Part shown: piece after piece, positions 1 through 64,000 of the stretch
How the letters are laid out: the number at the start of each line of letters is the position of its first letter
Numbering within the stretch: position 1 is the stretch's first letter
DNA from: Candidatus Rokuibacteriota bacterium
GTDB taxonomy: Bacteria > Methylomirabilota > Methylomirabilia > Rokubacteriales > CSP1-6
Length of the DNA stretch: 64,000 nt
Direction: 5' to 3'
NCBI GenBank assembly: GCA_003220495.1
Contig: QHSP01000015.1
Location: 1 to 64,000, forward strand
The notes under the pieces: model-generated
The model's database searches: none
Seen by the model: the letters and a program-made list of their open reading frames with translations, nothing else
What the model was told of the DNA's origin: nothing
Program-made: the position numbers and the translations under genes

Positions 1-852
1 GAGGCGAGGACGGTTCCGGGCGCCGTGCTGGCGTCGGGAGCGGGCACCGACCACCTCGAGCCGGGGCCGCGCGTGACGATCGCCGACGTCGAGGCCGCCT
101 ACGAGGAGCAGTGCGCGTGGATCGAGGGCTGCGGCGGCCGGATCATCCTGATGGCGAGCCGCGCCCTGGCGGCGTACGCCAAGGAGCCCGGCGACTACCT
201 GAAGGTGTACGGACGCATCCTCTCGCAGGTGCGCGAGCCGGTGATCATCCACTGGCTCGGCGCGATGTTCGATCCGGCGCTCGAAGGCTACTGGGGCTCT
301 CGTGATCTCGACCAGGCCACCGAGACCTTGCTGACGATCGTGAAGGAGCACGCCTCGCGCATCGACGGTGTGAAGATCTCGCTCCTGGACCAGGCCCGCG
401 AGGTCGCGATGCGCAAGCGCTTCCCGGCCAACGTCCGCATGTACACCGGCGACGACTTCGACTATCCGACGACGATCCGCGGCGACGGCGATCGCCACTC
501 CGACGCGCTGCTCGGCATCTTCGACGTGATCGCGCCGGCCGCCTCCGCGGCGCTCAAGGCGCTGGACGCGGGCGACCTCGCCCGCTACGCGGACGTGCTG
601 GCGCCGACCCTCTCGCTCTCACGCCACGTCTTCGGCGCGCCCACGCGCTTCTACAAGACCGGCGTGGTGTTCGCCGCCTACCTGAACGGTCACCAGTCGC
701 ACTTCAGGATGGTCGGCGGCCAGGAGAGCGCGCGCTCGGTCGTGCATCTCGCCGAGCAGTTCGTGCTGATGGATCGCGCCGGGCTCCTGCGCGATCCCGA
801 TTTTGCCGCCGCGAGCATGCGCCGCGTGCTCGCGGTCGCTGGCGTGGAGTAA
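1..852 (+). CDS. DUF993 family TIM-barrel protein (5' end cut off)
   Basis: The frame is open from the first base and ends with TAA at 850-852, so the start lies upstream of the window. The visible 283 codons resemble the DUF993 family, a dihydrodipicolinate-synthase-like (beta/alpha)8 aldolase fold. Supporting stretches are IIHWLGAMFDP, the Schiff-base-region-like segment DGVKISLLD (lysine about residue 125 of the visible part), and YTGDDFDYP. No substrate can be assigned. It converges on the hydantoinase-like gene at 913-2442. The GTG at 25 is an internal valine rather than a credible start, because coding-like sequence continues to the edge. Family assignment is by pattern recognition only. 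Confidence 0.75.
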   Translation, partial: EARTVPGAVLASGAGTDHLEPGPRVTIADVEAAYEEQCAWIEGCGGRIILMASRALAAYAKEPGDYLKVYGRILSQVREPVIIHWLGAMFDPALEGYWGSRDLDQATETLLTIVKEHASRIDGVKISLLDQAREVAMRKRFPANVRMYTGDDFDYPTTIRGDGDRHSDALLGIFDVIAPAASAALKALDAGDLARYADVLAPTLSLSRHVFGAPTRFYKTGVVFAAYLNGHQSHFRMVGGQESARSVVHLAEQFVLMDRAGLLRDPDFAAASMRRVLAVAGVE

Positions 853-883
853 CGTCGGCGGCCCGAGCCGGATCGAGAAGTCA

Positions 884-901
884 CGTGGCAGCGACGCCAC
901 G
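884..901. terminator. Weak hairpin between convergent genes
   Basis: CGTGGC and GCCACG (884-889 and 896-901) pair as a 6-bp stem with a 6-nt loop, in the 60-bp gap between two convergent genes. There is no U-tract on either strand, so intrinsic termination is only a possibility. Confidence 0.3.
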
Positions 902-912
902 AGACTCCCCGT

Positions 913-2442
913 TCAGGCGATCTCGCCCACCACCCGTACCCGGACGCGGAGCGAATTCCCCGGCAGGTACGCTAGCGGCAGGTCTTCGACCTCGACCGTC
1001 GTCAACGTCCGCGGGTCGGCGCCGGCGCTCGCGGCCTGAGCCTCCGCAAGCTGCCGGGCTCGCGCGATCGCCTCATCGCGTGACAGATCCTGGAAGATCC
1101 GGTCGATCTCGCCGCTGACCTGGGCGATCGCGGCGCCGACGGCATTGGCGACGGCCTGGTGCTCGACGTGAATCACCTCCGAGATCCCGTTGATACGGTC
1201 CGGGACCAGGAAGCATCCGCCGCCGACCGCGATCAGCGGCTCGTCACCCGCGTCGGTCTTCATCCGGTCCACGCCTTCCGCGACCATCGCGTGGATGCGC
1301 GCGATCGCTCCCGTCACGAGCTCGGCCGGCAGCGAGGCGACCCGCCGCTGGTCGCCCAGGTCGACGAGACCGGCGGCCACGGCGATGTCGGTGGCGGTGA
1401 GCTCGCTCCCGCCGAACACGAGGCCCTCCTCGACCAGCCGATAGCCGACGCTTCGGGGGCCGACCGATAGCGCAGAACGCGCCACGAGTGATCCGCCGCC
1501 CAGGCCGATCGAGAGCAGGTCGGGCATGCGGAAGAGCGTCCGCACGCCGCCGATCTCGACCACGTTGTTGGCCTCGCGGGGAAAACCGTGACGAAGGCTG
1601 CCGATATCGGTGGTGGTCCCCCCGACGTCGATCACGAGCGCGTCGGTGAGCTTCGAGAGGAACGCGGCGCCGCGCATGCTGTTCGTCGGACCCGACGCGA
1701 AGCCGTAGACCGGAAACGCCTCGGCGACCGAGGCCAGCATCACCGTACCGTCGTTCTGCGTGAGATAGAGCGGCGCGTCGATCCGGCTCGCGGCGAGCGC
1801 CTGGGTGAAGGCGCGTGTGGTCGTGCGGGCCAGGCCGACGAGCGCGGCATTGAGCAGGGTCGCGTTCTCGCGCTCGAGCAGGCCGATGCGCCCGAGCTGG
1901 TGAGACGTCGTCACGGCCGCGTCCGGGCATTCTTCGCGGAGAATGCTTGCGGCCTCGAGCTCGCACGCGGCGTTCAGCGGCGAGAAGACCGAGGCGACAC
2001 CGACCGCCGTGAGGCCGGCATCGCGAATACGCCGGGCCGCGGCTCGGACGCCGGCCGTGTCGAGCGGCACGATCGGGCGCCCGTCGAACTCGTGGCCGCC
2101 CTCCAGCATGAAGACCTCGCCGCGGACGAGCGCCGCGAGATCCTCCGGCCAGTCGATGAACGGCTCGAGCGACGCGCCGGACGGAAGGCCGATGCGGATC
2201 GCGGCCACGCGCGTCAGATCGCGCCGCTGCACGACGGCGTTGGTGAAGTGCGTGGTCCCGATCATCACCGCGTCGACGGCGACGGGCGTCCCGGCCAGGA
2301 GCAACCGGCGGAGCGCCTCGGTGACGCCCGAGGTGACGTCGCTCGTCGTCGGCGTCTTGACCGCGTGCACCACGCGGGTGTCTTCGAGATAGACCGCATC
2401 GGTATTCGTGCCGCCGACGTCGATGCCGATCCGCCGCTTCAC
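913..2442 (-). CDS. Hydantoinase/oxoprolinase (HyuA-type) ATPase-like protein
   Basis: This 509-aa protein opens with the phosphate-binding signature GIDVGGTNTDAVYLE near residues 6-20. It has a second glycine-rich ATPase block, VIDVGGTTTDIGSL, near the middle and GLGGGSLV after it. This is the HyuA / 5-oxoprolinase A family, which couples ATP hydrolysis to opening of hydantoin or oxoproline rings, usually with a HyuB partner. No HyuB gene is visible here. It lies 16 bp downstream of the DUF917 gene on the same strand, so the two are probably one operon acting on a hydantoin-type ring. It is shorter than full 5-oxoprolinase A subunits of about 680 aa, as is usual for the DUF917-associated type. 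The exact substrate is unknown. Confidence 0.85.
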   Translation of the reverse strand: MKRRIGIDVGGTNTDAVYLEDTRVVHAVKTPTTSDVTSGVTEALRRLLLAGTPVAVDAVMIGTTHFTNAVVQRRDLTRVAAIRIGLPSGASLEPFIDWPEDLAALVRGEVFMLEGGHEFDGRPIVPLDTAGVRAAARRIRDAGLTAVGVASVFSPLNAACELEAASILREECPDAAVTTSHQLGRIGLLERENATLLNAALVGLARTTTRAFTQALAASRIDAPLYLTQNDGTVMLASVAEAFPVYGFASGPTNSMRGAAFLSKLTDALVIDVGGTTTDIGSLRHGFPREANNVVEIGGVRTLFRMPDLLSIGLGGGSLVARSALSVGPRSVGYRLVEEGLVFGGSELTATDIAVAAGLVDLGDQRRVASLPAELVTGAIARIHAMVAEGVDRMKTDAGDEPLIAVGGGCFLVPDRINGISEVIHVEHQAVANAVGAAIAQVSGEIDRIFQDLSRDEAIARARQLAEAQAASAGADPRTLTTVEVEDLPLAYLPGNSLRVRVRVVGEIA

Positions 2443-2458
2443 GAGCCGACGCTCGTCT

Positions 2459-3538
2459 TCACGAAAAGACGCTCCGGAACTCCAGGTCGTAGCCGAAGGC
2501 GCGCGGCCCGACGTGCTCGAGACCTTTCGGAGTCAGGAGGATCGGCGGAGCCGGCAGCGCGATGACGCTGACGCGCTGGCCGTAGCGTAGCGTCTCCGTG
2601 CCGATCGCGTCGCCCGAGACGCTGTCCAGGACGCAGATCAGATCGGGTGTCATCACGCGCGGCTGGCCGTCGAGCCAGCCGACCGCGAACTCGTTCTGGA
2701 ACGCGAGCTCGAAGGCGGCACCGCGGAAGTCGTCGAGCCCGTCGAGCTTGGCCGTGCCCCGAAGGAAGCCCTCGGTGGTCCGGCGGGCGACATCGCGAAT
2801 CTTGCCCCTGAACATCAGCTGACCGCCCTCGGCCTCGATGACCGCCTGGACGGCATCTCGATGGAGCCGGCGCGCCGACTGCACCGTCTGGCCGAGCCGG
2901 ATCGCCTTGCTCGTCGAGTAGAGGATGCCGCACTCCTTCACTTCTTTTCCGGTGCGGGGCGCCTTGCAGGTGGACGCGATCGAGCCGACCTCGACGCACG
3001 CCTTGCGCGAGAGGCGCTCCATCCACTTCCAGGAGGCGGCGCGCGCGACGACGACCGCGTTGTCGCGCACGTCGGCCAGGGTGAGCGGGTACATCGTCAG
3101 GTCATGGATCGCGAAGCTCGTCATCTGCGCCTCGGGGAAGGCGCGGCCCATGCAATCGGCGTCGACGACGGGAAGGCCGAGCACCGCGGCGGCCATGAAC
3201 GGCTGGAGCGAGTTGCCCCCGCCAATCTCGAGCGACATGACCGCGTCGAAGCGGCAGCCCCGATACTCCTCCATCATCTGCACCGCGAGCGCGATCGTGC
3301 GCGGATCGGTCAGCCGCTCCTGGCCGACCAGCGGCGCGCCCATGTTCGAGACGACGGCGACCCGCGCGTCGTCGGGCAGGTCCATCGGATCGAGGAGCGA
3401 GACGGAGACGCCCTCGCGGTAGAGCTTGCGCATGTTCAGGAGCGCCAGGTAGGGACTGCCGCCGCCGCCGGTGCCGAGGATCCAGGCGCCGATCGCCAGC
3501 GACTCGATCTCGGCCGCGGAGACGGGACGGAGGGCCAT
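2459..3538 (-). CDS. DUF917 protein, S-methyl-thiohydantoin desulfurase-like
   Basis: The protein has 359 aa. The N-terminus contains a glycine-rich turn (GTGGGGSPY, about residues 23-31) and further on LEIGGGNSLQPF and VDADCMGRAFPE, the hallmark stretches of DUF917. That family includes the S-methyl-thiohydantoin desulfurase domain of ergothioneine breakdown. It is the first gene of a two-gene minus-strand unit with the HyuA-type gene, consistent with stepwise processing of a thiohydantoin or hydantoin. The ATG at 3538 is preceded by TAACAT (3548-3553 on the complementary strand) with a 9-nt gap and no Shine-Dalgarno, so it may be leaderless. The DppA-type gene diverges 121 bp away and may supply the substrate. 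Confidence 0.82.
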   Translation of the reverse strand: MALRPVSAAEIESLAIGAWILGTGGGGSPYLALLNMRKLYREGVSVSLLDPMDLPDDARVAVVSNMGAPLVGQERLTDPRTIALAVQMMEEYRGCRFDAVMSLEIGGGNSLQPFMAAAVLGLPVVDADCMGRAFPEAQMTSFAIHDLTMYPLTLADVRDNAVVVARAASWKWMERLSRKACVEVGSIASTCKAPRTGKEVKECGILYSTSKAIRLGQTVQSARRLHRDAVQAVIEAEGGQLMFRGKIRDVARRTTEGFLRGTAKLDGLDDFRGAAFELAFQNEFAVGWLDGQPRVMTPDLICVLDSVSGDAIGTETLRYGQRVSVIALPAPPILLTPKGLEHVGPRAFGYDLEFRSVFS

Positions 3539-3659
3539 CGGAAGCGTATGTTATCCTCCCGCCATCGCGATGCAAACGCCTACAAGGTGGTGCGCGCTGC
3601 AGGCCGTCGCGGGGCTGGGGCCCCGCCGGCCGAGGCGCGCCTACAAATCGAGGTTGGCC

Positions 3660-5228
3660 ATGCGCGTGCTCGTGACAGCGGTCCTCGCCGTGCTCGTCGC
3701 GGCGGCGCCGGCGCCCGGCTTCGAGCGGGCCGGCGACCGGAAGATCCTCGTGTTCGCCGGCCGCCAGGAAGTGCCGACGATCGATCCGAGCGTCAAGTAC
3801 GACTGGTCGATACGCATGGCGCAGCAATCGCTCTACGACGCGCTCGTGAAATATGTCGGCAACCCGCCCGAGATCGTGCCCTGGCTCGCCGAGAAGTGGG
3901 AGAGCTCGCCGGACGCGCGGACCTGGACGTTCCATCTGGTGAAGAACGCGCGCTTCCACAACGGCGATCCGGTGACCGCGGAGGCCGTGCGCTTCTCGTT
4001 CGCGCGCACGCTCAAGCTCAACCAGGGGCCGGCGTGGACCTTGTCGGAGTTTCTGAAGGACGACGACATCAAGGTCGTCAACGAGCACACGATCCAGTTC
4101 ACGCTGAACCAGTCGTATTCGCCGTTCCTGTCGTGGCTGCCCTGGTGGTACGTGATGAATCCCAAGCAGGTGCTGGCCAACGAGCAGGGGGGCGACCTCG
4201 GCCAGAAATGGCTCACCACGAACGCCGCCGGCAGCGGGCCGTTCAGGATCAAGCGGTGGGAGCAAGGCGTGCTCTACGAGCTCGAGGCCCTCGACAACTA
4301 CTGGAAGGGGTGGCCGTCGAAGGACCACATCGGCGGCGTCATCTACCGGATCGTCCGCGAATCGGCCGCTCAGCGCGCCGCGGTGATCCGCGGTGAGGCG
4401 GACATCGTCGAGGGCCTGTCGAGCGACGATTTCGATCAGGTCGCGAAGATGCCGGGTATCGTCGTGCCGACCTTCCCAGGCATGACGACGTTCGGCATCA
4501 AGATGAACACGCAGAAAGGCGCGACGAAGGACCTGAATCTCAGGAAGGCGGTCTGTCATGCCTTCGACTACGACGCGCTGATCAAGATCTACAACGGCAA
4601 CGCCGTGCTCCAGACCAGTCCGTTCCCCAACGCGACGCGCGGGTACGTGCCGGTGTCGGGGATCTATCGCCAGGACCTCGGCAAGGCGAAAGAATTCCTG
4701 TCCAAGTCCGCCTACCCGAACGGCGGGATCGAGCTCGAGTACGTGTACGTCCAGGGGCTCGAGGAGGAGCGGAAGATGGGGCTCGTCCTCATCGACAACC
4801 TCCAGAAGCTCAACATCACGGTGAAGATGGTGCCGCTGATCTGGCCGAACATGGTCGGGCGCGGCGCGAAGGTCGAGACCTCTCCCGACATGATGGCGGT
4901 GTTCACGACCCCGCTCTCAAGCGACCCCGACGCGGTCGCGTTTCAGTACCACAAGGGCTCCTTCGGCAAGTACTACGCCTCGCACTTCTACACGAACGAC
5001 GCGGTGTGGGCGCTCATCGACCGGGCGCGCACGACCGCGCGATGGGAGGAGCGGGCGCCGCTCTACGCCGACATCCAGCGCCGGATCACCGCGGATGCCC
5101 CGGAGATCTTCGGAATGCTGGCGAACCGGCGCTGGGCGATGCGCGATCACGTGAAGGGCTTCGTCTTCAGCCCGGTGCGCTTCACCGGCGAGGTCGACCT
5201 CTACCCGCTCGCGATCGTCGCCAAGTAG
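3660..5228 (+). CDS. ABC transporter substrate-binding protein, SBP_bac_5 (DppA/OppA type)
   Basis: This 522-aa periplasmic binding protein is of the peptide/nickel family. The ATG at 3660 follows a GAGG-type site and gives a hydrophobic signal peptide (VLVTAVLAVLVAAAPAP). An upstream in-frame extension is possible but would bury the signal peptide. Typical family stretches are QSLYDALV, PWLAEKWE, FHLVKNARFHNGDPVTA and GSGPFRIKRWE. It is followed after 2 bp by two permease genes, forming a DppABC-like operon. The ligand is not readable; the neighbouring hydantoin/thiohydantoin genes suggest a small N-containing solute rather than a peptide. Confidence 0.92.
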   Translation: MRVLVTAVLAVLVAAAPAPGFERAGDRKILVFAGRQEVPTIDPSVKYDWSIRMAQQSLYDALVKYVGNPPEIVPWLAEKWESSPDARTWTFHLVKNARFHNGDPVTAEAVRFSFARTLKLNQGPAWTLSEFLKDDDIKVVNEHTIQFTLNQSYSPFLSWLPWWYVMNPKQVLANEQGGDLGQKWLTTNAAGSGPFRIKRWEQGVLYELEALDNYWKGWPSKDHIGGVIYRIVRESAAQRAAVIRGEADIVEGLSSDDFDQVAKMPGIVVPTFPGMTTFGIKMNTQKGATKDLNLRKAVCHAFDYDALIKIYNGNAVLQTSPFPNATRGYVPVSGIYRQDLGKAKEFLSKSAYPNGGIELEYVYVQGLEEERKMGLVLIDNLQKLNITVKMVPLIWPNMVGRGAKVETSPDMMAVFTTPLSSDPDAVAFQYHKGSFGKYYASHFYTNDAVWALIDRARTTARWEERAPLYADIQRRITADAPEIFGMLANRRWAMRDHVKGFVFSPVRFTGEVDLYPLAIVAK

Positions 5229-5230
5229 GG

Positions 5231-6247
5231 TTGCTCGGCTACCTCGCCCGGCGAGTCCTTCTGCTGGGCCTCATGCTGTTCGGCCTCGCGTGCATCACGT
5301 TCGTGATCTCTCACGTGGCGCCGGGCGACCCGGCGCGGCTCGCCGCGGGGCCGGACGCGACGGCCTCGATGGTCGAGCGGATTCGCGCCGAGTACGGGCT
5401 CGACCGTCCGCTGCCCATCCAGTTCGGCCAGTATCTGCGGGGAGTTCTCTCGGGTGACCTCGGACGCTCGTTGAGGACTCGCGAGGCCGTCGCGGCCGAC
5501 CTCGCGCGCTACTTTCCCAACACGTTCGAGCTGGTGACGGGCGCGATGCTCCTGGCGGTCGGCCTCGGTGTTCCGCTGGGCATTCTCTCGGCCGTCTACC
5601 GGGACACGTGGGTCGACCAGATCACACGGGTCGTCTCGGTCTCGGGCATCGCGATCCCCGCCTTCTGGGCCGGGTTGATGCTCCAGCTCCTCCTGGCCCT
5701 CCACATGGGGATCCTGCCGCTCGGCGGCCGCCTCGGCCTGATGACCGCGCCACCAACGCCGGTGACGCACCTCCTGGTCGTCGACGCGCTGCTCGGCGGC
5801 CACTGGCGGGTGCTCGGCGACGCGCTCGCCCACGCGGTCCTGCCGACCGTGACCCTGTGCTTTCCCGCGCTCGCCTCGATCGTGCGCGTCAATCGCGCCG
5901 AGATGCTCGAGACCCTCAAGCAGGACTACATCGTCAACGCGCGGGCGCAGGGGGTGTCCGAGCTCCGGATCGTGGCGCGCTACGCCCTCAAGAACGCGAT
6001 GATCCCGACCCTGGCGATGATCGGGCTGCGCTACGGCTGGATGCTCGGGGGCACCGTGCTCGTCGAGACCGTGTTCGACTGGCCAGGAATCGGCCTCTAC
6101 GCCGTCGCCTCGGCGGTGTCGTCCGACTTCCAGCCGATCATGGGGGTCACGCTCGTGATCGGCCTGAACTTCATGCTGGCGAACTTCCTGGTCGACCTCG
6201 CCTACGGCTGGCTCGACCCGCGGGTCCGCTCGACCATGTCGGCGTGA
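5231..6247 (+). CDS. ABC transporter permease, DppB type
   Basis: This 338-aa inner-membrane permease begins with TTG at 5231, two bases after the stop of the binding-protein gene, indicating coupled translation. The N-terminal TM helix (LGYLARRVLLLGLMLFGLA) and the short periplasmic segment VAPGDPARLAAGP match DppB. Near the C-terminus the EAA-type cytoplasmic loop (YIVNARAQGVSELRIVARYA) should contact the ATPase subunit. Around six TM segments can be seen. The stop overlaps the next start (TGATG, 6245-6249). Confidence 0.92.
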   Translation: MLGYLARRVLLLGLMLFGLACITFVISHVAPGDPARLAAGPDATASMVERIRAEYGLDRPLPIQFGQYLRGVLSGDLGRSLRTREAVAADLARYFPNTFELVTGAMLLAVGLGVPLGILSAVYRDTWVDQITRVVSVSGIAIPAFWAGLMLQLLLALHMGILPLGGRLGLMTAPPTPVTHLLVVDALLGGHWRVLGDALAHAVLPTVTLCFPALASIVRVNRAEMLETLKQDYIVNARAQGVSELRIVARYALKNAMIPTLAMIGLRYGWMLGGTVLVETVFDWPGIGLYAVASAVSSDFQPIMGVTLVIGLNFMLANFLVDLAYGWLDPRVRSTMSA

Positions 6248-7155
6248 TGGAACGCGCGGTTGCCCCGGGCCCGACGGTCGCCTGGCTCGCCGATCGACAG
6301 GGGGCGGCTCGCGAGCTCCGCTTCTACGCGCGCGTGTTCGCGCGGAGCGGCGCGTCCCTGCTCGGGCTGGGTCTCGTCCTCGTGTTCCTGCTCGTGGCGG
6401 CGCTGGGCCCGTGGATCGTGCCCTATCCCGAAGACGCGCGCGGCGCGGTCCACCTCGACGAGAAGCTTCGACCGCCGAGCGCCCGCCACTGGTTCGGGAC
6501 CGACGAGGTGGGGACCGATATCTATACCAGGGTCGTCCTGGGCGCCCGGGTCTCCCTCCAGATCGGGCTGATCATCACGGTGTTGGCGACTGCGATCGGC
6601 GTTCCGCTCGGCATCGTCGCGGGCTACGTCGGCGGCCCGCTGGGCGAGACGATCATGCGGGTGACGGACGTTTTCCTCTCGGTCCCGGCGCTCGTGCTGG
6701 CGCTCGCGATCGTCGGCGCTCTCGGCCCGGGCATCGTCAACGCGATCGTCGCGCTCGGTCTGGTCTGGTGGCCCGGCTACGTGCGCCTGGTCCAGAGCAA
6801 GACGCTCGCGCTCAAGGGACAGGTCTTCGTCGAAGCCGCGCGCGCGGTGGGGACCGGCCGGCTTCGCATCGTTTTCGTGCACATCCTGCCGAACTGCGTG
6901 TCGCCCATCACGGTCAAGGCGAGCATGGACATGGGCTCGGCGATCCTTGCGGCCGCGGGCCTCGGATTCATCGGGCTCGGCGCCCAGCCGCCGTACCCGG
7001 AGTGGGGCGCGATGATCAGCCACGGGCGCAATTACCTGCCGACCTGGTGGTGGTACTCGGCGTTCCCGGGCCTCTTCATTTACCTGACCGTGCTCGGCTT
7101 CAACCTGTTAGGGGACGGCCTGCGCGACGTCCTGGACCCTCAGAGCCGCGGGTAG
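6247..7155 (+). CDS. ABC transporter permease, DppC type
   Basis: This 302-aa permease starts at an ATG that overlaps the stop of the previous gene by 1 bp. It shows the DppC N-terminal stretch HWFGTDEVGTDIYTRVVLGA, the EAA loop FVEAARAVGTGRLRIVFVHI, and the C-terminal PEWGAMISHGRNYL and PGLFIYLTVLGFNLLGDGLRD. About six TM helices are expected. No ATP-binding subunits follow. The next gene is convergent after 8 bp, so the importer must borrow DppD/DppF-type ATPases from elsewhere in the genome. Confidence 0.92.
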   Translation: MERAVAPGPTVAWLADRQGAARELRFYARVFARSGASLLGLGLVLVFLLVAALGPWIVPYPEDARGAVHLDEKLRPPSARHWFGTDEVGTDIYTRVVLGARVSLQIGLIITVLATAIGVPLGIVAGYVGGPLGETIMRVTDVFLSVPALVLALAIVGALGPGIVNAIVALGLVWWPGYVRLVQSKTLALKGQVFVEAARAVGTGRLRIVFVHILPNCVSPITVKASMDMGSAILAAAGLGFIGLGAQPPYPEWGAMISHGRNYLPTWWWYSAFPGLFIYLTVLGFNLLGDGLRDVLDPQSRG

Positions 7156-7163
7156 GGCCGGGT

Positions 7164-7847
7164 CTAGACTCCGCACGCCTCGGCGACGACGCGGGCGACC
7201 AGGAGGTTGGCGAGGAGCACCGGCGCTCCGGTGAGCCGCTGCAGCTCGTCGCGCGTCTTGCGTCTGAACCCCATGCAATCCAGCGCGACCAGGCCGGCGT
7301 TCGCCGCGCGAAGCGCTGTCCCCGTGCGCTCGAGCTCCGACGGGCTCTCTTCCTCGTAGGGCGACAGCGGGACGACGACCGGATCGAATCCGTCGGCGCG
7401 CCAGCGCGCTTCGGTCTGCGGCACGTGCTGGACGGAAGGTGTGACGATGCCGAGCCGACCCGGCCAGCGCAGGGCGCGCAACACGCCCAGCAGCACCTGA
7501 TGCGGCAGCACGAGGAGACGCGAGGCTTCGAGCGCAGGAAACGCGCCCGTGCAGAGCAGCGCCGTCATCGTCACGCCGGACCGCTCGAGCTCTCCGATCG
7601 CCGCCTGGACGCGGCCAATAATGTGTCGCTTGGCGACGAAGGCGGGCGTCCCGTCAGCCAGGCGAGTGACGAGGATGTCGTCTCCGGGCCCGGGCGCGAG
7701 GGCGACGATCTCGGCGCGGCCGAGGCCGTCGAGGGCGCCGCGCTCTCGCACCGTCACGGCGGGCCCGAGAATCGTCTCCATGTCGGGCACGACGTCGACG
7801 CGCGGCGACTGGCCGATGGTCACGAGTCCGACGATCGGTCCGCTCAC
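7164..7847 (-). CDS. AroM family protein
   Basis: This 227-aa protein starts at GTG 7847, whose GTGA overlaps the stop of the upstream YCII gene. Longer readings of this frame are out-of-frame extensions into that gene. The N-terminus VGLVTIGQSPRVDVVPDM is the AroM-family signature. The fold resembles the Asp/Glu/hydantoin racemase superfamily, with cysteines at LLCTGAFP and ALDCMGFRR in the positions where catalytic cysteines of that superfamily lie. AroM has no established reaction. The nearby HyuA and DUF917 genes make a racemase-like role on hydantoins a reasonable guess, but only a guess. Confidence 0.8.
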   Translation of the reverse strand: MSGPIVGLVTIGQSPRVDVVPDMETILGPAVTVRERGALDGLGRAEIVALAPGPGDDILVTRLADGTPAFVAKRHIIGRVQAAIGELERSGVTMTALLCTGAFPALEASRLLVLPHQVLLGVLRALRWPGRLGIVTPSVQHVPQTEARWRADGFDPVVVPLSPYEEESPSELERTGTALRAANAGLVALDCMGFRRKTRDELQRLTGAPVLLANLLVARVVAEACGV

Positions 7848-8380
7848 AGGACGTGCAGCCAGGGACGCGTCGTGAGCGCGCCGGGCTTCCAGAAGCCGGT
7901 CTCGGTGAACCAAGTGACGGCCTGGTCCGCGTCGGCCGTCTTCACGATGGCCAGGGTGGCGCCGTCCTCGAAGAAGCCGCCGAATGCCAGCCGGCCCGCG
8001 CCGCGCATCTCGATCAGCGCGAACTGGGCCATGTCGAGCTGGGACGTCGGGCCTTCGACGATCGTGGCCTTGCGGGTGCCGTCGAGGACGACCGGCACCA
8101 TCTCCCAGGGCTCGACGAACTGGCTGAAGCTTCTCGGCTCGTAGCGCGTCCATACGCCGCCCGTCCAGTACGGGTCTTCTTCGATCGCGTGCTTCAGCTG
8201 AGCCGGCTGCTGCAGGCGGTAGAAGAGGTCGGCGGTACGCAGGTCGGCCGAAGGACCGCCGCCGATGAGGATGTTGTTGGCCCGCAGTCCCTGGAGGCGC
8301 TCGATGTGGTCACGGCGGTGAGCCTCGCGACGGGTCAGATAGTCATCCGCCGCCGTCAGGGCGATGTGAAAGACGATCAC
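7844..8380 (-). CDS. Tandem YCII-domain protein
   Basis: The 178-aa protein contains two YCII-like (dimeric alpha/beta barrel) halves. The first (about 1-90) shows HIERLQGLRANNILIGGGP followed by DPYWTGGVWTRYEPRSF. The second (about 100-178) shows AQFALIEMRGAGRLAFGGF followed by AVTWFTETGFWKPGALTTRPW. Each half ends with the xF(W)xxG(G/A)xxTRxxxRPW-type segment of YCII proteins. YCII proteins are small barrels sometimes acting as dehydrochlorinases or muconolactone-type enzymes. The two halves probably form one pseudo-dimeric barrel. It is translationally coupled to the AroM gene. Confidence 0.7.
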   Translation of the reverse strand: MIVFHIALTAADDYLTRREAHRRDHIERLQGLRANNILIGGGPSADLRTADLFYRLQQPAQLKHAIEEDPYWTGGVWTRYEPRSFSQFVEPWEMVPVVLDGTRKATIVEGPTSQLDMAQFALIEMRGAGRLAFGGFFEDGATLAIVKTADADQAVTWFTETGFWKPGALTTRPWLHVL

Positions 8381-8429
8381 GACGGTCCTCCCATCGGGCT
8401 TTTGACGCCCCGTGTTACTGTGTCACCAG

Positions 8430-11114
8430 ATGGAGCTGCTCGAGCGATTCCGCTCGCGTTATCCGTTTCCGCTCGACGACTTTCAGGTCGAAGCCATCCG
8501 CGCCATCGAAGGCGGCCAGTCGGTGATCGTCTCGGCGCCCACCGGCGCCGGCAAGACCCTGGTCGCCGAGTTCGCCATCCACGCCGCCCTGGCGGCGGGC
8601 CGCCGCCTAGCGTACACGACTCCCCTCAAGGCGCTCTCGAACCAGAAATTCGCCGACTTCACCCGCGAGTTCGGCGCCGATCGAGTCGGCATCCTGACCG
8701 GCGACGTCAAGGTGAATCCCCACGCGGCGATCCTGGTCATGACAACCGAGATCCTGCGAAATGCGCTTTACGGAAGTGGGCTCGATGGGCTGCGCTACAT
8801 CGTGCTCGACGAGTGTCATTATATGGGCGACGAGGGGCGCGGCACCGTCTGGGAGGAGATCATCGTCAGCGCGCCGCCCGACGTCGTGCTGGTGGGCCTC
8901 TCGGCGACCGTCGCCAACGTGAAGGAGATCGCCGACTGGATCTCGATCGTGCACCGCCCGATCGTGCCGATCTATCATCCGCACCGGCCGGTGCCGCTCG
9001 CGTACGTGATCGCCGACCTGGCCGGCGAGATCCACGAGGTCGATCGCGTCCGGAGCGGGCGCGCGCGCGTCGTCGGCGACGAGCCTCGCGGTCCGGACGA
9101 CCGCGGACGCTGGTACACGCGGCGCGTCGTGCATCCGACGGTCCTGCTCGAGGCGCTCGAGGCGCGCGGCTGGCTGCCGACGATCTACTTCATCTTCAGC
9201 CGGGTCGGGTGCGAGCGCGCCATGCAGGACGTGCTGACCGAGGGCAAGAGCCTGCTCGGAGCGCCCCAGCAGCGCGAGGTCGACACGGCGATCGGGGACC
9301 TGATCCGCGAGAGCCCGACGGTCGCCGAGTCGGTGCTGAATCAGAGCGTGTTCGAGGCGCTGCGGCTCGGTATCGGGCTCCATCACGCCGGAATCCTGCC
9401 GAGCGTCAAGCGGCTGATCGAAGTGCTCTTCGAGCGCGGGCTCTGCAAGGCGGTCTTCGCGACGGAGACGATGTCCCTCGGCATCCACATGCCCGCCCGC
9501 TCGGTCGTCCTCCAGGGACTGACCAAGCGGACGGACCGCGGATTCCGCTCGCTGTCCCACAACGAGCTGACCCAGATGGCCGGCCGCGCAGGGCGCCGCG
9601 GGATCGATCCCGAGGGGACGTGCGTCGTCGCCCTCGACGCCCGGGACGGGCTCGACGATCTGCTGCGGGTGATCGACGGCTCGCCGGAGCCGATCGAGAG
9701 CCAGTTCAAGCTCGGCTACGGGTCGGTCGCGCTCTTGCTCTCCACCGGCGCCCCGCCGGACGCGCTGCGCCGGCGGATCGAATCGTCGTTCGGCCAGTAC
9801 CAGAACCTCAAGCGCATCCGCGAGGTGGAGGCCGACGTGCGCACGCTCGAGGCCTCGCTCGAGGAGCTTCGCCGCTATCCGGCCCCTTGCGGCGACTTCC
9901 AGCGGATCGGCCGCTATCGGCGCGCCCGCCAGGAAGTCGATGCGCGCCGCCAGGCGCTCGGGCGCGGCGGCAGCAAGCGCGGCGAGCGTACGGTGGCGGA
10001 GGCCGAGCCAGGGAGGCTCGTCCTGGTCCGACGCGGCGGGGCGCCGACCCTCGCGATGGTGCTCGGGATCCACGCGATCCGCGGCCACCGCGTGCTCATC
10101 GACGCGCTCCTGCCTCACGGAGTGACCGTGCGGGTGAAGAGCGGGGTCATCAAGCGCGTGTTCTGGGCGACGCCACCACTGCACGTGCCCCGCGATCGCG
10201 GGCAAGACGGGCGCGACCGTGGACGCGAGCGTCACCTTGCGTGGCGCGATCGTGAGCGCGACGGTCACGATCGCGACGGCCGCGATCGGCGCGGCTCGGA
10301 CGGTCGAGGGCTGCGCCAGCTGGCCGCCGAGCTCGAGCGCCTGTCGGTCGCCGAGCTGATCGACCGTGAGCGCGCGCAGGGCCCCGAGGCCGCGCTCGCC
10401 GCGATCGAATGCCATCGCTGCCCGTGGGGCGCCACCGCTCGCTGCGACCGGGAGTGGCGCGAGCTCGAGACCGTCACCGAGCGTCTCGGTATCCGCCGGC
10501 GGCAGCTCGAGCAGCTCCGCGGCGCCTACTGGCAGGAATTCCTCCGGGTGGTGGACGTTCTGGAGCAGTTCGGCGCCGTGCGCGACCGCCAGGTCGAGGA
10601 GAAGGGGCGGCTCATCGCCAGCCTGCGCCACGACAACGAGCTGCTCGTCGCCGAAGGCGTGGCGCACGGCGTGTTCGACGACGTCTCCGGTCCCGAAGCC
10701 GCGGCGGTCTGCTCGGCGCTGATCGAGGAGTCGCGGTCGGGCGACCCGGCGCTGGCGCGCACGTTTCTGAAGAAGCGGCCCAAGCTCAAGCGCAAGCTCG
10801 ACCAGCTCATGCGGGTCGCCGATACGGTGCACGAGGCGCAGCGCGCCCGCCATCTGCGCATCCCCATCGCCGTACACTCCGGGTTCATGCCGGCGGTCTT
10901 CCGCTGGGCATCCGGCGAGGACGACTGGAGCGGGATCGTCGAGGACGCGTTCGGCGGCCACGAGGGGGACCTGATCCGGGCCATGCGCCGCCTGATCGAC
11001 CTGCTCCGGCAGCTGGCGGACAGCCCCGAGGTCCCGGCCGAGACGGCCCGGGTGCTGGCTCACGCCTCCCGAACGATTGATCGTGGCATCGTTTTGGAGT
11101 CGGCCCTGATATGA
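8430..11114 (+). CDS. Ski2/Mtr4-like DEAD/DEAH-box RNA helicase (HelY type)
   Basis: An 894-aa superfamily 2 helicase. Motif I is APTGAGKT (about residues 36-43), motif II is DECH (about 128-131), motif III is LSATVAN, and motif VI is QMAGRAGRRG. The C-terminal part has the rRNA-processing arch/DSHCT-like region, including the conserved ECHRCPWGATARC cysteine cluster. Homologues are called HelY in actinobacteria and are relatives of Mtr4/Ski2. An unusual run rich in Arg, Asp and Gly lies at about residues 588-632 (10190-10320). I chose ATG 8430 over the in-frame GTG at 8412 because the protein starts naturally at MELLERF. No Shine-Dalgarno is visible. The stop overlaps the next start (ATGA). 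Confidence 0.93.
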   Translation: MELLERFRSRYPFPLDDFQVEAIRAIEGGQSVIVSAPTGAGKTLVAEFAIHAALAAGRRLAYTTPLKALSNQKFADFTREFGADRVGILTGDVKVNPHAAILVMTTEILRNALYGSGLDGLRYIVLDECHYMGDEGRGTVWEEIIVSAPPDVVLVGLSATVANVKEIADWISIVHRPIVPIYHPHRPVPLAYVIADLAGEIHEVDRVRSGRARVVGDEPRGPDDRGRWYTRRVVHPTVLLEALEARGWLPTIYFIFSRVGCERAMQDVLTEGKSLLGAPQQREVDTAIGDLIRESPTVAESVLNQSVFEALRLGIGLHHAGILPSVKRLIEVLFERGLCKAVFATETMSLGIHMPARSVVLQGLTKRTDRGFRSLSHNELTQMAGRAGRRGIDPEGTCVVALDARDGLDDLLRVIDGSPEPIESQFKLGYGSVALLLSTGAPPDALRRRIESSFGQYQNLKRIREVEADVRTLEASLEELRRYPAPCGDFQRIGRYRRARQEVDARRQALGRGGSKRGERTVAEAEPGRLVLVRRGGAPTLAMVLGIHAIRGHRVLIDALLPHGVTVRVKSGVIKRVFWATPPLHVPRDRGQDGRDRGRERHLAWRDRERDGHDRDGRDRRGSDGRGLRQLAAELERLSVAELIDRERAQGPEAALAAIECHRCPWGATARCDREWRELETVTERLGIRRRQLEQLRGAYWQEFLRVVDVLEQFGAVRDRQVEEKGRLIASLRHDNELLVAEGVAHGVFDDVSGPEAAAVCSALIEESRSGDPALARTFLKKRPKLKRKLDQLMRVADTVHEAQRARHLRIPIAVHSGFMPAVFRWASGEDDWSGIVEDAFGGHEGDLIRAMRRLIDLLRQLADSPEVPAETARVLAHASRTIDRGIVLESALI

Positions 11115-11605
11115 TTCCAGACGTGAAGCGAATCATCGCGGTCGGCCTCGTGCTGGTCCTGGCGGGGTGCGCGTCGTGGCGGACCAAGGAGCAGCGGACC
11201 ACCGAGGGACCGATGGCCGAGGACATCTGGACCATGAAGGTCCTGATCGCCAACGGCCGCGAGCCGAACTTCGACGAGCGGCGCCGCTGGGACAACGCGA
11301 TGGAGCAGAAGATCGGTCAGTATCTGCGCCAGAATCCCGAGGCCGCCAGCTCGGTCGACGTGTCGACCTTCCGGTTCATCCGCCAGGTGTCGGTCGGGCA
11401 GACCTCGGACCAGGTCCTGATCCTGCTCGGCCCACCGCTCGCGAGGGTCACCGACGCGGTCGAGATGGAAAAGCTCGCGCGCCAGTACTGGCCGGCGGTC
11501 AAGGAGAGCGAGCCGACCGAGGCGTGGACGTACCCGTCGGGCTGGCGCATCTACCTCAAGGAAAAGACCGTCGTCGACATCACGCAGTACGCGATCCCGT
11601 ACTAG
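11111..11605 (+). CDS. BamE/SmpA-like outer-membrane lipoprotein
   Basis: A 164-aa protein with a lipoprotein signal (VKRIIAVGLVLVLAGCAS; lipobox LAGC, cysteine about residue 20). The mature part ends in a BamE/SmpA-like module: the helix-turn segment VSVGQTSDQVLILLGPPLAR followed by beta-strand-like YPSGWRIYLKEKTVVDI. BamE assists beta-barrel assembly, but this one may have another role, since BamE-like folds also occur in unrelated lipoproteins. It overlaps the helicase stop by 4 bp, so both are probably on one transcript. Confidence 0.72.
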   Translation: MIPDVKRIIAVGLVLVLAGCASWRTKEQRTTEGPMAEDIWTMKVLIANGREPNFDERRRWDNAMEQKIGQYLRQNPEAASSVDVSTFRFIRQVSVGQTSDQVLILLGPPLARVTDAVEMEKLARQYWPAVKESEPTEAWTYPSGWRIYLKEKTVVDITQYAIPY

Positions 11606-11632
11606 CGCCACCTCCGCGGCCCGAGACATCCG

Positions 11633-13312
11633 ATGATCGAATCCCGCCTGGTCGTCACGAAACGGACGGCGCCGGCTCGGCACGGGCTGGTGGCCGCGGA
11701 GCATCCGCTCGGGGCCCGCGTGGGCGCGCGAATTCTCGAGCGCGGCGGCAATGCGGTCGATGCCGCGGTCGCGACCGCGTTCGCGATGACCGTCGCCGAG
11801 CCCTTCATGTCGACGATCGCCGGGTCCGGCACGATGCTCGTGCACAACGCGCGCCGCGGTGAGACCGTCGCGCTCGACTTCAACGGCTGCGCTCCGATGC
11901 GCGCGCACGCGTCGATGTTCCGCGTGACCACCGGGATCTCCCGCGGCCTCTTCGCCTGGCCGAACGTCGAGGGCGGCGCGAACGAGCGAGGGTGGCTCGC
12001 GCCGGCCGTGCCCGGATCGGTCGCGGGCCTCTCGCTCGCGCTCGAGCGGTACGGCACGATGGAGCTGCGCGACGCGATTCAACCGGCGATCGAGCTGGCC
12101 CGCGGCGGGTTCGTGGCGGATTGGTACCAGGCGCTGAGCACGGCGCGGCAGCTCGAGGAGCTGGCCGCGGCCGGCGAGGGCGGGCGCGTCTACCTGAGGA
12201 ATGGCCGATCGGTCTACCGGCCCCCGACCGGGATGGAAGAGGGCGATCGCGCGACCTATCCCGACCTCGCGCGGAGCCTCGAGCTGATCGCGCGTGACGG
12301 GCCGAGCGCGTTCTATCGCGGCGAGATCGCGCAGACGATCCACGACGCGATGGCGGCGCACGGCGGCCTGATCACCCGCGAGGATCTCGCGGCCTACTCG
12401 GTGCGGGTCGGCTCGCCGCTCACCGGCACGTATCGCGGACTCGAGCTCGCGTTTGCTCCGGGGGCGACCGGCGGCGTCACGGCGCTCGAGATCCTCAACA
12501 TCCTCGAGCAGTTTCCGAAGACCGCGGTCGCCTGGCACACGCCCGGCGGGCTCAATCTGCGCGCGCTGGCCGTCCGGCGCGCGTTCGCCGACCGCTTCGA
12601 GCACCTGGGCGATCCCTCCGTGATTCAGGCACCGTGGGACCGGCTCACGTCGAAAGCGTACGCGCGTGAGGTTGCCGCGGAGCTGCGTCGGCGCCCGAGC
12701 ACACGGGGGAGTCGCCGCGACCACCCCGACGCGCTCGGCGCGTCCGCGGCGGGCGGCGATTGCACGACCCACATCAGCGTCGTCGACCGTCACCGGAACA
12801 TGGTGGCGTTGACCCACACGGCGGTCTCGCTGTGGGGCTCGATGGTCGTGGTGCCCGGCACCGGTATCCTCCTGAACAATGGGATGATCTGGTTCAACCC
12901 GGAAGCCGGAAGGCCGAACTCGGTCGCGCCGGGCAAACGCGCGCTCGTCAACATGGTGCCGGTGCTAGGCTTCAAGAAGGGTGAGCCGTATCTCACCCTC
13001 GGGGCGCCGGGCGGGCGGCGGATCGTGTCGGCGATTCCGCAAGTGATCGCCACGCTCGTCGACAGCGGCTGCGACTTGCAGGAGGCCATCGAAGCGCCGC
13101 GCCTTCACGCGGAGAGCGCCGAGGTGCTCGTCGATGAGCGGGTGGGCGAGAAATCCCTGGCGGCCCTCGGCCGACTCGGTCAGCGCGTCGCCCCCCGAGA
13201 AGAAACGTACGCGACCTTGAACTTCGCCAAGCCGGTCGGCGTCCGGGTCGGACGGCGCGGGCTCGAGGCAGGGCTCGACGCGCTCCGGCCGGCGGCGGCG
13301 GCGGGGCACTAG
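11633..13312 (+). CDS. ggt: Gamma-glutamyltransferase family protein
   Basis: This 559-aa Ntn-hydrolase has the expected N-terminal block GLVAAEHPLGARVGARILE and GGNAVDAAVATAFAMTV, and the cleavage/nucleophile region GGDCTTHISVVDRHRN with candidate catalytic Thr378. The active protein would arise by self-cleavage before this threonine. Near the C-terminus GAPGGRRIVSAIPQVI fits the family. There is no signal peptide, unlike the periplasmic E. coli enzyme, so a cytoplasmic role on gamma-glutamyl or cephalosporin-acylase-like substrates is possible. The nucleophile and following residues are intact. Confidence 0.9.
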   Translation: MIESRLVVTKRTAPARHGLVAAEHPLGARVGARILERGGNAVDAAVATAFAMTVAEPFMSTIAGSGTMLVHNARRGETVALDFNGCAPMRAHASMFRVTTGISRGLFAWPNVEGGANERGWLAPAVPGSVAGLSLALERYGTMELRDAIQPAIELARGGFVADWYQALSTARQLEELAAAGEGGRVYLRNGRSVYRPPTGMEEGDRATYPDLARSLELIARDGPSAFYRGEIAQTIHDAMAAHGGLITREDLAAYSVRVGSPLTGTYRGLELAFAPGATGGVTALEILNILEQFPKTAVAWHTPGGLNLRALAVRRAFADRFEHLGDPSVIQAPWDRLTSKAYAREVAAELRRRPSTRGSRRDHPDALGASAAGGDCTTHISVVDRHRNMVALTHTAVSLWGSMVVVPGTGILLNNGMIWFNPEAGRPNSVAPGKRALVNMVPVLGFKKGEPYLTLGAPGGRRIVSAIPQVIATLVDSGCDLQEAIEAPRLHAESAEVLVDERVGEKSLAALGRLGQRVAPREETYATLNFAKPVGVRVGRRGLEAGLDALRPAAAAGH

Positions 13313-13340
13313 CGCGGGGCACCAGGAGTGGAGCGAGGAC

Positions 13341-13652
13341 ATGGCAGAGGTTGATCTGACGGCGGCGTTCTCGACGGTGCCGGCGGCGGAGGCCGAGGAG
13401 ATCAAGCGCGTCATCGTCGAGACGGTCCAGCAGCTCGCCCAGGACGACAGGACGTTCAAGCGCGCGAAGCTCGTCTTCACCGAGTCGGACGAGCGCTGCG
13501 GGCTCACCGCCGAGCTCGACGGCGTCAAGCGCGAGGGCGTGCCGCTCCAGATCGACATCGACCAGCTCGAGGACGCCAAGACCTCGGCCGGAGCCCGGGC
13601 CCAGCTGAAGGAAGCGCTCCGACTTTACTTCCGGCGCGTTCTTGGAAAGTAG
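13341..13652 (+). CDS. Small conserved hypothetical protein
   Basis: A 103-aa acidic, mostly helical protein that I do not recognise. The N-terminal half (AAEAEEIKRVIVETVQQLAQ) could form an amphipathic helix, and the C-terminus ends in ARAQLKEALRLYFRRVLGK. The start ATG 13341 follows a good Shine-Dalgarno (GGAG/GAGG about 10 nt upstream), which supports it as a real gene. Its end overlaps the TTG start of the methyltransferase gene by 11 bp, so the two are likely cotranslated. Confidence 0.7.
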   Translation: MAEVDLTAAFSTVPAAEAEEIKRVIVETVQQLAQDDRTFKRAKLVFTESDERCGLTAELDGVKREGVPLQIDIDQLEDAKTSAGARAQLKEALRLYFRRVLGK

Positions 13653-14343
13653 CGACGCCGGCACCCTCCTGTTCGCCTGGCGCGGCTGCCTGTTTCGCGT
13701 CCCTGACCAGGTCCAGGCGCCCAAGGCGGGCTCGCTCTTCTTCTGCCAGCATCTCGATGCGCGGCCGGGAGAAGCTCTGCTCGAGATCGGCGGTGGCCTC
13801 GGCCTGGCCGCCGTGCTCGCCGCGAAAAACGGCGCCAGGGTGACCGCGACGGACGTGCTCCCCGAGGCCGTCGAGGTGATGCGCGTCAACGCGGCGCTCA
13901 ACGGCGTCACCGTCGACGCGCGGCTCGGCGACTGCTATGCCCCCGTCGACGGCGAGCGCTTCGATCTGATCTGCACGAACCCGCCTCAGATGCCCACGCC
14001 GCCGGGACGCGCGCGGCGCGACGCGGCCGCGCTCGCCGACAACGGCGGCGCCGACGGCTGGGAGCTGCTCGATCGGGTGATCGCGGGCGCCCCGCGCCAT
14101 CTCCATCCGGGCGGCCGGCTGATCTTCACGATCTTCGCGTTCCTCGGGCCGAAGGCCGCGGTCGCGAAGGTCGAGGCGGTGGGCCTCGCGCCGGCGATCA
14201 TCGGAAGCGAGATCCAGTCGTTCCCCCGTATCGGGTACGAGCGGCTCGAGCAGATCCGCGTCCACGACCTGGAGGCCACGATACCGTCGGGAATCCCCGA
14301 GACCGTCGAGCGGCTCGTAATCCAGGGGACGGCTCCGAGGTGA
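13642..14343 (+). CDS. Class I SAM-dependent methyltransferase (HemK/PrmC-like NPP motif)
   Basis: A 233-aa Rossmann methyltransferase. Motif I is LEIGGGLGLAAVLAAKNGA, the acidic ribose-binding residue is in VTATDVLPEAVEVM, and the substrate-amide motif is TNPPQMP. The NPP(Y) type motif is typical of enzymes that methylate a planar nitrogen (PrmC/HemK glutamine, DNA or RNA bases). The TTG start at 13642 sits inside the end of the preceding gene. The stop overlaps the GTG start of the ChbG-like gene (GTGA). The target is unknown. Confidence 0.85.
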   Translation: MESSDAGTLLFAWRGCLFRVPDQVQAPKAGSLFFCQHLDARPGEALLEIGGGLGLAAVLAAKNGARVTATDVLPEAVEVMRVNAALNGVTVDARLGDCYAPVDGERFDLICTNPPQMPTPPGRARRDAAALADNGGADGWELLDRVIAGAPRHLHPGGRLIFTIFAFLGPKAAVAKVEAVGLAPAIIGSEIQSFPRIGYERLEQIRVHDLEATIPSGIPETVERLVIQGTAPR

Positions 14344-15083
14344 CCCGCCGGCTCATCGTCAACGCCGACGACTTCGGTCTTACGCCCGGGGTCAGCGCCG
14401 GTATCCTGTCGGCGCACCGCCACGGCATCGTCACCAGCACGACCTTGCTCGCCACCGCGGCGATCGATGCCGAGCAGCTGGCGGCGCTCCGCGATTCCGG
14501 TCTGGGTGTCGGCATTCACGTCAATCTCACGCTCGGCCGGCCGCTCTCCGGTGGGCGCTCGCTCGTCGATTCCCACGGCCGCTTCGTCCGCGACGCCAGC
14601 CACGCGGCGTCTCGCGCCGACGCGAGGGACGTCGAGCGGGAGGTGAACGCCCAGGTCGAGAAGTTCGCGTCCCTGATGCGGCGCGGGCCGACCCATCTCG
14701 ACACCCACCATCACGTCGGTCTCCTGGCGCCCGTCACCGAGGTGGTGCTCGAAGCGGCGCGGCGCCTGCGTGTGGCCGTCAGGAGCCAGAACGAGACGGC
14801 GCGCGCCCGGGCGTGGACGGCCGGTCTTCGAACTCCCGACCACTTCTTCGGGGAGTCCGGGCCGGGAGCGTACTGGTCGCTCGCTCGCACGCTCGCTCAT
14901 CTGCGGGCCCTGCCGTCCGGCGTCTCCGAGTTCATGGCGCATCCCGGCTGGTGCGACGACGCGCTCTCGTATAGCCGCTATGGACGGCAGCGCGAGACGG
15001 AGATGATCGGCCTCGGCACGCCGGCCGCGCGCGCCGCCGCCTCGAGCCTCGGCATCACGCTCTGCCACTTCGGCGAGCTCTAG
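14340..15083 (+). CDS. ChbG/HpnK (YdjC) family carbohydrate deacetylase
   Basis: A 247-aa deacetylase. The N-terminus has the metal-binding NADDFG (about residues 8-13). HLDTHHHV (about 118-125) and FMAHPGWCDD follow as the other family motifs. The family removes N-acetyl groups from chitooligosaccharides (ChbG) or acts in hopanoid biosynthesis (HpnK). It starts at GTG 14340 overlapping the methyltransferase stop, and is followed 3 bp later by a ROK kinase. An amino-sugar role therefore seems more likely than hopanoid synthesis, since no hopanoid genes are near. Confidence 0.88.
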   Translation: MTRRLIVNADDFGLTPGVSAGILSAHRHGIVTSTTLLATAAIDAEQLAALRDSGLGVGIHVNLTLGRPLSGGRSLVDSHGRFVRDASHAASRADARDVEREVNAQVEKFASLMRRGPTHLDTHHHVGLLAPVTEVVLEAARRLRVAVRSQNETARARAWTAGLRTPDHFFGESGPGAYWSLARTLAHLRALPSGVSEFMAHPGWCDDALSYSRYGRQRETEMIGLGTPAARAAASSLGITLCHFGEL

Positions 15084-15086
15084 CCC

Positions 15087-16106
15087 ATGCGCGCCGCCGC
15101 GCGGCGCCGCGGGGGGCGGCGTCACGGCGTCACCGTGGGGGTGGACGTCGGCGGCACGACGACGGCCGTCGGCCTGGTCACCCGAGAGGGCGACGTGATC
15201 GTGGACGCGAGCGCGCCGACTCGCGCCGGCGAACGCGATCCGCTCGAGACGATCGTCGGCCTCATCGCCGAGGTGACCTCGAGGGCCGGCACGTCGGCCC
15301 GCTCGATCGCGGCGGTCGGCGTGGGCGTGCCCGGGCCGGTCGACGCGGAGCGCGGCATCGTCGGGGAACCGGTGACCCACATCCCGGAGCTCGCCGGACG
15401 GCCACTGGCCGCGGAGCTCGGCGGTCGGGTCGGCCTTCCGGTCGTCGTGGACAACGACGTGAACGCGCTGGCGCTGGGCGAGGCGACGCTCGGCGCCGCG
15501 CGGGGCGCCCGGTCCCTGGTCGTGCTGTCGACGGGGACGGGGATCGGCGCCGGGATCGTGCTCGAGGGTCGGCTGGTGCGGGGCGCCGCGGGGTTCGGCG
15601 GCGAGCTGGGTCATACTCCGGTCAAGTTCGATGGGCCGCGATGCTGGTGCGGCCTGCGCGGGTGCCTGGCGTTCTACGCGAGCGGGCGGGGGATCGCCGA
15701 CATCGCGCGCTCGCGGATCGGGGGCGACGCGCGGACGACCTTGCTGAAGGCCGCGGGGGGCGATCCGTCCGGGCTCACGGCGGCCATGGTCTTTCGCGCC
15801 GCGCACGAAGGCGACGGCCTCGCCGTCTCGATCGTCGACGAGGCGTGCCAGGCGCTCGGCGCAATGATGGGCACGATCGTGAACGGCCTGAACCCGGAGG
15901 TCTTGATCGTCACCGGCGGTGTCGTGGAGTCGTTCGCGAGGCTCGAGGCGAAGATTCTCCGCGCCGCCGGCGAGTACGCGTTCCCGCGGGCGCTCGCCTC
16001 CACACGGATCGAGATCGTGCCGGGCGACAAGCGCGCCAGTGTGCGCGGGGCGGCGGCGCTCGCGTTCTACGAACAAGCGGTCGATGTGAGGAGGACGCGA
16101 CCCTGA
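15087..16106 (+). CDS. ROK family sugar kinase (glucokinase-like)
   Basis: A 339-aa ROK protein. The ATP phosphate loop is VGVDVGGTTTAVGLV, followed by GVGVPGPVD, the catalytic VVDNDVNALALGE, STGTGIGAG, and the ROK zinc motif with Cys186, Cys188 and Cys193 (CWCGLRGC). There is no helix-turn-helix, so it is a kinase rather than a repressor. The Arg-rich first 14 residues are atypical; a GTG at 15135 could be the true start. Its position after ChbG suggests phosphorylation of a deacetylated or N-acetylated hexosamine. Its TGA and the opposing gene's stop are one base apart. Confidence 0.88.
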   Translation: MRAAARRRGGRRHGVTVGVDVGGTTTAVGLVTREGDVIVDASAPTRAGERDPLETIVGLIAEVTSRAGTSARSIAAVGVGVPGPVDAERGIVGEPVTHIPELAGRPLAAELGGRVGLPVVVDNDVNALALGEATLGAARGARSLVVLSTGTGIGAGIVLEGRLVRGAAGFGGELGHTPVKFDGPRCWCGLRGCLAFYASGRGIADIARSRIGGDARTTLLKAAGGDPSGLTAAMVFRAAHEGDGLAVSIVDEACQALGAMMGTIVNGLNPEVLIVTGGVVESFARLEAKILRAAGEYAFPRALASTRIEIVPGDKRASVRGAAALAFYEQAVDVRRTRP

Positions 16107-16107
16107 G

Positions 16108-16602
16108 TCAGGACTTCTGCGGGGCCTCTTTCAAGAGCTCGTCGAGGATGCGCGGCAGGCGCGCCGCGGCCGACTGGCCGTGGATCTGTGCCACCATTTC
16201 GCCTTTCTGATCGATCACGACCGTATAGGGTGTGCCCTTGAAGCCGAAGGTGTTGCCGATCGTGAGCTTCGGGTCGAGCGCGACGGGATAGTTGACCTTG
16301 TTCCTGCGCACGAAGCTTCGCGTGTCGGCCGTCGTGTCCTGGACGTGGATCGCCACGACCTCGACGTCGCGCGAGCGGTACTTGTCGTAGAGCCGGCCGA
16401 ACGCCGCGGATTCTCGCGCACACGCCTTGCAGTAGGACGCCTGGAAGCGTAGGACAAGGATCTTCTTGCCGATCAGCTCGCGCGAATCGAGCGTCGTCTT
16501 GCCGTCGATCATCGTGATCTTGAATCCGGGGGCTGCAGGCGCCGCCTCGCTGCCGGTGGCCAGGGCGAGGAGCAGGGCGAGGACGCCGAGGCGAAGACTC
16601 AC
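16108..16602 (-). CDS. TlpA/AhpC-type redoxin, exported
   Basis: A 164-aa protein with an N-terminal signal segment (LGVLALLLALATGSEAAPA) and a thioredoxin fold. The active-site pair is Cys58-Lys-Ala-Cys61 in FQASYCKACARES, and the cis-proline loop is FGFKGTPYTVVID. It resembles TlpA/ResA-type thiol-disulfide reductases that work outside the cytoplasm. The GTG at 16602 is chosen because a TACTAT -10-like hexamer ends 6 nt upstream. The same frame stays open far upstream, but that part is antisense to the FAD/Fe-S oxidase gene and not credible. Confidence 0.87.
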   Translation of the reverse strand: MSLRLGVLALLLALATGSEAAPAAPGFKITMIDGKTTLDSRELIGKKILVLRFQASYCKACARESAAFGRLYDKYRSRDVEVVAIHVQDTTADTRSFVRRNKVNYPVALDPKLTIGNTFGFKGTPYTVVIDQKGEMVAQIHGQSAAARLPRILDELLKEAPQKS

Positions 16603-16608
16603 ACGTCT

Positions 16609-16649
16609 ATAGTACCCGTAGCCCTCGCCCCACGACCACCGAGTATAAT
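16609..16649. promoter_or_regulatory. Divergent promoter pair, redoxin / FAD-Fe-S oxidase
   Basis: TACTAT on the minus strand (16609-16614) ends 6 nt before the redoxin GTG. TATAAT on the plus strand (16644-16649) ends 7 nt before GTG 16657 of the oxidase. TATAAT overlaps the ATG at 16648, which argues that this ATG is not the usual start. No clear -35 element is seen for either. Confidence 0.55.
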
Positions 16650-16656
16650 GACCGAG

Positions 16657-19542
16657 GTGAACGACCTCGAACGCGAGCTCGTAAAGGCGATCGGCGGCGA
16701 CGTCCGCTTCGATGCCGGCTCCCGCCTGCTCTATTCGACCGACGCGTCGATGTATCAGATGGAGCCGGTCGGCATCGTCATCCCGCGCGACGCGGACGAC
16801 GTCCGGGCCGCGATCGAGACCGCCGCCCGCTACGAGGTCGCGATCCTGCCGCGCGGCGGCGGCACCTCGCTGACCGGCCAGACCGTCAACCACGCCCTCG
16901 TCCTCGACTTCTCGCGGTATATGGACAAGGTCCTCGAGGTCAACGCCGAGGAGCTCTGGGTGCGCGTGCAGCCCGGGCTCGTGCAGGACAACCTGAACCA
17001 CCACGTGCGTCTGCTCGGTCTCGGCTTCGGGCCGGACACCTCCACGTCGAACCGCGCGACGCTCGGCGGGATGCTCGGCAACAACTCGGGCGGCTCGCAC
17101 TCGATCGCGTACGGCCTCACGGTCGAGCACGTGATCGAGCTGACGACCGTACTCGCCGACGGCTCGCGCGCGGTGTTCGGCGAGGTCACCCCGGACGAGT
17201 TCGCGGCCAAGTGCCGGGCGCCCGGGCTCGAGGGTCAGATCTACCGGGAGATCGCCCGCATCCGCGACACGTACGCGGACGAGATCCAGTCGAAGTATCC
17301 GGCGCACTGGCGGCGGGTCTCGGGCTACAACCTGAACGAGCTCGTTCCCGCGATCGGCCGGCGCCACGCGACGAACGGCGCGCTCAACGTGGCGCGGTTG
17401 ATCGTCGGCTCCGAGGGCACGTTCGTCAGCGTGGTCGAGGCGAAGATGCGCCTGATCCGCCGCCCGAAGAAGACGGCGGTCGAGGTGATCCACTACCGGG
17501 AGGTCCAGGAAGCGCTCGAGTCGTCGTCGTCGATCCTCGAGACCGGCCCGTACGCCGTCGAGCTGACCGACAAGATGATCCTCGACCTCGCCCGGAACAA
17601 CATCGAGCAGTCGCAGCGGATGGGATTCGTCCAGGGCAACCCGGGCGCGATCATGATCGTCGAGTACGCGGGCGAGACCGACACCGAGGTGCGCGCGAAG
17701 GTCGAGGCGCTGGACGCGCGCCGCCAGCGGGAGCGATTCGGCTACGCCGCGCACGTGGCCCACGACACTGCCGAGCAGCAGTCGATCTGGAAGCTCCGCA
17801 AGGCGGGGCTCGGGCTCCTGCTCGGGATGAAAGGCGACAAGAAGCCGATCGCCTTCGTCGAGGACACCGCGGTCGCGCCCCAGCACCTGGCCGAGTTCGT
17901 GAGCCGCTTCCGCGAGATCTTCGCCAAGCACGACACCGAGGGCGCCTACTACGGCCACTGCTCGGTCGGCTGCCTGCACATCCGCCCGGTCATCGATCTG
18001 AAGACTCCGCGCGGCCTCGAGCAGGTGCGCGCGATCGCGGACGAGATCACCGACCTGGTGGTGCGATTCAACGGCACGATCTCGAGCGAGCACGGCGACG
18101 GCCGCGCGCGCAGCCCCTTCCTCGAGCGGATGTATGGCCCGCGGATCATGCAGGCCTTCCGCGAGCTCAAGCGCGCCTTCGACCCCGACAACCGCATGAA
18201 CCCCGGCAACATCGTCGCCCCCGCCGGCGTCACCGATCACCTGCGCTACGGCACCCAGTACACGACGTGGGAGCCGAAGACGCTGCTCGACTTCTCCGAG
18301 CAGGGCGGCTTCGCGGCGTCGATCGAGATGTGCAACGGCGTCGGCGCCTGCCGCAAGACCCTCGAGGGCACGATGTGCCCCTCGTACATGGCGACGAAGG
18401 ACGAGGAGCACTCCACCCGCGGGCGCGCCAACGCGCTCCGCGCCGTGCTCTCCGGGCGCTTGCCGGCCAAAGAGTTCACGGGACGGCGGCTCTACGAGGT
18501 GATGGACCTCTGTCTCGAGTGCAAGGGATGCAAGGCCGAGTGCCCGTCGAACGTGGACATGGCCAAGCTCAAGTACGAGTTTCTCCACCACTACTACCAG
18601 GCCAACGGGTTGCCGCTCCGCAATCGGCTGTTCGGCCGCATCGCGCGGATGAACCGGCTGGGCGCGCGCCTGCCGGGGCTCGTCAACTGGATCTCCAACC
18701 TCGGGCCGAGCCGCTGGGCGCTCGAGAAGCTCGCCGGCATCGACCGCCGCCGCCCGTTGCCGGCCCTGGCGGCCCAGACGTTCACCGACTGGTTCGCGCG
18801 TCGCACACCCCCCATGGCGTCGCCGCGCGGCGAGGTCGTACTGTTCAACGACACGTTCACGACCTACAACGTGCCCGAGATCGCGCGCGCGGCGGTGGGT
18901 GTCCTGGAGGCCGCGGGCTATCGTGTCGTGCTGGTCGACCGCAAGTGCTGCGGCCGGCCGCTCATCTCCAAGGGCATGCTCGCCGAGGCGCGCGAGCACG
19001 CGGCCTGGAACGTCGAGCGCCTGGCGCCGTACGCGCGGCGTGGCGTCCCGATCCTCGGGCTCGAGCCCTCGTGTCTCTTGACCCTGCGTGACGAGACGGT
19101 CGATCTCGTTCGCACCGATGACGCCCGGGCGGTGGCGCGGCAGGCCTTCCTGTTCGAGGAGTTCCTGATCCGCGAGCGCGGCCGCGGGCTGGCGCTCTCG
19201 TTCGGCGCCAAGGGCCGGAAGGCGCTTCTCCACGGCCACTGCCACCAGAAGGCGCTCGTCGGCACGGGGCCGACGGTCGCGGTGCTTCGCTGGGCGGGCT
19301 TCGAGGTCGAGGAGGTCGACTCGGGCTGTTGCGGCATGGCCGGCTCGTTCGGCTTCGAGCGCGAGCACTACGACATCTCGGTCGCCCTCGGTAACCGCCG
19401 GCTGGCGCCCGCGGTGAAGGCGGCCGCCGCCGAGACCGAGATCGTCGCGCCCGGCATCTCCTGCCGCCAGCAGATCCAGCATCTGGCGGGTCGCCGTGCC
19501 AAGCACCCGGCCGAAGTCCTGCACGAGTCGCTCTCGCGCTAG
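16657..19542 (+). CDS. FAD-linked oxidase fused to Fe-S/CCG oxidoreductase (GlcD-GlcF type)
   Basis: A 961-aa membrane-associated-type dehydrogenase. The N-terminal FAD-binding-4 domain has ILPRGGGTSLTGQTVNHAL and TLGGMLGNNSGGSHS. It is followed by the FAD-oxidase C domain (SSEHGDGRARSPFLERMYG) and two 4Fe-4S cysteine clusters (CNGVGACRKTLEGTMCPSY and CLECKGCKAECP). Two CCG modules follow (DRKCCGRPL and DSGCCGMAGSFGFE). This single-chain GlcD+GlcF layout is seen in D-lactate or D-2-hydroxyacid dehydrogenases. GTG 16657 is preferred; ATG 16648, nine bases upstream and in frame, is the alternative. The TSUP gene begins at or over the stop. Confidence 0.93.
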   Translation: MNDLERELVKAIGGDVRFDAGSRLLYSTDASMYQMEPVGIVIPRDADDVRAAIETAARYEVAILPRGGGTSLTGQTVNHALVLDFSRYMDKVLEVNAEELWVRVQPGLVQDNLNHHVRLLGLGFGPDTSTSNRATLGGMLGNNSGGSHSIAYGLTVEHVIELTTVLADGSRAVFGEVTPDEFAAKCRAPGLEGQIYREIARIRDTYADEIQSKYPAHWRRVSGYNLNELVPAIGRRHATNGALNVARLIVGSEGTFVSVVEAKMRLIRRPKKTAVEVIHYREVQEALESSSSILETGPYAVELTDKMILDLARNNIEQSQRMGFVQGNPGAIMIVEYAGETDTEVRAKVEALDARRQRERFGYAAHVAHDTAEQQSIWKLRKAGLGLLLGMKGDKKPIAFVEDTAVAPQHLAEFVSRFREIFAKHDTEGAYYGHCSVGCLHIRPVIDLKTPRGLEQVRAIADEITDLVVRFNGTISSEHGDGRARSPFLERMYGPRIMQAFRELKRAFDPDNRMNPGNIVAPAGVTDHLRYGTQYTTWEPKTLLDFSEQGGFAASIEMCNGVGACRKTLEGTMCPSYMATKDEEHSTRGRANALRAVLSGRLPAKEFTGRRLYEVMDLCLECKGCKAECPSNVDMAKLKYEFLHHYYQANGLPLRNRLFGRIARMNRLGARLPGLVNWISNLGPSRWALEKLAGIDRRRPLPALAAQTFTDWFARRTPPMASPRGEVVLFNDTFTTYNVPEIARAAVGVLEAAGYRVVLVDRKCCGRPLISKGMLAEAREHAAWNVERLAPYARRGVPILGLEPSCLLTLRDETVDLVRTDDARAVARQAFLFEEFLIRERGRGLALSFGAKGRKALLHGHCHQKALVGTGPTVAVLRWAGFEVEEVDSGCCGMAGSFGFEREHYDISVALGNRRLAPAVKAAAAETEIVAPGISCRQQIQHLAGRRAKHPAEVLHESLSR

Positions 19543-20264
19543 CCCTCGCCGCCGTCGTCGCCGTCCTGCTCGCCGCCGTCGTCAAGGGCGCGATCGGCTT
19601 TGGGTTCCCGACCCTCGGCACGCCGCTCCTGGCGCTCGCGGTCGACGTCAAGAGCGCCGTCGCGCTCCTGGTCATCCCGAACCTCGTGATGGACAGCCTC
19701 CAGCTGCGCCGGAGCGGGCCTCTCGGCGATGCGCCCCGCCGGCTCGCGCCGCTCCTGGTCTTCACGATGATCGGCACGGTCGTCGGCACCAGGCTCCTGG
19801 TCGCGCTCTCGCCCCGCGCCGTCACGCTGTTGCTCGGTGGCTTCGTGCTGAGCTACGTGTTGCTCGATCTCGCCCGGTTCTCGCCGCGGGTCCCCGCCAG
19901 CTGGGAACGACGGCTCGCCGCGCCGGTCGGGCTCGCCGCCGGGATCATGGGAGGCATCACCAATGCGCCCGGCACCGCGATCGCGCTCTACTTCGTGGCG
20001 CTCGGCATGGCCAAGCAGGAGTTCGTCCGGTCGATCGCGTTCACGTTTCTGGTCGTGAAGACGGTCCAGCTCGTGACCCTCGTCTGGTACGGGCTCCTTG
20101 GCTGGTATCTCGCGCTGGCTTCGCTGGGGCTGGCCGCGGCCGGTCTGGCGGGGTTCGGGCTCGGTCTCAGGCTTCAGGACAGGCTGGACCAGCGCTCCTT
20201 CAACCGTGCCGTGCTGGTCTTCCTGGCTTTCCTCGGAGTGTGGCTGGTGGCGCGGGCGCTCTGA
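19542..20264 (+). CDS. TSUP (TauE/SafE) family membrane exporter, start codon unclear
   Basis: About 240 aa of TSUP-family sequence. The first-helix motif VKGAIGFGFPTLGTPLLAL is encoded from about 19603, and the second repeat motif is GIMGGITNAPGTAIALYF. About seven to eight TM segments are present. No ATG, GTG or TTG exists in frame upstream of 19686, yet conserved coding sequence clearly extends back to about 19545, immediately after the oxidase stop (19540-19542). Either a non-canonical codon is used (an in-frame CTG lies at 19566) or the sequence has an error. TSUP proteins move sulfite, sulfonates or small organic acids; the upstream oxidase suggests an organic acid. Confidence 0.8.
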   Translation, partial: ALAAVVAVLLAAVVKGAIGFGFPTLGTPLLALAVDVKSAVALLVIPNLVMDSLQLRRSGPLGDAPRRLAPLLVFTMIGTVVGTRLLVALSPRAVTLLLGGFVLSYVLLDLARFSPRVPASWERRLAAPVGLAAGIMGGITNAPGTAIALYFVALGMAKQEFVRSIAFTFLVVKTVQLVTLVWYGLLGWYLALASLGLAAAGLAGFGLGLRLQDRLDQRSFNRAVLVFLAFLGVWLVARAL

Positions 20265-20270
20265 GCGCCC

Positions 20271-20768
20271 TCAGGACTGGGCGCCGGTCAGCAGCGAGAA
20301 GATTCTACGAATGAGCTCCTCGTGGTCCTCGATGTTGTGCTGGAAGATGCGGAGCTCCTTCAGCTCGACGAGGTCGACGGTGCGGAAGACCTCGCCCGGG
20401 CGCATCGAGCCGAACGCGATGGCCTGGAAGCACGAGCGTCCGGTTTCGGGCCGGTCTGTCACGAGGATGAAGTAGAGGTTCGGCCACTGCCGGCGGGCCA
20501 TGTAGAAGATCGAGCGCTCGCCTCGCTGGTTCTCGACCGAGACGAACTGGTAGGCCGACGGCCGGTACTTCACCTCCACGAGGAACTCCCCGGCGGCGTT
20601 TTCGCCATCGGCCTCGGACGAGACTCGAAAGTCGGGGGAGAAGTCCTCGCGCCCGAACCGGAGCGGAGAGGTGTTGTTACGGAAAGGACGGATCTGGTAG
20701 CGAGCGCGGCGGAAGATGGACTCCACCAGGGCTTCAGCTATACGGCTCTTGACCTCGAGCAGATCCAT
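20271..20768 (-). CDS. PD-(D/E)XK-like hypothetical protein
   Basis: A 165-aa protein. The order of residues fits a restriction-endonuclease-like core: a leading acidic helix (IAEALVESIFRRARY), then SPDFRV (PD-type aspartate about residue 46), a connecting segment and FLVEVKYRPS (E-x-K about residues 65-67). The rest (NLYFILVTDRPE, VDLVELKELRIFQHNIEDHEEL) is alpha/beta. No DNA-modification or helicase partner is adjacent. It could be a stand-alone nuclease-fold protein or a degenerate one. The start ATG 20768 lies 116 bp from the divergent dienelactone hydrolase gene. Confidence 0.65.
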   Translation of the reverse strand: MDLLEVKSRIAEALVESIFRRARYQIRPFRNNTSPLRFGREDFSPDFRVSSEADGENAAGEFLVEVKYRPSAYQFVSVENQRGERSIFYMARRQWPNLYFILVTDRPETGRSCFQAIAFGSMRPGEVFRTVDLVELKELRIFQHNIEDHEELIRRIFSLLTGAQS

Positions 20769-20884
20769 GATCCTCTCCGGACCGGGAAGAGCGCTGAAAC
20801 CCGCGCCGATGTGGCGCGGTTACATAGTATCATCCGGCGGGGTCTGGCCCCGAAGCCCTTTCCGTCTAATCAAGGAGGTAATAA

Positions 20885-21715
20885 ATGCTCACTCGCCGTC
20901 AGATGATCGCCACCACCTCCACGTTCGCCGGATACGCCGTGGCCGTCGACAAGGTGCTGGCCCAGGCGATCAAGACCGACACCGACGGGATCGTCGCGGG
21001 CGACCAGGTGGTCAAGATCGGCACATACGAGATGCCCGTGTACGAGGCACGCCCGGCGGCCGGGAAGGACACCCCGATCGTGCTCGTGATCTCCGAGATC
21101 TGGGGCGTTCATGAGTACATCCGCGACTGCACACGGCGGTTCGCCAAGGCCGGCTACTATGCCGTGGCACCCGAGTTGTTCAAGCGCGAGGGCGGAGTGG
21201 CGCAGATCCCCAACGTTCAAGACATCTTGAAGATCGTCCTCGCCCAGAAGCGCGAGCAGACCCTGGGCGATCTCAAGGCCGCCGTCGACTGGGCCAAGAC
21301 ACGGCCGAACGTGAAGGCGGCCAGCGTGGGCGTGACCGGCTGGTGCTGGGGCGGCTCGACCGTCTACCAGGTCGCGGCGACCAACCACGACGTGAAGGGC
21401 GCGGTCGCGTGGTACGGCCCGCCGGCGCGGCCCTACCAGGGGGCCTCGGGGTCGGTGACCGGGTTCGACCTCGCCACGGAGATCCACAGCCCGTTCCTCG
21501 GCCTCTACGGCGAGACCGATCAGAACCCGAAGCCGGAAGACGCCAGGCGGATGGGAGAGCTACTGAAGCAGCACAACAAGAACGTCGAGGTGGTCGTCTA
21601 TCCGGGAGCGGGCCACGGCTTCCACGCCGACTATCGGCCGTCCTACAACGCGGCCGCGGCGCAGGACGCCTGGAAGCGCTGCACGGACTTCTTCGCGAAG
21701 AACCTGCGCGCCTAG
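20885..21715 (+). CDS. Dienelactone hydrolase family protein, exported
   Basis: A 276-aa alpha/beta hydrolase. The nucleophile elbow is GVTGWCWGG with Cys154, as in carboxymethylenebutenolidase; the acid is in YGETDQNPKPED and the histidine in GAGHGFHADY. The N-terminus (LTRRQMIATTSTFAGYAVA) looks like a weak twin-arginine signal, so the protein is probably periplasmic. A very strong Shine-Dalgarno (AGGAGGT, 20873-20879) lies 5 nt before the ATG. A GC hairpin (CGGGG/CCCCG) lies in the leader. It appears to be a single-gene unit. Confidence 0.9.
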   Translation: MLTRRQMIATTSTFAGYAVAVDKVLAQAIKTDTDGIVAGDQVVKIGTYEMPVYEARPAAGKDTPIVLVISEIWGVHEYIRDCTRRFAKAGYYAVAPELFKREGGVAQIPNVQDILKIVLAQKREQTLGDLKAAVDWAKTRPNVKAASVGVTGWCWGGSTVYQVAATNHDVKGAVAWYGPPARPYQGASGSVTGFDLATEIHSPFLGLYGETDQNPKPEDARRMGELLKQHNKNVEVVVYPGAGHGFHADYRPSYNAAAAQDAWKRCTDFFAKNLRA

Positions 21716-21721
21716 CGCGCA
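21705..21721. terminator. Perfect palindrome at the end of the dienelactone hydrolase gene
   Basis: TGCGCGC (21705-21711), CTA loop, GCGCGCA (21715-21721): a 7-bp perfect stem spanning the stop codon, between convergent genes. There is no U-tract, so it could act as a bidirectional terminator or a 3'-end stabiliser. Confidence 0.45.
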
Positions 21722-21725
21722 AGCT

Positions 21726-21956
21726 CTACGCAGCGGGCGAAGCGACCAGCACCCGGACCGAGCGAGCCGAGCCGGTCTGGACGCTGGCGCGAACCCCGCG
21801 ATCGAGCCACGCCGCGAGCGGATGGGACATCACGCTCCCACAGCGCGGGCACGGTGCTCCCGCCGATCCATCGAACACCGTGTTGCAGTCGAGCTCGAGA
21901 CACAGCGCCGCCGAGGCGAGCCCGAAAGCCGGTCGTTGAGGCACGTCGGCTCTCAC
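21726..21956 (-). CDS. Small zinc-ribbon protein
   Basis: A 76-aa protein starting at GTG 21956, overlapping the stop of the guanylyltransferase gene (GTGA). Cysteines are spaced as C-x4-C (LCLELDC, residues about 19 and 24), then CPRCG at about residues 36-40, a treble-clef or zinc-ribbon pattern in a protein too small for another catalytic domain. The tail (SHPLAAWLDRG, SARSVRVLVASPAA) is unremarkable. The coupled start is the main support. Function unknown. Confidence 0.6.
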   Translation of the reverse strand: MRADVPQRPAFGLASAALCLELDCNTVFDGSAGAPCPRCGSVMSHPLAAWLDRGVRASVQTGSARSVRVLVASPAA

Positions 21957-23017
21957 GGTCGTCGTCCCGATCCGGTCACCCGCTCGTGGAGAACGGAAGC
22001 CAGGACGTCCGCCGCCTTGCGTCCCGCCCTCATCCACAGCGGTCGCGCCGGCAAGCTGTTCGCGATCGCGACGACGCTTCGCGGGGTGCCCAGATCCGAC
22101 CACGTCAGACCGGGCAGCTGTGAGACACCGAGCCACGTGGGGCAGCGTTCAAGGACCGCCCGGGAGAAATCGGTGGTGGGCATCAGCGAGTAGGCCTGGC
22201 GGACCGCCCAGCCTTCGTGCCGGCTTCCCGAGAAGGCCCCGATGAGACTGAGGCGATCGTCGACGTCGGGAAGGAACTCGTGTCCGGCGGCCAGCAAGGT
22301 CGGCAGGTTCGTCACGAACGCAAACGTGTTCCAGAGCCAGCCGGCCGCCATGCATCGATGCACGCTCTCGGCGTCCGGTTTCTCCAGGAATCCCTGGACC
22401 CGGCGGATGGGCCCGCCACTGGTCTCGCCGAGCACGGCGCCGGGCCTGACCCAGCCGTACTCCGACTCCGGCGACGTCGGCCGCGCGCCCAGCAAGACCA
22501 GGCGCTCGGGGTGACGCTCGACGAAGTGGACTACCTCGGCGACGTGCGCCAGGAAGATGTCCTCCTCGCGGATGTAGTGATCGGAGGGGAACACGGCGAT
22601 CGTCGCCTCGGGGTCGCGCCGACGGATCATGTGCGCCGCGAAGAGGATCGCCGTCCCGGTCCCGCGATTCTCGGGCTGCAGGAGCACGTGTGGCGCGGCC
22701 CCGTCGCTCAGCTCACGGTCGACGTACTGCGCGTGGCTGTACTGGGTGACGACCACCGTGCGCTCCGCCGGCACGAGGCGTTCCGTCCGGTCCAGGGTCT
22801 GGCGCAGCAGCGAGGAGGAACCGAGCAGCGGTATGTACTGCTTGGGCCGCTCGTCACCGAAGAGACGCCGCACCAGCGGCTTGAGCCGGGATCCTTCTCC
22901 GCCGGCGAGCACGACCGCCCAGGTCTTGGGCGCGGTAGCGGGGCGGACGGCGTGTTGAATCCCGAGGTTGCGATCCGGCAGGGCCTCGATCGCGACGGCG
23001 CCCGTCTTGGCCATCAT
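21953..23017 (-). CDS. Mannose-1-phosphate guanylyltransferase-like nucleotidyltransferase
   Basis: A 354-aa GT-A-fold nucleotidyltransferase. It has AVVLAGGEGSRLKPL (about residues 33-47) with the lysine/arginine of the signature loop, RPKQYIPLLG, LQPENRGTGTAILFAA, AVFPSDHYI and VQGFLEKPD. These match GDP-mannose pyrophosphorylase-type enzymes, which would supply GDP-mannose for surface polysaccharide. The C-terminal isomerase domain of bifunctional ManC is absent. ATG 23017 is chosen for its GAGGGAG site about 6 nt upstream. The 160 bp upstream hold no further gene that I can support. Confidence 0.88.
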   Translation of the reverse strand: MMAKTGAVAIEALPDRNLGIQHAVRPATAPKTWAVVLAGGEGSRLKPLVRRLFGDERPKQYIPLLGSSSLLRQTLDRTERLVPAERTVVVTQYSHAQYVDRELSDGAAPHVLLQPENRGTGTAILFAAHMIRRRDPEATIAVFPSDHYIREEDIFLAHVAEVVHFVERHPERLVLLGARPTSPESEYGWVRPGAVLGETSGGPIRRVQGFLEKPDAESVHRCMAAGWLWNTFAFVTNLPTLLAAGHEFLPDVDDRLSLIGAFSGSRHEGWAVRQAYSLMPTTDFSRAVLERCPTWLGVSQLPGLTWSDLGTPRSVVAIANSLPARPLWMRAGRKAADVLASVLHERVTGSGRRP

Positions 23018-23178
23018 CGTTCTCCCTCTCGTCGATGAACCGCGGGCGAATCCGCCCAGGGTCGACGCGAGCACGGCGCTCGCGCATCCATTGGAGGATT
23101 GGCCGGGCGAGCGAAGCGAACAATGAGGGGAACACCTGAAGAACGCCCGAGTAAACCCCGACTGGACCCGCCCACGCC

Positions 23179-23844
23179 CTAGACCACGGCGAAGAAGCGC
23201 GCGGGCGCACCCTCCGTGCCGGCGATCTTGTAGAAGGGCGCGGCGAAATCCACGCGGCGGCGGGGCAGCGCGGCCAGATTGGTCAGGCCTTCCATGATGA
23301 CGACCCCCGCGCCGAGGATCACGCGGTGCATCGGGAAGTCCTCCGAGGAGAAGTCCGGGAGGCGCGCGCAGAATTCCTCGAAGAAGTCGAAGCCGATGTT
23401 CTTCGGCCCGCGAGCCACGAGCCACTCCGCCGACTCGGGGGGAAAGTAGGGGGACTGCGTGAAGTAGTCGGGCCACCGGCCGTACATCGTGTCGGTCCAG
23501 TCCGTACGCAGGAGCACGATGTCGCCCTGCCGCACGTCGTCGGCCCCGCCTCGCTTGAGGTCGTCGATCGTGATCGCGTGGTTCGCCCCGGCGAACGAGA
23601 GATCGACCACCACCGCTTCGCCCATCACCTGGTCGAGCGAGATCTCGGCGGTGGTGATTCCGTCCTGGAAGACGTGCAGGGGCGAGTCGATGTGAGCGCC
23701 GGTGTGGAGGCTCTGGTGCACGCTCGAGACCTGCCAGAAGCCTGGGCCACGGCGATGCGGCGTGATCTCGAGCCGCATGTTCGTCGAGGGCGGGGAGAGG
23801 GTCGCGTTGTCGACGGTGACCGAGAGGTCGATGTAGCGCTTCAC
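23179..23844 (-). CDS. Cyclase family protein (kynurenine formamidase-like)
   Basis: A 221-aa metal-dependent hydrolase of the cyclase / kynurenine formamidase superfamily. The signature is HTGAHIDSPLHVF, with the metal-binding HxGxHxD, and IGFDFFEEF follows later. The start GTG 23844 follows a GAGGAG-type site. It lies 14 bp downstream of the UbiD gene, so the pair probably acts in one catabolic route. The 14-aa RVDFAAPFYKIAGT stretch near the C-terminus is also typical of the family. Substrate not determinable. Confidence 0.9.
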   Translation of the reverse strand: MKRYIDLSVTVDNATLSPPSTNMRLEITPHRRGPGFWQVSSVHQSLHTGAHIDSPLHVFQDGITTAEISLDQVMGEAVVVDLSFAGANHAITIDDLKRGGADDVRQGDIVLLRTDWTDTMYGRWPDYFTQSPYFPPESAEWLVARGPKNIGFDFFEEFCARLPDFSSEDFPMHRVILGAGVVIMEGLTNLAALPRRRVDFAAPFYKIAGTEGAPARFFAVV

Positions 23845-23858
23845 CCGGGCGTCTCCTC

Positions 23859-25232
23859 TCAGGGGCCCGAGCGGTCCACGAGGGTCCGCGCCCAGGCCAT
23901 CTTGTCGGGCGACATCACGAGCTTTTCCGCGAACGGCTGGCCGAAGGGTCGGGTGGCGTCGATGCCGAGCTTGGCGGTGACGCCGCGCTCGTCGGCGCTC
24001 GGATCGAGCATCGCGCCGAGGCTGCCGGAGATGACGATCAGGTCGCGGTCGGCCTGCATCCGCGTCGCCATGGCCCAGAGCACTTCCGACTCGTCGAAGA
24101 CGTCGATGTCGTCGTCGACCACGACGACCAGCTTCAGGTAGTGGTCCACGCCGAGAACGATCGGGATCACGTGCTTGGCCTCGCCCGGCCGGCTCTGCGC
24201 GATCGACACGTACGCGGTGAACGACGAGGTGCCGGAGAGCGGCACGTGAACACCGCGCACGTTGGGAATGACGCGCTCGAGGGCGTTGGCGATCTCGGCC
24301 TCGCGGATCAGGCCGAGCGTCGTGATGTGGTCCCCGGCGCGCCCCGAGCCGATCGACTGGAACCACGGCCGCTCACGCATCGCGACAGCCTTCGCCACGA
24401 ACACGTGCTCCGTCGAGCGCCGCGAGACATAGCCGGTGAACTCGCCGAACGGGCCCTCGGGCTCGCGCACGCCCGGCAGGATCTCGCCCTCGATCACGAT
24501 CTCCGCCGACGCCGGCACGTGCAGGTCGAGCGCGGTGCAGGGCGCGACCTGGAGCGGCTCGCCGAGGAGCCCGCCCACGACCTCGAACTTGCCGACGTCG
24601 GCCGGCGGGTAGGCGAGCGAGCCCATCGACACGAGGGGATGCAGGCCGAGCACGATCGCGCACGGCAGCGCGCGTCCCTTGACCTCGGCCCGCCGCTGGT
24701 ATTCGAACATGCGCCGCCGGGAGTGGAGGCTCACGCCCATGCGGTCGCGGCCCTTGAGCTGGAAGCGGTGGTAGCCCTCGGTCTCGACGCCGGTGTCGGG
24801 ATCACGCGCGACGAGCATTCCGGCGGTCAGGTAGCGTCCGGCGTCGCCGGGAAAGTATCGCGGGATCGGCAGCCGCGCCAGGTCGAGGCCCGGCCCGGTC
24901 AGCACGCGATGCCGGAAAGGCGGATCGGGCACGACGACGGGCTTCACGTAGTCCTTGATGCGGCGCGCGTACTCCGGGGCGAGGCCGCGTTCGTCGACGC
25001 CGAGGGCGAAGGCGAGCGCGCCCCGGCTCGCCACGACGTTGCAGACGACCGGGACGTCGTGGTCCGCGACCTTCTCGAAGATGAGGATCGGGTAGCGGCG
25101 GCGGCGCTCGTACTCGAGGACGAGCGCCATCACGTCCTCTTCGATCGAGACCTGATCCGTCACGCGGATCACCTCGCCGGGGTGGGCGCGCTCGTAGGCG
25201 GCGACGAAGCTCCGGAGGTCCTGACCGGCCAT
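23859..25232 (-). CDS. UbiD family (de)carboxylase
   Basis: A 457-aa protein starting at ATG 25232 (MAGQDLRSF). It shows the UbiD stretches ALGVDERGLAPEY, GRYLTAGMLVARDPDTG, PEGPFGEFTGY (region of the catalytic glutamate-arginine network that works with prenylated FMN) and VVVVDDDIDVFDESEVLWAMATRMQ. No UbiX (prenyl-FMN synthase) is in the window. Many UbiD-like proteins decarboxylate aromatic or unsaturated acids; the neighbouring cyclase and IclR genes suggest an aromatic or phenolic substrate. Upstream readings of the same frame lack homology. Confidence 0.93.
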   Translation of the reverse strand: MAGQDLRSFVAAYERAHPGEVIRVTDQVSIEEDVMALVLEYERRRRYPILIFEKVADHDVPVVCNVVASRGALAFALGVDERGLAPEYARRIKDYVKPVVVPDPPFRHRVLTGPGLDLARLPIPRYFPGDAGRYLTAGMLVARDPDTGVETEGYHRFQLKGRDRMGVSLHSRRRMFEYQRRAEVKGRALPCAIVLGLHPLVSMGSLAYPPADVGKFEVVGGLLGEPLQVAPCTALDLHVPASAEIVIEGEILPGVREPEGPFGEFTGYVSRRSTEHVFVAKAVAMRERPWFQSIGSGRAGDHITTLGLIREAEIANALERVIPNVRGVHVPLSGTSSFTAYVSIAQSRPGEAKHVIPIVLGVDHYLKLVVVVDDDIDVFDESEVLWAMATRMQADRDLIVISGSLGAMLDPSADERGVTAKLGIDATRPFGQPFAEKLVMSPDKMAWARTLVDRSGP

Positions 25233-25258
25233 GGCAATCGATCCTACCCGAGACGGTC

Positions 25259-26347
25259 TCAGAAGTGGAAGTGCGTGCCGATGCCGAGGTATTGCACCTT
25301 GTCCTTGTAGAACTGGCCGTTGGGCGAATGACCGCTGAAGTACTCGAGCAGGATCTGGAGCTTCCGCGTCAGCAGCACGCCGTCGATCTCGATCCCCGCG
25401 CGCGCCGACACGTCGGTGCTCCACCCGTTCTCCTCGCGCTGCTGGACGTCGACCGCGGCGATAGGGCGCCACCGGGACTCACGCGACGGCCAGGGGCTCG
25501 TGAGCTCGATCCCGTACTGCACCGACAGGGGATCGAGGCTCGAGGGATCCTGGTCGAAGAGGTAGCCGCCGCCCGCGTACAGGCGAACCACGTCGGCGAT
25601 CATGTAGGACAGCTTGAGATCGATCGACTCGTAGCTGAGGTTGATCCGCTTGGTCTTCGTGCGCAGGAGGAACTCGTCGCCGAGGTGGCTGCTCTGGTGG
25701 AACACGCGGAACATCGCCGTGAAATCGTCGTAGCGAAGCGTCAGCGGAATTCCGACGAGGTAGTCGGCGTTGACCAGATCGAACGATTGCGCGTCGAGAT
25801 CGAAGATCGAGAACACACCGGCGTGTAGCCCGACCTCCCACCATGCGCTCCCGATCCGGTCCCGATAGAAGGCGAAGCTCTCGCCGAAGCTGACCGCGGC
25901 GGCGTCAGTGAGCTGGCGATCGTCGAAATAGTGTTGCCAGGTCGCCGCGAAGTGCGGCCAGCGCGGGTCGGCAATCAGGGGCTTGAAGAGCACGCCGCCT
26001 GGAAACAGGCCGGCCTGCCACTCGGATGGGATGCGCGGCGGCTCCGGCGCGGCACTCGGCGGCGCCGGCGGGGAAACGCCGGGTTCGAGCACCACGACGC
26101 GCGCGACGCCCCGGATCTGCTCGAGCTGAGCGACGACACGGGCTCGGTCGGCGCTGCCGAGGTCCGAGGCCGCCAGGCTGATGACCCCGTTCTGGACGCG
26201 CAGCGACGGAGCCGTCAGCGAGAACTCGCGTTCGAGGACGGCCGCCGCATAGCCCGCGATGAACGAGTCGTCGCGGGGCGCGGCCACGGCGCGGGAACCC
26301 GTGAGCAGCGCCAGGAGCAGGACGAGACACGTGGTGCGGATCAGCAT
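25259..26347 (-). CDS. BON-like plus DUF1207 outer-membrane protein
   Basis: A 362-aa protein with a signal peptide (TCLVLLLALLTGSRAVAA). Residues about 30-88 look like a BON-type alpha/beta domain (VLEREFSLTAPSLRVQNGV, VVAQLEQIRGVARVVVLEP). Residues about 105-362 match DUF1207: PSEWQAGLFPGGVLFKPLIA, SAWWEVGLHAGVFSIFDLD, VFHQSSHLGDEFLL. Alternating hydrophobic/aromatic strands and the terminal phenylalanine (GTHFHF) indicate an outer-membrane beta-barrel. A proline-rich linker separates the two parts. It is the last gene before the IclR promoter region. Confidence 0.82.
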   Translation of the reverse strand: MLIRTTCLVLLLALLTGSRAVAAPRDDSFIAGYAAAVLEREFSLTAPSLRVQNGVISLAASDLGSADRARVVAQLEQIRGVARVVVLEPGVSPPAPPSAAPEPPRIPSEWQAGLFPGGVLFKPLIADPRWPHFAATWQHYFDDRQLTDAAAVSFGESFAFYRDRIGSAWWEVGLHAGVFSIFDLDAQSFDLVNADYLVGIPLTLRYDDFTAMFRVFHQSSHLGDEFLLRTKTKRINLSYESIDLKLSYMIADVVRLYAGGGYLFDQDPSSLDPLSVQYGIELTSPWPSRESRWRPIAAVDVQQREENGWSTDVSARAGIEIDGVLLTRKLQILLEYFSGHSPNGQFYKDKVQYLGIGTHFHF

Positions 26348-26402
26348 CGTGAGCCTCCGGGAACGGCGTCGGCGCCCAGGACCACGCCGCCGTGATTTCG
26401 GT

Positions 26403-26432
26403 TTGACAGGCGAGCGGCGCGGCTGCTATGTA
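26403..26432 (+). promoter_or_regulatory. Sigma-70-type promoter for the IclR gene
   Basis: TTGACA at 26403-26408, 18-bp spacer, TATGTA at 26427-26432, followed 56 nt later by the IclR start. It is one of the few good -35/-10 pairs in the window. Confidence 0.6.
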
Positions 26433-26443
26433 GCAATCGCTTT

Positions 26444-26460
26444 GCGGAATGGCGTTCTGC
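26444..26460. promoter_or_regulatory. Possible IclR-family operator
   Basis: An imperfect inverted repeat, GCGGAAT-GGC-GTTCTGC, with GAA-N5-TTC symmetry, lies between the promoter and the IclR start. A second GCGGAAC half-site lies at 26464-26470. The position fits autorepression, which is common in this family. Confidence 0.4.
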
Positions 26461-26488
26461 GCTGCGGAACCCTAGCGAGGTAGACGAG

Positions 26489-27253
26489 ATGGCGCGCGTG
26501 CTGCGATCGGTCAACAACGCCCTCGCTGTTCTCGAGTCGTTCAGCGTCGAGCGCCCGGAGATCGGCGTCACCGAGCTCTCCCACGCGCTCGGGCTGGGCA
26601 AGAGCACCGTCCACCGGCTGCTCACATCGCTGGCGGCGCGTGGCTACGTGCGGAAGAATCCCGACACCGAGCGATACTGTCTCGGGTTCAAGGCCTTCGA
26701 GGTCGGCTCGCTCGCCGCCGGCCGCGGGGCCATCCGGGATATCGCCGCGCCATTCCTGAGGACCCTCATGCTGGCCACGAAGGAAACCGTGCACCTGGGG
26801 GTCCTCGACGACTGGGAGGTCGTCTACATCGACAAGATCGAGAGCGACCAGCCCTTGCAGATGTACTCGCGCGTCGGACGCCGGGCCCCACTTCATTGTA
26901 CGGCCCTGGGAAAGTCGCTCGCGGCGTGGGAGACCGAGGACTGGATCGATCGCTTTCTGCGCCGCCGTCTGCGCTCCTACACGCCTTCGACCTTGACGGA
27001 GCCCGCGGAGCTGCGCCGTGAGCTGACGAAGATCCGGGCCGCCCGCTGGGCACTCGACGGGGAGGAATTCGCGCTCGGGCTCAAGTGCGTGGCCGCGCCG
27101 CTGTTCGACCACTCCCGCCGGGTCGTGGCCTCCCTCGGCATCGCCGGGCCGGCCGTGCGGCTCTCCAACGACCGCCTGCCGCGCCTGGCCGCCCTGGTCC
27201 GCGAGTCGGCGGCCGGAGCCTCGCGCGCCCTGGGGGGCAATCTGGTGATCTGA
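26489..27253 (+). CDS. IclR family transcriptional regulator
   Basis: A 254-aa regulator. The N-terminal winged helix-turn-helix (GVTELSHALGLGKSTVHRLL, about residues 30-50) is followed by the IclR effector domain (ETVHLGVLDDWEVVYIDKIE, LHCTALGKSLAAW, CVAAPLFDHSRRVVASLGIAGPA). It likely senses an aromatic or carboxylic acid and controls its own gene and one of the flanking catabolic units. Candidates are the UbiD/cyclase genes on one side and the dehydrogenase-Liv operon on the other. Confidence 0.93.
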   Translation: MARVLRSVNNALAVLESFSVERPEIGVTELSHALGLGKSTVHRLLTSLAARGYVRKNPDTERYCLGFKAFEVGSLAAGRGAIRDIAAPFLRTLMLATKETVHLGVLDDWEVVYIDKIESDQPLQMYSRVGRRAPLHCTALGKSLAAWETEDWIDRFLRRRLRSYTPSTLTEPAELRRELTKIRAARWALDGEEFALGLKCVAAPLFDHSRRVVASLGIAGPAVRLSNDRLPRLAALVRESAAGASRALGGNLVI

Positions 27254-27294
27254 CAGGGTATCGAGCGGGCGAGTTTACGGCCGCTCGATCCCTG
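27254..27294. terminator. Bidirectional terminator-like hairpin
   Basis: CAGGGTATCGAGCGG (27254-27268) pairs with CCGCTCGATCCCTG (27281-27294), 14 bp with one bulged T and a 12-nt loop, between convergent genes and overlapping the end of the dehydrogenase gene. It is the clearest terminator-like structure in the window, though it lacks a long U-run. Confidence 0.65.
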
Positions 27295-28162
27295 CCATCC
27301 GCTCCAGGGTGGTGATGAGGACGGCCAGGTCTTCGCCGCCTCGTCCGGCGGCGGCTGTCGCTGTGCAGAGCTGCTGGGTGAGGCTCGTCAGCGGCAGCGC
27401 GACGCCCAGACGCTGGGCTTCCTCGAGCATTAGCCGAAAGTCCTTCAGGAAGAGCTCGAGCTTCATCTGCGGATCGAAGCGGTGCTCGACCATCAGCGGC
27501 CCGCGCACGTCGACCATCTTGGACGCGGCGGCGCTGTCCTTCAGGATATCCAGGAGCGCCTGAGGGGCGAGCCCGCCCTTCGCGCCGAGCACGAGCGCTT
27601 CCGCGAGCGCGGCCGTGTTCAGGCCGACCAGGAGGTTCGTCGCGAGCTTGGCGAGCGACGCGCTCCCGATCGGTCCGACGTGGACGGTCCGCCTGGCGAT
27701 CGCCGCGAAGACCGGGCGGCACGCCTCGACGAGCGCCGCGTCGCCCCCGGCGAAGATCGTGCAGTCCCCGCGTTCCACCATCGCGCTCGTGCCGCTCATC
27801 GGCGTGTCGAGGAACCCGATCCCCGCCGCGGCGGCGGCCTCGCCGAGCCGGCGCGTCAGGGTCGGGGAGATCGTGCTCATCTGGATCAGGGTGGCTGAGG
27901 GCGCCAGGCTCCCCAGCAGCCCGCCCGGGCCGAGGATCACACCCTCGACCGTCTCGAGCGAGGGCAGGATCGTGAAGACGGCCTCGGCGCCAGTCACGGC
28001 GTCCTTCAGGCTCGCGGCAGACTTCAAGCCCCGCGGCCGGAGCGCGCTCAGCTGATCGGGGCGGCTGTCCCAGCCGCTCACGGCGAAGCCGCCGGCGAGG
28101 AGACGCGAGGCCACCGCCGACCCCAGGAGCCCGACACCGATGATCGCGATGCGCTTGATCAC
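27275..28162 (-). CDS. 3-hydroxyisobutyrate dehydrogenase family NAD(P) oxidoreductase
   Basis: A 295-aa beta-hydroxyacid dehydrogenase. The Rossmann motif is IAIIGVGLLGSAVASRLL. The substrate-binding loop FLDTPMSGTSAMVERGDCTI and the catalytic-lysine region LAKLATNLLVGLN (Lys about 170) are present. It is the last gene of the first Liv operon, 7 bp after the LivF gene, so the imported compound probably passes through a 3-hydroxyacid. The specific substrate is unknown; tartronate semialdehyde reductase or a similar activity is equally possible. Confidence 0.88.
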   Translation of the reverse strand: MIKRIAIIGVGLLGSAVASRLLAGGFAVSGWDSRPDQLSALRPRGLKSAASLKDAVTGAEAVFTILPSLETVEGVILGPGGLLGSLAPSATLIQMSTISPTLTRRLGEAAAAAGIGFLDTPMSGTSAMVERGDCTIFAGGDAALVEACRPVFAAIARRTVHVGPIGSASLAKLATNLLVGLNTAALAEALVLGAKGGLAPQALLDILKDSAAASKMVDVRGPLMVEHRFDPQMKLELFLKDFRLMLEEAQRLGVALPLTSLTQQLCTATAAAGRGGEDLAVLITTLERMAGIERP

Positions 28163-28169
28163 GTTGCCC

Positions 28170-28862
28170 TCACAATCCGAGATATCGCGCCTTGATCTCC
28201 TCGTTGCGCCAGAGCGCGTCCGGGGCGCTCGAGTGCACGACGCGCCCGCGCGACAGGACGTGGACGTGGTCGGCGACCCGGAGAGCCAGCGGGAGATTTT
28301 GCTCGACGAGCAAAATTGATAACCCTTCGGCCTTCAGACTCTGGATGACCCGCCCCACCTCGCGCACCAGGAGCGGCGCGAGCCCTTCGGTCGGCTCGTC
28401 CATCAGCAACAGTTCGGGGTTGGTCATCAACGCGCGAGCAATGGCCAGCATCTGCTGCTCGCCCCCCGACAGCTTGCCCGCGCGGTGAGCGCCCCGCTCG
28501 CGCAGTCGGGGGAAGAGCTCGAGCACCCGGGGAACCGTCCACGGGCCGCGATCAGCCTTCACGGCGACTTCGAGGTTCTCCATCACGGTCAGGGAGGGGA
28601 AGACTCGCCGCCCCTGCGGCACCAGGCCGAGACCGAGGGCCACCGCGCGATTGGAGGGCCACGCCGTGATGTCCCGGTCCTTGAACACGACGCGTCCGCG
28701 CCGGGGTGACGTGAAGCCGATGATCGACCGGATCAGGGTGGTCTTGCCCATGCCGTTTCGACCGAGGATACCCACGACCTGGCCCCGCGACATGCTCAGG
28801 GACACCCCCTGGAGCACGTGGCTGTCCCCGTAGTAGGTGTGAATGTCGCGGACCTCGAGCAT
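28170..28862 (-). CDS. livF: Branched-chain ABC transporter ATP-binding protein LivF
   Basis: A 230-aa ABC ATPase. Walker A is GRNGMGKTT (about residues 34-42), the signature motif LSGGEQQM, and Walker B LLLMDEPTEGLAP. The GxNGxGKTT form and NLPLALRVADHVHVL are typical of LivF. The start overlaps the LivG stop (ATGA). With LivG it forms the cytoplasmic engine of the importer. Confidence 0.93.
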   Translation of the reverse strand: MLEVRDIHTYYGDSHVLQGVSLSMSRGQVVGILGRNGMGKTTLIRSIIGFTSPRRGRVVFKDRDITAWPSNRAVALGLGLVPQGRRVFPSLTVMENLEVAVKADRGPWTVPRVLELFPRLRERGAHRAGKLSGGEQQMLAIARALMTNPELLLMDEPTEGLAPLLVREVGRVIQSLKAEGLSILLVEQNLPLALRVADHVHVLSRGRVVHSSAPDALWRNEEIKARYLGL

Positions 28863-29617
28863 CAGGGCGCGCCCAGATAGATCTCCTGCACCAGCGCGTT
28901 CGCCTTGACCTCGTGGGCGAGACCGTCGGCGACCACCTTGCCGTAGTGCAGGACGGTGATGCGATCGGTGAGCGCGAAGGCGACGTCCATGTCGTGCTCG
29001 ATCACCAGCAAGGTGATGGCCGGATCGAGATCCTTGAGGAGCGCCGTCATCGCATGCGACTCGGCCGGCGAGAGCCCGGCGGTCGGCTCGTCGAGCAGCA
29101 AGAGCTTCGGCGAGCCGGCCAGCGCCAGAGCGATCTCGAGCTGGCGCTGCTCGCCGTGCGAGAGGTTTCGCACCGCCTCGCCTTCCTGGTCCGCGAGACC
29201 GACCGCGTCGAGGACGCGGCGCGCGCGCTGGTAGAAGGTCGGGTAGCGGTGGAGGCCTCGATGCAGGTGGAACTTGGCCGGCGTGAGAGCCTGCACCGCC
29301 AGCAGGCAGTTCTCGAGGGCGGTCAGGCGAGGGAAGAGGTTCGTGATCTGATACGTGCGCGCCAGGCCGAGGCTCGCCCGCCGGTGCGGCGCGTAGCGCG
29401 TGACGTCGCGGCCGAACAGGGTGATGTGGCCGTCGGTCGGCCTCGTCTCGCCGCTGATCAGGCTGAAGAGCGTCGTCTTGCCCGCCCCGTTGGGCCCGAT
29501 GATCGCCCGGCGCTCGCCCGGGCCGACCGTCAGGCTCACCCGGTCGACCGCGAGGAGCCCACCGAACTCTTTCGAGAGTCCGGTGAGGCTGAGTGCGGCG
29601 GCGGCAGGCTCGGTCAT
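28862..29617 (-). CDS. livG: Branched-chain ABC transporter ATP-binding protein LivG
   Basis: A 251-aa ABC ATPase. Walker A is GPNGAGKTT (about residues 41-49), the signature LSHGEQRQLEIA, Walker B LLLLDEPTAGLSP, and the LivG-specific ARTYQITNLFPRLTALEN and VIEHDMDVAFALTDRITVL. Both ends overlap neighbours by the sequence ATGA, so LivM-SBP, LivG and LivF are translated in chain. Confidence 0.93.
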   Translation of the reverse strand: MTEPAAAALSLTGLSKEFGGLLAVDRVSLTVGPGERRAIIGPNGAGKTTLFSLISGETRPTDGHITLFGRDVTRYAPHRRASLGLARTYQITNLFPRLTALENCLLAVQALTPAKFHLHRGLHRYPTFYQRARRVLDAVGLADQEGEAVRNLSHGEQRQLEIALALAGSPKLLLLDEPTAGLSPAESHAMTALLKDLDPAITLLVIEHDMDVAFALTDRITVLHYGKVVADGLAHEVKANALVQEIYLGAP

Positions 29618-31809
29618 CAGCAGTGCTTGCAGGCCGGGAAGTTGCGATCGTAGACGGGCTGCTTCAGGAACTCCTCGGGCCTGTACTTCCAGAACTGCGA
29701 CACGGCCGGATAGGTCTGGATGACCGTGTTCCAGAGCTCGCCGTCCTTCCTCTCGACCTTGCGGACGTAGATGTTCTGGATCGGATTGCCGTACGCGTCG
29801 AGCTTCACCGGGCCGCGCGGCGCGTCGGGGATCTCCACTTTGCGCAGCGCCTCCAGGAACTTCTCACGGTTCTCCACGTCACCGCCGACCGCCCTGGCGG
29901 CCTCGTTGATCCAGCGCGTGCTCGTGTAGCAGGTCTCCGAGAAGTACGACGGGACTTTGCCGTACTTCTTGCGGTACTCCGCGACGAACTTCTTGTTGAC
30001 CGGCGTGTCGAGCGCGGCGCTGTAGATGAGCGGGCTCATGCCGCCGATCGCCTCGTCGCCCAGCGAGGGCAGCACGAACTCGTCGAACGTCGTGCCGCCG
30101 CCGATCAGCGGAAGCCTCGCCTTGAGCCCGGCATCCTGGTACTGCTTGGGAAAGCGCGAGGCCGAGATCGAGACCATCAGCGCGAACACCGCGTCGGCGT
30201 CGCGCCGGATCTGGGAGAGATACGGCGCGAAGTCGGTGGTGTTGAGCGGGGCCCAGAGCTTCTGCACGATCTGGCCGCCGTTTTCCTCGAAGGTCTTCTG
30301 GAAGCCGCCCACCTGCTCCCAGCCGAACGCGTAATCGATCGCCACGGTGACGACGCGCTTGTAGCCGAGCGTCTTGGCCGCATACTCGCCGAAGGGATGG
30401 TTCGGCTGGCTCGAGGCCCAGCCCGTGCGTACTACCCACTTCGCCGGCTTGCGCTGGGTGAGGTCGTCGGCGGCGATGACCGGATAGAGCATGGGAATCT
30501 TGTACTCGTCGACCTTGGGCGCCATGGCGTAGCCGATGTGGGCGAAGATCTCGCCGACGAGCACGTGGACCCGGTCGCTCTCCACGAGCTTCTGCAGCTT
30601 GGTCAGCGCGACGTTGGGCTGGCCCTGGCTGTCCTCGACGATCACCTCGACCTTGCGACCGGCGATCATGCCCCCGTTCTCGTCGAGCCACATCGAGATC
30701 CCGTTGGTCATGTCCTTGCCGATCTGCGCGGCGCCGCCGGTCATGGCGGTGATCACGCCGATCTTGATCGGCCCCTTCTGCGCCCACACCGATCCGGGCG
30801 CGGCGAGCCCGATCAGGACCGCCATCATCACGATCGACACGACCACCTTCTTGCCCATGGCTCGTTCTCCTTTCGTCCACTGTCTGAGCGCCCCCACGAT
30901 CCCTTCGGGCGCGTACACGATCGTGCCGATGTAGACGGCCCCCAGGATCAGGAGCCAGCGATGCGTGTAGACCGATACGAGGTTCTTCAGGCCGACGATG
31001 AGCACCGCGCCCAGCGCCGGGCCGATCAGGGTGCCGCGGCCGCCCAGCGCGACCATCAGGAGGATCTCGACGGACGTCGCGAGCTCGAGGTCGGACGGGC
31101 TCACGAAGCCGTTGTAATAGGCCCACAGCACGCCGGCGAAGCCGCCGACGGCGCCGGCGATGACGAAGCCGAGATACTTGTGCAGCCACACGTGATAGCC
31201 GAGCGTGCGCATGCGCGACTCGCTCTCGCGAATCCCGACGAGCGTCTGTCCGAACGGTGACCGCACGATGGTCCGGAGCACGACCAGGGCGAGCAGGAAT
31301 CCGGCGAGGGCGAGGTAGTAGAAGGGGATCCCGCGCGAGAACGACCACGGCACCCCGAGGTCGGGACGTGGGACGCCGGCGATGCCGTTGTCCCCCTGGG
31401 TCATCGTTACCCACCGATGCGCCAGCCCCCACACCACCATGCCGAGCGCCAAGGTGATCATCAGGAAGTAGACCCCGGTCGCGCGCAGGGCCAGCAGACC
31501 GAATATCGAGGCGACCGCCGTCGCCAGGAGCACGCCGACGGCCAGCGTCACCCAGAACGGGGCGCCATGCCGCGTCGCCAGGATGCCGACGCTGTAGGCG
31601 CCCAGGCCGAGGTAGGCGGCGTGGCCGAGCGAGGCGAGGCCGATGTAGCCCAGGATGATGTCGAGGCTCATGGCCAGCACCGCATAGATGACCGCCTGGG
31701 TCAGGAGCGCCAGCAAGAACGACGAGACGAGGGGCGGCGCCACGAGCAGCGCCGCGAAGGCGACGCCCAGAGCGATCCGCAGCGCCCCGGGTGGCAGCGC
31801 GATCCGCAT
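29617..31809 (-). CDS. LivM permease and substrate-binding protein in one uninterrupted frame
   Basis: A 730-aa reading frame from ATG 31809 (overlapping the LivH stop) to TGA 29617. Residues 1-317 are a LivM permease (MSLDIILGYIGLASLGHAAY, GLLALRATGVYFLMITLALG, ALGGRGTLIGPALGAVL, APEGIVGAL). The permease then runs straight into a full Peripla_BP_6 binding protein of 413 aa (IKIGVITAMTGGAAQIGKDM) without a stop codon. The joint is the binding protein's own signal segment (VVVSIVMMAVLIGLAAPGSVWA), which in the fusion could be an extra TM helix tethering the binding domain to the periplasmic face. An internal ATG at 30858 with its own strong Shine-Dalgarno could also give free binding protein. 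Confidence 0.88.
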   Translation of the reverse strand: MRIALPPGALRIALGVAFAALLVAPPLVSSFLLALLTQAVIYAVLAMSLDIILGYIGLASLGHAAYLGLGAYSVGILATRHGAPFWVTLAVGVLLATAVASIFGLLALRATGVYFLMITLALGMVVWGLAHRWVTMTQGDNGIAGVPRPDLGVPWSFSRGIPFYYLALAGFLLALVVLRTIVRSPFGQTLVGIRESESRMRTLGYHVWLHKYLGFVIAGAVGGFAGVLWAYYNGFVSPSDLELATSVEILLMVALGGRGTLIGPALGAVLIVGLKNLVSVYTHRWLLILGAVYIGTIVYAPEGIVGALRQWTKGERAMGKKVVVSIVMMAVLIGLAAPGSVWAQKGPIKIGVITAMTGGAAQIGKDMTNGISMWLDENGGMIAGRKVEVIVEDSQGQPNVALTKLQKLVESDRVHVLVGEIFAHIGYAMAPKVDEYKIPMLYPVIAADDLTQRKPAKWVVRTGWASSQPNHPFGEYAAKTLGYKRVVTVAIDYAFGWEQVGGFQKTFEENGGQIVQKLWAPLNTTDFAPYLSQIRRDADAVFALMVSISASRFPKQYQDAGLKARLPLIGGGTTFDEFVLPSLGDEAIGGMSPLIYSAALDTPVNKKFVAEYRKKYGKVPSYFSETCYTSTRWINEAARAVGGDVENREKFLEALRKVEIPDAPRGPVKLDAYGNPIQNIYVRKVERKDGELWNTVIQTYPAVSQFWKYRPEEFLKQPVYDRNFPACKHC
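30865..30873 (-). promoter_or_regulatory. Internal ribosome-binding site before the SBP part
   Basis: AAAGGAGAA on the minus strand, 6 nt before ATG 30858. It lies inside the fused frame and marks the usual start of a separate substrate-binding protein of 413 aa (29617-30858). Confidence 0.75.
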
Positions 31810-32663
31810 CAGGCGCGACCGAAGAGCCCGGTCGGTCGCACGGCCAGGATCGCCGCCATCGGGGCGAAGAGCGTGAAGTAGGACAGCTCCGGGAAGAGCG
31901 CCTTGCCGAAGTTGTCGAGCAACCCGACCATGAGGCTCCCGATCAGGGCGCCCTTGAGGCTTCCCATGCCGCCCACGATCACGACGACGAACGCGTACGG
32001 GAGGATCTCGAAGTCGGCGCCCGGATAGACCCCGACGAAGCCGCCGGCCACCACGCCGGCCAGGGCGGCGAGGGTCGCGCCGAGGGCGAACACCATCATC
32101 GAGATCAGATAGACGTTGATGCCGACGCCACGGGCCATCTCCGGGTCGTCGACCGTCGCGCGGATCATCGCGCCGATCCGCGTCCACTCGAGCGTCAGCC
32201 AGAGGACCAGGGCGACGGCCACCGCCACGACGACGATGAAGATGCGATAGACGGGGAAATAGAGCTGGCCGACGACGAGCGAGCCGGAGAGCGCGGCGGG
32301 GACCGAGATCGTGTAGGGATCACCGCCCCAGAGGACCAGGGCCAGATCCTGGAAGATGAGCGCGAAGCCCATCGTGGTCAGCACCTGACCGAGCTCCTGG
32401 CCGCTCAGCCGCTTCAGGAACGCGTTCCACTCCGCGATGCCGACCAGCGAGATCGTCAGCGCCCCCAGCACGACCGCGAGCGCGAAGCTGCCGGTGCGCC
32501 AGATCACGGTGAGCGCGACGTAGCCGCCGAGCAGGTAGTACGAGCCGTGGGTCATGTTCACGATGCGCATCATCCCGAAGATCAGCGAGAGCCCGCCGGC
32601 CAGGAGGAAGAGCAGGGCGCCGTAGGAGACGCCGTTGAAGAGCTGGCTGATCCAGAAATCCAA
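31809..32663 (-). CDS. livH: Branched-chain ABC transporter permease LivH
   Basis: A 284-aa permease. The start (ISQLFNGVSYGALLFLLAGG), GLSLIFGMMRIVNMTHGSYY and VIVGGMGSLKGALIGSLMVG are LivH hallmarks; about eight TM helices are present. It is the first gene of the operon, which reads LivH, LivM-SBP, LivG, LivF, dehydrogenase. The binding protein is therefore internal rather than first, unlike the second Liv operon in the window. Confidence 0.93.
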   Translation of the reverse strand: MDFWISQLFNGVSYGALLFLLAGGLSLIFGMMRIVNMTHGSYYLLGGYVALTVIWRTGSFALAVVLGALTISLVGIAEWNAFLKRLSGQELGQVLTTMGFALIFQDLALVLWGGDPYTISVPAALSGSLVVGQLYFPVYRIFIVVVAVAVALVLWLTLEWTRIGAMIRATVDDPEMARGVGINVYLISMMVFALGATLAALAGVVAGGFVGVYPGADFEILPYAFVVVIVGGMGSLKGALIGSLMVGLLDNFGKALFPELSYFTLFAPMAAILAVRPTGLFGRA

Positions 32664-32808
32664 CGGTCAGGCGATCCCGAGGCGCCCGCTGCACGCACGA
32701 CGAGCACGGATTCCGACCGCCGGGGCGCGCGTCACGGCTGGTGATTGTACTATAGGCGCACTCAGCGCCCGCACCGCGCGCGGTGCGAGGCAAATCCAGG
32801 AGGTCCCC

Positions 32809-33678
32809 GTGAGACTGCCGCACGAGCGCTTCGACTACTCACCGATCGTGGGCCGGCGCCCCTGGAAGCTCCCGCGGGGAGCGCGCATCGCGGTGTGGAC
32901 CATCGTGAACGTGGAAGAGTGGGACATCGAGAAGCCGATGCCGCGCGGCGTGCTCTCGGCGCCCCAGGGCGTCACGACCGTGCCCGACGTGCCGAACTGG
33001 GCGTGGCACGACTACGGGATGCGCGTCGGATTCTGGCGGATGTTCGACGCGCTCGTGAAGCGGAAGATCCGCGCGACGACGGCGATCAACGCCAACGTGT
33101 GCCGCTCCTACGAGCCTGTGGCGCGCGCGATGAAGGACGCCGGCTGGGAATTCATGGGGCACGGCGTGAAGCAGGGCGCGATGCACCTGATCGCCGACCA
33201 GCGCGACGCGATCCGGACGGCCATCCGGCTGATGTCGGACTTCACCGGCAAGAAGCCCAAGGGATGGCTCGGACCTGGGCTGACCGAAACGTGGGAGACG
33301 CTCGACATCCTGGCCGAGGAAGGCATCGAGTACGTGTCCGACTGGGTCAACGACGACCAGCCCTACGAGATCAAGACGGCGGCGGGCTCGCTGGTGTCGG
33401 TGCCGTATACGCTCGAGCTCAACGACATTCCCATGATGCTGATCCAGCACCACGAATCCAGCGCCTGGCTCGAGCGCGTGCGCGACCAGTTCGACCGGCT
33501 TCACCTCGAGGGCGCCACGCAGCCGCGGGTGATGGCGATCGCCGTGCACCCCTACATCCACGGGGTGCCGCACCGGATCAAGTACTTCGAGGCGGTCTAC
33601 GACTACATCCGCCGCAAGAAAGGCGTCTGGATGACGACGGGCGAGGAGATCTACGAGTGGTTCAAGCGCGGACGATGA
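32809..33678 (+). CDS. Polysaccharide deacetylase family protein (PuuE-like)
   Basis: A 289-aa NodB-homology protein without a signal peptide. IAVWTIVNVEEWDIE, FWRMFDALVKRKIRATTAIN, GHGVKQGAMHLIADQ and GWLGPGLTETWETLDILAEEGI resemble the cytosolic allantoinase-like (PuuE) branch, which hydrolyses cyclic amides rather than chitin. GTG 32809 is chosen because AGGAGG lies about 5 nt upstream. The C-terminus overlaps the opposing hydrolase gene by 17 bp. Confidence 0.85.
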   Translation: MRLPHERFDYSPIVGRRPWKLPRGARIAVWTIVNVEEWDIEKPMPRGVLSAPQGVTTVPDVPNWAWHDYGMRVGFWRMFDALVKRKIRATTAINANVCRSYEPVARAMKDAGWEFMGHGVKQGAMHLIADQRDAIRTAIRLMSDFTGKKPKGWLGPGLTETWETLDILAEEGIEYVSDWVNDDQPYEIKTAAGSLVSVPYTLELNDIPMMLIQHHESSAWLERVRDQFDRLHLEGATQPRVMAIAVHPYIHGVPHRIKYFEAVYDYIRRKKGVWMTTGEEIYEWFKRGR

Positions 33679-35602
33679 AGTCCCAGAGCTGTCCGGCGCG
33701 CTCGACCACCGCGTCGGCGTCCTCGGCGAGCATGTGTCGCTCGGCGACGAGCCGGACGGCCGCCTCGCGCGCCCGCGCGAGGTAGGCCGCGCGCGACGCG
33801 TAACGCTCCTCGATCGACGGGCGCGGATCGCCGCTCGCCTCACGCGCCGCGCGCGTGAGCGCGAACGGCACGGTCGAGCCCAGCATGCTCATGAGGTCGC
33901 CCGGGGCGCCCTGATCGGGGTGGCGCGGGTTCCAGCCGGCGAAGGTCGCGAGCGGGGCCCCGAGCTCGACTGGTCGGACGCCGGGGACGTCGTTGCCGTC
34001 GCCGTCGACCGACGGCACGAACGTCACGAACGGCGCGCCGATCTTCGGCGGCAGCTCGTGAACGATGCCCCGCGCGACGTCCGGGCCGAAATCGAGCCGC
34101 CGCGGCCGCTCGATGCGATCGGGGAAGCGCACTCCCGGGATCCGCGTGAATTGCGCTCGCGTGCCCTCGGCCGGCACGCCCGTGCCGTCGGCCAGCAGCG
34201 GCACGGCGCTCGGCGGCGGCTCAACACCGCCGGCGACCCAGCGATCCAGGTTCGTGAGCACCGCGCGCAGGAGGGGCGCGTAGTCCACGACGTTGAAGGT
34301 CTGCAGGCCCCGCGCCCCGGTGTTGGGATCGGCGGCCGGCGGCGGCAAGGTTCCGGGCGTGTGCTGGCAGCCGGCGAACAGGTAGAGCCGCGTCTGCGGG
34401 TGCGGCGCCGCGTCGCGAGTCCCCTCGACGTCGGAGTGGACGAGCGAGGCGTCACCGCGCCAGTACTCGGCCGACGTGTTGACCGCGATGATCTTCGGAA
34501 CCGTGTCGCGCGCCTCGAGACGCGCGAGCTGCGCACCGCGTTGTCCGGTCACCCGATCGAGCGCCGACGTATCGGTGAACGGGAAGAGACTGCCGACGGA
34601 GGCGGTGGCGTTCAGCGACGGCTGGCCGAAGCGCTGGTTGAACTCGCCGCGCCGGGCGCCCGCGACGTGGACGATGACGCCGTCGAAGACCTTCCGTCCG
34701 GCTTCGTCCTCGTTCAGGCCGAGGTAGAGCAGGTGACGCAGGAAACGGCCGGTCTGCGACACCCCGATCACGTAGGTGTGCTCGAGCGCGCCCGCGCACG
34801 GGTTGCCGGTCGCCGCCGGGCCCGAGCGAAGCCAGGCGGCGGTGTCGCGCACCGCGAGCAGCCCCAAACCGATGAGCGGCGGGTTCTCGGCGCGATACAC
34901 CAGCTCGTAGAGCTTCCCGGGCGCGAAGCCCCCCACGAGCGCGATGTGCGTCGCGTCGGCGAACCGCCAGGCCGCTCGCGCGATGGCCACCGCCGGCGCT
35001 CCGGCGTGCTCGCGAACGGTCAGCCGCGCCGCCGGATCGTCGAGATCGGCCGTCGGCTGGGCGATGTGGTACCGGTCGGCCATCGGCAGGGTCTCGACGC
35101 GAGAGTTCGGCCGCCACTCGCAGAGCACCGGGCCACTGATCGGCCCGTCGCCGCTGCGTGCGACAGGCACGGTGCACGCCAGGAGACCGTCCTGGCGGGG
35201 GACGTCGTGCTGCCAGCCGCACCACGCGACCGTGTATCCGTGTCGCATCAGGAAGCCGTTACCGAAGTCTTCCGCGGTCGTCGGATCGGGGACACGGATG
35301 GTGCTGTTGAACATCCCGAGCGCGACCTTGCGGCCGCGGTTGGGAATGTCCAGCAGGAGCCGGCGGCTGCCGCGCGCCGGATCGACCGGCCTCAGCAGAT
35401 AGAAGTCCGCGGTCGACTCGACGAGCCCGGCGCCGTTGCGCGGCGCCAGGGCCAGGTCCGTGACGGCCTGATTCGCCGGATGGATCGGATCGACGCCGAA
35501 ACGAAGGACGCCGGCGATCTTCTCGTACGCGCCCGCATCCCCGAAGGAGCGTCCGTCGAGCACGACCGAGCGACGGGTGATCTCGAGCGAGGTCACGGCC
35601 AT
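33662..35602 (-). CDS. Large alpha/beta hydrolase domain-containing protein
   Basis: A 646-aa protein of the alpha/beta hydrolase domain family typified by long cytosolic members. The nucleophile elbow is VIGVSQTGRFLRHLLY (serine about residue 280), followed by FDGVIVHVAGARRGEFN and the histidine-containing YLFAGCQHTPGTL. The N-terminus has GAYEKIAGVLRFGVDPIHPANQAV. No signal peptide is seen. Function unknown. It lies upstream of and separate from the 2-hydroxyacid dehydrogenase gene by 22 bp, on the same strand, and may belong to the same transcript. Confidence 0.85.
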   Translation of the reverse strand: MAVTSLEITRRSVVLDGRSFGDAGAYEKIAGVLRFGVDPIHPANQAVTDLALAPRNGAGLVESTADFYLLRPVDPARGSRRLLLDIPNRGRKVALGMFNSTIRVPDPTTAEDFGNGFLMRHGYTVAWCGWQHDVPRQDGLLACTVPVARSGDGPISGPVLCEWRPNSRVETLPMADRYHIAQPTADLDDPAARLTVREHAGAPAVAIARAAWRFADATHIALVGGFAPGKLYELVYRAENPPLIGLGLLAVRDTAAWLRSGPAATGNPCAGALEHTYVIGVSQTGRFLRHLLYLGLNEDEAGRKVFDGVIVHVAGARRGEFNQRFGQPSLNATASVGSLFPFTDTSALDRVTGQRGAQLARLEARDTVPKIIAVNTSAEYWRGDASLVHSDVEGTRDAAPHPQTRLYLFAGCQHTPGTLPPPAADPNTGARGLQTFNVVDYAPLLRAVLTNLDRWVAGGVEPPPSAVPLLADGTGVPAEGTRAQFTRIPGVRFPDRIERPRRLDFGPDVARGIVHELPPKIGAPFVTFVPSVDGDGNDVPGVRPVELGAPLATFAGWNPRHPDQGAPGDLMSMLGSTVPFALTRAAREASGDPRPSIEERYASRAAYLARAREAAVRLVAERHMLAEDADAVVERAGQLWDFIVRA

Positions 35603-35624
35603 GGAACGATGCCTCCTGGGGCCC

Positions 35625-36623
35625 TCAGCGCCGCGCTTTGGCCGGGGCGACGACGACGTCGGTGGGCTTCCCGGCAAGATAGTTCTCGACGTTCTCGATC
35701 GCGCGCAGGAGCCCGTCGCGGATGACCTCGGGCGTTTGCCCGGCGTTGTGCGGCGAGAGCACCACGCTCGGAATGGCGAGAAGCGGGTCACCGGGCTTGA
35801 TCGGCTCGTCGTGGAAGACGTCGAGCCCGGCCCCGGCAATCTTATTCTGCGTGAGCGCATCCAGCAGCGCGTCGCGCTCGACCAGCGCCCCGCGCCCGGT
35901 GTTGATCAGGATCGCCGTCGGCCTCATCATCGCGAACTCGCGGCGGCCGAGGAACCCGCGGGTCTCGGGCGCCAGGCGCAGGTGGAGCGAGACGACGTCC
36001 GCGCGGCGCACGATGTCTTCCTTCGACGCGGCGCGGGCGCCGAGCGCCGCGACGGCCGCGGCGTCACCGCGCGCGCTGTAGGCCAGCACCTCCATCCCGA
36101 GCGCTCGGCCGAGCGCGATCACGCGGGCGCCGATCTTGCCGGTGCCGAAGACGCCGAGCGTCTTGCCGAGGAGCTGGGTCAGCAGATCGCGGGGCCAGGC
36201 ACCAGCCCGCACCTCGCGATCGATGCGCGGGATGCGCCGGGCGGTGGCGAGCATGAGCGCCAGCGCGTGCTCGGCGACCGCGAAGGCGTTGATACCGGGC
36301 GTGTTGCAAACCGTGATCCCGTGGCGGCCGGCGGCGTCGAGATCGATATTGTCCGTGCCGGTGCCCCAGATCGAGATCAGCTCGAGCTTCCGGCACGCCT
36401 CCATGACGCGATCGGTGAAGCGCGCATGGGCCCGGATGTTGATGGCGATGCGCGCGGTGTCGATCCGCTGGATGAGCTCGGCCTCGTCGTCGGCGCCCCG
36501 GGCGGTGAAGACCCGCGTGTCGCCGACCTTGCGGCACCGCTCGTGCGCCTGTGTTTTGTCGAAGACCGACGGAAAGTCGTCGGGAACGCAGATCGTGACG
36601 GGCGACTTCGCGTCGGCGCTCAT
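35625..36623 (-). CDS. D-2-hydroxyacid dehydrogenase (NAD)
   Basis: A 332-aa protein of the D-isomer-specific 2-hydroxyacid dehydrogenase family. It has LGVFGTGKIGARVIALGRAL (NAD-binding GxGxxG), the substrate-binding ISIWGTGTDNID, catalytic Arg in LINTGRGALVERDAL, Glu in VFHDEPIKPGDPL and His in LSPHNAGQTPEV. It is encoded directly after the aminotransferase gene without a gap. The pair could interconvert an amino acid, a 2-oxo acid and a 2-hydroxyacid, such as phosphoserine or glyoxylate pathway intermediates. Confidence 0.92.
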   Translation of the reverse strand: MSADAKSPVTICVPDDFPSVFDKTQAHERCRKVGDTRVFTARGADDEAELIQRIDTARIAINIRAHARFTDRVMEACRKLELISIWGTGTDNIDLDAAGRHGITVCNTPGINAFAVAEHALALMLATARRIPRIDREVRAGAWPRDLLTQLLGKTLGVFGTGKIGARVIALGRALGMEVLAYSARGDAAAVAALGARAASKEDIVRRADVVSLHLRLAPETRGFLGRREFAMMRPTAILINTGRGALVERDALLDALTQNKIAGAGLDVFHDEPIKPGDPLLAIPSVVLSPHNAGQTPEVIRDGLLRAIENVENYLAGKPTDVVVAPAKARR

Positions 36624-37838
36624 CTACACGGCGTCGGCGAACGCCGCCTGGGCGGCGGCCACGCCCGCGCCGGGCTCGCACTTGTGGCCGAGGTCGCGCA
36701 ACGTCAGCTCGAGCGCGGACAGGGTCGGCAGCACGTAGTGCGGGCTGGCCGTCATGGCCATGGTGCCGATACGGAGCGTGGTGGTTCGCATCTTGTCGAG
36801 GCCGGTGCCGATGAGGATGCCGTACTGGTCACGCATCCTGGCGACGACGGCGCCTGGCTCGATATTCTTCGGCGTCTTCACGCACGACACGGTGTTCGAG
36901 AAGATCGAGGCGTCCGGGAACATCTCGAGCCCCATCGCGGCGACACCCCGTCGGATGGCGGCGCCGGCGACGGCGTGACGGCGGAATCGGTGCGGCAGGC
37001 CTTCCTCCAGGATCAGGCCGACGGCCGCGCGCATCGCGCTGGTGAGATGGGTCGGGATGGAGACCGGCTGGCGCCGCGGCGATCCGTCGGGCACCTTGCC
37101 GCCGCGCGACACCGGGACCCACAGATCCCTCCAGCGCAGCAGGTCGTAGACCAGGCTGGATGCCGCGCGCTTGCGATGCTCCATGGTCGCGAACGCCCGC
37201 GGGCTCACCGAGACGAGCGCCAGGCCGAGGGGCGCCGCCAGGCACTTCTGCGAGCCGGTCATGTTGAGGTCGACGCCCCACTCGTCTGTGCGGACGTCGA
37301 TGCCGGCGATCGAGGACACGGTGTCGAGCAGGTACAGCGCATCGACCGCGTGCGCGATTCGCCCCACCTCGGCCCCCGGATAGGTCGTCCCCGTCGACGT
37401 CTCGTTGTGGACGAGCGTGATCGCCTTGGGGCGGATACGCTCCGCCTCGCGAGCCAGACGGTCCAGGTCGAGGCGCGCGCCCAGCTCGACCGGGAACTCG
37501 GTCCAGTCCGCGCCGACGCGATTCATGATCTCGCGCATCAGGACACCGAACTGCCCGGCGCCGATGACCAGCACGCGGTCGCCCGGCTCGATGACCGACA
37601 GGGCGCCGGCCTCGAGCGCGGTGCGGCCGGAACCGGGAAGGAGGATGACCTCCTTCTGTGTCTGGAACACCTGGCGCAGCGCCAGCGTCGTCGGCTCGAG
37701 GACTTGCTCGTCGAAGCTCCGATCGTACTGAATCGTGGGCGGCTGATTCATGGCCTGGATCACCGGGAACGGCAGCTCCGTCGGACCGGGGATCATGAGG
37801 ACCGGACGCGTGTGGCACTGGGCCCAGTTGATCGTCAC
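36624..37838 (-). CDS. Alanine--glyoxylate aminotransferase family (class V) protein
   Basis: A 404-aa PLP-dependent class V aminotransferase. The start RPVLMIPGPTELPFPVIQAM is typical of the serine-glyoxylate/alanine-glyoxylate group, as are ILLPGSGRTALEAG, LVHNETSTGTTYP and the PLP-lysine segment NMTGSQKCLAAPLG (lysine about residue 195). The start GTG 37838 follows AAAGGAG by 9 nt. With the adjoining 2-hydroxyacid dehydrogenase it suggests a serine/glyoxylate or hydroxypyruvate route. The 173 bp upstream carry no recognisable gene. Confidence 0.92.
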   Translation of the reverse strand: MTINWAQCHTRPVLMIPGPTELPFPVIQAMNQPPTIQYDRSFDEQVLEPTTLALRQVFQTQKEVILLPGSGRTALEAGALSVIEPGDRVLVIGAGQFGVLMREIMNRVGADWTEFPVELGARLDLDRLAREAERIRPKAITLVHNETSTGTTYPGAEVGRIAHAVDALYLLDTVSSIAGIDVRTDEWGVDLNMTGSQKCLAAPLGLALVSVSPRAFATMEHRKRAASSLVYDLLRWRDLWVPVSRGGKVPDGSPRRQPVSIPTHLTSAMRAAVGLILEEGLPHRFRRHAVAGAAIRRGVAAMGLEMFPDASIFSNTVSCVKTPKNIEPGAVVARMRDQYGILIGTGLDKMRTTTLRIGTMAMTASPHYVLPTLSALELTLRDLGHKCEPGAGVAAAQAAFADAV

Positions 37839-38011
37839 CTGAAATGGCTCCTTTGTAGCGGGGGCCGTGAGAACGGCTCACACCGAGGGTGGCCTGAGAG
37901 AGACGCGGGCCGGCTCCGCACGCCCGACCTAACGCTATTCGTGATTCGGCCCCGCTTTCTAGTTCTTGGATTGATTCTCGGCCCGAACCCGCGGGCATTC
38001 TAGCATGCGCG

Positions 38012-38287
38012 TTAGGAGTGGACGCGCTCGGGGTCGCGAAGGACGAAGTAGAGGTTGCGCGCGTAGACGAAGAGGCCGGCCCCCTGACCCAGGATGAACA
38101 CGGGATCGCGTCGCCACAGGGCGTAGAGGAGCAGGGTCATGCCGCCGCCGATCGAGAAATACCAGAAGGCGCGGGGCACCACGCTCTTCCTCAGACGCTC
38201 GGACGCGATCCACTGGATGAGGAAGCGCGCGGAGAAGAAGGCCTGACCGAGGAATCCAACGCCGAGCCAAATCTGGTCCGTGGTCAT
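38012..38287 (-). CDS. LAB_N (lipid A biosynthesis N-terminal domain) membrane protein
   Basis: A 91-aa membrane protein with about three TM segments. The conserved LGVGFLGQAFFSARFLIQWIASE, FWYFSIGGGMTLLLYALWRRDPVFILGQ and YARNLYFVLRD match the LAB_N domain, also found as stand-alone proteins near glycosyltransferases that modify lipid A or undecaprenyl lipids. No such partner lies in the window. It suggests a Gram-negative envelope. Confidence 0.92.
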   Translation of the reverse strand: MTTDQIWLGVGFLGQAFFSARFLIQWIASERLRKSVVPRAFWYFSIGGGMTLLLYALWRRDPVFILGQGAGLFVYARNLYFVLRDPERVHS

Positions 38288-38364
38288 GTCACACCTTCAT
38301 CGTGGCGCTCGATCGTCGGTACGATCGCGCCGGCGTGCGGCGCAGGAGCGGTGAGTGACGGGGC

Positions 38365-38718
38365 TTAGGAGGCGCGGCTGAACATCGCGCGCAGGACGTT
38401 GTAGGCCTTGCGGACGTCCTCCTGACGCCGCCGCCCCGAGACGAGCGCGAAGATCTTCTCGGCCTCTTCGGTCGGCACGGTGCTGTGCTTGTCGCCGACG
38501 TCGGTGAGATCGCGCAAGGGAACCTCGAGCGCGACCGACACGCGGTAGAGACTGTCGATCGAAATCGACTTCTCCCCGCGCTCGACCTCGCCGATGAATT
38601 TCCCGCTGAGTCCGGATCCTTTGCCAAGTCGTTCCTGGCTGAGCGCGCGCTGTTTGCGAAGGGCGCGAAGGCGCTGACCGAGGAATTTTCTGACATGTTT
38701 GACGGCGCGCTCTGTCAC
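38365..38718 (-). CDS. XRE/Cro-C1 family transcriptional regulator
   Basis: A 117-aa helix-turn-helix protein. The HTH (LRALRKQRALSQERLGKGSG followed by GKFIGEVERGEKSISIDSLY) occupies about residues 16-70; the C-terminal half has DKHSTVPTEEAEKIFALVSG. The frame is also open to ATG 38781. I prefer GTG 38718 because a GAGGAGG site lies 11 nt upstream and a palindrome that looks like an operator (38750-38767) would otherwise lie inside the coding region. Confidence 0.82.
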   Translation of the reverse strand: MTERAVKHVRKFLGQRLRALRKQRALSQERLGKGSGLSGKFIGEVERGEKSISIDSLYRVSVALEVPLRDLTDVGDKHSTVPTEEAEKIFALVSGRRRQEDVRKAYNVLRAMFSRAS

Positions 38719-38749
38719 GGGCTCGTATTCCTCCTCGTGGGTGTACGTT

Positions 38750-38767
38750 AACCACCTTTCCGTGGTT
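38750..38767. promoter_or_regulatory. Possible operator for the XRE regulator
   Basis: AACCAC-N6-GTGGTT, a perfect 6-bp inverted repeat with an 18-bp centre-to-edge footprint, lies about 30 bp upstream of the preferred start of the XRE gene. The size fits a dimeric HTH protein, so autoregulation is plausible. Confidence 0.45.
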
Positions 38768-38838
38768 TCGCAACCGTTCACATACCCTGGGACCGAGTAA
38801 AAATTGCCAGAATCAGAAGTACGCGGGCGGGACGCGGC

Positions 38839-39147
38839 TCAGGGCAAGTCGATCTCGACCGCGGTGCCGTTCACGCGGACGGGATACACAGACACCTTGA
38901 GGCCTGGCGCAACCCGGCAGGCGCCGGTGGCGAGCGCGAAATCGTATCCGTGCCAGGGACAGATGACAGCGTCGCCTTCGAGCCAGCCCTCGGCGAGCGG
39001 GCCGTCTTCGTGGGGGCAGGTCGGGCTGGTGGCGTAGAACTGCCCGCCGCCGGCGTTGAAGACGGCGATCGTCACGCCGTCACGCTCGATCAGCGTCCCC
39101 TGGCCGACTCCGATCTCGTCGACCTCGGCCACCTTGATGTAGGGCAT
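38839..39147 (-). CDS. Rieske [2Fe-2S] ferredoxin
   Basis: A 102-aa soluble Rieske-type protein. Ligands are Cys44 and His46 in SPTCPHEDGP and Cys63 and His66 in VICPWHGYDF. It resembles Rieske ferredoxins that deliver electrons to oxygenases or act beside small redox proteins. Its ATG overlaps the TGA of the seleno-DsbA gene (ATGA), so it is translated right after it. No oxygenase subunit is near. Confidence 0.92.
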   Translation of the reverse strand: MPYIKVAEVDEIGVGQGTLIERDGVTIAVFNAGGGQFYATSPTCPHEDGPLAEGWLEGDAVICPWHGYDFALATGACRVAPGLKVSVYPVRVNGTAVEIDLP

Positions 39148-39722
39148 CAGGGTCGCTCCTGGAGCGCCTTGTCGATGATCGAGCGGAACTCTTCGATGCT
39201 GGTCGCGCCGATCACGCGCTGACCGTTGATGAGAAACGTGGGGGTGCTGTTGATCCCGAGCGCCTGCGCCTGCTCGATGTCCCGCTCGACGTCCGCCGCG
39301 AACCGCCGCTCGTCCAGGCAGCGCGCGAACGTGTCACGGTCCAGACCGAGCTCAGCCGCGTACACGAGCAGGTCGGCGCGGCGAAACGCGGGCTGGGCCG
39401 CGAAGAGGCGATCGTGGTACGGCCAGTATTTGCCCGAGGCGCCGGCGCAGCGCGCGGCTTCGTGCGCCGGGCGCGCCAGGGTATGCATCGCGAGCGGCCG
39501 ATCCTTGAAGACGAGGCGGACCCGGCCGTCATACTCCTGGAGCACCTGGGCCAGCGACCGCTGGACGAGCTGACAGTACGGTCACTGATAGTCGGAGAAC
39601 TCCACGATCGTCACGGGCGCCCCGGACGGCCCCTTGACCATGCTCGGAGACCAGGTGATCTCGACCTGAGCGAGCGCGCGCGGCGGCGACACGGCGGCGA
39701 CGAGCGCGAGCAAGAGCGTCAT
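39147..39722 (-). CDS. Putative selenoprotein: DsbA-like thioredoxin-fold protein with U-P-Y-C active site
   Basis: A 191-aa frame from ATG 39722 to the stop at 39147, interrupted by one TGA at 39582-39584 (codon 47). The signal peptide (TLLLALVAAVSPPRALA) is followed by VTIVEFSDYQ-[TGA]-PYC. In homologues the last part reads FSDYQCPYC, so TGA replaces the first active-site cysteine. After the TGA the frame continues with RLVFKDRPLAMHTLA and GINSTPTFLING (cis-proline loop) to a normal C-terminus. A GGUC-loop hairpin lies 22 nt downstream (39551-39564). I read this as a selenocysteine protein. A nonsense mutation or sequencing error is the alternative. It is followed by the Rieske gene and diverges from DoxX. 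Confidence 0.85.
39551..39564 (-). promoter_or_regulatory. Putative SECIS hairpin of the DsbA-like selenoprotein
   Basis: On the minus strand CCAGC-GGUC-GCUGG forms a perfect 5-bp stem with a GGUC loop, the apical sequence known from the E. coli fdhF SECIS. The loop begins 22-23 nt after the UGA, within the usual window for bacterial SECIS elements. An extra AGC/GCU pairing below the stem is possible. Confidence 0.75.
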
Positions 39723-39833
39723 CCAAATCGAGCTGTAGTAAACTCGCGGCGACCGACGGGCGCAGCGCGACCGGCGCTTCACGGACCGAGGATACGATGC
39801 GACCGAGCCCATCGCAACGGGCAGGGAGGACCC

Positions 39834-40292
39834 ATGCAAGACCTGGTCGATCTCGTGTTCAGCACCTATCCGTCGTGGTCTCACCTGGTCGTCCGCGTCG
39901 TGCTCGGTGTCGTCTTTTTTGCCCACGGCGCCCAGAAGACGTTCGGCTGGTTCGGCGGCCACGGGCTGTCGGCCACCATCGGCGGCTTCCGTCACATGAA
40001 CATTCCGCCCGCGGCGACCGCGCTCGCGGCGTTCACCGAGTGCTTCGGCGGGCTCGCGCTGATCATCGGCCTGCTCGCGAGGCCGGCGGCCCTCGGGTTG
40101 ATCCTCGTGATGGTGGTGGCGATCGCGAAGGTCCACGGCAAGCACGGCTTCTTCCTCAACTTCGCCATGACGCCGGGCAAGGGGCACGGCTACGAATTCA
40201 ATCTGGTGCTGATCGCGATGGCGCTGTCCATCCTGATCGGCGGTGCGGGGGCCCTGTCGATCGACCGGCTCATCGCGCCGCTCGGCGGCTAG
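39834..40292 (+). CDS. DoxX family membrane protein
   Basis: A 152-aa protein with four TM segments. LVVRVVLGVVFFAHGAQKTF, TECFGGLALIIGLLARPAAL and the C-terminal GYEFNLVLIAMALSILIGGAG are DoxX features. ATG 39834 follows GGGAGGA. It diverges from the seleno-DsbA/Rieske pair by 111 bp. In mycobacteria DoxX works with a thiosulfate sulfurtransferase and a superoxide dismutase in a membrane redox complex, so a link to thiol chemistry here is conceivable. Confidence 0.9.
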   Translation: MQDLVDLVFSTYPSWSHLVVRVVLGVVFFAHGAQKTFGWFGGHGLSATIGGFRHMNIPPAATALAAFTECFGGLALIIGLLARPAALGLILVMVVAIAKVHGKHGFFLNFAMTPGKGHGYEFNLVLIAMALSILIGGAGALSIDRLIAPLGG

Positions 40293-40316
40293 GCTCTGAC
40301 GGGCTTCGTCGCCCGG

Positions 40317-40664
40317 GTGATCGTGAACGCCGCCATGATCTACCTGGCGGCGCAGGTCGTGCCCGGCATCACCCTGCGCGGCAAGCCGCTCTGGCCCGCG
40401 CTGCTGGCCGGTCTGGTCTTGGCCCTCATCAACGCGGTGGTGAGGCCCGTCCTGAAAATCCTGACCCTGCCGCTGACGCTCCTGACGCTCGGCCTCTTCC
40501 TGTTCGTCCTGAACGCGTTCTGCCTGTGGCTGACGTCGGCGATCGCTCCCGGATTCGACATCGCGGGCTTCTGGCCCGCGTTCTGGGGGGCGCTCCTGAT
40601 CTCGGTGGTGAGCTGGGCCCTGACAGTCTTCGTCAGCGACAGCGGACGCGTCCGGCGGCTCTAG
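40317..40664 (+). CDS. Phage holin family (YvlD-like) membrane protein
   Basis: A 115-aa protein with four TM segments. The N-terminal VNAAMIYLAAQVVPGITL, LLAGLVLALINAVVRPVLKIL, LPLTLLTLGLFLFVLNAFCLWL and GFWPAFWGALLISVVSWAL match the widespread YvlD / phage-holin-like family. The name does not imply a phage: no phage genes are near. The GTG at 40317 is used because the only earlier in-frame candidate is a CTG (40296). Confidence 0.88.
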   Translation: MIVNAAMIYLAAQVVPGITLRGKPLWPALLAGLVLALINAVVRPVLKILTLPLTLLTLGLFLFVLNAFCLWLTSAIAPGFDIAGFWPAFWGALLISVVSWALTVFVSDSGRVRRL

Positions 40665-40682
40665 CCACCCACGCGGAATCCG

Positions 40683-41450
40683 TCAGGCGGCGCGGCCGCC
40701 TTCTTCGCTGAGGGCGGTGATGACGTAGGTGCCGCTCTTCTCGTCGCGCTCGAGCGTGACGATCTTCTGCTTGGCGGCGTCCTCGAGCAGCTTCGAGAAG
40801 GTGGAGAACCCGTAGTAGGTCTCGTTGAAGGCCGGGTTCTTCCGGATCATCGTCTGCTTGACCATCGAGCCCCAGAGCGTCTCCTTGTTCTCGCGCTGGA
40901 GCGCCTGGATGGCGTCGATGAGCTGGGCCATCGCCTCGGCCTTCTTCTCGGGCATCCCGCGCAGGAGCGTGGTCTTCTTCGTGTCGCGGATGAGGTCCTC
41001 GTAGAAGATGAACTCGTCGCAGTTGGCCACCAGCAGGTCGGACGACGACGACTTGACGCCGAGGCCGATGACGTAGCGGTCGTTCTCGCGGAGCTTGGAG
41101 ACGAGCGGCGAGAAGTCCGAGTCACCGGACACCAGCGCGAAGGAGTCGATATGCGTCTTGCCGTAGGCGAGGTCGAGCGCGTCGACGACCATCCGGATGT
41201 CGGCCGAGTTCTTGCCGCTGTAGCGCGACTGCGGGACGTCGATCAACTCGATCGCCCACTCGTGGAACGGCCGTTTGTACTCGGTGAACCGGTTCCAGTC
41301 GGCGTACGCCCGACGGACGATGATCTTGCCCTTCTCCAGCAGCCGCTCGAGCACCAGCTTGATCTCGAAGGCCTTGTACTGCGCTTCCTTGACGCCGCGG
41401 GCGATGTTCTCGAAGTCGATGAACAGCGCCAGCTTCCGTTCCCCGTTCAT
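40683..41450 (-). CDS. NYN domain protein with C-terminal OST-HTH/LOTUS-like domain
   Basis: A 255-aa protein. The PIN-like NYN domain (about 1-160) has acidic residues in LALFIDFENIARG (Asp12), KNSADIRMVVDALDLAY and ALVSGDSDFSPLVSKLRE, as in LabA/Limkain-type RNases. The C-terminal 90 residues (LIDAIQALQRENKETLWGSM, NETYYGFSTFSKLLEDAAKQ) look like a LOTUS/OST-HTH winged helix that binds RNA. The ATG 41450 follows GAAAGGA; a TATAAT-like hexamer is further upstream. Confidence 0.9.
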   Translation of the reverse strand: MNGERKLALFIDFENIARGVKEAQYKAFEIKLVLERLLEKGKIIVRRAYADWNRFTEYKRPFHEWAIELIDVPQSRYSGKNSADIRMVVDALDLAYGKTHIDSFALVSGDSDFSPLVSKLRENDRYVIGLGVKSSSSDLLVANCDEFIFYEDLIRDTKKTTLLRGMPEKKAEAMAQLIDAIQALQRENKETLWGSMVKQTMIRKNPAFNETYYGFSTFSKLLEDAAKQKIVTLERDEKSGTYVITALSEEGGRAA

Positions 41451-41543
41451 CCCTGCGGTCCTTTCGTCCGGCGCTCAGGAGCGCCGACTGGATCGATTAT
41501 ACGGCGCGACTCCATCCGGCCGAAAGCTTCTGGGCGCGCGTTG

Positions 41544-41549
41544 TATAGT
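41544..41549 (+). promoter_or_regulatory. -10 hexamer of a leaderless promoter
   Basis: TATAGT ending 8 nt before ATG 41558 with no Shine-Dalgarno between. No -35 is recognisable. It is the cleanest single example of a pattern that recurs through the window. Confidence 0.5.
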
Positions 41550-41557
41550 TGACCGCG

Positions 41558-42205
41558 ATGACGAAGCCGAAAGTCGATCCGGCGCTCGACGCGCGCGTCC
41601 CCCCTGGTCAGGTCCTGACGGCGAAGTGGCCGGTCCTCACGTACGGCCGCACCCCGCGATTCGATCCCGCGCGCTGGACCTTCCGCTGCCACGGTCTGGT
41701 GGAGCGCGAGACAACGTGGACCTGGCCCGAGTTCCAGACGCTCCCGCGGGTCACCGTCACATCGGACATCCACTGCGTCACGCGCTGGTCGAAGCTCGAC
41801 AATGTGTGGGAGGGTGTATCGATCCGCGAGATCATCAGCCGCGTGAAGCCGCGCCCCGAGGCCGCCTTCGTCCTGCAGCACGCCGACCCGGACTACACCA
41901 CCAACACCACGCTCGACGATCTCGTGCAGGACGACGTGATCTTGGCGCTCAAGCACAACGGCCGCGACCTCGAGCCCGACCACGGCGGACCCTTGCGGCT
42001 GGTCCTGCCCAAGCTGTACTTCTGGAAGAGCTCGAAGTGGTTGCGCGCCTTCGAATTCCTCGACGTCAACCCGCCCGGGTTCTGGGAGCAGAACGGCTAC
42101 CACATGCACGCCGACCCGTGGACCGAGGAGCGCTACTCCGACCAGGAGACGCGTGCCATGCAACAGATGCGCGCTGAGGCGTCTCGTCGGCTGCGTGACC
42201 GTTAG
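41558..42205 (+). CDS. Sulfite-oxidase-fold molybdopterin oxidoreductase
   Basis: A 215-aa cytoplasmic member of the sulfite oxidase / YedY fold. The molybdenum-binding cysteine is Cys73 in SDIHCVTRWSKLDN. The pterin-contact stretches GGPLRLVLPKLYFWKSSKWL and FEFLDVNPPGFWEQNGYHMHADPW follow. It is shorter than YedY and lacks a Tat signal, so it belongs to the small stand-alone oxidoreductase group of unknown substrate. No YedZ-type membrane partner is adjacent. Confidence 0.92.
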   Translation: MTKPKVDPALDARVPPGQVLTAKWPVLTYGRTPRFDPARWTFRCHGLVERETTWTWPEFQTLPRVTVTSDIHCVTRWSKLDNVWEGVSIREIISRVKPRPEAAFVLQHADPDYTTNTTLDDLVQDDVILALKHNGRDLEPDHGGPLRLVLPKLYFWKSSKWLRAFEFLDVNPPGFWEQNGYHMHADPWTEERYSDQETRAMQQMRAEASRRLRDR

Positions 42206-42293
42206 GTTCCGCGCGCCGTCGTCTCGATCGCTGGAGCGGTCGGGTGCGGGGCGTGGGAGCGGCTGCGTCACCCGCTACTTCTGCCCGCCGGGC

Positions 42294-43118
42294 TCAGCCG
42301 GAGAGGAAGGCGTTGAGGAGTGTGCGGAAGGCGGCGGGTTGGTCGCCAGGGACGGTGTGGCCGGCGCCCGGGACTTCCGCGAAGTGGGTGTTGGGATTTT
42401 CGTCGAGCATCCGCTTGGCGATTTCGGCCGACAGCACGTCGGAGTCGGCGCCGCGCACGAGCAGGATCGGACAGCTGATGTCACGCCAGAGCGGCCAGAG
42501 ATCGATCGGGTCCCGCCAGGTGCCCGCGCGCACGGCGTCGCGCAGCCCTCGATCATATTTCCAGGTGAGGCCGCCGTCTGTCGGCTTCGTGCCGTGCTCG
42601 ACCCGATGGCGGAGCATCGCCTCCGTGTAGAGCGGGTTGGTCACTCGATGGAACGCCAGGGCGTGCTCGAGGCTCGTGAAGAGCTCGGGCGAGCGGGCCA
42701 TGAGCGTGCCCACGCGGATCAGTCCCGCCTCGGAGATCTCGGGACCGATGTCCACGATCACGAGCCGATCGACGCGCCGGGGCGCCTGCCCGGCGAAGGC
42801 GATCGCAACTCGACCGCCCATGGAGAGACCCACGAGGGAAAACCGGGGCAAGCCAAGGGTGTCGGCGAAGGCCGTGACGTCGGCCGACAGCGTGGCGACC
42901 GTGTAGTCGGCGTTGGGCGAGGGATCCGAATCGCCGTGGCCCCGCTGATCGAGGGCGAGCACGCGGTAGCGAGCCGCGAGCGCGGCGGCTTCCTCGTCCC
43001 AGGTCCGCGCGTGGCCGGTGACGCCGTGGAGCATGACCAGGGGCGGCGCCGTCGAGGCGCCCCATTCCGTGTAGTGAAACCGCTGACCGTTCAGGACGAT
43101 GGTTCGATCTCGATGCAT
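42294..43118 (-). CDS. Alpha/beta fold hydrolase
   Basis: A 274-aa hydrolase. The oxyanion HGVTGHARTW, nucleophile SLVGLSMGGRVA (Ser about 98), acid in LLVRGADSDVLS and histidine in PGAGHTVPGDQPAAF make a complete triad. It resembles esterases and epoxide-hydrolase-like enzymes; the substrate cannot be named. ATG 43118 has a TAGAAT hexamer ending 6 nt upstream and no Shine-Dalgarno. It diverges from a lipoprotein gene. Confidence 0.9.
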   Translation of the reverse strand: MHRDRTIVLNGQRFHYTEWGASTAPPLVMLHGVTGHARTWDEEAAALAARYRVLALDQRGHGDSDPSPNADYTVATLSADVTAFADTLGLPRFSLVGLSMGGRVAIAFAGQAPRRVDRLVIVDIGPEISEAGLIRVGTLMARSPELFTSLEHALAFHRVTNPLYTEAMLRHRVEHGTKPTDGGLTWKYDRGLRDAVRAGTWRDPIDLWPLWRDISCPILLVRGADSDVLSAEIAKRMLDENPNTHFAEVPGAGHTVPGDQPAAFRTLLNAFLSG

Positions 43119-43162
43119 TGTGAGATTCTAGCAGGCGGTCGTAGACTTCTTGGTACTGAGCG

Positions 43163-43741
43163 ATGATCAGCACCGAGCTGGCCCGTCACGCCGCCGCCGC
43201 TGTCGCATGTCTCGTGCTGGCCGGCTGCTCGCTCTCGCCGGTGCCGAAACCGACTGAGCCCTCGGGCGTCACCCAGCAGCTGATGATGCGATCGCTCGAG
43301 CGGGCCTTGGCGAAGCTGGACCTCGAAGCGTTGCAGAGCCGGGCCGTGAGCGTGGAGGTCTTCCATCACGGCGGACCGGAGGCGCTCGTCAAGGAATTCA
43401 TCGTCGCGTGGCTCAGGGCCCATGGCGTTCGGACCGTTTCGACGTCGCCCGACCTCAAGGTCAAGGCCTTTTCCGGCGTGCTCGGCACCGACACCGACTA
43501 CACTCTCTTCGGGATCCCCGCGTTCCAGGCGCCGGTGGTGAACGTCCCGGTTCCGGAAATCGCCTTCTTCAAAACGCAGCGTAACCGGGGCGTGGCCGAA
43601 GTTCGCCTCTACGAGTTCGACGGACAGACCGACGCCTTCGTCCATGCGCCGCCGCTCGCCACTGGCCGCGCGAAGCTCGACAAGTACACGATCTTGATCT
43701 TTTTCGGCTACACCTCGACGGACGTCGACGAGCACGACTGA
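43163..43741 (+). CDS. Predicted lipoprotein of unknown function
   Basis: A 192-aa protein with a lipoprotein signal (AAAAVACLVLAGCSLSP, lipobox LAGC, cysteine about residue 22). The mature part is alpha/beta (LMMRSLERALAKLDLEALQS, VSVEVFHHGGPEALVKEFIV, YTILIFFGYTSTDVDEHD). I do not recognise a family. It precedes the CDF metal exporter by 39 bp and could be cotranscribed. Confidence 0.75.
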   Translation: MISTELARHAAAAVACLVLAGCSLSPVPKPTEPSGVTQQLMMRSLERALAKLDLEALQSRAVSVEVFHHGGPEALVKEFIVAWLRAHGVRTVSTSPDLKVKAFSGVLGTDTDYTLFGIPAFQAPVVNVPVPEIAFFKTQRNRGVAEVRLYEFDGQTDAFVHAPPLATGRAKLDKYTILIFFGYTSTDVDEHD

Positions 43742-43780
43742 AGGAGCGTTTCAGCGGCCGAACCTGCTACGATCCGCGGG

Positions 43781-44686
43781 ATGGGGGCGCACCCGCATCG
43801 GCAGACCGCCGCCTCGCGCTCGCGCGGCCGGCTGACCGCCACCCTGGCGCTGACGTGCGCATTCCTGGTCGTCGAGGTCGCCGGTGCCTTGTGGTCGGGC
43901 AGCCTCGCGCTGCTGGCCGACGCGGGCCACATGCTCGCCGACGCGGGGGGCCTCGGGCTCGCATTGTTCGCGATCTGGATCGCCGGCCGCCCGCCGACGC
44001 CGGCCAAGACCTACGGCTACTACCGCGCCGAGATCCTCGCCGCGCTGGTCAACGCGGTGGTGCTGCTCGTGGTCGCGGCGGGCATTCTCCTCGAGACCTA
44101 CCGGCGACTGGTGGCGCCGCCCGCGATCCTCGGCGGGCCCATGCTCGGCGTCGCCGCCGTCGGGCTCATCGTGAATCTCGCGTGCGCCGGACTGCTCCAC
44201 GGCGCGGCCGAGACCAGCCTGAACGTTCGCGCCGCGTACCTCGAGGTGCTCGGCGACGCGCTGAGCTCGGTCGGCGTCGTGGTGGCCGCGGCGCTGGTCG
44301 TCTTGACCGGCTGGACGCTCGCCGATCCTCTCGTGAGCGGCGCGATCGCGCTCGTCATCGTCCCCCGTACGTGGCGGCTCCTGCGCCAGGCGGTCAACGT
44401 CCTCCTGGAAGGGACGCCGGCTCACCTGAACCTGGCTGAAATCCAGGACGCCATGCGCTCGGTGCCGGGTGTGCGCCGGGTGCACGACCTGCACGTGTGG
44501 ACGCTCACCTCCGAGCGCGAGGCGATGAGCGCCCACGTCGTCGTGGACGACGTGCGGGACAGCGAGCGGCTGCTGGAGACGCTCCACGCCGTCTTGCACG
44601 CCCGCTTCGGCATCGACCACACCACGATCCAGCTCGAGACGGAGCCGCCGGCAGTGCTCCGCATCCAGGGGCCGAGCTCGGCCTAG
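43781..44686 (+). CDS. Cation diffusion facilitator (CzcD-type)
   Basis: A 301-aa CDF transporter with six TM helices and a cytosolic C-terminal domain. The metal site in TM2 is HxxxD (DAGHMLADAGG), and in TM5 ExxxD (AYLEVLGDALSSVGV). The C-domain has RRVHDLHVWTLTSEREAMSAH. It exports divalent metals such as Zn, Co or Cd in exchange for protons. TACGAT ends 7 nt before ATG 43781 and no Shine-Dalgarno is apparent. Confidence 0.93.
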   Translation: MGAHPHRQTAASRSRGRLTATLALTCAFLVVEVAGALWSGSLALLADAGHMLADAGGLGLALFAIWIAGRPPTPAKTYGYYRAEILAALVNAVVLLVVAAGILLETYRRLVAPPAILGGPMLGVAAVGLIVNLACAGLLHGAAETSLNVRAAYLEVLGDALSSVGVVVAAALVVLTGWTLADPLVSGAIALVIVPRTWRLLRQAVNVLLEGTPAHLNLAEIQDAMRSVPGVRRVHDLHVWTLTSEREAMSAHVVVDDVRDSERLLETLHAVLHARFGIDHTTIQLETEPPAVLRIQGPSSA

Positions 44687-44734
44687 ACATTTCATCTCCG
44701 GGGAATCCGGTATAGTTGGCGCCGGAGGCTTGCC

Positions 44735-46282
44735 ATGGCGACATACGCGCTCACCGAGAAGGCGGTCGTTCTTCGATCCGAGGACGACGTCGCGGTCGCG
44801 AAGGCCGAGCTGCCGGCCGGCACCGTCCTCGAGGACGGCGCGACCCGCATCGAGGTCCGTCAGGACATCAAGCCCGGCCACAAGGTGGCCCGCCGGGCGG
44901 TGGCGACCGGCGCGCCGGTGCGCCGCTACGGTCAGGTCATCGGCTTCGCCACGCACGACATCGCGGTCGGCGACCACGTCCACACGCAGAACCTCGGCAT
45001 CGGCGATCTGAGCGCGGATCGCTACGAGATCGGCGTGGACGTGCACCCCGTGCAGTTCTATCCGTCCGACCAGATGCGCACGTTCGATGGCTACAAGCGC
45101 GAAGACGGCCGCGTCGGCACGCGCAACTACGTGGCGGTCATCTCGGGCGTCAACTGCTCGGCGAGCGTCAGCCAGTTCGTCAAGGACCGCTTCCGCGACG
45201 TGTCGAAGGATTACCCGAACATCGACGGCGTGCTCGCGATCACCCACAAGTCCGGATGCGGCACCAAGCTCTTCGGCGAGGACCACATGGCCCTCCAGCG
45301 CGTGCTCGCCGGCTACGCCAAGCATCCGAACGTGGCCGCCTACATCCTGATCGGGCTCGGGTGCGAGACGAACCAGGCCGCGGTGATGGTCGAGCGCCAG
45401 CGGATGGCGGCGCCGGGCCACCCGGAGCGCAAGCCGACCATCGTCAACATCCAGGAGGCCGGCGGCATCCGCAAGACGGTCGACCGCGCCTCGCAAGAGG
45501 TCGCCAAGCTCCTGCCGTTCGCCAACGAGGCGCGGCGGAGCCCGCAGCCGATCTCCGAGCTCACGCTCGCCACCAACTGCGGCGGCTCCGACGCGAACTC
45601 CGGCATGACCGCCAACCCGGCGCTCGGCTGGGCGGTGGATGAGCTCGTGCGCTACGGGGGCACGGGTGTGCTGGCCGAGACGCCCGAGATCTACGGCGCC
45701 GAGCACCTGCTGATCCGGCGCGCGATCAACGAGGGCGTCGCCAAGAAGCTGATCGATCGCTACAAGTGGTGGGAATGGTACTGCCGCGGCATCGAGGCGA
45801 TGGACAACAATCCGGCGCCAGGCAACAAGGCCGGAGGCATCACGACGGTCTTCGAGAAGTCGCTGGGCGGCGTGACCAAGGGCGGGACGACGCCGATGAT
45901 GGACGTCTTCCTCTACGGCGAGCCGATCACCACGCGGGGCTTCGTGTTCATGGACACGCCCGGCCACGATCCCGTGTCGATCACCGGACTGGTCGCAGGG
46001 GGCTGCAACATCATCTGCTTCACGACCGGGCGGGGCTCGGTGTTCGGGTGCAAGCCCGTGCCGTCGATCAAGCTCGCCACCAACTCGCTGATGTACCGCC
46101 ACATGGCGGAGGACATGGACATCAACTGCGGCGTCGTCCTCGAGGGAACGCCGATCGCGACGGTCGGCCGCCAGATCTTCGAAGAGGTGATCGCAGTGGC
46201 CTCGGGCAAGCGCTCGAAGAGCGAGCTGTCGGGCGTCGGCGAGGAAGAGTTCGCGCCCTGGATCATCGGCCCGGTGATGTGA
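44735..46282 (+). CDS. UxaA family hydro-lyase (altronate/galactarate dehydratase-like)
   Basis: A 515-aa protein with a small N-terminal SAF domain (about 1-100; DDVAVAKAELPAG, VGDHVHTQNLGIG) and a GD_AH catalytic region (GYKREDGRVGTRNYVAVISG, ITHKSGCGTKLFGE, GLGCETNQAA, GGSDANSGMTANPALGWAVD, FTTGRGSVFGCKPVPSIKLA). Conserved cysteines fit iron binding. The family dehydrates sugar acids. A GGAGG site lies about 8 nt before ATG 44735 and TATAGT is further upstream. The end overlaps the opposing membrane-protein gene by 20 bp. Confidence 0.92.
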   Translation: MATYALTEKAVVLRSEDDVAVAKAELPAGTVLEDGATRIEVRQDIKPGHKVARRAVATGAPVRRYGQVIGFATHDIAVGDHVHTQNLGIGDLSADRYEIGVDVHPVQFYPSDQMRTFDGYKREDGRVGTRNYVAVISGVNCSASVSQFVKDRFRDVSKDYPNIDGVLAITHKSGCGTKLFGEDHMALQRVLAGYAKHPNVAAYILIGLGCETNQAAVMVERQRMAAPGHPERKPTIVNIQEAGGIRKTVDRASQEVAKLLPFANEARRSPQPISELTLATNCGGSDANSGMTANPALGWAVDELVRYGGTGVLAETPEIYGAEHLLIRRAINEGVAKKLIDRYKWWEWYCRGIEAMDNNPAPGNKAGGITTVFEKSLGGVTKGGTTPMMDVFLYGEPITTRGFVFMDTPGHDPVSITGLVAGGCNIICFTTGRGSVFGCKPVPSIKLATNSLMYRHMAEDMDINCGVVLEGTPIATVGRQIFEEVIAVASGKRSKSELSGVGEEEFAPWIIGPVM

Positions 46283-47384
46283 GGCCGGCCACCGGGCGCT
46301 CGCGCCCGGGGCGCGGCGCGGGCGCGTCGCCGGCGAGCCGGGCGGCGAGCCAGCGCGCCGAGAGCCCGCTCGCCGCCCCGTACGCGACAGTGATCAGGAG
46401 CGCGGTCGCGGTCTCGACCGCCGTCGGTGTGAGCGGCGCGTACGCCGGCAGGGTCGAGAGAAACCACGCATATGCGCTGAACACGCCCACGCCGTAGACG
46501 ATCGCCGCCGCGCCCGGGCGTCGCCGCGGATCGGCCAGCACCATCAGGGCGGCCGGCACGAGCGGCAGCGCCAGCCGGAGCGCCCACGACGGCGGCGGCA
46601 CCGTCTGGTTCTTCTCCGCGATCTCACGCCCGACCGCGATCGGCGAGCTCGCGTCCTTGGCGACCTCGTCGCCGACGAACGACACGGGCTGGATGATCTC
46701 GAACCCGGCGCGCGCGATCTGCTGACCGACGACCCCCACCGCGAACGACACGAGCACCGCGAAGACCGGCGCCCACCGCAGCGCCGACACCCGCGCCGCC
46801 GTCACGAGCGCCAGCGGGAGGATCAGCGTGGCGAGCATCGCGAAGGCATGGAAGAGGATGCCGCCGTAGGTGTAGGCGTAGAGCCACGACGGGTCCAGGG
46901 TGACGCGCAGGCCGCCGTAGAGAAGCGCGCCGGCCAGGATGAGCGCCGTGCGGCCCGCCCGGCTGCGAAGCGAGTAGAGCTCGACGGAGATCAGAAGACA
47001 GCCGAGGGTGCTGACCGCCGAGCCGAACAGCGCCAGCAGATGCGGCGGGCTCCAGAGCGTCACGTCGAGGCCGAAGAGCCGATGCCAGAGGTCGTCGATC
47101 GGCGCGGCCAGGACGACGAGCACGAGGCCCAGCGCGGCCAGACGGAATCCACGCGTGGTCGGGATGCCGCGCCACCACTCGTACGCGAGGACGCCCCATC
47201 CGAGCGCCAGGCCGACGACGACGCTGCCGTAGATCATGAGGTGCGGCGGGATCCAGAACGAATCGCGCCCGATCGTCATATGCCACTGGATGTCCCAGCC
47301 GAGCCCCCAGGCGGCCACGAGCTTGGTGGCCAGGGCACCCCAGAGGCTGACGCGCCGGTAGGCGAAAGAGGCGCCGGCGCTCAC
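46263..47384 (-). CDS. Polytopic membrane protein of unknown function
   Basis: A 373-aa protein with roughly ten TM segments and no family I can name. Recurrent W/H-rich loops stand out: GLGWDIQWHMTIGRDSFWIP, APIDDLWHRLFGLDVTLWSP and YGGILFHAFAMLATLI. Paired His/Trp in such loops could bind a cofactor or metal. GTG 47384 overlaps the ClpS-like gene's stop (GTGA). Longer readings of this frame run antisense through other features and are not credible. Confidence 0.75.
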   Translation of the reverse strand: MSAGASFAYRRVSLWGALATKLVAAWGLGWDIQWHMTIGRDSFWIPPHLMIYGSVVVGLALGWGVLAYEWWRGIPTTRGFRLAALGLVLVVLAAPIDDLWHRLFGLDVTLWSPPHLLALFGSAVSTLGCLLISVELYSLRSRAGRTALILAGALLYGGLRVTLDPSWLYAYTYGGILFHAFAMLATLILPLALVTAARVSALRWAPVFAVLVSFAVGVVGQQIARAGFEIIQPVSFVGDEVAKDASSPIAVGREIAEKNQTVPPPSWALRLALPLVPAALMVLADPRRRPGAAAIVYGVGVFSAYAWFLSTLPAYAPLTPTAVETATALLITVAYGAASGLSARWLAARLAGDAPAPRPGRERPVAGLTSPGR

Positions 47385-47668
47385 GACTGGACGACCGTCA
47401 CGACGAGACCGATCGAGGCGAGGATGTTGCCGACGCGCACGCACTCGGCTTCGGCGCCGACCTTGACCACCGCCCGGCCGGTGTTGTGCACCTGCCAGGC
47501 CAGCTCCCAGCCTTTGGGTTCGCTGCAGCCGATCGCCTTCTGGAGCTGTTTCACGACCTGCTCGAAGGTGTGGCAATCGCAGTTGTGAAGGATCGTCATC
47601 CACGGCGGAGCGATCGCTTCCTGCTCGACCTCCTGGACATCCGACTCGGGTGTGGCCTTCTCGACCAT
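47381..47668 (-). CDS. ClpS-like adaptor protein
   Basis: A 95-aa protein of ClpS fold. PPWMTILHNCDCHTFEQVVK aligns with the N-degron-binding strand of ClpS (ILxNDDxxTxExVV), LAWQVHNTGRAVVKVG carries the conserved His, and ILASIGLVVTVVQS is the last strand. The second residue of the usual N-D-D is Cys here. No ClpA is adjacent; it is instead translationally coupled to a membrane protein. Its start has TAGTCT 5 nt upstream. Confidence 0.8.
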   Translation of the reverse strand: MVEKATPESDVQEVEQEAIAPPWMTILHNCDCHTFEQVVKQLQKAIGCSEPKGWELAWQVHNTGRAVVKVGAEAECVRVGNILASIGLVVTVVQS

Positions 47669-47687
47669 CCCTAAGACTACCCCCGGG

Positions 47688-49916
47688 TCATCGCTCGAGG
47701 ATCCGCTGGCCGCCCCCCTCGAGCGAGCGCAGGCGGCGGGCGAGCTCCGCGCGGTCGGCGGCGTTGGTGGTCGGGCTCGACGCGAGATGCGCTGCGTCCC
47801 GGTAGTAGCGCTCGACCGGGAACTCGCTCGTGTAGCCGTAGCCCCCGTGGACTCGCATCGAGTCGAGCGTGACCTCGTACGCGACCTCGGACGCGTACAC
47901 CTTCGCGATCAGAACCCTCGTGTCGTCCAGGTCGTCCGCAGCGGCGTCGTAGGCGAGGAGACGCGCCGCGGTGACCTTCGTCGCCATGCCGGCGAGCGCC
48001 AGCTGGATCGCCTGGTGCTGGGCGATGGGTTTGCCGAAAGTCGTGCGCTGCTGCGCGTAGCGAAGCGCTGATTCGAACGCGGCCTGCGCCAGACCGACGC
48101 CCGTCGCCGCGACGCCGAGCCGCACGAGCGCCAGCACGTCGTGATCGCGACCCACCACACCCCCGAGGCGATTCCGAGACGAGACCCGGCAGCGATCGAA
48201 GTGAATCCGGCACGCGCCGAGACCGCGGAGCCCGAGCATCGTCACGGGCGGATCGACGCGGACGCCGGCCATCTTCGGGTCGACCAAACACCACACGGGC
48301 CCGTCCGGCGAGGTCGCCTCCACCAACACCACGGTGGCGTGCGCGGCGTGATCGACGGGCGGCGTCTCGCCCTCGAGGGTCCACTCGTCGCCGGAGCGCG
48401 TCGCGCGAATCCCGCCACCGAATGCCACGGCCCCGACGCTCTCGCCGCGTGTCATCGGCGGGAGCAGTCTCTCTCGCTGCTCCGCGCTTGCCGCGCGTTC
48501 GATCGCGTGAGTCGCCGCCGAGTGGGCCACGACGATCGCCGCGAGCGTGGCCGAGCCTCGCGCGAGCTCCTCCACGATCATCGCCGCCGTCCGCGAGTCG
48601 AGCCCGAGGCCGCCATAGCGGGGGTCGACGCGCGAGCCGAGGATACCGAGCTCGGCGAGCCGCGCCACCAGGCCGACAGGGTGGGCATGGGCGATATCCA
48701 GATCCTGGGCGGCCGGAACGACTTGCTTGTCGACGAACTGTCGGACCGCGAGGACCAGCTGCCGCACGTCCGCGGACTCTCCCTCGCGGGAGGTCAGCGC
48801 GCCGAAGCGCTCGCCGTATCGCTCGAGGAGGCTCCGCGCGATGATGGTCCGCTGGATCTCGTTCGTGCCCTCGCCGATGATCATCAACGGCGTGTCGCGG
48901 TAGTAGCGCTCGACGTTCAGCGCGGCGAGGGCGCCCGCGCTGCCGTGGAGCCGGAGCGCCTCGACGGCGACCTCCTGAGCGGACTCGGAGGCAAAGAGCT
49001 TCGCCATCCCCGCCTCGAGATCGCATCGCTCGCCGCGATCCTTCATCGCCGCCGCCCACGACGTGAGGAGCCGCGCCCCCCGGAGCTTCGTCGCCATGTC
49101 GGCGAGCGCGGGTGGCGGCTCGGCGCCGATCTCCCTCAGATGAGCGAGCGTGTCGTCGTAGGCCGCCTGCGCGACGCCGACCGCCCGTGCGGCGATGTTG
49201 ATCCGGCCCGCTTCGAGCCCGCTCATCACGTGCTTGAACCCGCGCCCTTCGAGGCCACCGACCAGATTCGCGGCCGGCACGACGCACTCGTCGAAGACCA
49301 GCTCGGCCGTGTCGACGCCCTTGTAGCCGAGCTTGGCGATCGACTTCACGACGCGAAAGCCCGGGTGGCCTTTCTCGACGATGAAGCAGGACATGCCCCG
49401 ATGCCGCGGCTCGGCCTTCGGGTCGGTCAGCGCCAGGAGCGCCAGGGTGTTGCCCTCGCGCGCGTTCGTGATGAAGAGCTTCGTGCCCGTGATCAGGTAG
49501 TCGTCCCCGCGGCGCGTGGCGACCGTGCGGATCGCCTGGACGTCCGTGCCGGCGTGCGGCTCGGTCAGCGCGAGGCCGCCTCGCGCCTGGCCGCGCGCGA
49601 AGCGGGGAAGGAAGCGTTGGCGCTGCGCATCGGTGCCGTGGGTCAGGACGATCAGCGCGGCCATCGTGTGGCTGTTGATGACCCCCGCCAGCGACATCCA
49701 GCCGCGGCACAGCTCCTCGATCACGCGCGCGTACGTCGTCACGTCGAGGCCGAGGCCCCCGTAGACCGCCGGCACCAGCGCGCCGAACAGGCCGAGCTCG
49801 CCCATGCGCGTGACCAGGTCGTGCGGGTAGGCGTCCGCGTGCTCGAGCGCGGCGGCGACGGGACGGACCTCGGAGTCGACGAATTCCCGCACCGCGCCGA
49901 CCACGGGGTGGTCCAT
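47688..49916 (-). CDS. Two-domain (tandem) acyl-CoA dehydrogenase
   Basis: A 742-aa protein made of two ACAD units. Residues about 1-370 carry FAD/substrate motifs (LALTEPHAGTDVQAI, TGTKLFITNA) and the catalytic-base region MIIGEGTNEIQRTI with Glu349. Residues about 375-742 repeat the fold (LGILGSRVDPRYGGLGLDSR, QQRTTFGKPIAQHQAIQ, VHGGYGYTSEFPVERYYRDA), but the equivalent of GEGTNEIQ reads HLASSPTTNAADR, so the base is lost. ATG 49916 is preferred over upstream codons that overlap the divergent gene. Confidence 0.88.
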   Translation of the reverse strand: MDHPVVGAVREFVDSEVRPVAAALEHADAYPHDLVTRMGELGLFGALVPAVYGGLGLDVTTYARVIEELCRGWMSLAGVINSHTMAALIVLTHGTDAQRQRFLPRFARGQARGGLALTEPHAGTDVQAIRTVATRRGDDYLITGTKLFITNAREGNTLALLALTDPKAEPRHRGMSCFIVEKGHPGFRVVKSIAKLGYKGVDTAELVFDECVVPAANLVGGLEGRGFKHVMSGLEAGRINIAARAVGVAQAAYDDTLAHLREIGAEPPPALADMATKLRGARLLTSWAAAMKDRGERCDLEAGMAKLFASESAQEVAVEALRLHGSAGALAALNVERYYRDTPLMIIGEGTNEIQRTIIARSLLERYGERFGALTSREGESADVRQLVLAVRQFVDKQVVPAAQDLDIAHAHPVGLVARLAELGILGSRVDPRYGGLGLDSRTAAMIVEELARGSATLAAIVVAHSAATHAIERAASAEQRERLLPPMTRGESVGAVAFGGGIRATRSGDEWTLEGETPPVDHAAHATVVLVEATSPDGPVWCLVDPKMAGVRVDPPVTMLGLRGLGACRIHFDRCRVSSRNRLGGVVGRDHDVLALVRLGVAATGVGLAQAAFESALRYAQQRTTFGKPIAQHQAIQLALAGMATKVTAARLLAYDAAADDLDDTRVLIAKVYASEVAYEVTLDSMRVHGGYGYTSEFPVERYYRDAAHLASSPTTNAADRAELARRLRSLEGGGQRILER

Positions 49917-49926
49917 GGGCGAACAG

Positions 49927-49936
49927 ATACTACAAT
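49927..49936. promoter_or_regulatory. Overlapping divergent -10 elements
   Basis: Minus-strand TAGTAT (49927-49932) lies 10 nt from the ACAD start and plus-strand TACAAT (49931-49936) 8 nt from ATG 49945. The two hexamers share bases, so the promoters should exclude one another. Confidence 0.45.
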
Positions 49937-49944
49937 ATGGGTCC

Positions 49945-51576
49945 ATGCCGCTCGACGACCTCGTCCTCGGTATGCAGCGCGCGTTCGATCGCCTCGTGCG
50001 CCGGCTCCGGCTCGGGCCGCCGCCGGTGCCCGGTCAGCGCCGGCTGCTCATCGTGCAGATCGACGGCCTCTCGCGCGCGGTCCTCGAGGAGGCGATGGCG
50101 CAGGGGCGCGCGCCGTTCCTGGCGCGGCTGCTCCACCGGCGGGGCTATCTCATGGCGCCGATGTGCGTGGGGCTGCCGACCTCGACGCCGGCCTTCCAGC
50201 TGGCCGCGATGTACGGCGTGCGACCGGACATTCCAGGCTTCCACTACTACGACAAGCGCCGCAAGACCGACGTCTACTTCCCGCGCGGTGGCGACGCGGC
50301 CCACGTCGAGCACACCCAGGCCGCCGGTCGGCGCGGCATCGTCGACGGCGGCGGGACGTACGGATGCGTCTTCACCGGCGGCGCCGCGAGCAATCTCCTG
50401 ACGTTCGCGATGATCAAGCGCCCGACCGGCGCGGGACTGATCCGCGCCGCCGCCAAGCTGGTCGTGATCGGCTGGGTTCTCGTGAAGGGAAGTATCGCGT
50501 CCACCGTCGAGGTCGTCCGCGCGCTGCTCCGGATGGTCGCCGATCCGTTGTCCGCCGCGTCGGGCAACTGGAAGTGGCTGGCGATCAAGCTGGGGATCTC
50601 GGTGTGGCTGCGCGAGCTCTTCACCCTGGCGGTCGCCCACGACATCTACGCCGGCGTCCCGACGATCTACGTCAACTACCTCGACTACGACGTCGCCGGC
50701 CATGCCTGGGGCCCGCGGCACCGGCGCGCGCTCCAGGCGCTGCGCCGTGTCGACGCCTCGATCCATCGGCTGTGGCGGGTGCTCCGGCGGGTGCCCGAGC
50801 ACGGCTACGATCTCTACGTGCTCTCCGATCACGGACAGGCCGCGACCCTACCCTATCTCAGAGTGACGGGCGGCCGGCCGATCGAGCAGTCGCTCTTCGA
50901 GGACTTCTTCGCGACCGACAATACCCGCGAGGTCTCGGCGGCGGAGCGCCCGCGCGCCGAGCTCACCAGCGGGTTGAGGGCGCTTCGGGCTCACCGGGCA
51001 CCTGGGTTCTTCCAGCGGTTCGTGAACTATCTCGAGCAGGATTTCCCGTGGGTGCTCGGCGGCACGCGCGGAGCTCGCCAGCAGGCCGGCATCCGCGTCA
51101 TTGCCGCTGGGCCGAACGCGTTCGTCTACTTTCTCGAGACGCCGGAGCCGCTCACGCTCGAGTGGATCGAGGCGCGCTATCCCGGGCTGGCGAAGCGGAT
51201 CTCGGCCTCGCCCGGCATCGGCATCGTCCTGGTGCGCTCCGAGTCGGGCCCGCTCTGCTTCTGGCGGGGCGCACCGTATGGTCTCGACGCGCTCGCCGCC
51301 GGGCCCTTCGCCGAGCGGCCCGACCTCGAGCGGATCGTCGAGGGCATCCGCGACCTGATGACGATGCCCTCGGCCGGTGACCTCGTGATCTACGGGATCG
51401 ACGCCCCGCAGGGCAACGTCTCGTTCGTGGCGGAAGTCGGCGCGCACGCGGGCCCGTCGGTCGACGAGCTGCACACGTTCCTGATCTACCCATCGCGCGT
51501 CAGCGTGCCAACGCCGATCACGCATCCGATCCAGCTCTACCCCCACTTCGTGCGCTACCAGGCGGGCGCGGCGTGA
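49945..51576 (+). CDS. Alkaline-phosphatase-superfamily phosphodiesterase/nucleotide pyrophosphatase
   Basis: A 543-aa metal-dependent phosphodiesterase. The first metal aspartate is in LLIVQIDGLSRAVLEEAM, the nucleophile Thr in GLPTSTPAFQLAAMYG, and later ligands in NYLDYDVAGHAWGPRHR and VLSDHGQAATLPYL. A hydrophobic stretch (AAKLVVIGWVLVKGS) in the middle may anchor it to the membrane. It is followed, with a 4-bp GTGA overlap, by an EEP-family hydrolase, so the two may act on the same phospho-lipid or head group. Confidence 0.88.
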   Translation: MPLDDLVLGMQRAFDRLVRRLRLGPPPVPGQRRLLIVQIDGLSRAVLEEAMAQGRAPFLARLLHRRGYLMAPMCVGLPTSTPAFQLAAMYGVRPDIPGFHYYDKRRKTDVYFPRGGDAAHVEHTQAAGRRGIVDGGGTYGCVFTGGAASNLLTFAMIKRPTGAGLIRAAAKLVVIGWVLVKGSIASTVEVVRALLRMVADPLSAASGNWKWLAIKLGISVWLRELFTLAVAHDIYAGVPTIYVNYLDYDVAGHAWGPRHRRALQALRRVDASIHRLWRVLRRVPEHGYDLYVLSDHGQAATLPYLRVTGGRPIEQSLFEDFFATDNTREVSAAERPRAELTSGLRALRAHRAPGFFQRFVNYLEQDFPWVLGGTRGARQQAGIRVIAAGPNAFVYFLETPEPLTLEWIEARYPGLAKRISASPGIGIVLVRSESGPLCFWRGAPYGLDALAAGPFAERPDLERIVEGIRDLMTMPSAGDLVIYGIDAPQGNVSFVAEVGAHAGPSVDELHTFLIYPSRVSVPTPITHPIQLYPHFVRYQAGAA

Positions 51577-52334
51577 GACACCTCACCGTCGTGAGCTACA
51601 ACATTCACCGCGGAGTCGGACTCGACCGCCGCCGCGATCTCGATCGAATCGCCGACGTCATCGGCGAGGTCGGCCCCGACGTCGTCGGGCTCCAGGAGGT
51701 GATCCGCGAGGACGGTGTCCCGGACGCCGATCAGGCGGCCTACCTCGCGGCGCGGCTCGAGATGTCGGAGCTCGTCATGGGCGAGACGCGCGCGCACGGC
51801 ACCGGGATCTATGGCAACGTCGTCCTCAGCCGGCTCCCGGTGCTCGGCTCCGGCCGGTGCGATCTGAGCTTCGGTTGGCGCGAGCCGCGAGGCTGCCTGC
51901 GCGTCGACTTCGATGTCGACGGCACGCCGCTGCACGTGTTCAATTGCCACTTCGGTCTGGCGCTGCGCGAGCGCCGCGAGCAGCTCGGGCTGCTCGGCGC
52001 CTTCATCCGCGCCTCCGGGCGTCTGGCCGGTCCGAGAGTCCTCCTGGGCGACTTCAACGAGTGGCACCGCGGACCGGTGACGCGCGGGCTCCGGCGCGAG
52101 TTCGCCTCACCGATGCGCCGCCGGCGGACTCACCCGGCGATGTTCCCGCTCTTCGCGCTCGATCGGATCTACTGGGACGCCGAGCTCGAGGGCGAGGAGT
52201 TCAGCGTGCACCGAAGCCGGCTGGCGCGCGTCGCCTCCGACCATCTGCCGGTGGTCGCGCGTCTCCGCCTGCGCTATCGGCCCCCCCGGCTAGCCCCGTA
52301 CGTGATCGGCGACGCCCTGCCGCCGCCGGAATAG
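51573..52334 (+). CDS. Endonuclease/exonuclease/phosphatase (EEP) family hydrolase
   Basis: A 253-aa EEP-fold protein. Motifs are SYNIHRGVGLD, VGLQEVIRED, GDFNEWHRGP and ASDHLPVVARL, which supply the metal ligands and catalytic His/Asp. Small stand-alone members act as lipid phosphodiesterases or phosphatases rather than DNases. GTG 51573 overlaps the previous stop, giving a two-gene operon. It converges on the amidohydrolase gene after 12 bp. Confidence 0.9.
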   Translation: MRHLTVVSYNIHRGVGLDRRRDLDRIADVIGEVGPDVVGLQEVIREDGVPDADQAAYLAARLEMSELVMGETRAHGTGIYGNVVLSRLPVLGSGRCDLSFGWREPRGCLRVDFDVDGTPLHVFNCHFGLALRERREQLGLLGAFIRASGRLAGPRVLLGDFNEWHRGPVTRGLRREFASPMRRRRTHPAMFPLFALDRIYWDAELEGEEFSVHRSRLARVASDHLPVVARLRLRYRPPRLAPYVIGDALPPPE

Positions 52335-52346
52335 TCCGGAGGAGGT

Positions 52347-53570
52347 TCACTCCCGGCCGGCGAGGTCGACCGCCGCCAGGAGCAAGGTGCGGGCGCCGTA
52401 CTCGATGTCCTCGATCGGCGTGAACTCCTCTTCGCAGTGGCTCCGCCCGTCGCGCGACGGCACGAAGACCATCCCGGCAGGCCCGATTGCCGCCATGTAC
52501 TGGGCATCGTGGCCGGCCCCCGACCGGATCCGGCGATGACGCGCGCCGGCCGTCCGCGCCGCGCGCTCGACCGTCTCGACGACCCCGCGATCGAACGGCG
52601 TGTACGGAACGCGCCAGTAGTTCTCGAGCTCGTAGCGCACGCCTTCGCGCTCGCAGGCCTCGCGCACGATCGGCTCGAGGCGCGCCTGAGCCCGGTCGAG
52701 CGTCGCGTCGCTCGGATCGCGCATGTCGATCGAGAGGGTCACGCGGCCGGGAATCGCGTTGACGATGTTCGGCGTCACCACGAGGTTGCCGATCGTGGTC
52801 ACCAGCTCGCCGCCGATCTCGCGGGCGATCCGCCGAACTCCCGAGATCACCTCGGCGGCCGCCACGAGGGCGTCGTGGCGGATCCGCATCGGCGTGGGCC
52901 CGGCGTGGTCCTGCACCCCGTGCATGGTCAGGCGAGACCAGGCGATCGCGACGATGCCTTCGACGACGCCGACCGAGAGCCCCTCTTCCTCGAGGAACGG
53001 CCCCTGCTCGATGTGGAGCTCGAGGTAGGCGCGGAAGGGGCGGGGGAGGCACGGCTCGGGGCCGAGGTACCCGATCCGCTCGAGCTCGTCGACCAGACGG
53101 ATCCCGTCCTGGTCCCGAGCGTTGTAGGCGTCCTCGAGGGCGATCTTGCCCGCCATGACGCCGCTGGCGATCATCGCCGGCTGAAAGCGCGCGCCTTCCT
53201 CGTTGGTGAAGATCGCCAGGGTCACGGGATGGCGGGTGCGGAGCTTCTGGTCGTTGAGCGTTCGGATCACCTCGAGGCCGCAGAGGACGCCGAGCTGGCC
53301 GTCGTACCGGCCGCCCGTCGGCACCGAATCGACGTGGGATCCCATCATCACCGGCGGAAGCGGTGCCGTGCCGGGCCTCTGACCGAAGATGTTCCCCATC
53401 TGGTCGACGGTGACCGCGAGGCCCGCCTCGCGCATCCGCGCGACCATCCAGTCGCGGCCGCGCTTGTCCTCGTCGGTGAGCGCCAGACGAGTGAGCCCCC
53501 CGCGCGGAGTCTGGCCGATTCGCCCGAGCTCCTCGATCGACTGCTCGAGGCGCGTTCTGTCGACGTTCAT
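52347..53570 (-). CDS. Zn-dependent amidohydrolase, N-carbamoyl-L-amino-acid hydrolase type
   Basis: A 407-aa M20-family amidase. Metal-binding segments are MGSHVDSVPTGGRYDGQLG, FTNEEGARFQPAM and YLELHIEQGPFLE; the dimerisation-domain insert DHAGPTPMRIRHDAL and the terminal GAGHDAQYMA follow. These match the allantoate amidohydrolase / N-carbamoyl-L-amino-acid hydrolase group. It is 21 bp downstream of LivF in the second Liv operon, suggesting the importer takes up a carbamoyl- or acyl-amino acid. Confidence 0.92.
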   Translation of the reverse strand: MNVDRTRLEQSIEELGRIGQTPRGGLTRLALTDEDKRGRDWMVARMREAGLAVTVDQMGNIFGQRPGTAPLPPVMMGSHVDSVPTGGRYDGQLGVLCGLEVIRTLNDQKLRTRHPVTLAIFTNEEGARFQPAMIASGVMAGKIALEDAYNARDQDGIRLVDELERIGYLGPEPCLPRPFRAYLELHIEQGPFLEEEGLSVGVVEGIVAIAWSRLTMHGVQDHAGPTPMRIRHDALVAAAEVISGVRRIAREIGGELVTTIGNLVVTPNIVNAIPGRVTLSIDMRDPSDATLDRAQARLEPIVREACEREGVRYELENYWRVPYTPFDRGVVETVERAARTAGARHRRIRSGAGHDAQYMAAIGPAGMVFVPSRDGRSHCEEEFTPIEDIEYGARTLLLAAVDLAGRE

Positions 53571-53591
53571 CTGCTTCCTCCGACTTACGGC

Positions 53592-54296
53592 CTACAGCCC
53601 TAGATAAGCACGCTTGAGCCGGTCGTCGCCGAGGAGCTCGCGCGCCTGTCCTTCCAGCACCAGCCGACCGCTCTCGAGCACACACGCTCGGTGGGCCAGG
53701 GTGAGCGCCTGGCGCACGTTCTGCTCGACCAGCAGCACGGTCACGCCCTGGCCGTTGATCGTCCGCACGGTGTCGAAGATCCTGGCCACGAGCACCGGCG
53801 CGAGCCCGAGCGTCGGTTCGTCCAGCATCAGGACGCGCGGGAGCGCCATGAGCGCCCGGCCGATCGCGCACATCTGCTGCTCGCCCCCCGACAGCGATCC
53901 GGCGAGCTGAGTCCGGCGCTCACCGAGGACGGGAAAGAGCTCGTACACGTGGGCGAGGGTGCCGTCGCGCTCGGCCCGAGCCCGCCCGGCGTGAGCGCCG
54001 AGCACCAGGTTCTCGGCCACCGTCATGAACGGGAACAGGCGCCGGCCCTCCGGCACCTGCACGATTCCGCGATCGACGCGCCGGTGAGCGGGCACTGCCG
54101 TGAGATCGTCGTCGCCGAGGAGCACCCGGCCGCGGCGTGGGCTCACAAGCCCGGAGATCACGCGGAGCGTCGTGGACTTGCCGGCGGCGTTGGCGCCGAC
54201 CAGGGCCACGATCTCGCCGTCGCGCACCTCGAACGAGACCTCGGCCAGCGCCTGCAGATCGCCGTAGAACGCGTCGATCCCCTCAAGCCTGAGCAA
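53592..54296 (-). CDS. livF: Branched-chain ABC transporter ATP-binding protein LivF (second set)
   Basis: A 234-aa ABC ATPase. Walker A GANAAGKST, signature LSGGEQQM, Walker B VLMLDEPTLGLAP; EQNVRQALTLAHRACVLESG is typical of LivF. The start is TTG 54296, overlapping the end of LivG by 14 bp. In the phosphate loop Ala replaces the usual Gly (GANAAGKST), which is a tolerated variant in LivF proteins. Confidence 0.92.
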   Translation of the reverse strand: MLRLEGIDAFYGDLQALAEVSFEVRDGEIVALVGANAAGKSTTLRVISGLVSPRRGRVLLGDDDLTAVPAHRRVDRGIVQVPEGRRLFPFMTVAENLVLGAHAGRARAERDGTLAHVYELFPVLGERRTQLAGSLSGGEQQMCAIGRALMALPRVLMLDEPTLGLAPVLVARIFDTVRTINGQGVTVLLVEQNVRQALTLAHRACVLESGRLVLEGQARELLGDDRLKRAYLGL

Positions 54297-55026
54297 GCAC
54301 GAACTCCTCGCCGAGATAGGCGTCGACGACGCGGCGATCCTGCGTGATCGCGGCCGGGGCGCCCTCGGCGATCGCCTCGCCGTGGTGGAGCACGACGATG
54401 CGCTGGGCCAGCCGCATCATCGCCGCCATGATGTGCTCGATCACGATCAGGGTGAGGCCGTCGGCGTGCAGTCGCCGGATCAGCTCGACGATGCCGGCGA
54501 GCTCGGTCGGGTTCAGGCCCGCCATCACCTCGTCGAGCAGGAGCAGCCGGGGCCGGGTCGCCAGCGCGCGGGCGACTTCTAGGCGCTTGCGCAGCCCGAT
54601 CGGCAGCGTTCGCGCGTGGCCGCCGGCGTGGGCCGCCAGGCCGCACATCTCGACCACGCGCTCGGCTTCCAGGCGTGCGGAGCTCACCGTCGGCAGGCGC
54701 GTCAGCGCACCGATCATCACGTTGTCAATCACCGAGAGATTGCCGAACGGCTTCACCAGCTGAAAGGTGCGGGTGAGACCGAGACGGCAGATCGCGTGCG
54801 GCGGCTGCCCGGTCACGTCGGCGCCCGCGAAGAGGATGCGGCCGGACTCGGGCCGGTAGTAGCCGGAGATCACGTTGAAGAGCGTCGTCTTGCCGGCGCC
54901 GTTGGGGCCGATGATCCCGAGGATCTCGCCGGCCGCGACCCTCAGGCTCACGCCCGACACAGCGGTCAGCCCGCCGAAGCGCTTCGTCACGCAGTCGAGG
55001 TCGAGGATCGGCGCCGTGTCGCTCAC
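54283..55026 (-). CDS. livG: Branched-chain ABC transporter ATP-binding protein LivG (second set)
   Basis: A 247-aa ABC ATPase starting at GTG 55026, whose GTGA overlaps the LivM stop. Walker A GPNGAGKTT, the LivG-specific LTRTFQLVKPFGNLSVIDNV, and Walker B LLLLDEVMAGLNP. In place of the canonical LSxGQ signature it has LPIGLRKRLEVARAL, the form usual in this LivG subgroup. Confidence 0.92.
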   Translation of the reverse strand: MSDTAPILDLDCVTKRFGGLTAVSGVSLRVAAGEILGIIGPNGAGKTTLFNVISGYYRPESGRILFAGADVTGQPPHAICRLGLTRTFQLVKPFGNLSVIDNVMIGALTRLPTVSSARLEAERVVEMCGLAAHAGGHARTLPIGLRKRLEVARALATRPRLLLLDEVMAGLNPTELAGIVELIRRLHADGLTLIVIEHIMAAMMRLAQRIVVLHHGEAIAEGAPAAITQDRRVVDAYLGEEFVLAQA

Positions 55027-55994
55027 GCGTGGGCCTTTCGCATCCGGATCCGCGCCGCGATCCCGGCAAGGCCCTCGGGGACGAAGCGGACGACCAGGAT
55101 CAGCGCCGTGCCGTAGATGACCAGGTAGATGCCGGCGAAGCGGGCGTCCCAATTGGAGAAGGTCGCCCGGAGGTACGTTTCCAGTGACGTGATCAGGATC
55201 GAGCCCAGGAACGGACCCAGCGCTGTGCCCATGCCGCCGATGATCGCGTTCAGGGCAAAGCGCACCGAGAGGTCGACCGAGAAGACGTACGTCGGATCCA
55301 CGAAGCCGACGTACTGGGCCCAGAGTGAGCCGCAGATCGACGTGAGCGCCGCGCTGAGCGCCACGGCGCCGACCTTGAGCTTGCGGGTGTGGATGCCGAG
55401 GGCCTCGGCGGCGTCCTCGTCCTCGCGCACGCCGGCGAGCTGATAGCCGACGCGGGAGCGCTCCAGGTAGACCTCGACCGCGTAGCAGACGAGCGCCACC
55501 GAAAGCGCCATGTAGACCCAGCCCGTGTGGCCCAGGCCGAGGGTCGCGAAGCCCGAGCGGAAGGGAACGGGGATGCCCTCGGCCCCGGCCGTGAAGCCGC
55601 GCCAGCGGCTGACCCCGATCAGCAGCACCTGCGAGAACGCGATCGTGGACAGCGCGAAGTATGGGCCCTTCAGGCGATTGGACAGAACGCCGATGATCAG
55701 CCCAGCGCCGATCGACAGCACGACCCCGACGAGCAGGCCGAGCCAGGGCCCGCGGCCGAAGCGGGTCACCATCAGCGCCGCCGAGTAGGCGCCGATGCCG
55801 AAGAACGAGGCGTGCCCGATCGAGACCTGACCGGCGTAGCCGCCGGCGACGTTCCAGGCGGCGGAGAGCGCGCCCCACAGGAGGATCAGCACGAGGCTGT
55901 CGAGGAAGTATGCGTCGCGCACGACGAGCGGCGTGAGGGCGGCGAGCCCGAAGACGACGACGGCGCCGCGGCGAGCGCGAAGGAGGCCGCTCAC
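55023..55994 (-). CDS. livM: Branched-chain ABC transporter permease LivM (second set)
   Basis: A 323-aa permease. LSAAWNVAGGYAGQVSIGHA, FFGIGAYSAALMVTRFG, LKGPYFALSTIAFSQVLLIG and IIGGMGTALGPFLGSILI are LivM hallmarks. GTG 55994 is chosen because the conserved part begins right after it and LivH ends 2 bp upstream. It has a normal stop, unlike the LivM of the first operon. Confidence 0.92.
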   Translation of the reverse strand: MSGLLRARRGAVVVFGLAALTPLVVRDAYFLDSLVLILLWGALSAAWNVAGGYAGQVSIGHASFFGIGAYSAALMVTRFGRGPWLGLLVGVVLSIGAGLIIGVLSNRLKGPYFALSTIAFSQVLLIGVSRWRGFTAGAEGIPVPFRSGFATLGLGHTGWVYMALSVALVCYAVEVYLERSRVGYQLAGVREDEDAAEALGIHTRKLKVGAVALSAALTSICGSLWAQYVGFVDPTYVFSVDLSVRFALNAIIGGMGTALGPFLGSILITSLETYLRATFSNWDARFAGIYLVIYGTALILVVRFVPEGLAGIAARIRMRKAHA

Positions 55995-55996
55995 GC

Positions 55997-56911
55997 TCAG
56001 ACGCCCAGAGTTTCCGCGCCGCGCTGACCGAACAGACCGGCCGGACGGAAGACGAGCACGAGGATGAACAGGATGAAGTAGAAGATCTCCTTCCACGCCA
56101 CGCCGAAGAAATAGGAGCCTGCGACCTCGACGGCCGCCACGATGAGGCTTCCGATCATGGCGCCGAGCATGTCGCCCAGACCGCCCAGGACGACCACCAC
56201 GTAGGAGAGCAGCACGAACTGGAGCCCGGCGGTCGGGTACACCGAGTAGAGCGGCGCCACCAGGACGCCCGCCGCTCCCACCGCGGCGATGCCGATCGCG
56301 AACGTCAACCGGTAGACGCGGTCGGTGTCGATGCCCATCAAGGTGGCGGCCTCACGGTCCTGGGCGGTGGCGCGCATGACGCGACCGGCATGGGTCCACT
56401 TCATGAACGCCACGAGCGCCAGGGTGAGCGCGACCGCGATCAGCGAGGCGACCACCTGGGTCAGGTTGAAGATGGTCGAGCCCGCGCGCAGCACCGTGGA
56501 GAGGTGCCAGGGCCGCACGAACCGAAAATCGCCCGACCACGCGACCAGCGCGACGTTCTGCAGCACGGTCGAGAGCCCGACCGTGGTGAAGATCTGAACG
56601 TTGTGCGAGGCGTGGATGACCCCGCGCATGACCAGGCCGTAGACGACCAGACCGACCACGAAGAACAGCGGGATCGCGACGAAGACGACGAAGTACGGAT
56701 CGGCGGTGAAGACGACGAACGCCCAGAAGGCGAGGTACATGCCGAGCATCAGGAATTCGCCGTGGGCGAAGTTGACCACGCGCATGATCCCGAAGATCAG
56801 GGTGAGCCCGACCGAGATCAGGGCATAGATCCCGCCGAGCAGGACCGTCGCGACCGCGAGTTGGGCGAGGACGTCTATTTGCGCTGGTCCCAGGCGCCGA
56901 GCGGGATCCAC
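55997..56911 (-). CDS. livH: Branched-chain ABC transporter permease LivH (second set)
   Basis: A 304-aa permease. VGLTLIFGIMRVVNFAHGEF, FFVVGLVVYGLVMRGVIHAS and VVLGGLGDMLGAMIGSLIVA are typical. The start is uncertain: GTG 56911 lies 37 bp inside the binding-protein gene, and no ATG/GTG/TTG exists between its stop and the first TM helix (VLAQLAVATVLLGGIYALIS), so an overlapping start is likely. Confidence 0.9.
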   Translation of the reverse strand: MDPARRLGPAQIDVLAQLAVATVLLGGIYALISVGLTLIFGIMRVVNFAHGEFLMLGMYLAFWAFVVFTADPYFVVFVAIPLFFVVGLVVYGLVMRGVIHASHNVQIFTTVGLSTVLQNVALVAWSGDFRFVRPWHLSTVLRAGSTIFNLTQVVASLIAVALTLALVAFMKWTHAGRVMRATAQDREAATLMGIDTDRVYRLTFAIGIAAVGAAGVLVAPLYSVYPTAGLQFVLLSYVVVVLGGLGDMLGAMIGSLIVAAVEVAGSYFFGVAWKEIFYFILFILVLVFRPAGLFGQRGAETLGV

Positions 56912-58149
56912 TTGGCCCGGAGCGTCGTGAACTCCTCCGGCCACACGGTCACGAGCTGCCCGTTCTGCCACTGCAGCATGTAGTGCTGGACGCGGTCGTT
57001 GGCGTTCTGCCCGAGCTCGGAGAACTTCACGCCCCAGCCATTGATCATGGAGCCGACCGGCAGGTCGAGGGACATCACCGCCGCTCGAAATTTCTCCGGG
57101 TCGTCGGACTGCGCGCGATCGAGGACCAGCTTGAGCAGCCAGAGGCCGCTGCCGGCGAGCTGGTGGGCGCCGAAGGGGTACGTGCCCGTTTTCTTCTGCA
57201 CGGCGTCGCGGAAGGCCTTCTCGATCTGCTGGCCCTCGGGCCGCAGGGCCTCGAGGCGGAAGCCGGGGCCGGGCTCGAGCAGGGCGAACACGCCGTTGGC
57301 GTCGTTGCCGAGCGCCTTGCCGAAGTCGCTGCCGCCGTACCCCGTCGCGCCGGCGTGGACGAGCGCCTTGAACAGGAAGTTCTGCTCCTTGGATTGGCGC
57401 CAGAAGAGCACGCCGTCGTTGCTGAAGCTGATGTGGTGAACGACGTCCGGATTCAGCTGCTTCATCTTCAAGATCGTCGGGGTCATGTCGTTGAGCGTCT
57501 GCCAGTTGTAATACTCGAGCATCACCTCCTGCATCCCGAACTCGGCCTTGGCCCGCTGACGGGCCGATTCGGTCACGCCCTGACCGTACGACGAGTCCTC
57601 GGACAGGAAGGCGATCTTGATCTGATTGGGCTTCAGATTGAGTCGCGGCGCCAGGTGCTTGGCGATGAACTCGATGTTGTACCAGCCGAACCCGGTCGCA
57701 TCGATCTCGGTGCGATACACGTGCTTGAGGCCGCGTTTGTTGAAGCGGGGATCGACGCAGGAGGACTCCCAGTAGATGACATCGTGGCGCGCCGCCACCT
57801 CGCTCGCCGCGCCGCAGAGCCGCGAGGAGAACGTGCCGGTGATGATCTTGACGCCTTCTCGGGTGATCAGCCGATTGGCTTCGCTGGCCGCCACCGTGGG
57901 ATCGGTGGCGTCGGCCACGGAGAACACGAGCTTCTTACCCATGACGCCGCCGCGCTCGTTGATCAGGTCGCGGACGATCTCGAGACCTTCCATGTGGCGC
58001 TTGCCCTCGAACGCGAGCGGCCCGGTGATCGGCTCGAGGACTCCGATGCGGTACTCGCCCGAGGTGGCCTGCCCGCCGACGGTGGCGAGCTCTCCGCCGA
58101 GGACCACGGTGAGGGCGGCGACGACGAGCGTGACGACGAAGCGTGGCAT
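56875..58149 (-). CDS. Branched-chain ABC transporter substrate-binding protein (second set)
   Basis: A 424-aa Peripla_BP_6 protein with a signal peptide (VVTLVVAALTVVLGGELATV). YRIGVLEPITGPLAFEGKRH, LVFSVADATDPTVAASEANR and FLSEDSSYGQGVTESARQRA fit amino-acid or amide binding proteins. It has a strong AGGAGG site 7 nt before ATG 58149 and is the first gene of the operon, in normal order before LivH, LivM, LivG, LivF and the amidohydrolase. Confidence 0.92.
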   Translation of the reverse strand: MPRFVVTLVVAALTVVLGGELATVGGQATSGEYRIGVLEPITGPLAFEGKRHMEGLEIVRDLINERGGVMGKKLVFSVADATDPTVAASEANRLITREGVKIITGTFSSRLCGAASEVAARHDVIYWESSCVDPRFNKRGLKHVYRTEIDATGFGWYNIEFIAKHLAPRLNLKPNQIKIAFLSEDSSYGQGVTESARQRAKAEFGMQEVMLEYYNWQTLNDMTPTILKMKQLNPDVVHHISFSNDGVLFWRQSKEQNFLFKALVHAGATGYGGSDFGKALGNDANGVFALLEPGPGFRLEALRPEGQQIEKAFRDAVQKKTGTYPFGAHQLAGSGLWLLKLVLDRAQSDDPEKFRAAVMSLDLPVGSMINGWGVKFSELGQNANDRVQHYMLQWQNGQLVTVWPEEFTTLRAKWIPLGAWDQRK

Positions 58150-58220
58150 ACGAAGACCTCCTGGTCAGGCAAGGCGTTCCGGCGCGACGGTCGGTTTGTA
58201 GCACCCGCCCGCGCGAAGTG

Positions 58221-58310
58221 TCAAGGCGGCGGCCGACGCACGAGCCATCGGAGCGCGATGAACCACGCGACGAGCGCGAGCGCGTCCATCGGAAGCCGAT
58301 CGCCTGCCAT
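58221..58310 (-). CDS. Possible 29-aa hydrophobic small protein
   Basis: A short ORF (starts MAGDRLPMDALALVAW, with a C-terminal RPPP) in the gap between the binding-protein gene and the Nudix gene. It would span the membrane once. A TATTCT-like hexamer lies 10 nt upstream on its strand. Only the spacing and hydrophobicity support it. Confidence 0.2.
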   Translation of the reverse strand: MAGDRLPMDALALVAWFIALRWLVRRPPP

Positions 58311-58346
58311 TGTCGCGCCCAGAATAGCTGGTTTAGACTCGGGGGA

Positions 58347-58883
58347 GTGAGCGACAACCCGGTCCTGACGCCCTCGACGATGAGCTTCTGCCCGCTCTGT
58401 GCCGGCACGCTCGCGGTCGAGGCGGTGCCGCCCGACCATCGCGAACAGAAAGTGTGCTCCCGCTGCCGCTTCGTGTTCTACCTGAACCCGAAGGTCGTGG
58501 CGGCGACCATTCCCGAGCAAGACGGGGCGATCCTCCTGACGCGACGCTCGATCAATCCGGGCAGCGGGCTCTGGACGTTTCCGGGCGGGTTCGTCGACTT
58601 CGGCGAGACCGTCACCGACGGCGCGATGCGGGAAACGTTCGAGGAAACCGGCCTGAAGGTGGACCTGACCGGGCTGCTGAACGTGTACACGTACCCGGCG
58701 GCGCCGGTGATCATCGTCTACAAGGCCCGGGTGATCGGCGGCACCCTCACGACGTGCGACGAGAACGACGCCCTCGAGTGGGTCAAGCCCGACCGGATTC
58801 CGTGGGACCAGCTCGCGTTCCAGTCCACGCGCGAAGCCCTGCGCGACTGGGTCGCCGCCCGGGGAATGATGCCGGGCGGTTAG
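58347..58883 (+). CDS. Nudix hydrolase with N-terminal zinc ribbon
   Basis: A 178-aa protein. Cys15-x2-Cys18 and Cys37-x2-Cys40 form a zinc ribbon before the Nudix fold. The Nudix box is in GFVDFGETVTDGAMRETFEE and the following TGL. This is the NudC-like/ADP-ribose pyrophosphatase subgroup with a zinc ribbon. GTG 58347 has TAGACT (58334-58339) ending 7 nt upstream. The two convergent stops overlap by 4 bases. Confidence 0.9.
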   Translation: MSDNPVLTPSTMSFCPLCAGTLAVEAVPPDHREQKVCSRCRFVFYLNPKVVAATIPEQDGAILLTRRSINPGSGLWTFPGGFVDFGETVTDGAMRETFEETGLKVDLTGLLNVYTYPAAPVIIVYKARVIGGTLTTCDENDALEWVKPDRIPWDQLAFQSTREALRDWVAARGMMPGG

Positions 58884-59314
58884 TCTCGAGCCGGCAGGGC
58901 GATGGTCGCCCGGCCGGCGACGACCTTCTCGGCGCGCTGGTTCTCGGCCCACACCTCGAGCTCGACGAGATTCACGTCGTCCTTGGACGACTTCGCGATG
59001 ACGCGCCCGCGGCAGGTCACGACGTCTTTCAGCCTGACGAGCGCCGCGAACCGGACCCCGAGCTTCCTGACCGTGCCGGCGCCCGACCAGTCCGTCACCG
59101 CCTGGCCGACGAAGCCCATCGAGAGCATGCCATGGGCAAAGACGCCGCCCATCCCGGCCGCGCGCGCGAACTCGTCGTCCTGATGGATGGGATTGAAGTC
59201 GCCCGACGCGCCCGCGTAGCGCGTGAGCTGGATCTGCTGGATCGGACCCTTCACGAGCGCCGGCAGCTCGTCGCCCACCGTGACGTCGTCGAAGTAGACC
59301 TTCGCGTACTTCAC
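58880..59314 (-). CDS. MaoC-type acyl dehydratase, hydratase subunit
   Basis: A 144-aa hot-dog protein. YAGASGDFNPIHQDDEFA carries the catalytic Asp and His of the hydratase-2 motif, followed by GGVFAHGMLSMGFVGQAVTD. Start GTG 59314 overlaps the stop of the partner subunit (GTGA). The pair would form a heterodimeric double-hot-dog (R)-enoyl-CoA hydratase. Confidence 0.92.
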   Translation of the reverse strand: MKYAKVYFDDVTVGDELPALVKGPIQQIQLTRYAGASGDFNPIHQDDEFARAAGMGGVFAHGMLSMGFVGQAVTDWSGAGTVRKLGVRFAALVRLKDVVTCRGRVIAKSSKDDVNLVELEVWAENQRAEKVVAGRATIALPARD

Positions 59315-59766
59315 AGTCTGACGATGGTGATGTGGCGCATGGTGGCCACGATCTCGTTCGTGCGATCGGCGATGCTGGTCTCGCGGACCACGAACGCCAT
59401 CGGCCCGCTCCGCCCCGCCTTCTCGTAGATGTCGATCACCTTCGAGCGACACAGATAGGTCTGCCCGGGCTGCAGCGGACGGAAGAGCTCGAACTCCTGC
59501 TCGCCGTGGAGGATGCGGGAGATGTCCGTGCCGAGCTCGCGCAGGAACGCGGCGGTGTCGGCGGTCTCGTCGCGGAAGGTCACCGAGAACGTCGGCGGCG
59601 CGATGAGGTCGCCCCACTCGGAGGCCGCGCCCACGCGGTCGTCGAGATAGAGCGGGTTCGCGTCGCCGAGCGCGCGCGCGAACTCTTTGATCTTCCCGCG
59701 CTCCACCGTCACCGCGTAGGGCGGGTACTCCTTGCCGATCAGGGACTTGTTGATCTGGATCGGCAT
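59311..59766 (-). CDS. MaoC N-terminal-type dehydratase subunit
   Basis: A 151-aa hot-dog protein. SLIGKEYPPYAVTVERGKIK and ALGDANPLYLDD match the FAS1-like/MaoC N-terminal dehydratase family that pairs with a hydratase subunit. It starts at ATG 59766, overlapping the thioesterase stop (ATGA). Three hot-dog proteins in a row suggest processing of an unusual acyl-CoA. Confidence 0.92.
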   Translation of the reverse strand: MPIQINKSLIGKEYPPYAVTVERGKIKEFARALGDANPLYLDDRVGAASEWGDLIAPPTFSVTFRDETADTAAFLRELGTDISRILHGEQEFELFRPLQPGQTYLCRSKVIDIYEKAGRSGPMAFVVRETSIADRTNEIVATMRHITIVRL

Positions 59767-60161
59767 CAGCCGGCGCTCTTCTTCATCGCGCGCGCGAGGA
59801 ACTTCTCCATGTCCGGCACGAAGAACCGCTCGTGGCGCCCCTCGGCGATCTTTTCCTTGTCGTCCCACGCCTCGACCGAGAACAGGTAGCGCTTGCCGTC
59901 CGACTCGAGAAGCGTCGCCCTCGCGCGCACCGTCAATCCGACGGGGGTCGCGGCCAGGTGCTTCATCTCGACCATGGTGCCGACGGACCCGGCTCCGGGC
60001 GGCAAGTGCGGCCGCATCACCGCGCCGGCGGCATCCTCGAGCATGCCGATGACGAACGGGGTGGCAAAGACGTGGACGCCGCGATTGCCCATCGCGTGGG
60101 CCGTCTTGCTGTCGTCGACCGTCCCGCCGACCTCGGCCGTCGCGCCGATCTCGATGTCCAC
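59766..60161 (-). CDS. FlK-like (fluoroacetyl-CoA thioesterase family) hot-dog thioesterase
   Basis: A 131-aa protein. TPFVIGMLEDAAGAVMRPHL with a glutamate and EMKHLAATPVGLTVRARATL with a histidine resemble the FlK/PaaI-like thioesterase group. GTG 60161 is chosen; upstream codons run into the TSUP gene. It heads the hot-dog trio with the two MaoC subunits and probably releases the CoA of their product. Confidence 0.85.
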   Translation of the reverse strand: MDIEIGATAEVGGTVDDSKTAHAMGNRGVHVFATPFVIGMLEDAAGAVMRPHLPPGAGSVGTMVEMKHLAATPVGLTVRARATLLESDGKRYLFSVEAWDDKEKIAEGRHERFFVPDMEKFLARAMKKSAG

Positions 60162-60172
60162 GAGGTCCGGTT

Positions 60173-60904
60173 TTACCGCGGAAAGAGAAGCGAGTGCAAG
60201 CCCATCACGACCAACAGGACCTCGATGATGCCGAGAAACACGCGTTCGCTCATGCGGTCGAGCAGGCGGCGCCCGAACCACGAGCCCGCGAACATCGTCG
60301 CGCCCAGCAGGGCGCCCACCGCGAAGGTCTGCCAGGTCAAGAGCGCGTAGCGCGCGAGCGCCGCGCCACGCGCGAGGTGCATGACCATCGCGCAGACCGC
60401 CTCGGTGCCGACGTACGCGCTGCGGCGAAGCCCGTAGGCGAGGAAGAAGGGCGTGTTCAGCGGGCCCGTCGTGACCACGAGCCCGGAGATGAGACCGACC
60501 ACCACGCCGAGCACCGGGAAATAACGCAGCCGCATGCGGAAGAAGTCGGTCGCCAGGATCCGGCGCAGGGGCACCGATGCGATGAGGAAGAGGCCGACGA
60601 AGCGCCCGAGCCACTCCGCGGGCGCCCCGACGGAGACGATCGTGCCCAAGGTGGTCGCCGGCACGGCGCCGAGCGCGAATCGCAGGACGACCGCGCGGTC
60701 CACCTCACCGCGGCTCCACCAGATCCGCGCGAGGTTGCCGATCGCCATCGTCACCGTCAGCACCGGCACCGCTGAGCGCAGGCCGAGCACCCACGCGACG
60801 AGCGGCAACATGATGATCCCGGTTCCGAAGCCGGCGACGCCGCCGACGAGTGAGCCCAGGAGCGCGCCGACGACGAGGACCGCCCAGCCGATCGGATCGG
60901 GCAT
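60173..60904 (-). CDS. TSUP (TauE/SafE) family membrane protein
   Basis: A 243-aa exporter with the TSUP repeats VGGVAGFGTGIIMLPLVAWV and VVGLISGLVVTTGPLNTPFF. About eight TM helices. TATGAT ends 8 nt before ATG 60904 without a Shine-Dalgarno. It is probably cotranscribed with the thioesterase and MaoC genes and may export an organic acid from that pathway. Confidence 0.92.
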   Translation of the reverse strand: MPDPIGWAVLVVGALLGSLVGGVAGFGTGIIMLPLVAWVLGLRSAVPVLTVTMAIGNLARIWWSRGEVDRAVVLRFALGAVPATTLGTIVSVGAPAEWLGRFVGLFLIASVPLRRILATDFFRMRLRYFPVLGVVVGLISGLVVTTGPLNTPFFLAYGLRRSAYVGTEAVCAMVMHLARGAALARYALLTWQTFAVGALLGATMFAGSWFGRRLLDRMSERVFLGIIEVLLVVMGLHSLLFPR

Positions 60905-60924
60905 GTCGTGTCATCATACGCGGA
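60905..60924. promoter_or_regulatory. 20-bp divergent promoter space TSUP/MFS
   Basis: The start codons of two divergent genes are only 20 bp apart. Minus-strand TATGAT (60913-60918) and a weaker plus-strand CATCAT (60912-60917) occupy the same bases and lie 8 and 7 nt from their starts. Confidence 0.5.
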
Positions 60925-62079
60925 ATGTCTCGGTGGGTCGCCGCCGCGGGCGCGCTCGTCGTGTCGCTCGACTCCATGATGAACATCGCGTTTCCGGCAA
61001 TCGCGGCGGCCTTCGCGGTCCCGCCCGAGCGCGTGCGCTGGGTGATCATCTGCTACGTGCTGACCTACGCGATCACGTCGTTCGCCGGCGGAGCCGCCGC
61101 CGATCGGATCGGGCACGTCGCGGTGTTCCGCGCCGGCATCGCGCTGAGCGTGGTCGCCTTCGTCATGGGTGGCGCCGCCGGGAGCTTCGAATGGCTCCTC
61201 GTCGCGCGCGTCGTGCAGGGCTTCGCGGGAGGCCTGATCTACGGCACGGCGCCCGCCCTCGCGACCCTCGGGGCGCCGGCGGAGGCGCGCGGCCGACGGC
61301 TCGGCTTCCTGAGCGCGGCCATGGGGCTCGGCTTGCTGGGCTCGCTTCCGGCCGGCGCGCTCGTCGAATCCTTCGGCTGGCGCGCCGTCTATCACGTCCG
61401 CGTGCCGGCGGCGCTCGCCGTCCTCCTCTGGGCGGCGGTCACGCGAGCCGAGCCCGTCGAGGGCCTGCGCAAGCCCATGGGCATCGGCGATGTGACGCTC
61501 GGACCCGTGCTGCGCGCGGCTTCACTGTCCTTCGTCGCCAGGGGCGCGATCTTCGCGATCTGGCTCCTGGCGCCGTTCTATCTGGTCGAGACGCGCGGGC
61601 TGGGCGCGTTCGTGGGCGGGATCTTCTTCATGCTCACGCCGCTCGGCACGACGGTCGCGGCGCCCTTGAGCGGCCGCCTCGCCGACCGCGTCGGCGCCTC
61701 GATGCCCGCCGTGGTGGGGCTGGCGCTCGAGGCCGGCGGTCTCGCGGCTCTCGGTCTCGTCGACGGCGCGACACCGCTCGCCGCGATCGCGCTCGCGCTC
61801 TTCGTCGCCGGCTTCGGGCTCGGCTTCTTCGAGGTCCCGAACATGGCCACGATCATGGCGGCCTTTCCGTCGAGCCGGCAGGGGACCGCGGGCGGCCTCT
61901 CGTTCCTGGCCCGTACGCTCGGCGTCGTCGCGGGCGTCGCCGTGACGGGCCAGATCGTCGCCTCGCGCAGCGCGGCGGTCGGCTTCCTCGGGGCGTTCGC
62001 CGAGTCGCTCCTGGTGGCGGCGCTGGCCGTGGCGGCCGCCTCGGTCTTCGCGCTGGTTGGGACACGCCCTCGGCGCTGA
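60925..62079 (+). CDS. Major facilitator superfamily transporter
   Basis: A 384-aa, about 12-TM transporter. VVSLDSMMNIAFPAIAAAF, ITSFAGGAAADRIGHVAVFR, PRVVQGF-like segment ARVVQGFAGGLIYGTAPAL and FFEVPNMATIMAAFPSSRQG match drug:H+ antiporter (DHA)-type MFS proteins. Start ATG 60925 is the first codon that gives a full TM1. Substrate unknown. Confidence 0.9.
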   Translation: MSRWVAAAGALVVSLDSMMNIAFPAIAAAFAVPPERVRWVIICYVLTYAITSFAGGAAADRIGHVAVFRAGIALSVVAFVMGGAAGSFEWLLVARVVQGFAGGLIYGTAPALATLGAPAEARGRRLGFLSAAMGLGLLGSLPAGALVESFGWRAVYHVRVPAALAVLLWAAVTRAEPVEGLRKPMGIGDVTLGPVLRAASLSFVARGAIFAIWLLAPFYLVETRGLGAFVGGIFFMLTPLGTTVAAPLSGRLADRVGASMPAVVGLALEAGGLAALGLVDGATPLAAIALALFVAGFGLGFFEVPNMATIMAAFPSSRQGTAGGLSFLARTLGVVAGVAVTGQIVASRSAAVGFLGAFAESLLVAALAVAAASVFALVGTRPRR

Positions 62080-62093
62080 GCCCGTCGCGGCGC

Positions 62094-62099
62094 TATACT
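62094..62099 (+). promoter_or_regulatory. -10 hexamer upstream of the UGSC operon
   Basis: TATACT ending 8 nt before the ATG of a 5-codon ORF at 62108. The same spacing as at the leaderless genes. Confidence 0.5.
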
Positions 62100-62107
62100 G
62101 CTGGGCC

Positions 62108-62125
62108 ATGAAGGCAGGCGGATAG
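62108..62125 (+). other. Five-codon leader ORF (MKAGG)
   Basis: ATG-AAG-GCA-GGC-GGA-TAG, positioned as a leaderless start behind TATACT. It ends 25 nt before the Shine-Dalgarno-driven ATG of the next gene. It could be a regulatory leader peptide or a chance ORF. Confidence 0.35.
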
Positions 62126-62150
62126 GAAGGTACGATTCAGGGAGGCGCCG

Positions 62151-63185
62151 ATGGCGGGTGCGCTCACGTCCAAGCGGTACCGCGTCGACGATGTCGACGC
62201 GGGCGAGTTCTGCTTCCAGCAAGGGTGGACCGACGGGTTGCCGGTGGTCCCTCCGACCGAGGATCGCGTGACCATGATGCTCGCGGCCGCGCGCCTCGAT
62301 CCCAAGCAGGAGATCGCCTACATCACGAACCGGTCGGTGTCGGTCACCGCGGAGAAAGTCGCGATCAACGCGGTCATGGCGGGCTGCCGGCCCGAGTACA
62401 TGGCGGTCGTCGTCGCGGCGGTTGCGGGCATCGGCGACCCCGCCTGGAGCTATCACGGCCCGGGAACCTCGACGGGCGGCGCCGCGGTCCTGGTGATCAT
62501 CAACGGACCCATCACCCGAGAGCTCGACATCAACTCGGGCGACAACCTCTTCGGGCCGGGGTGGCGGGCCAATCTCACGATCGGGCGCGCGCTGCGCCTG
62601 GTGATGCGCAACGTCTGCGGCTCGCTGCCCGGCTTGCTCGATCGCGGCACGCTCGGTCACCCGGGCAAGCTCTCGTACGTGATCGCGGAGAACGAGGCGG
62701 AGAGCCCGTGGACGCCGCTCCACGTCGAGCGGGGCTTCCGGCCTGACCAGAGCACGGTGACGGTGATGGCGGCCGAGTCGCCCCATCAGTTCTACAACCA
62801 GCTCTCGCCCGACGCCGAGGGCGTGCTGACGACGCTCGCCGATTCGATGAAGCATTCCGGCGGCGCCGGGCGGCAGCCGCAGTACGTCGTCACCTTGGCC
62901 GGTGAGCACATGCGGACGATCGCCGGGAGCGGCTGGGGTAAGAAGGAGATCCGTCAGTTCCTGTTCGAGAACACGAAGAACACGATCGCGCATCTCAAGC
63001 GCACCAATCGCATCCCGGGAGCGATCCAGCCCGGCGACGACACGAAGCTCAGACCCATCGTCGCGGAGCCCGACGACATCCTCATCCTCGCCGCCGGCGG
63101 GCGCGCCGGCTCGTTCTCGTCGTTCATCCCGGGATGGGGCAGTGGCCGTTCATCCCTCGCCACGACCAAGGAGGTCAAGCGATGA
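62151..63185 (+). CDS. Conserved protein encoded with the UGSC selenoprotein
   Basis: A 344-aa protein I cannot assign to a reaction. It begins with FCFQQGWTDGLPVVPPTEDR, then MAGCRPEYMAVVVAAVAGIG, GPGTSTGGAAVLVIINGPIT and LIGRALRL-like sequence, and ends with a Gly/Ser-rich segment (LAAGGRAGSFSSFIPGW). It has a GGGAGG site before ATG 62151. The stop overlaps the start of the UGSC gene (ATGA), so the two products likely form a complex or act in sequence. Confidence 0.75.
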   Translation: MAGALTSKRYRVDDVDAGEFCFQQGWTDGLPVVPPTEDRVTMMLAAARLDPKQEIAYITNRSVSVTAEKVAINAVMAGCRPEYMAVVVAAVAGIGDPAWSYHGPGTSTGGAAVLVIINGPITRELDINSGDNLFGPGWRANLTIGRALRLVMRNVCGSLPGLLDRGTLGHPGKLSYVIAENEAESPWTPLHVERGFRPDQSTVTVMAAESPHQFYNQLSPDAEGVLTTLADSMKHSGGAGRQPQYVVTLAGEHMRTIAGSGWGKKEIRQFLFENTKNTIAHLKRTNRIPGAIQPGDDTKLRPIVAEPDDILILAAGGRAGSFSSFIPGWGSGRSSLATTKEVKR

Positions 63186-63712
63186 TCGAACTTCTGGATC
63201 CTACCGTCGACGCGGCGAAACAGCCGATCGCCTACGTGGACCGGCCCGGTTCGCTGCAAGGCAAGCGGATCGGCCTGATCGAGAACACGAAGTACAACTC
63301 CGACAAGCTCCTGCTGCGAATCGGCGAGATCTTGAAGTCGGAGTACGGCGCCAGCGAGACGCGCATGTTCCGCAAGCACAACGCGTCGGTCCCGGCGCAC
63401 GAGGAGATCATCCAGGAGGTGCGCAAGACCTGCGACGTCATCGTCGCCGGCGTCGGAGACTGAGGGTCCTGCTCGTCGGGCAGTGTGCTCGACGGAATCG
63501 TGCTGGAGAAGAACGCGGTGCCGGCGGCCTCGATCGTCACGGACGTCTTCGAGAAGACCGCTCGCGCGATGGCTGAGCAATGGGGCGTACCGACCTACAA
63601 GTTCCTGATGATGCCGCACCCGATCGCAAACCTCACCGAGGCGGAGCTCGACAGCCGCGCGCGGGAGATCGCGCCCGAGGTCGTCAAGCTCTTGCTGAAG
63701 GGCCAGGACTAG
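63182..63712 (+). CDS. Putative selenoprotein of the UGSC family
   Basis: A 176-aa frame from ATG 63182 to TAG 63712, interrupted by one TGA at 63461-63463 (codon 94). The context VIVAGVGD-[TGA]-GSCSSGSVLDGI is the signature of the UGSC family, in which selenocysteine opens a U-G-S-C motif. After it IVTDVFEKTARAMAEQWGVP and KFLMMPHPIANLTEAELDSR match the family's C-terminal half. A stem-loop with an AGUGU loop follows (63474-63494). Alternatives are a frame-disrupted gene or a Cys form lost by mutation; the intact frame on both sides and the stem-loop favour Sec. Confidence 0.88.
63474..63494 (+). promoter_or_regulatory. Putative SECIS hairpin of the UGSC gene
   Basis: CGUCGGGC pairs with GCUCGACG (8 bp, one G-U) around the loop AGUGU. 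The loop begins 19 nt after the UGA and has G in the first two positions, as bacterial SECIS loops do. Confidence 0.65.
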
Positions 63713-63720
63713 CCGCTGAG

Positions 63721-64000
63721 TTTCGGCCGCCGTGGTGGGGCCGGAACGCGCACGTGCAGACCATCTGGGGCCCGCTCTTCCGCCGTCGCCGGATCCGGTG
63801 GCGGCGGGAGCGGGTCGCCACCTCGGACGGCGACTTCGTCGACCTCGACTGGGCGGACTCGAGCCGCGCCGGCGCGCCGCTCCTCCTGGTCCTGCACGGG
63901 CTCGAAGGCTCGTCGAGCTCCCACTACGTCGTGGGGCTCGCCGGCCAGGCGCTCGCGCGGGGCTGGCGCGCCGTCACGCTGAACTTCAGATCCTGCAGCG
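63721..64000 (+). CDS. YheT-type alpha/beta hydrolase, cut by the right edge
   Basis: Frame with FRPPWWGRNAHVQTIWGPLF, TSDGDFVDLDWAD and LLVLHGLEGSSSSHYVVGLA, the YheT / AB-hydrolase-4 family N-terminus, running off the window. No ATG, GTG or TTG precedes the conserved FRPPWW in frame until well inside the UGSC gene (TTG 63580), so the start is undetermined; coding homology begins about 63721. Confidence 0.8.

Follow-up and report, generated by a model that had tools for sequence, protein, structure and literature searches.

We investigated whether a DsbA-like frame on the minus strand of the window, by which we mean the whole 64,000-nt stretch of DNA analysed here, encodes one selenocysteine (Sec)-containing protein despite a stop codon at its presumed active site. 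As an earlier note on this DNA had described, the frame from 39722 to 39147 is open apart from a single internal stop, a TGA at codon 47 within the motif VEFSDYQ-U-PYC (U, Sec); plain ORF calling returns two fragments, the second from GTG 39545, and thereby cuts the gene at its active site. Our analysis indicates that the product is a Sec-containing exported thiol-disulfide oxidoreductase, a reading to which we assign a probability of about 93%. The proposed U-P-Y-C oxidoreductase is well supported because the genome carries Sec machinery, the TGA recurs in many assemblies and a bSECIS-type hairpin follows it, and we infer export from a predicted signal peptide. For Sec at codon 47 itself, sequence evidence could hardly give greater certainty.

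Translation probably begins at GTG 39782 rather than at ATG 39722, judging from the orthologs. ATG 39722, which would give a protein of 191 aa with Sec as residue 47, showed no conservation among orthologs. Of the 19 orthologs matching the motif pattern, 17 have GTG 39782 in frame behind an upstream TATCCTCGN4, with ortholog length differences at this start being multiples of three. The likeliest precursor thus starts at GTG 39782 and comprises 211 aa, with Sec as residue 67; the conserved -10-like motif ahead of it makes a leaderless start possible. The signal peptide claimed earlier for the frame is predicted from this upstream codon, where a basic n-region, a MTLLLALVAAV core and an end reading ...RALA-Q, with cleavage expected after ALA, can be recognised by eye. 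The n-region DNA CGAGTGTACTAC is strongly conserved in many orthologs, and window positions 39722-39782 carry CGAGTTTACTAC. The terminal TGA occupies 39149-39147.

Features of the Sec-DsbA locus and its neighbours in the window, with the basis or a remark for each.
Feature	Position	Strand	Basis or remark
Rieske [2Fe-2S] ferredoxin-type protein	38839..39147	-	Start overlaps selenoprotein stop (TGATG)
Selenoprotein gene, DsbA/BdbD-like	39147..39782	-	Frame, Pfam matches, ortholog starts
Thr160-Pro161, expected cis-Pro loop	39240..39245	-	Invariant across ortholog alignment
Candidate bSECIS hairpin	39549..39566	-	Comparison of orthologs
Resolving Cys50 of UPYC	39573..39575	-	Invariant across ortholog alignment
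In-frame TGA, predicted selenocysteine, U of U-P-Y-C	39582..39584	-	Orthologs have only TGA, TGC or TGT here
Predicted Sec-type signal peptide	39669..39782	-	By eye, from sequence and orthologs
Conserved -10-like motif, TATCCT/TATTCT, 6 nt before GTG 39782	39789..39794	-	Orthologs
DoxX-family membrane protein, divergent neighbour	39834..40292	+	

Profile and structure comparisons agreed on the fold family. Two Pfam families matched across the TGA above their gathering cut-offs, PF13462 (Thioredoxin_4, the best Pfam match, 121.6 bits) and PF01323 (DSBA, 87.1 bits), and the UPYC of the selenoprotein aligned with the CPYC of its relatives, bearing out the proposal that VEFSDYQ-TGA-PYC is a DsbA-like active site. 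The closest NCBIfam model, NF041057, scored 114.9 bits, below its curated cut-off of 190. An AlphaFold model, computed from 47 sequences with Cys substituted for Sec, reached a mean pLDDT of 93.6 and a pTM of 0.86, and alignment, model and structure comparison all placed the UxxC and a predicted residue-cisPro loop within a thioredoxin fold; the cis-Pro loop pointed out earlier is the invariant Thr-Pro pair, expected to be cis. The closest solved structures were C. diphtheriae DsbA/TsdA, S. pomeroyi 3gyk and B. subtilis BdbD (TMq 0.76-0.79), followed by Wolbachia DsbA and ScsC, and a profile search of PDB sequences agreed with these structural neighbours.

A Sec reading falls if the genome lacks the machinery to decode UGA, and the host genome (5.98 Mb, 159 contigs, 98.4% complete; closest named relative by protein, at 91% identity, a Candidatus Rokuibacteriota assembly, which places this soil bacterium in the Rokubacteria, phylum Methylomirabilota) encodes SelA, SelB, tRNA-Sec and SelD. 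SelB scored 356.6 bits, above the cut-off, and adjoins a SelA frame that we recognised by reading the frame, not by profile; a tRNA-Sec (69.8 bits, anticodon TCA) is found on the same contig; and SelD (336.7 bits, above the cut-off) contains an in-frame TGA as well, within CAGUASK, UxxK being a known Sec position in this protein (PMC13188914). This SelD gene, reading SCAGUASK, is on the window's contig (L148 1450-2445 (+), G000:C1:77537-78481). Across the phylum, a strict-limit search found SelB in 84 of 95 genomes; it did not find SelB in five genomes with the TGA (G008, G057, G076, G077 and G087), absences that probably reflect assembly gaps.

The TGA is conserved well beyond the window. The ortholog is present throughout the genus (nine genomes), each time with TGA at this codon; at E <= 1e-30 a relative was found in 74 of the 95 genomes of the phylum. 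About 45 related genomes share the TGA gene, and we compared 45 TGA orthologs in detail. These orthologs come from dozens of separate assemblies, share about 50-90% protein identity and keep intact frames downstream. Among the fetched loci the active-site codon of the family is TGA, TGC or TGT and none other, the Rokubacteria orthologs having TGA and the relatives from other phyla a Cys codon, TGC or TGT, so that homologues do show Cys at the Sec position (CPYC against UPYC), as had been anticipated. Because the genus is uniform (9/9) and the family codon is confined to these three triplets, the TGA is not a chance occurrence.

Comparison of the orthologs also revealed a candidate for the SECIS-type element that the earlier note had proposed looking for. 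In the window, a 5-bp core (CCAGC/GCTGG, 39564-39551) closes an apical GGTC loop (39559-39556) 22 nt after the TGA, a loop and spacing that fit the published bSECIS model (PMC13188914). In an alignment of 48 nt from the TGA, gapless over the 45 TGA orthologs, the stem was kept in all 45 (one with TCAGC/GCTGA) and loops read GGTC, GGGC, GGAC or AGGT; 93.8% of stem cells were paired, compared with at most 43.8% for slid partners. Three stem pairs had changes on both sides, the covariation score was 0.110, compared with 0.046 (sd 0.011) for shuffles (0/500), and RNAalifold recovered the same 5-bp stem unaided. Each amino acid that the hairpin encodes is specified by a single codon (CAG, CGG, TCG, CTG), next to adjoining codons that vary, an excess of codon freezing over other codons with p = 0.012 (5 vs 94 codons). 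The case for the hairpin rests on comparison because the window's own 45-nt minimum-energy fold favours another pairing (z -0.23) and the isolated 18-nt hairpin has an energy of -7.3 kcal/mol, against a published limit of <= -7.5 (PMC13188914); the median over TGA orthologs is about -11.3 kcal/mol, and in a local 30-nt ensemble the stem probability is near 1. A scan of the window for other TGA frames followed by a hairpin gave 19 mechanical matches, among which only the selenoprotein gene has its TGA in a motif recognisable by eye as redox-active.

These observations bear on three ways in which the TGA might not encode Sec. A TGA is one base from TGC or TGT, and the gene could in principle be a pseudogene or carry a sequencing error; we regard this as refuted in practice by the TGA orthologs and the hairpin covariation, since the same codon is TGA in dozens of separate assemblies, which makes sequencing error very unlikely, frames downstream are intact, there is no other disabling codon and the hairpin appears to be under selection. 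Equally improbable in our judgement is the arrangement that plain ORF calling yields, in which the TGA terminates a short exported peptide and GTG 39545 starts a protein of its own. This arrangement would split a thioredoxin fold at its active site, where UPYC aligns with the CPYC of intact relatives, and the same-locus Cys orthologs contradict it by forming one continuous frame. The openness of the frame alone would also suit decoding of the TGA as another amino acid, such as Trp; this has next to no plausibility, given that the TGA alternates only with Cys codons, that tRNA-Sec, SelA, SelB and SelD are present and that most orthologs also use TGA to end their frame.

The Cys orthologs suggest how Sec came and went at this locus. 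Within a clade of 47 proteins, 44 members have Sec and 3 have Cys (G056 with TGT, G060 and G069 with TGC); the Cys genes occupy the same locus beside the same neighbours as the Sec genes, and their hairpin has disappeared from G056 and G060 and persists in weakened form in G069. On a quick tree with SH-aLRT support only, four changes were needed with the trait column masked. This number fits a single gain of Sec and two returns to Cys within the clade, together with a Sec group apart from it in genus g4 (L171, L199). The member L171 (1498-2067 (-)) of that group is a Sec-DsbA paralog that shows no synteny with the window gene and lacks the CCAGC/GCTGG hairpin. The clade amounts to a natural experiment, with one inferred Sec origin and two same-locus Cys reversions in which the hairpin is decaying. 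One reversion sits in a genome, G060, in which SelB was not found (a single case in an unfinished assembly). The syntenic Cys ortholog of that genome (L167) retains an intact 3' stem arm, GCTGGAC, as if a remnant of a Sec ancestor.

Two further groups of the DsbA family attracted our attention. One has an in-frame TGA in FxDYV-U-PWC (L003, L116, L117, L118, L120, L121, L122 and L126; PF01323 for L116) and occurs in the host genome and several others of its genus. The other, FSDYL-U/C-PWC, has Sec in some genus genomes (TGA in L124 and L125) and Cys in others, including the host genome (TGC in L004 and L123).

How would the enzyme work? SelB and tRNA-Sec would decode the UGA under direction of the 39564-39551 hairpin, with the terminal UGA still stopping translation, and Sec would become the N-terminal, nucleophilic active-site residue of an exported DsbA/BdbD-like oxidoreductase. 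The mature monomer would cycle between two states, reduced and joined as a U-Cys selenenylsulfide; exported proteins would be oxidised and, in genomes that have a VKOR-type quinone reductase, that enzyme would reoxidise the pair. The VKOR of the host genome itself reads C-P-L-U. Oxidation is the direction we favour by a modest measure. A reductase or isomerase of the DsbG/ScsC/TlpA-like kind, reduced by DsbD/CcdA and repairing oxidised exported proteins, is the less probable reading, held at roughly one chance in three. Such a reducing role is conceivable because DsbD/CcdA proteins are also encoded: the host genome has two DsbD_TM matches, one of which adjoins a TlpA-like protein containing CAPC. 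Two further points count towards it: the structural neighbours include ScsC proteins, and Sec pairs are generally more strongly reducing than pairs of Cys. Against it, the selenoprotein is without a dimerisation domain of the DsbC/DsbG type, it most resembles the structures of C. diphtheriae DsbA/TsdA and BdbD, and VKOR, an enzyme of the oxidising pathway, is encoded in the same genome.

As to partners for an oxidising Sec-DsbA, DsbB gave no match in the 95 genomes, with a positive E. coli control. The downstream Rieske gene, described earlier as coupled, does overlap the terminal TGA with its ATG in the window, but such coupling was seen at only about 25 of some 48 loci; being coupled at about half of them and having no visible signal peptide, in contrast to the selenoprotein, the Rieske protein is not supported as a fixed redox partner.

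The single VKOR match in the host genome (L172 1474-1920 (-), G000:C57:43111-43557) proved to be a lead of its own. Its frame reads ...DLRQPCPL-TGA-IAGHALHAAVAALLG..., which places the TGA on the second active-site Cys (CPLU), and with C for U it matched PF07884 at 46.8 bits against 27.5, above the cut-off. Close orthologs were found in 5 of the 95 genomes, host included, from three genera; all five have the TGA, each followed by an invariant CGCGGC-GGTC-GCCGCG hairpin, and C45, C52 and C125-P-L-U128 are invariant among them. The protein therefore shares with the VKOR family the profile match, the loop Cys pair and the active-site motif, and differs in the TGA at the second active-site Cys. 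The genome thus seems also to carry Sec in this membrane enzyme. We found no relatives of it in plasmids, viral contigs or the PDB and no Cys version of the host's VKOR subfamily; VKOR is absent from the 119 selenoprotein families tabulated in PMC13188914, and a literature search for VKOR with Sec returned nothing relevant. Sec-VKOR is apparently undescribed and a more surprising lead than the Sec-DsbA; if real, it would be a selenoprotein family outside the 2026 catalogue, and would bring selenium into the step at which disulfide formation is linked to quinone. Because close orthologs are rare (5/95), the host VKOR cannot be the general partner of Sec-DsbA. We propose only tentatively, as something rather unlikely, a relay in some Rokubacteria in which Sec-DsbA (UPYC) is reoxidised by Sec-VKOR (CPLU) with electrons passing to quinone.

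Sec-containing DsbA-like and DsbG-like proteins have been known since 2005-2006 (PMC1088965, PMC1794560) and are listed in PMC13188914, so the suggestion that metagenomic surveys had met such proteins was correct: the 'DsbA-like protein form 1' selenoprotein (PF01323, UxxC) came first from the Sargasso Sea metagenome, where it was assigned to COG2761 (PMC1088965), and is catalogued in PMC13188914. The window protein resembles this form in scoring above the PF01323 cut-off, in its UxxC at the catalytic position and in the bSECIS-type hairpin downstream, but has PF13462 as its best Pfam match, a predicted signal peptide and its own syntenic Rokubacteria clade. COG2761, for its part, we take to be FrnE-type. 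With the 'DsbG-like' or Rcas_1661 (seleno)lipoprotein family NF041057 (PF13462, UxxC; PMC1794560, PMC9312934, PMC13188914) it shares the closest NCBIfam model, the Thioredoxin_4 domain and the UxxC, and differs in falling below the 190-bit cut-off and in having no lipoprotein Cys past the signal peptide. The window protein may already be tabulated, because a Methylomirabilota assembly with 63 predicted selenoproteins is mentioned in PMC13188914, sourced to Deng et al. 2026. B. subtilis BdbD and C. diphtheriae DsbA/TsdA have the same fold at 26-29% identity (TM-score on query 0.76-0.79), a CPxC-type active site and the expected cis-Pro; those enzymes use Cys where the window protein is predicted to use Sec. 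The window's Sec-DsbA is a well-conserved addition to the Sec DsbA-like and DsbG-like proteins already known.
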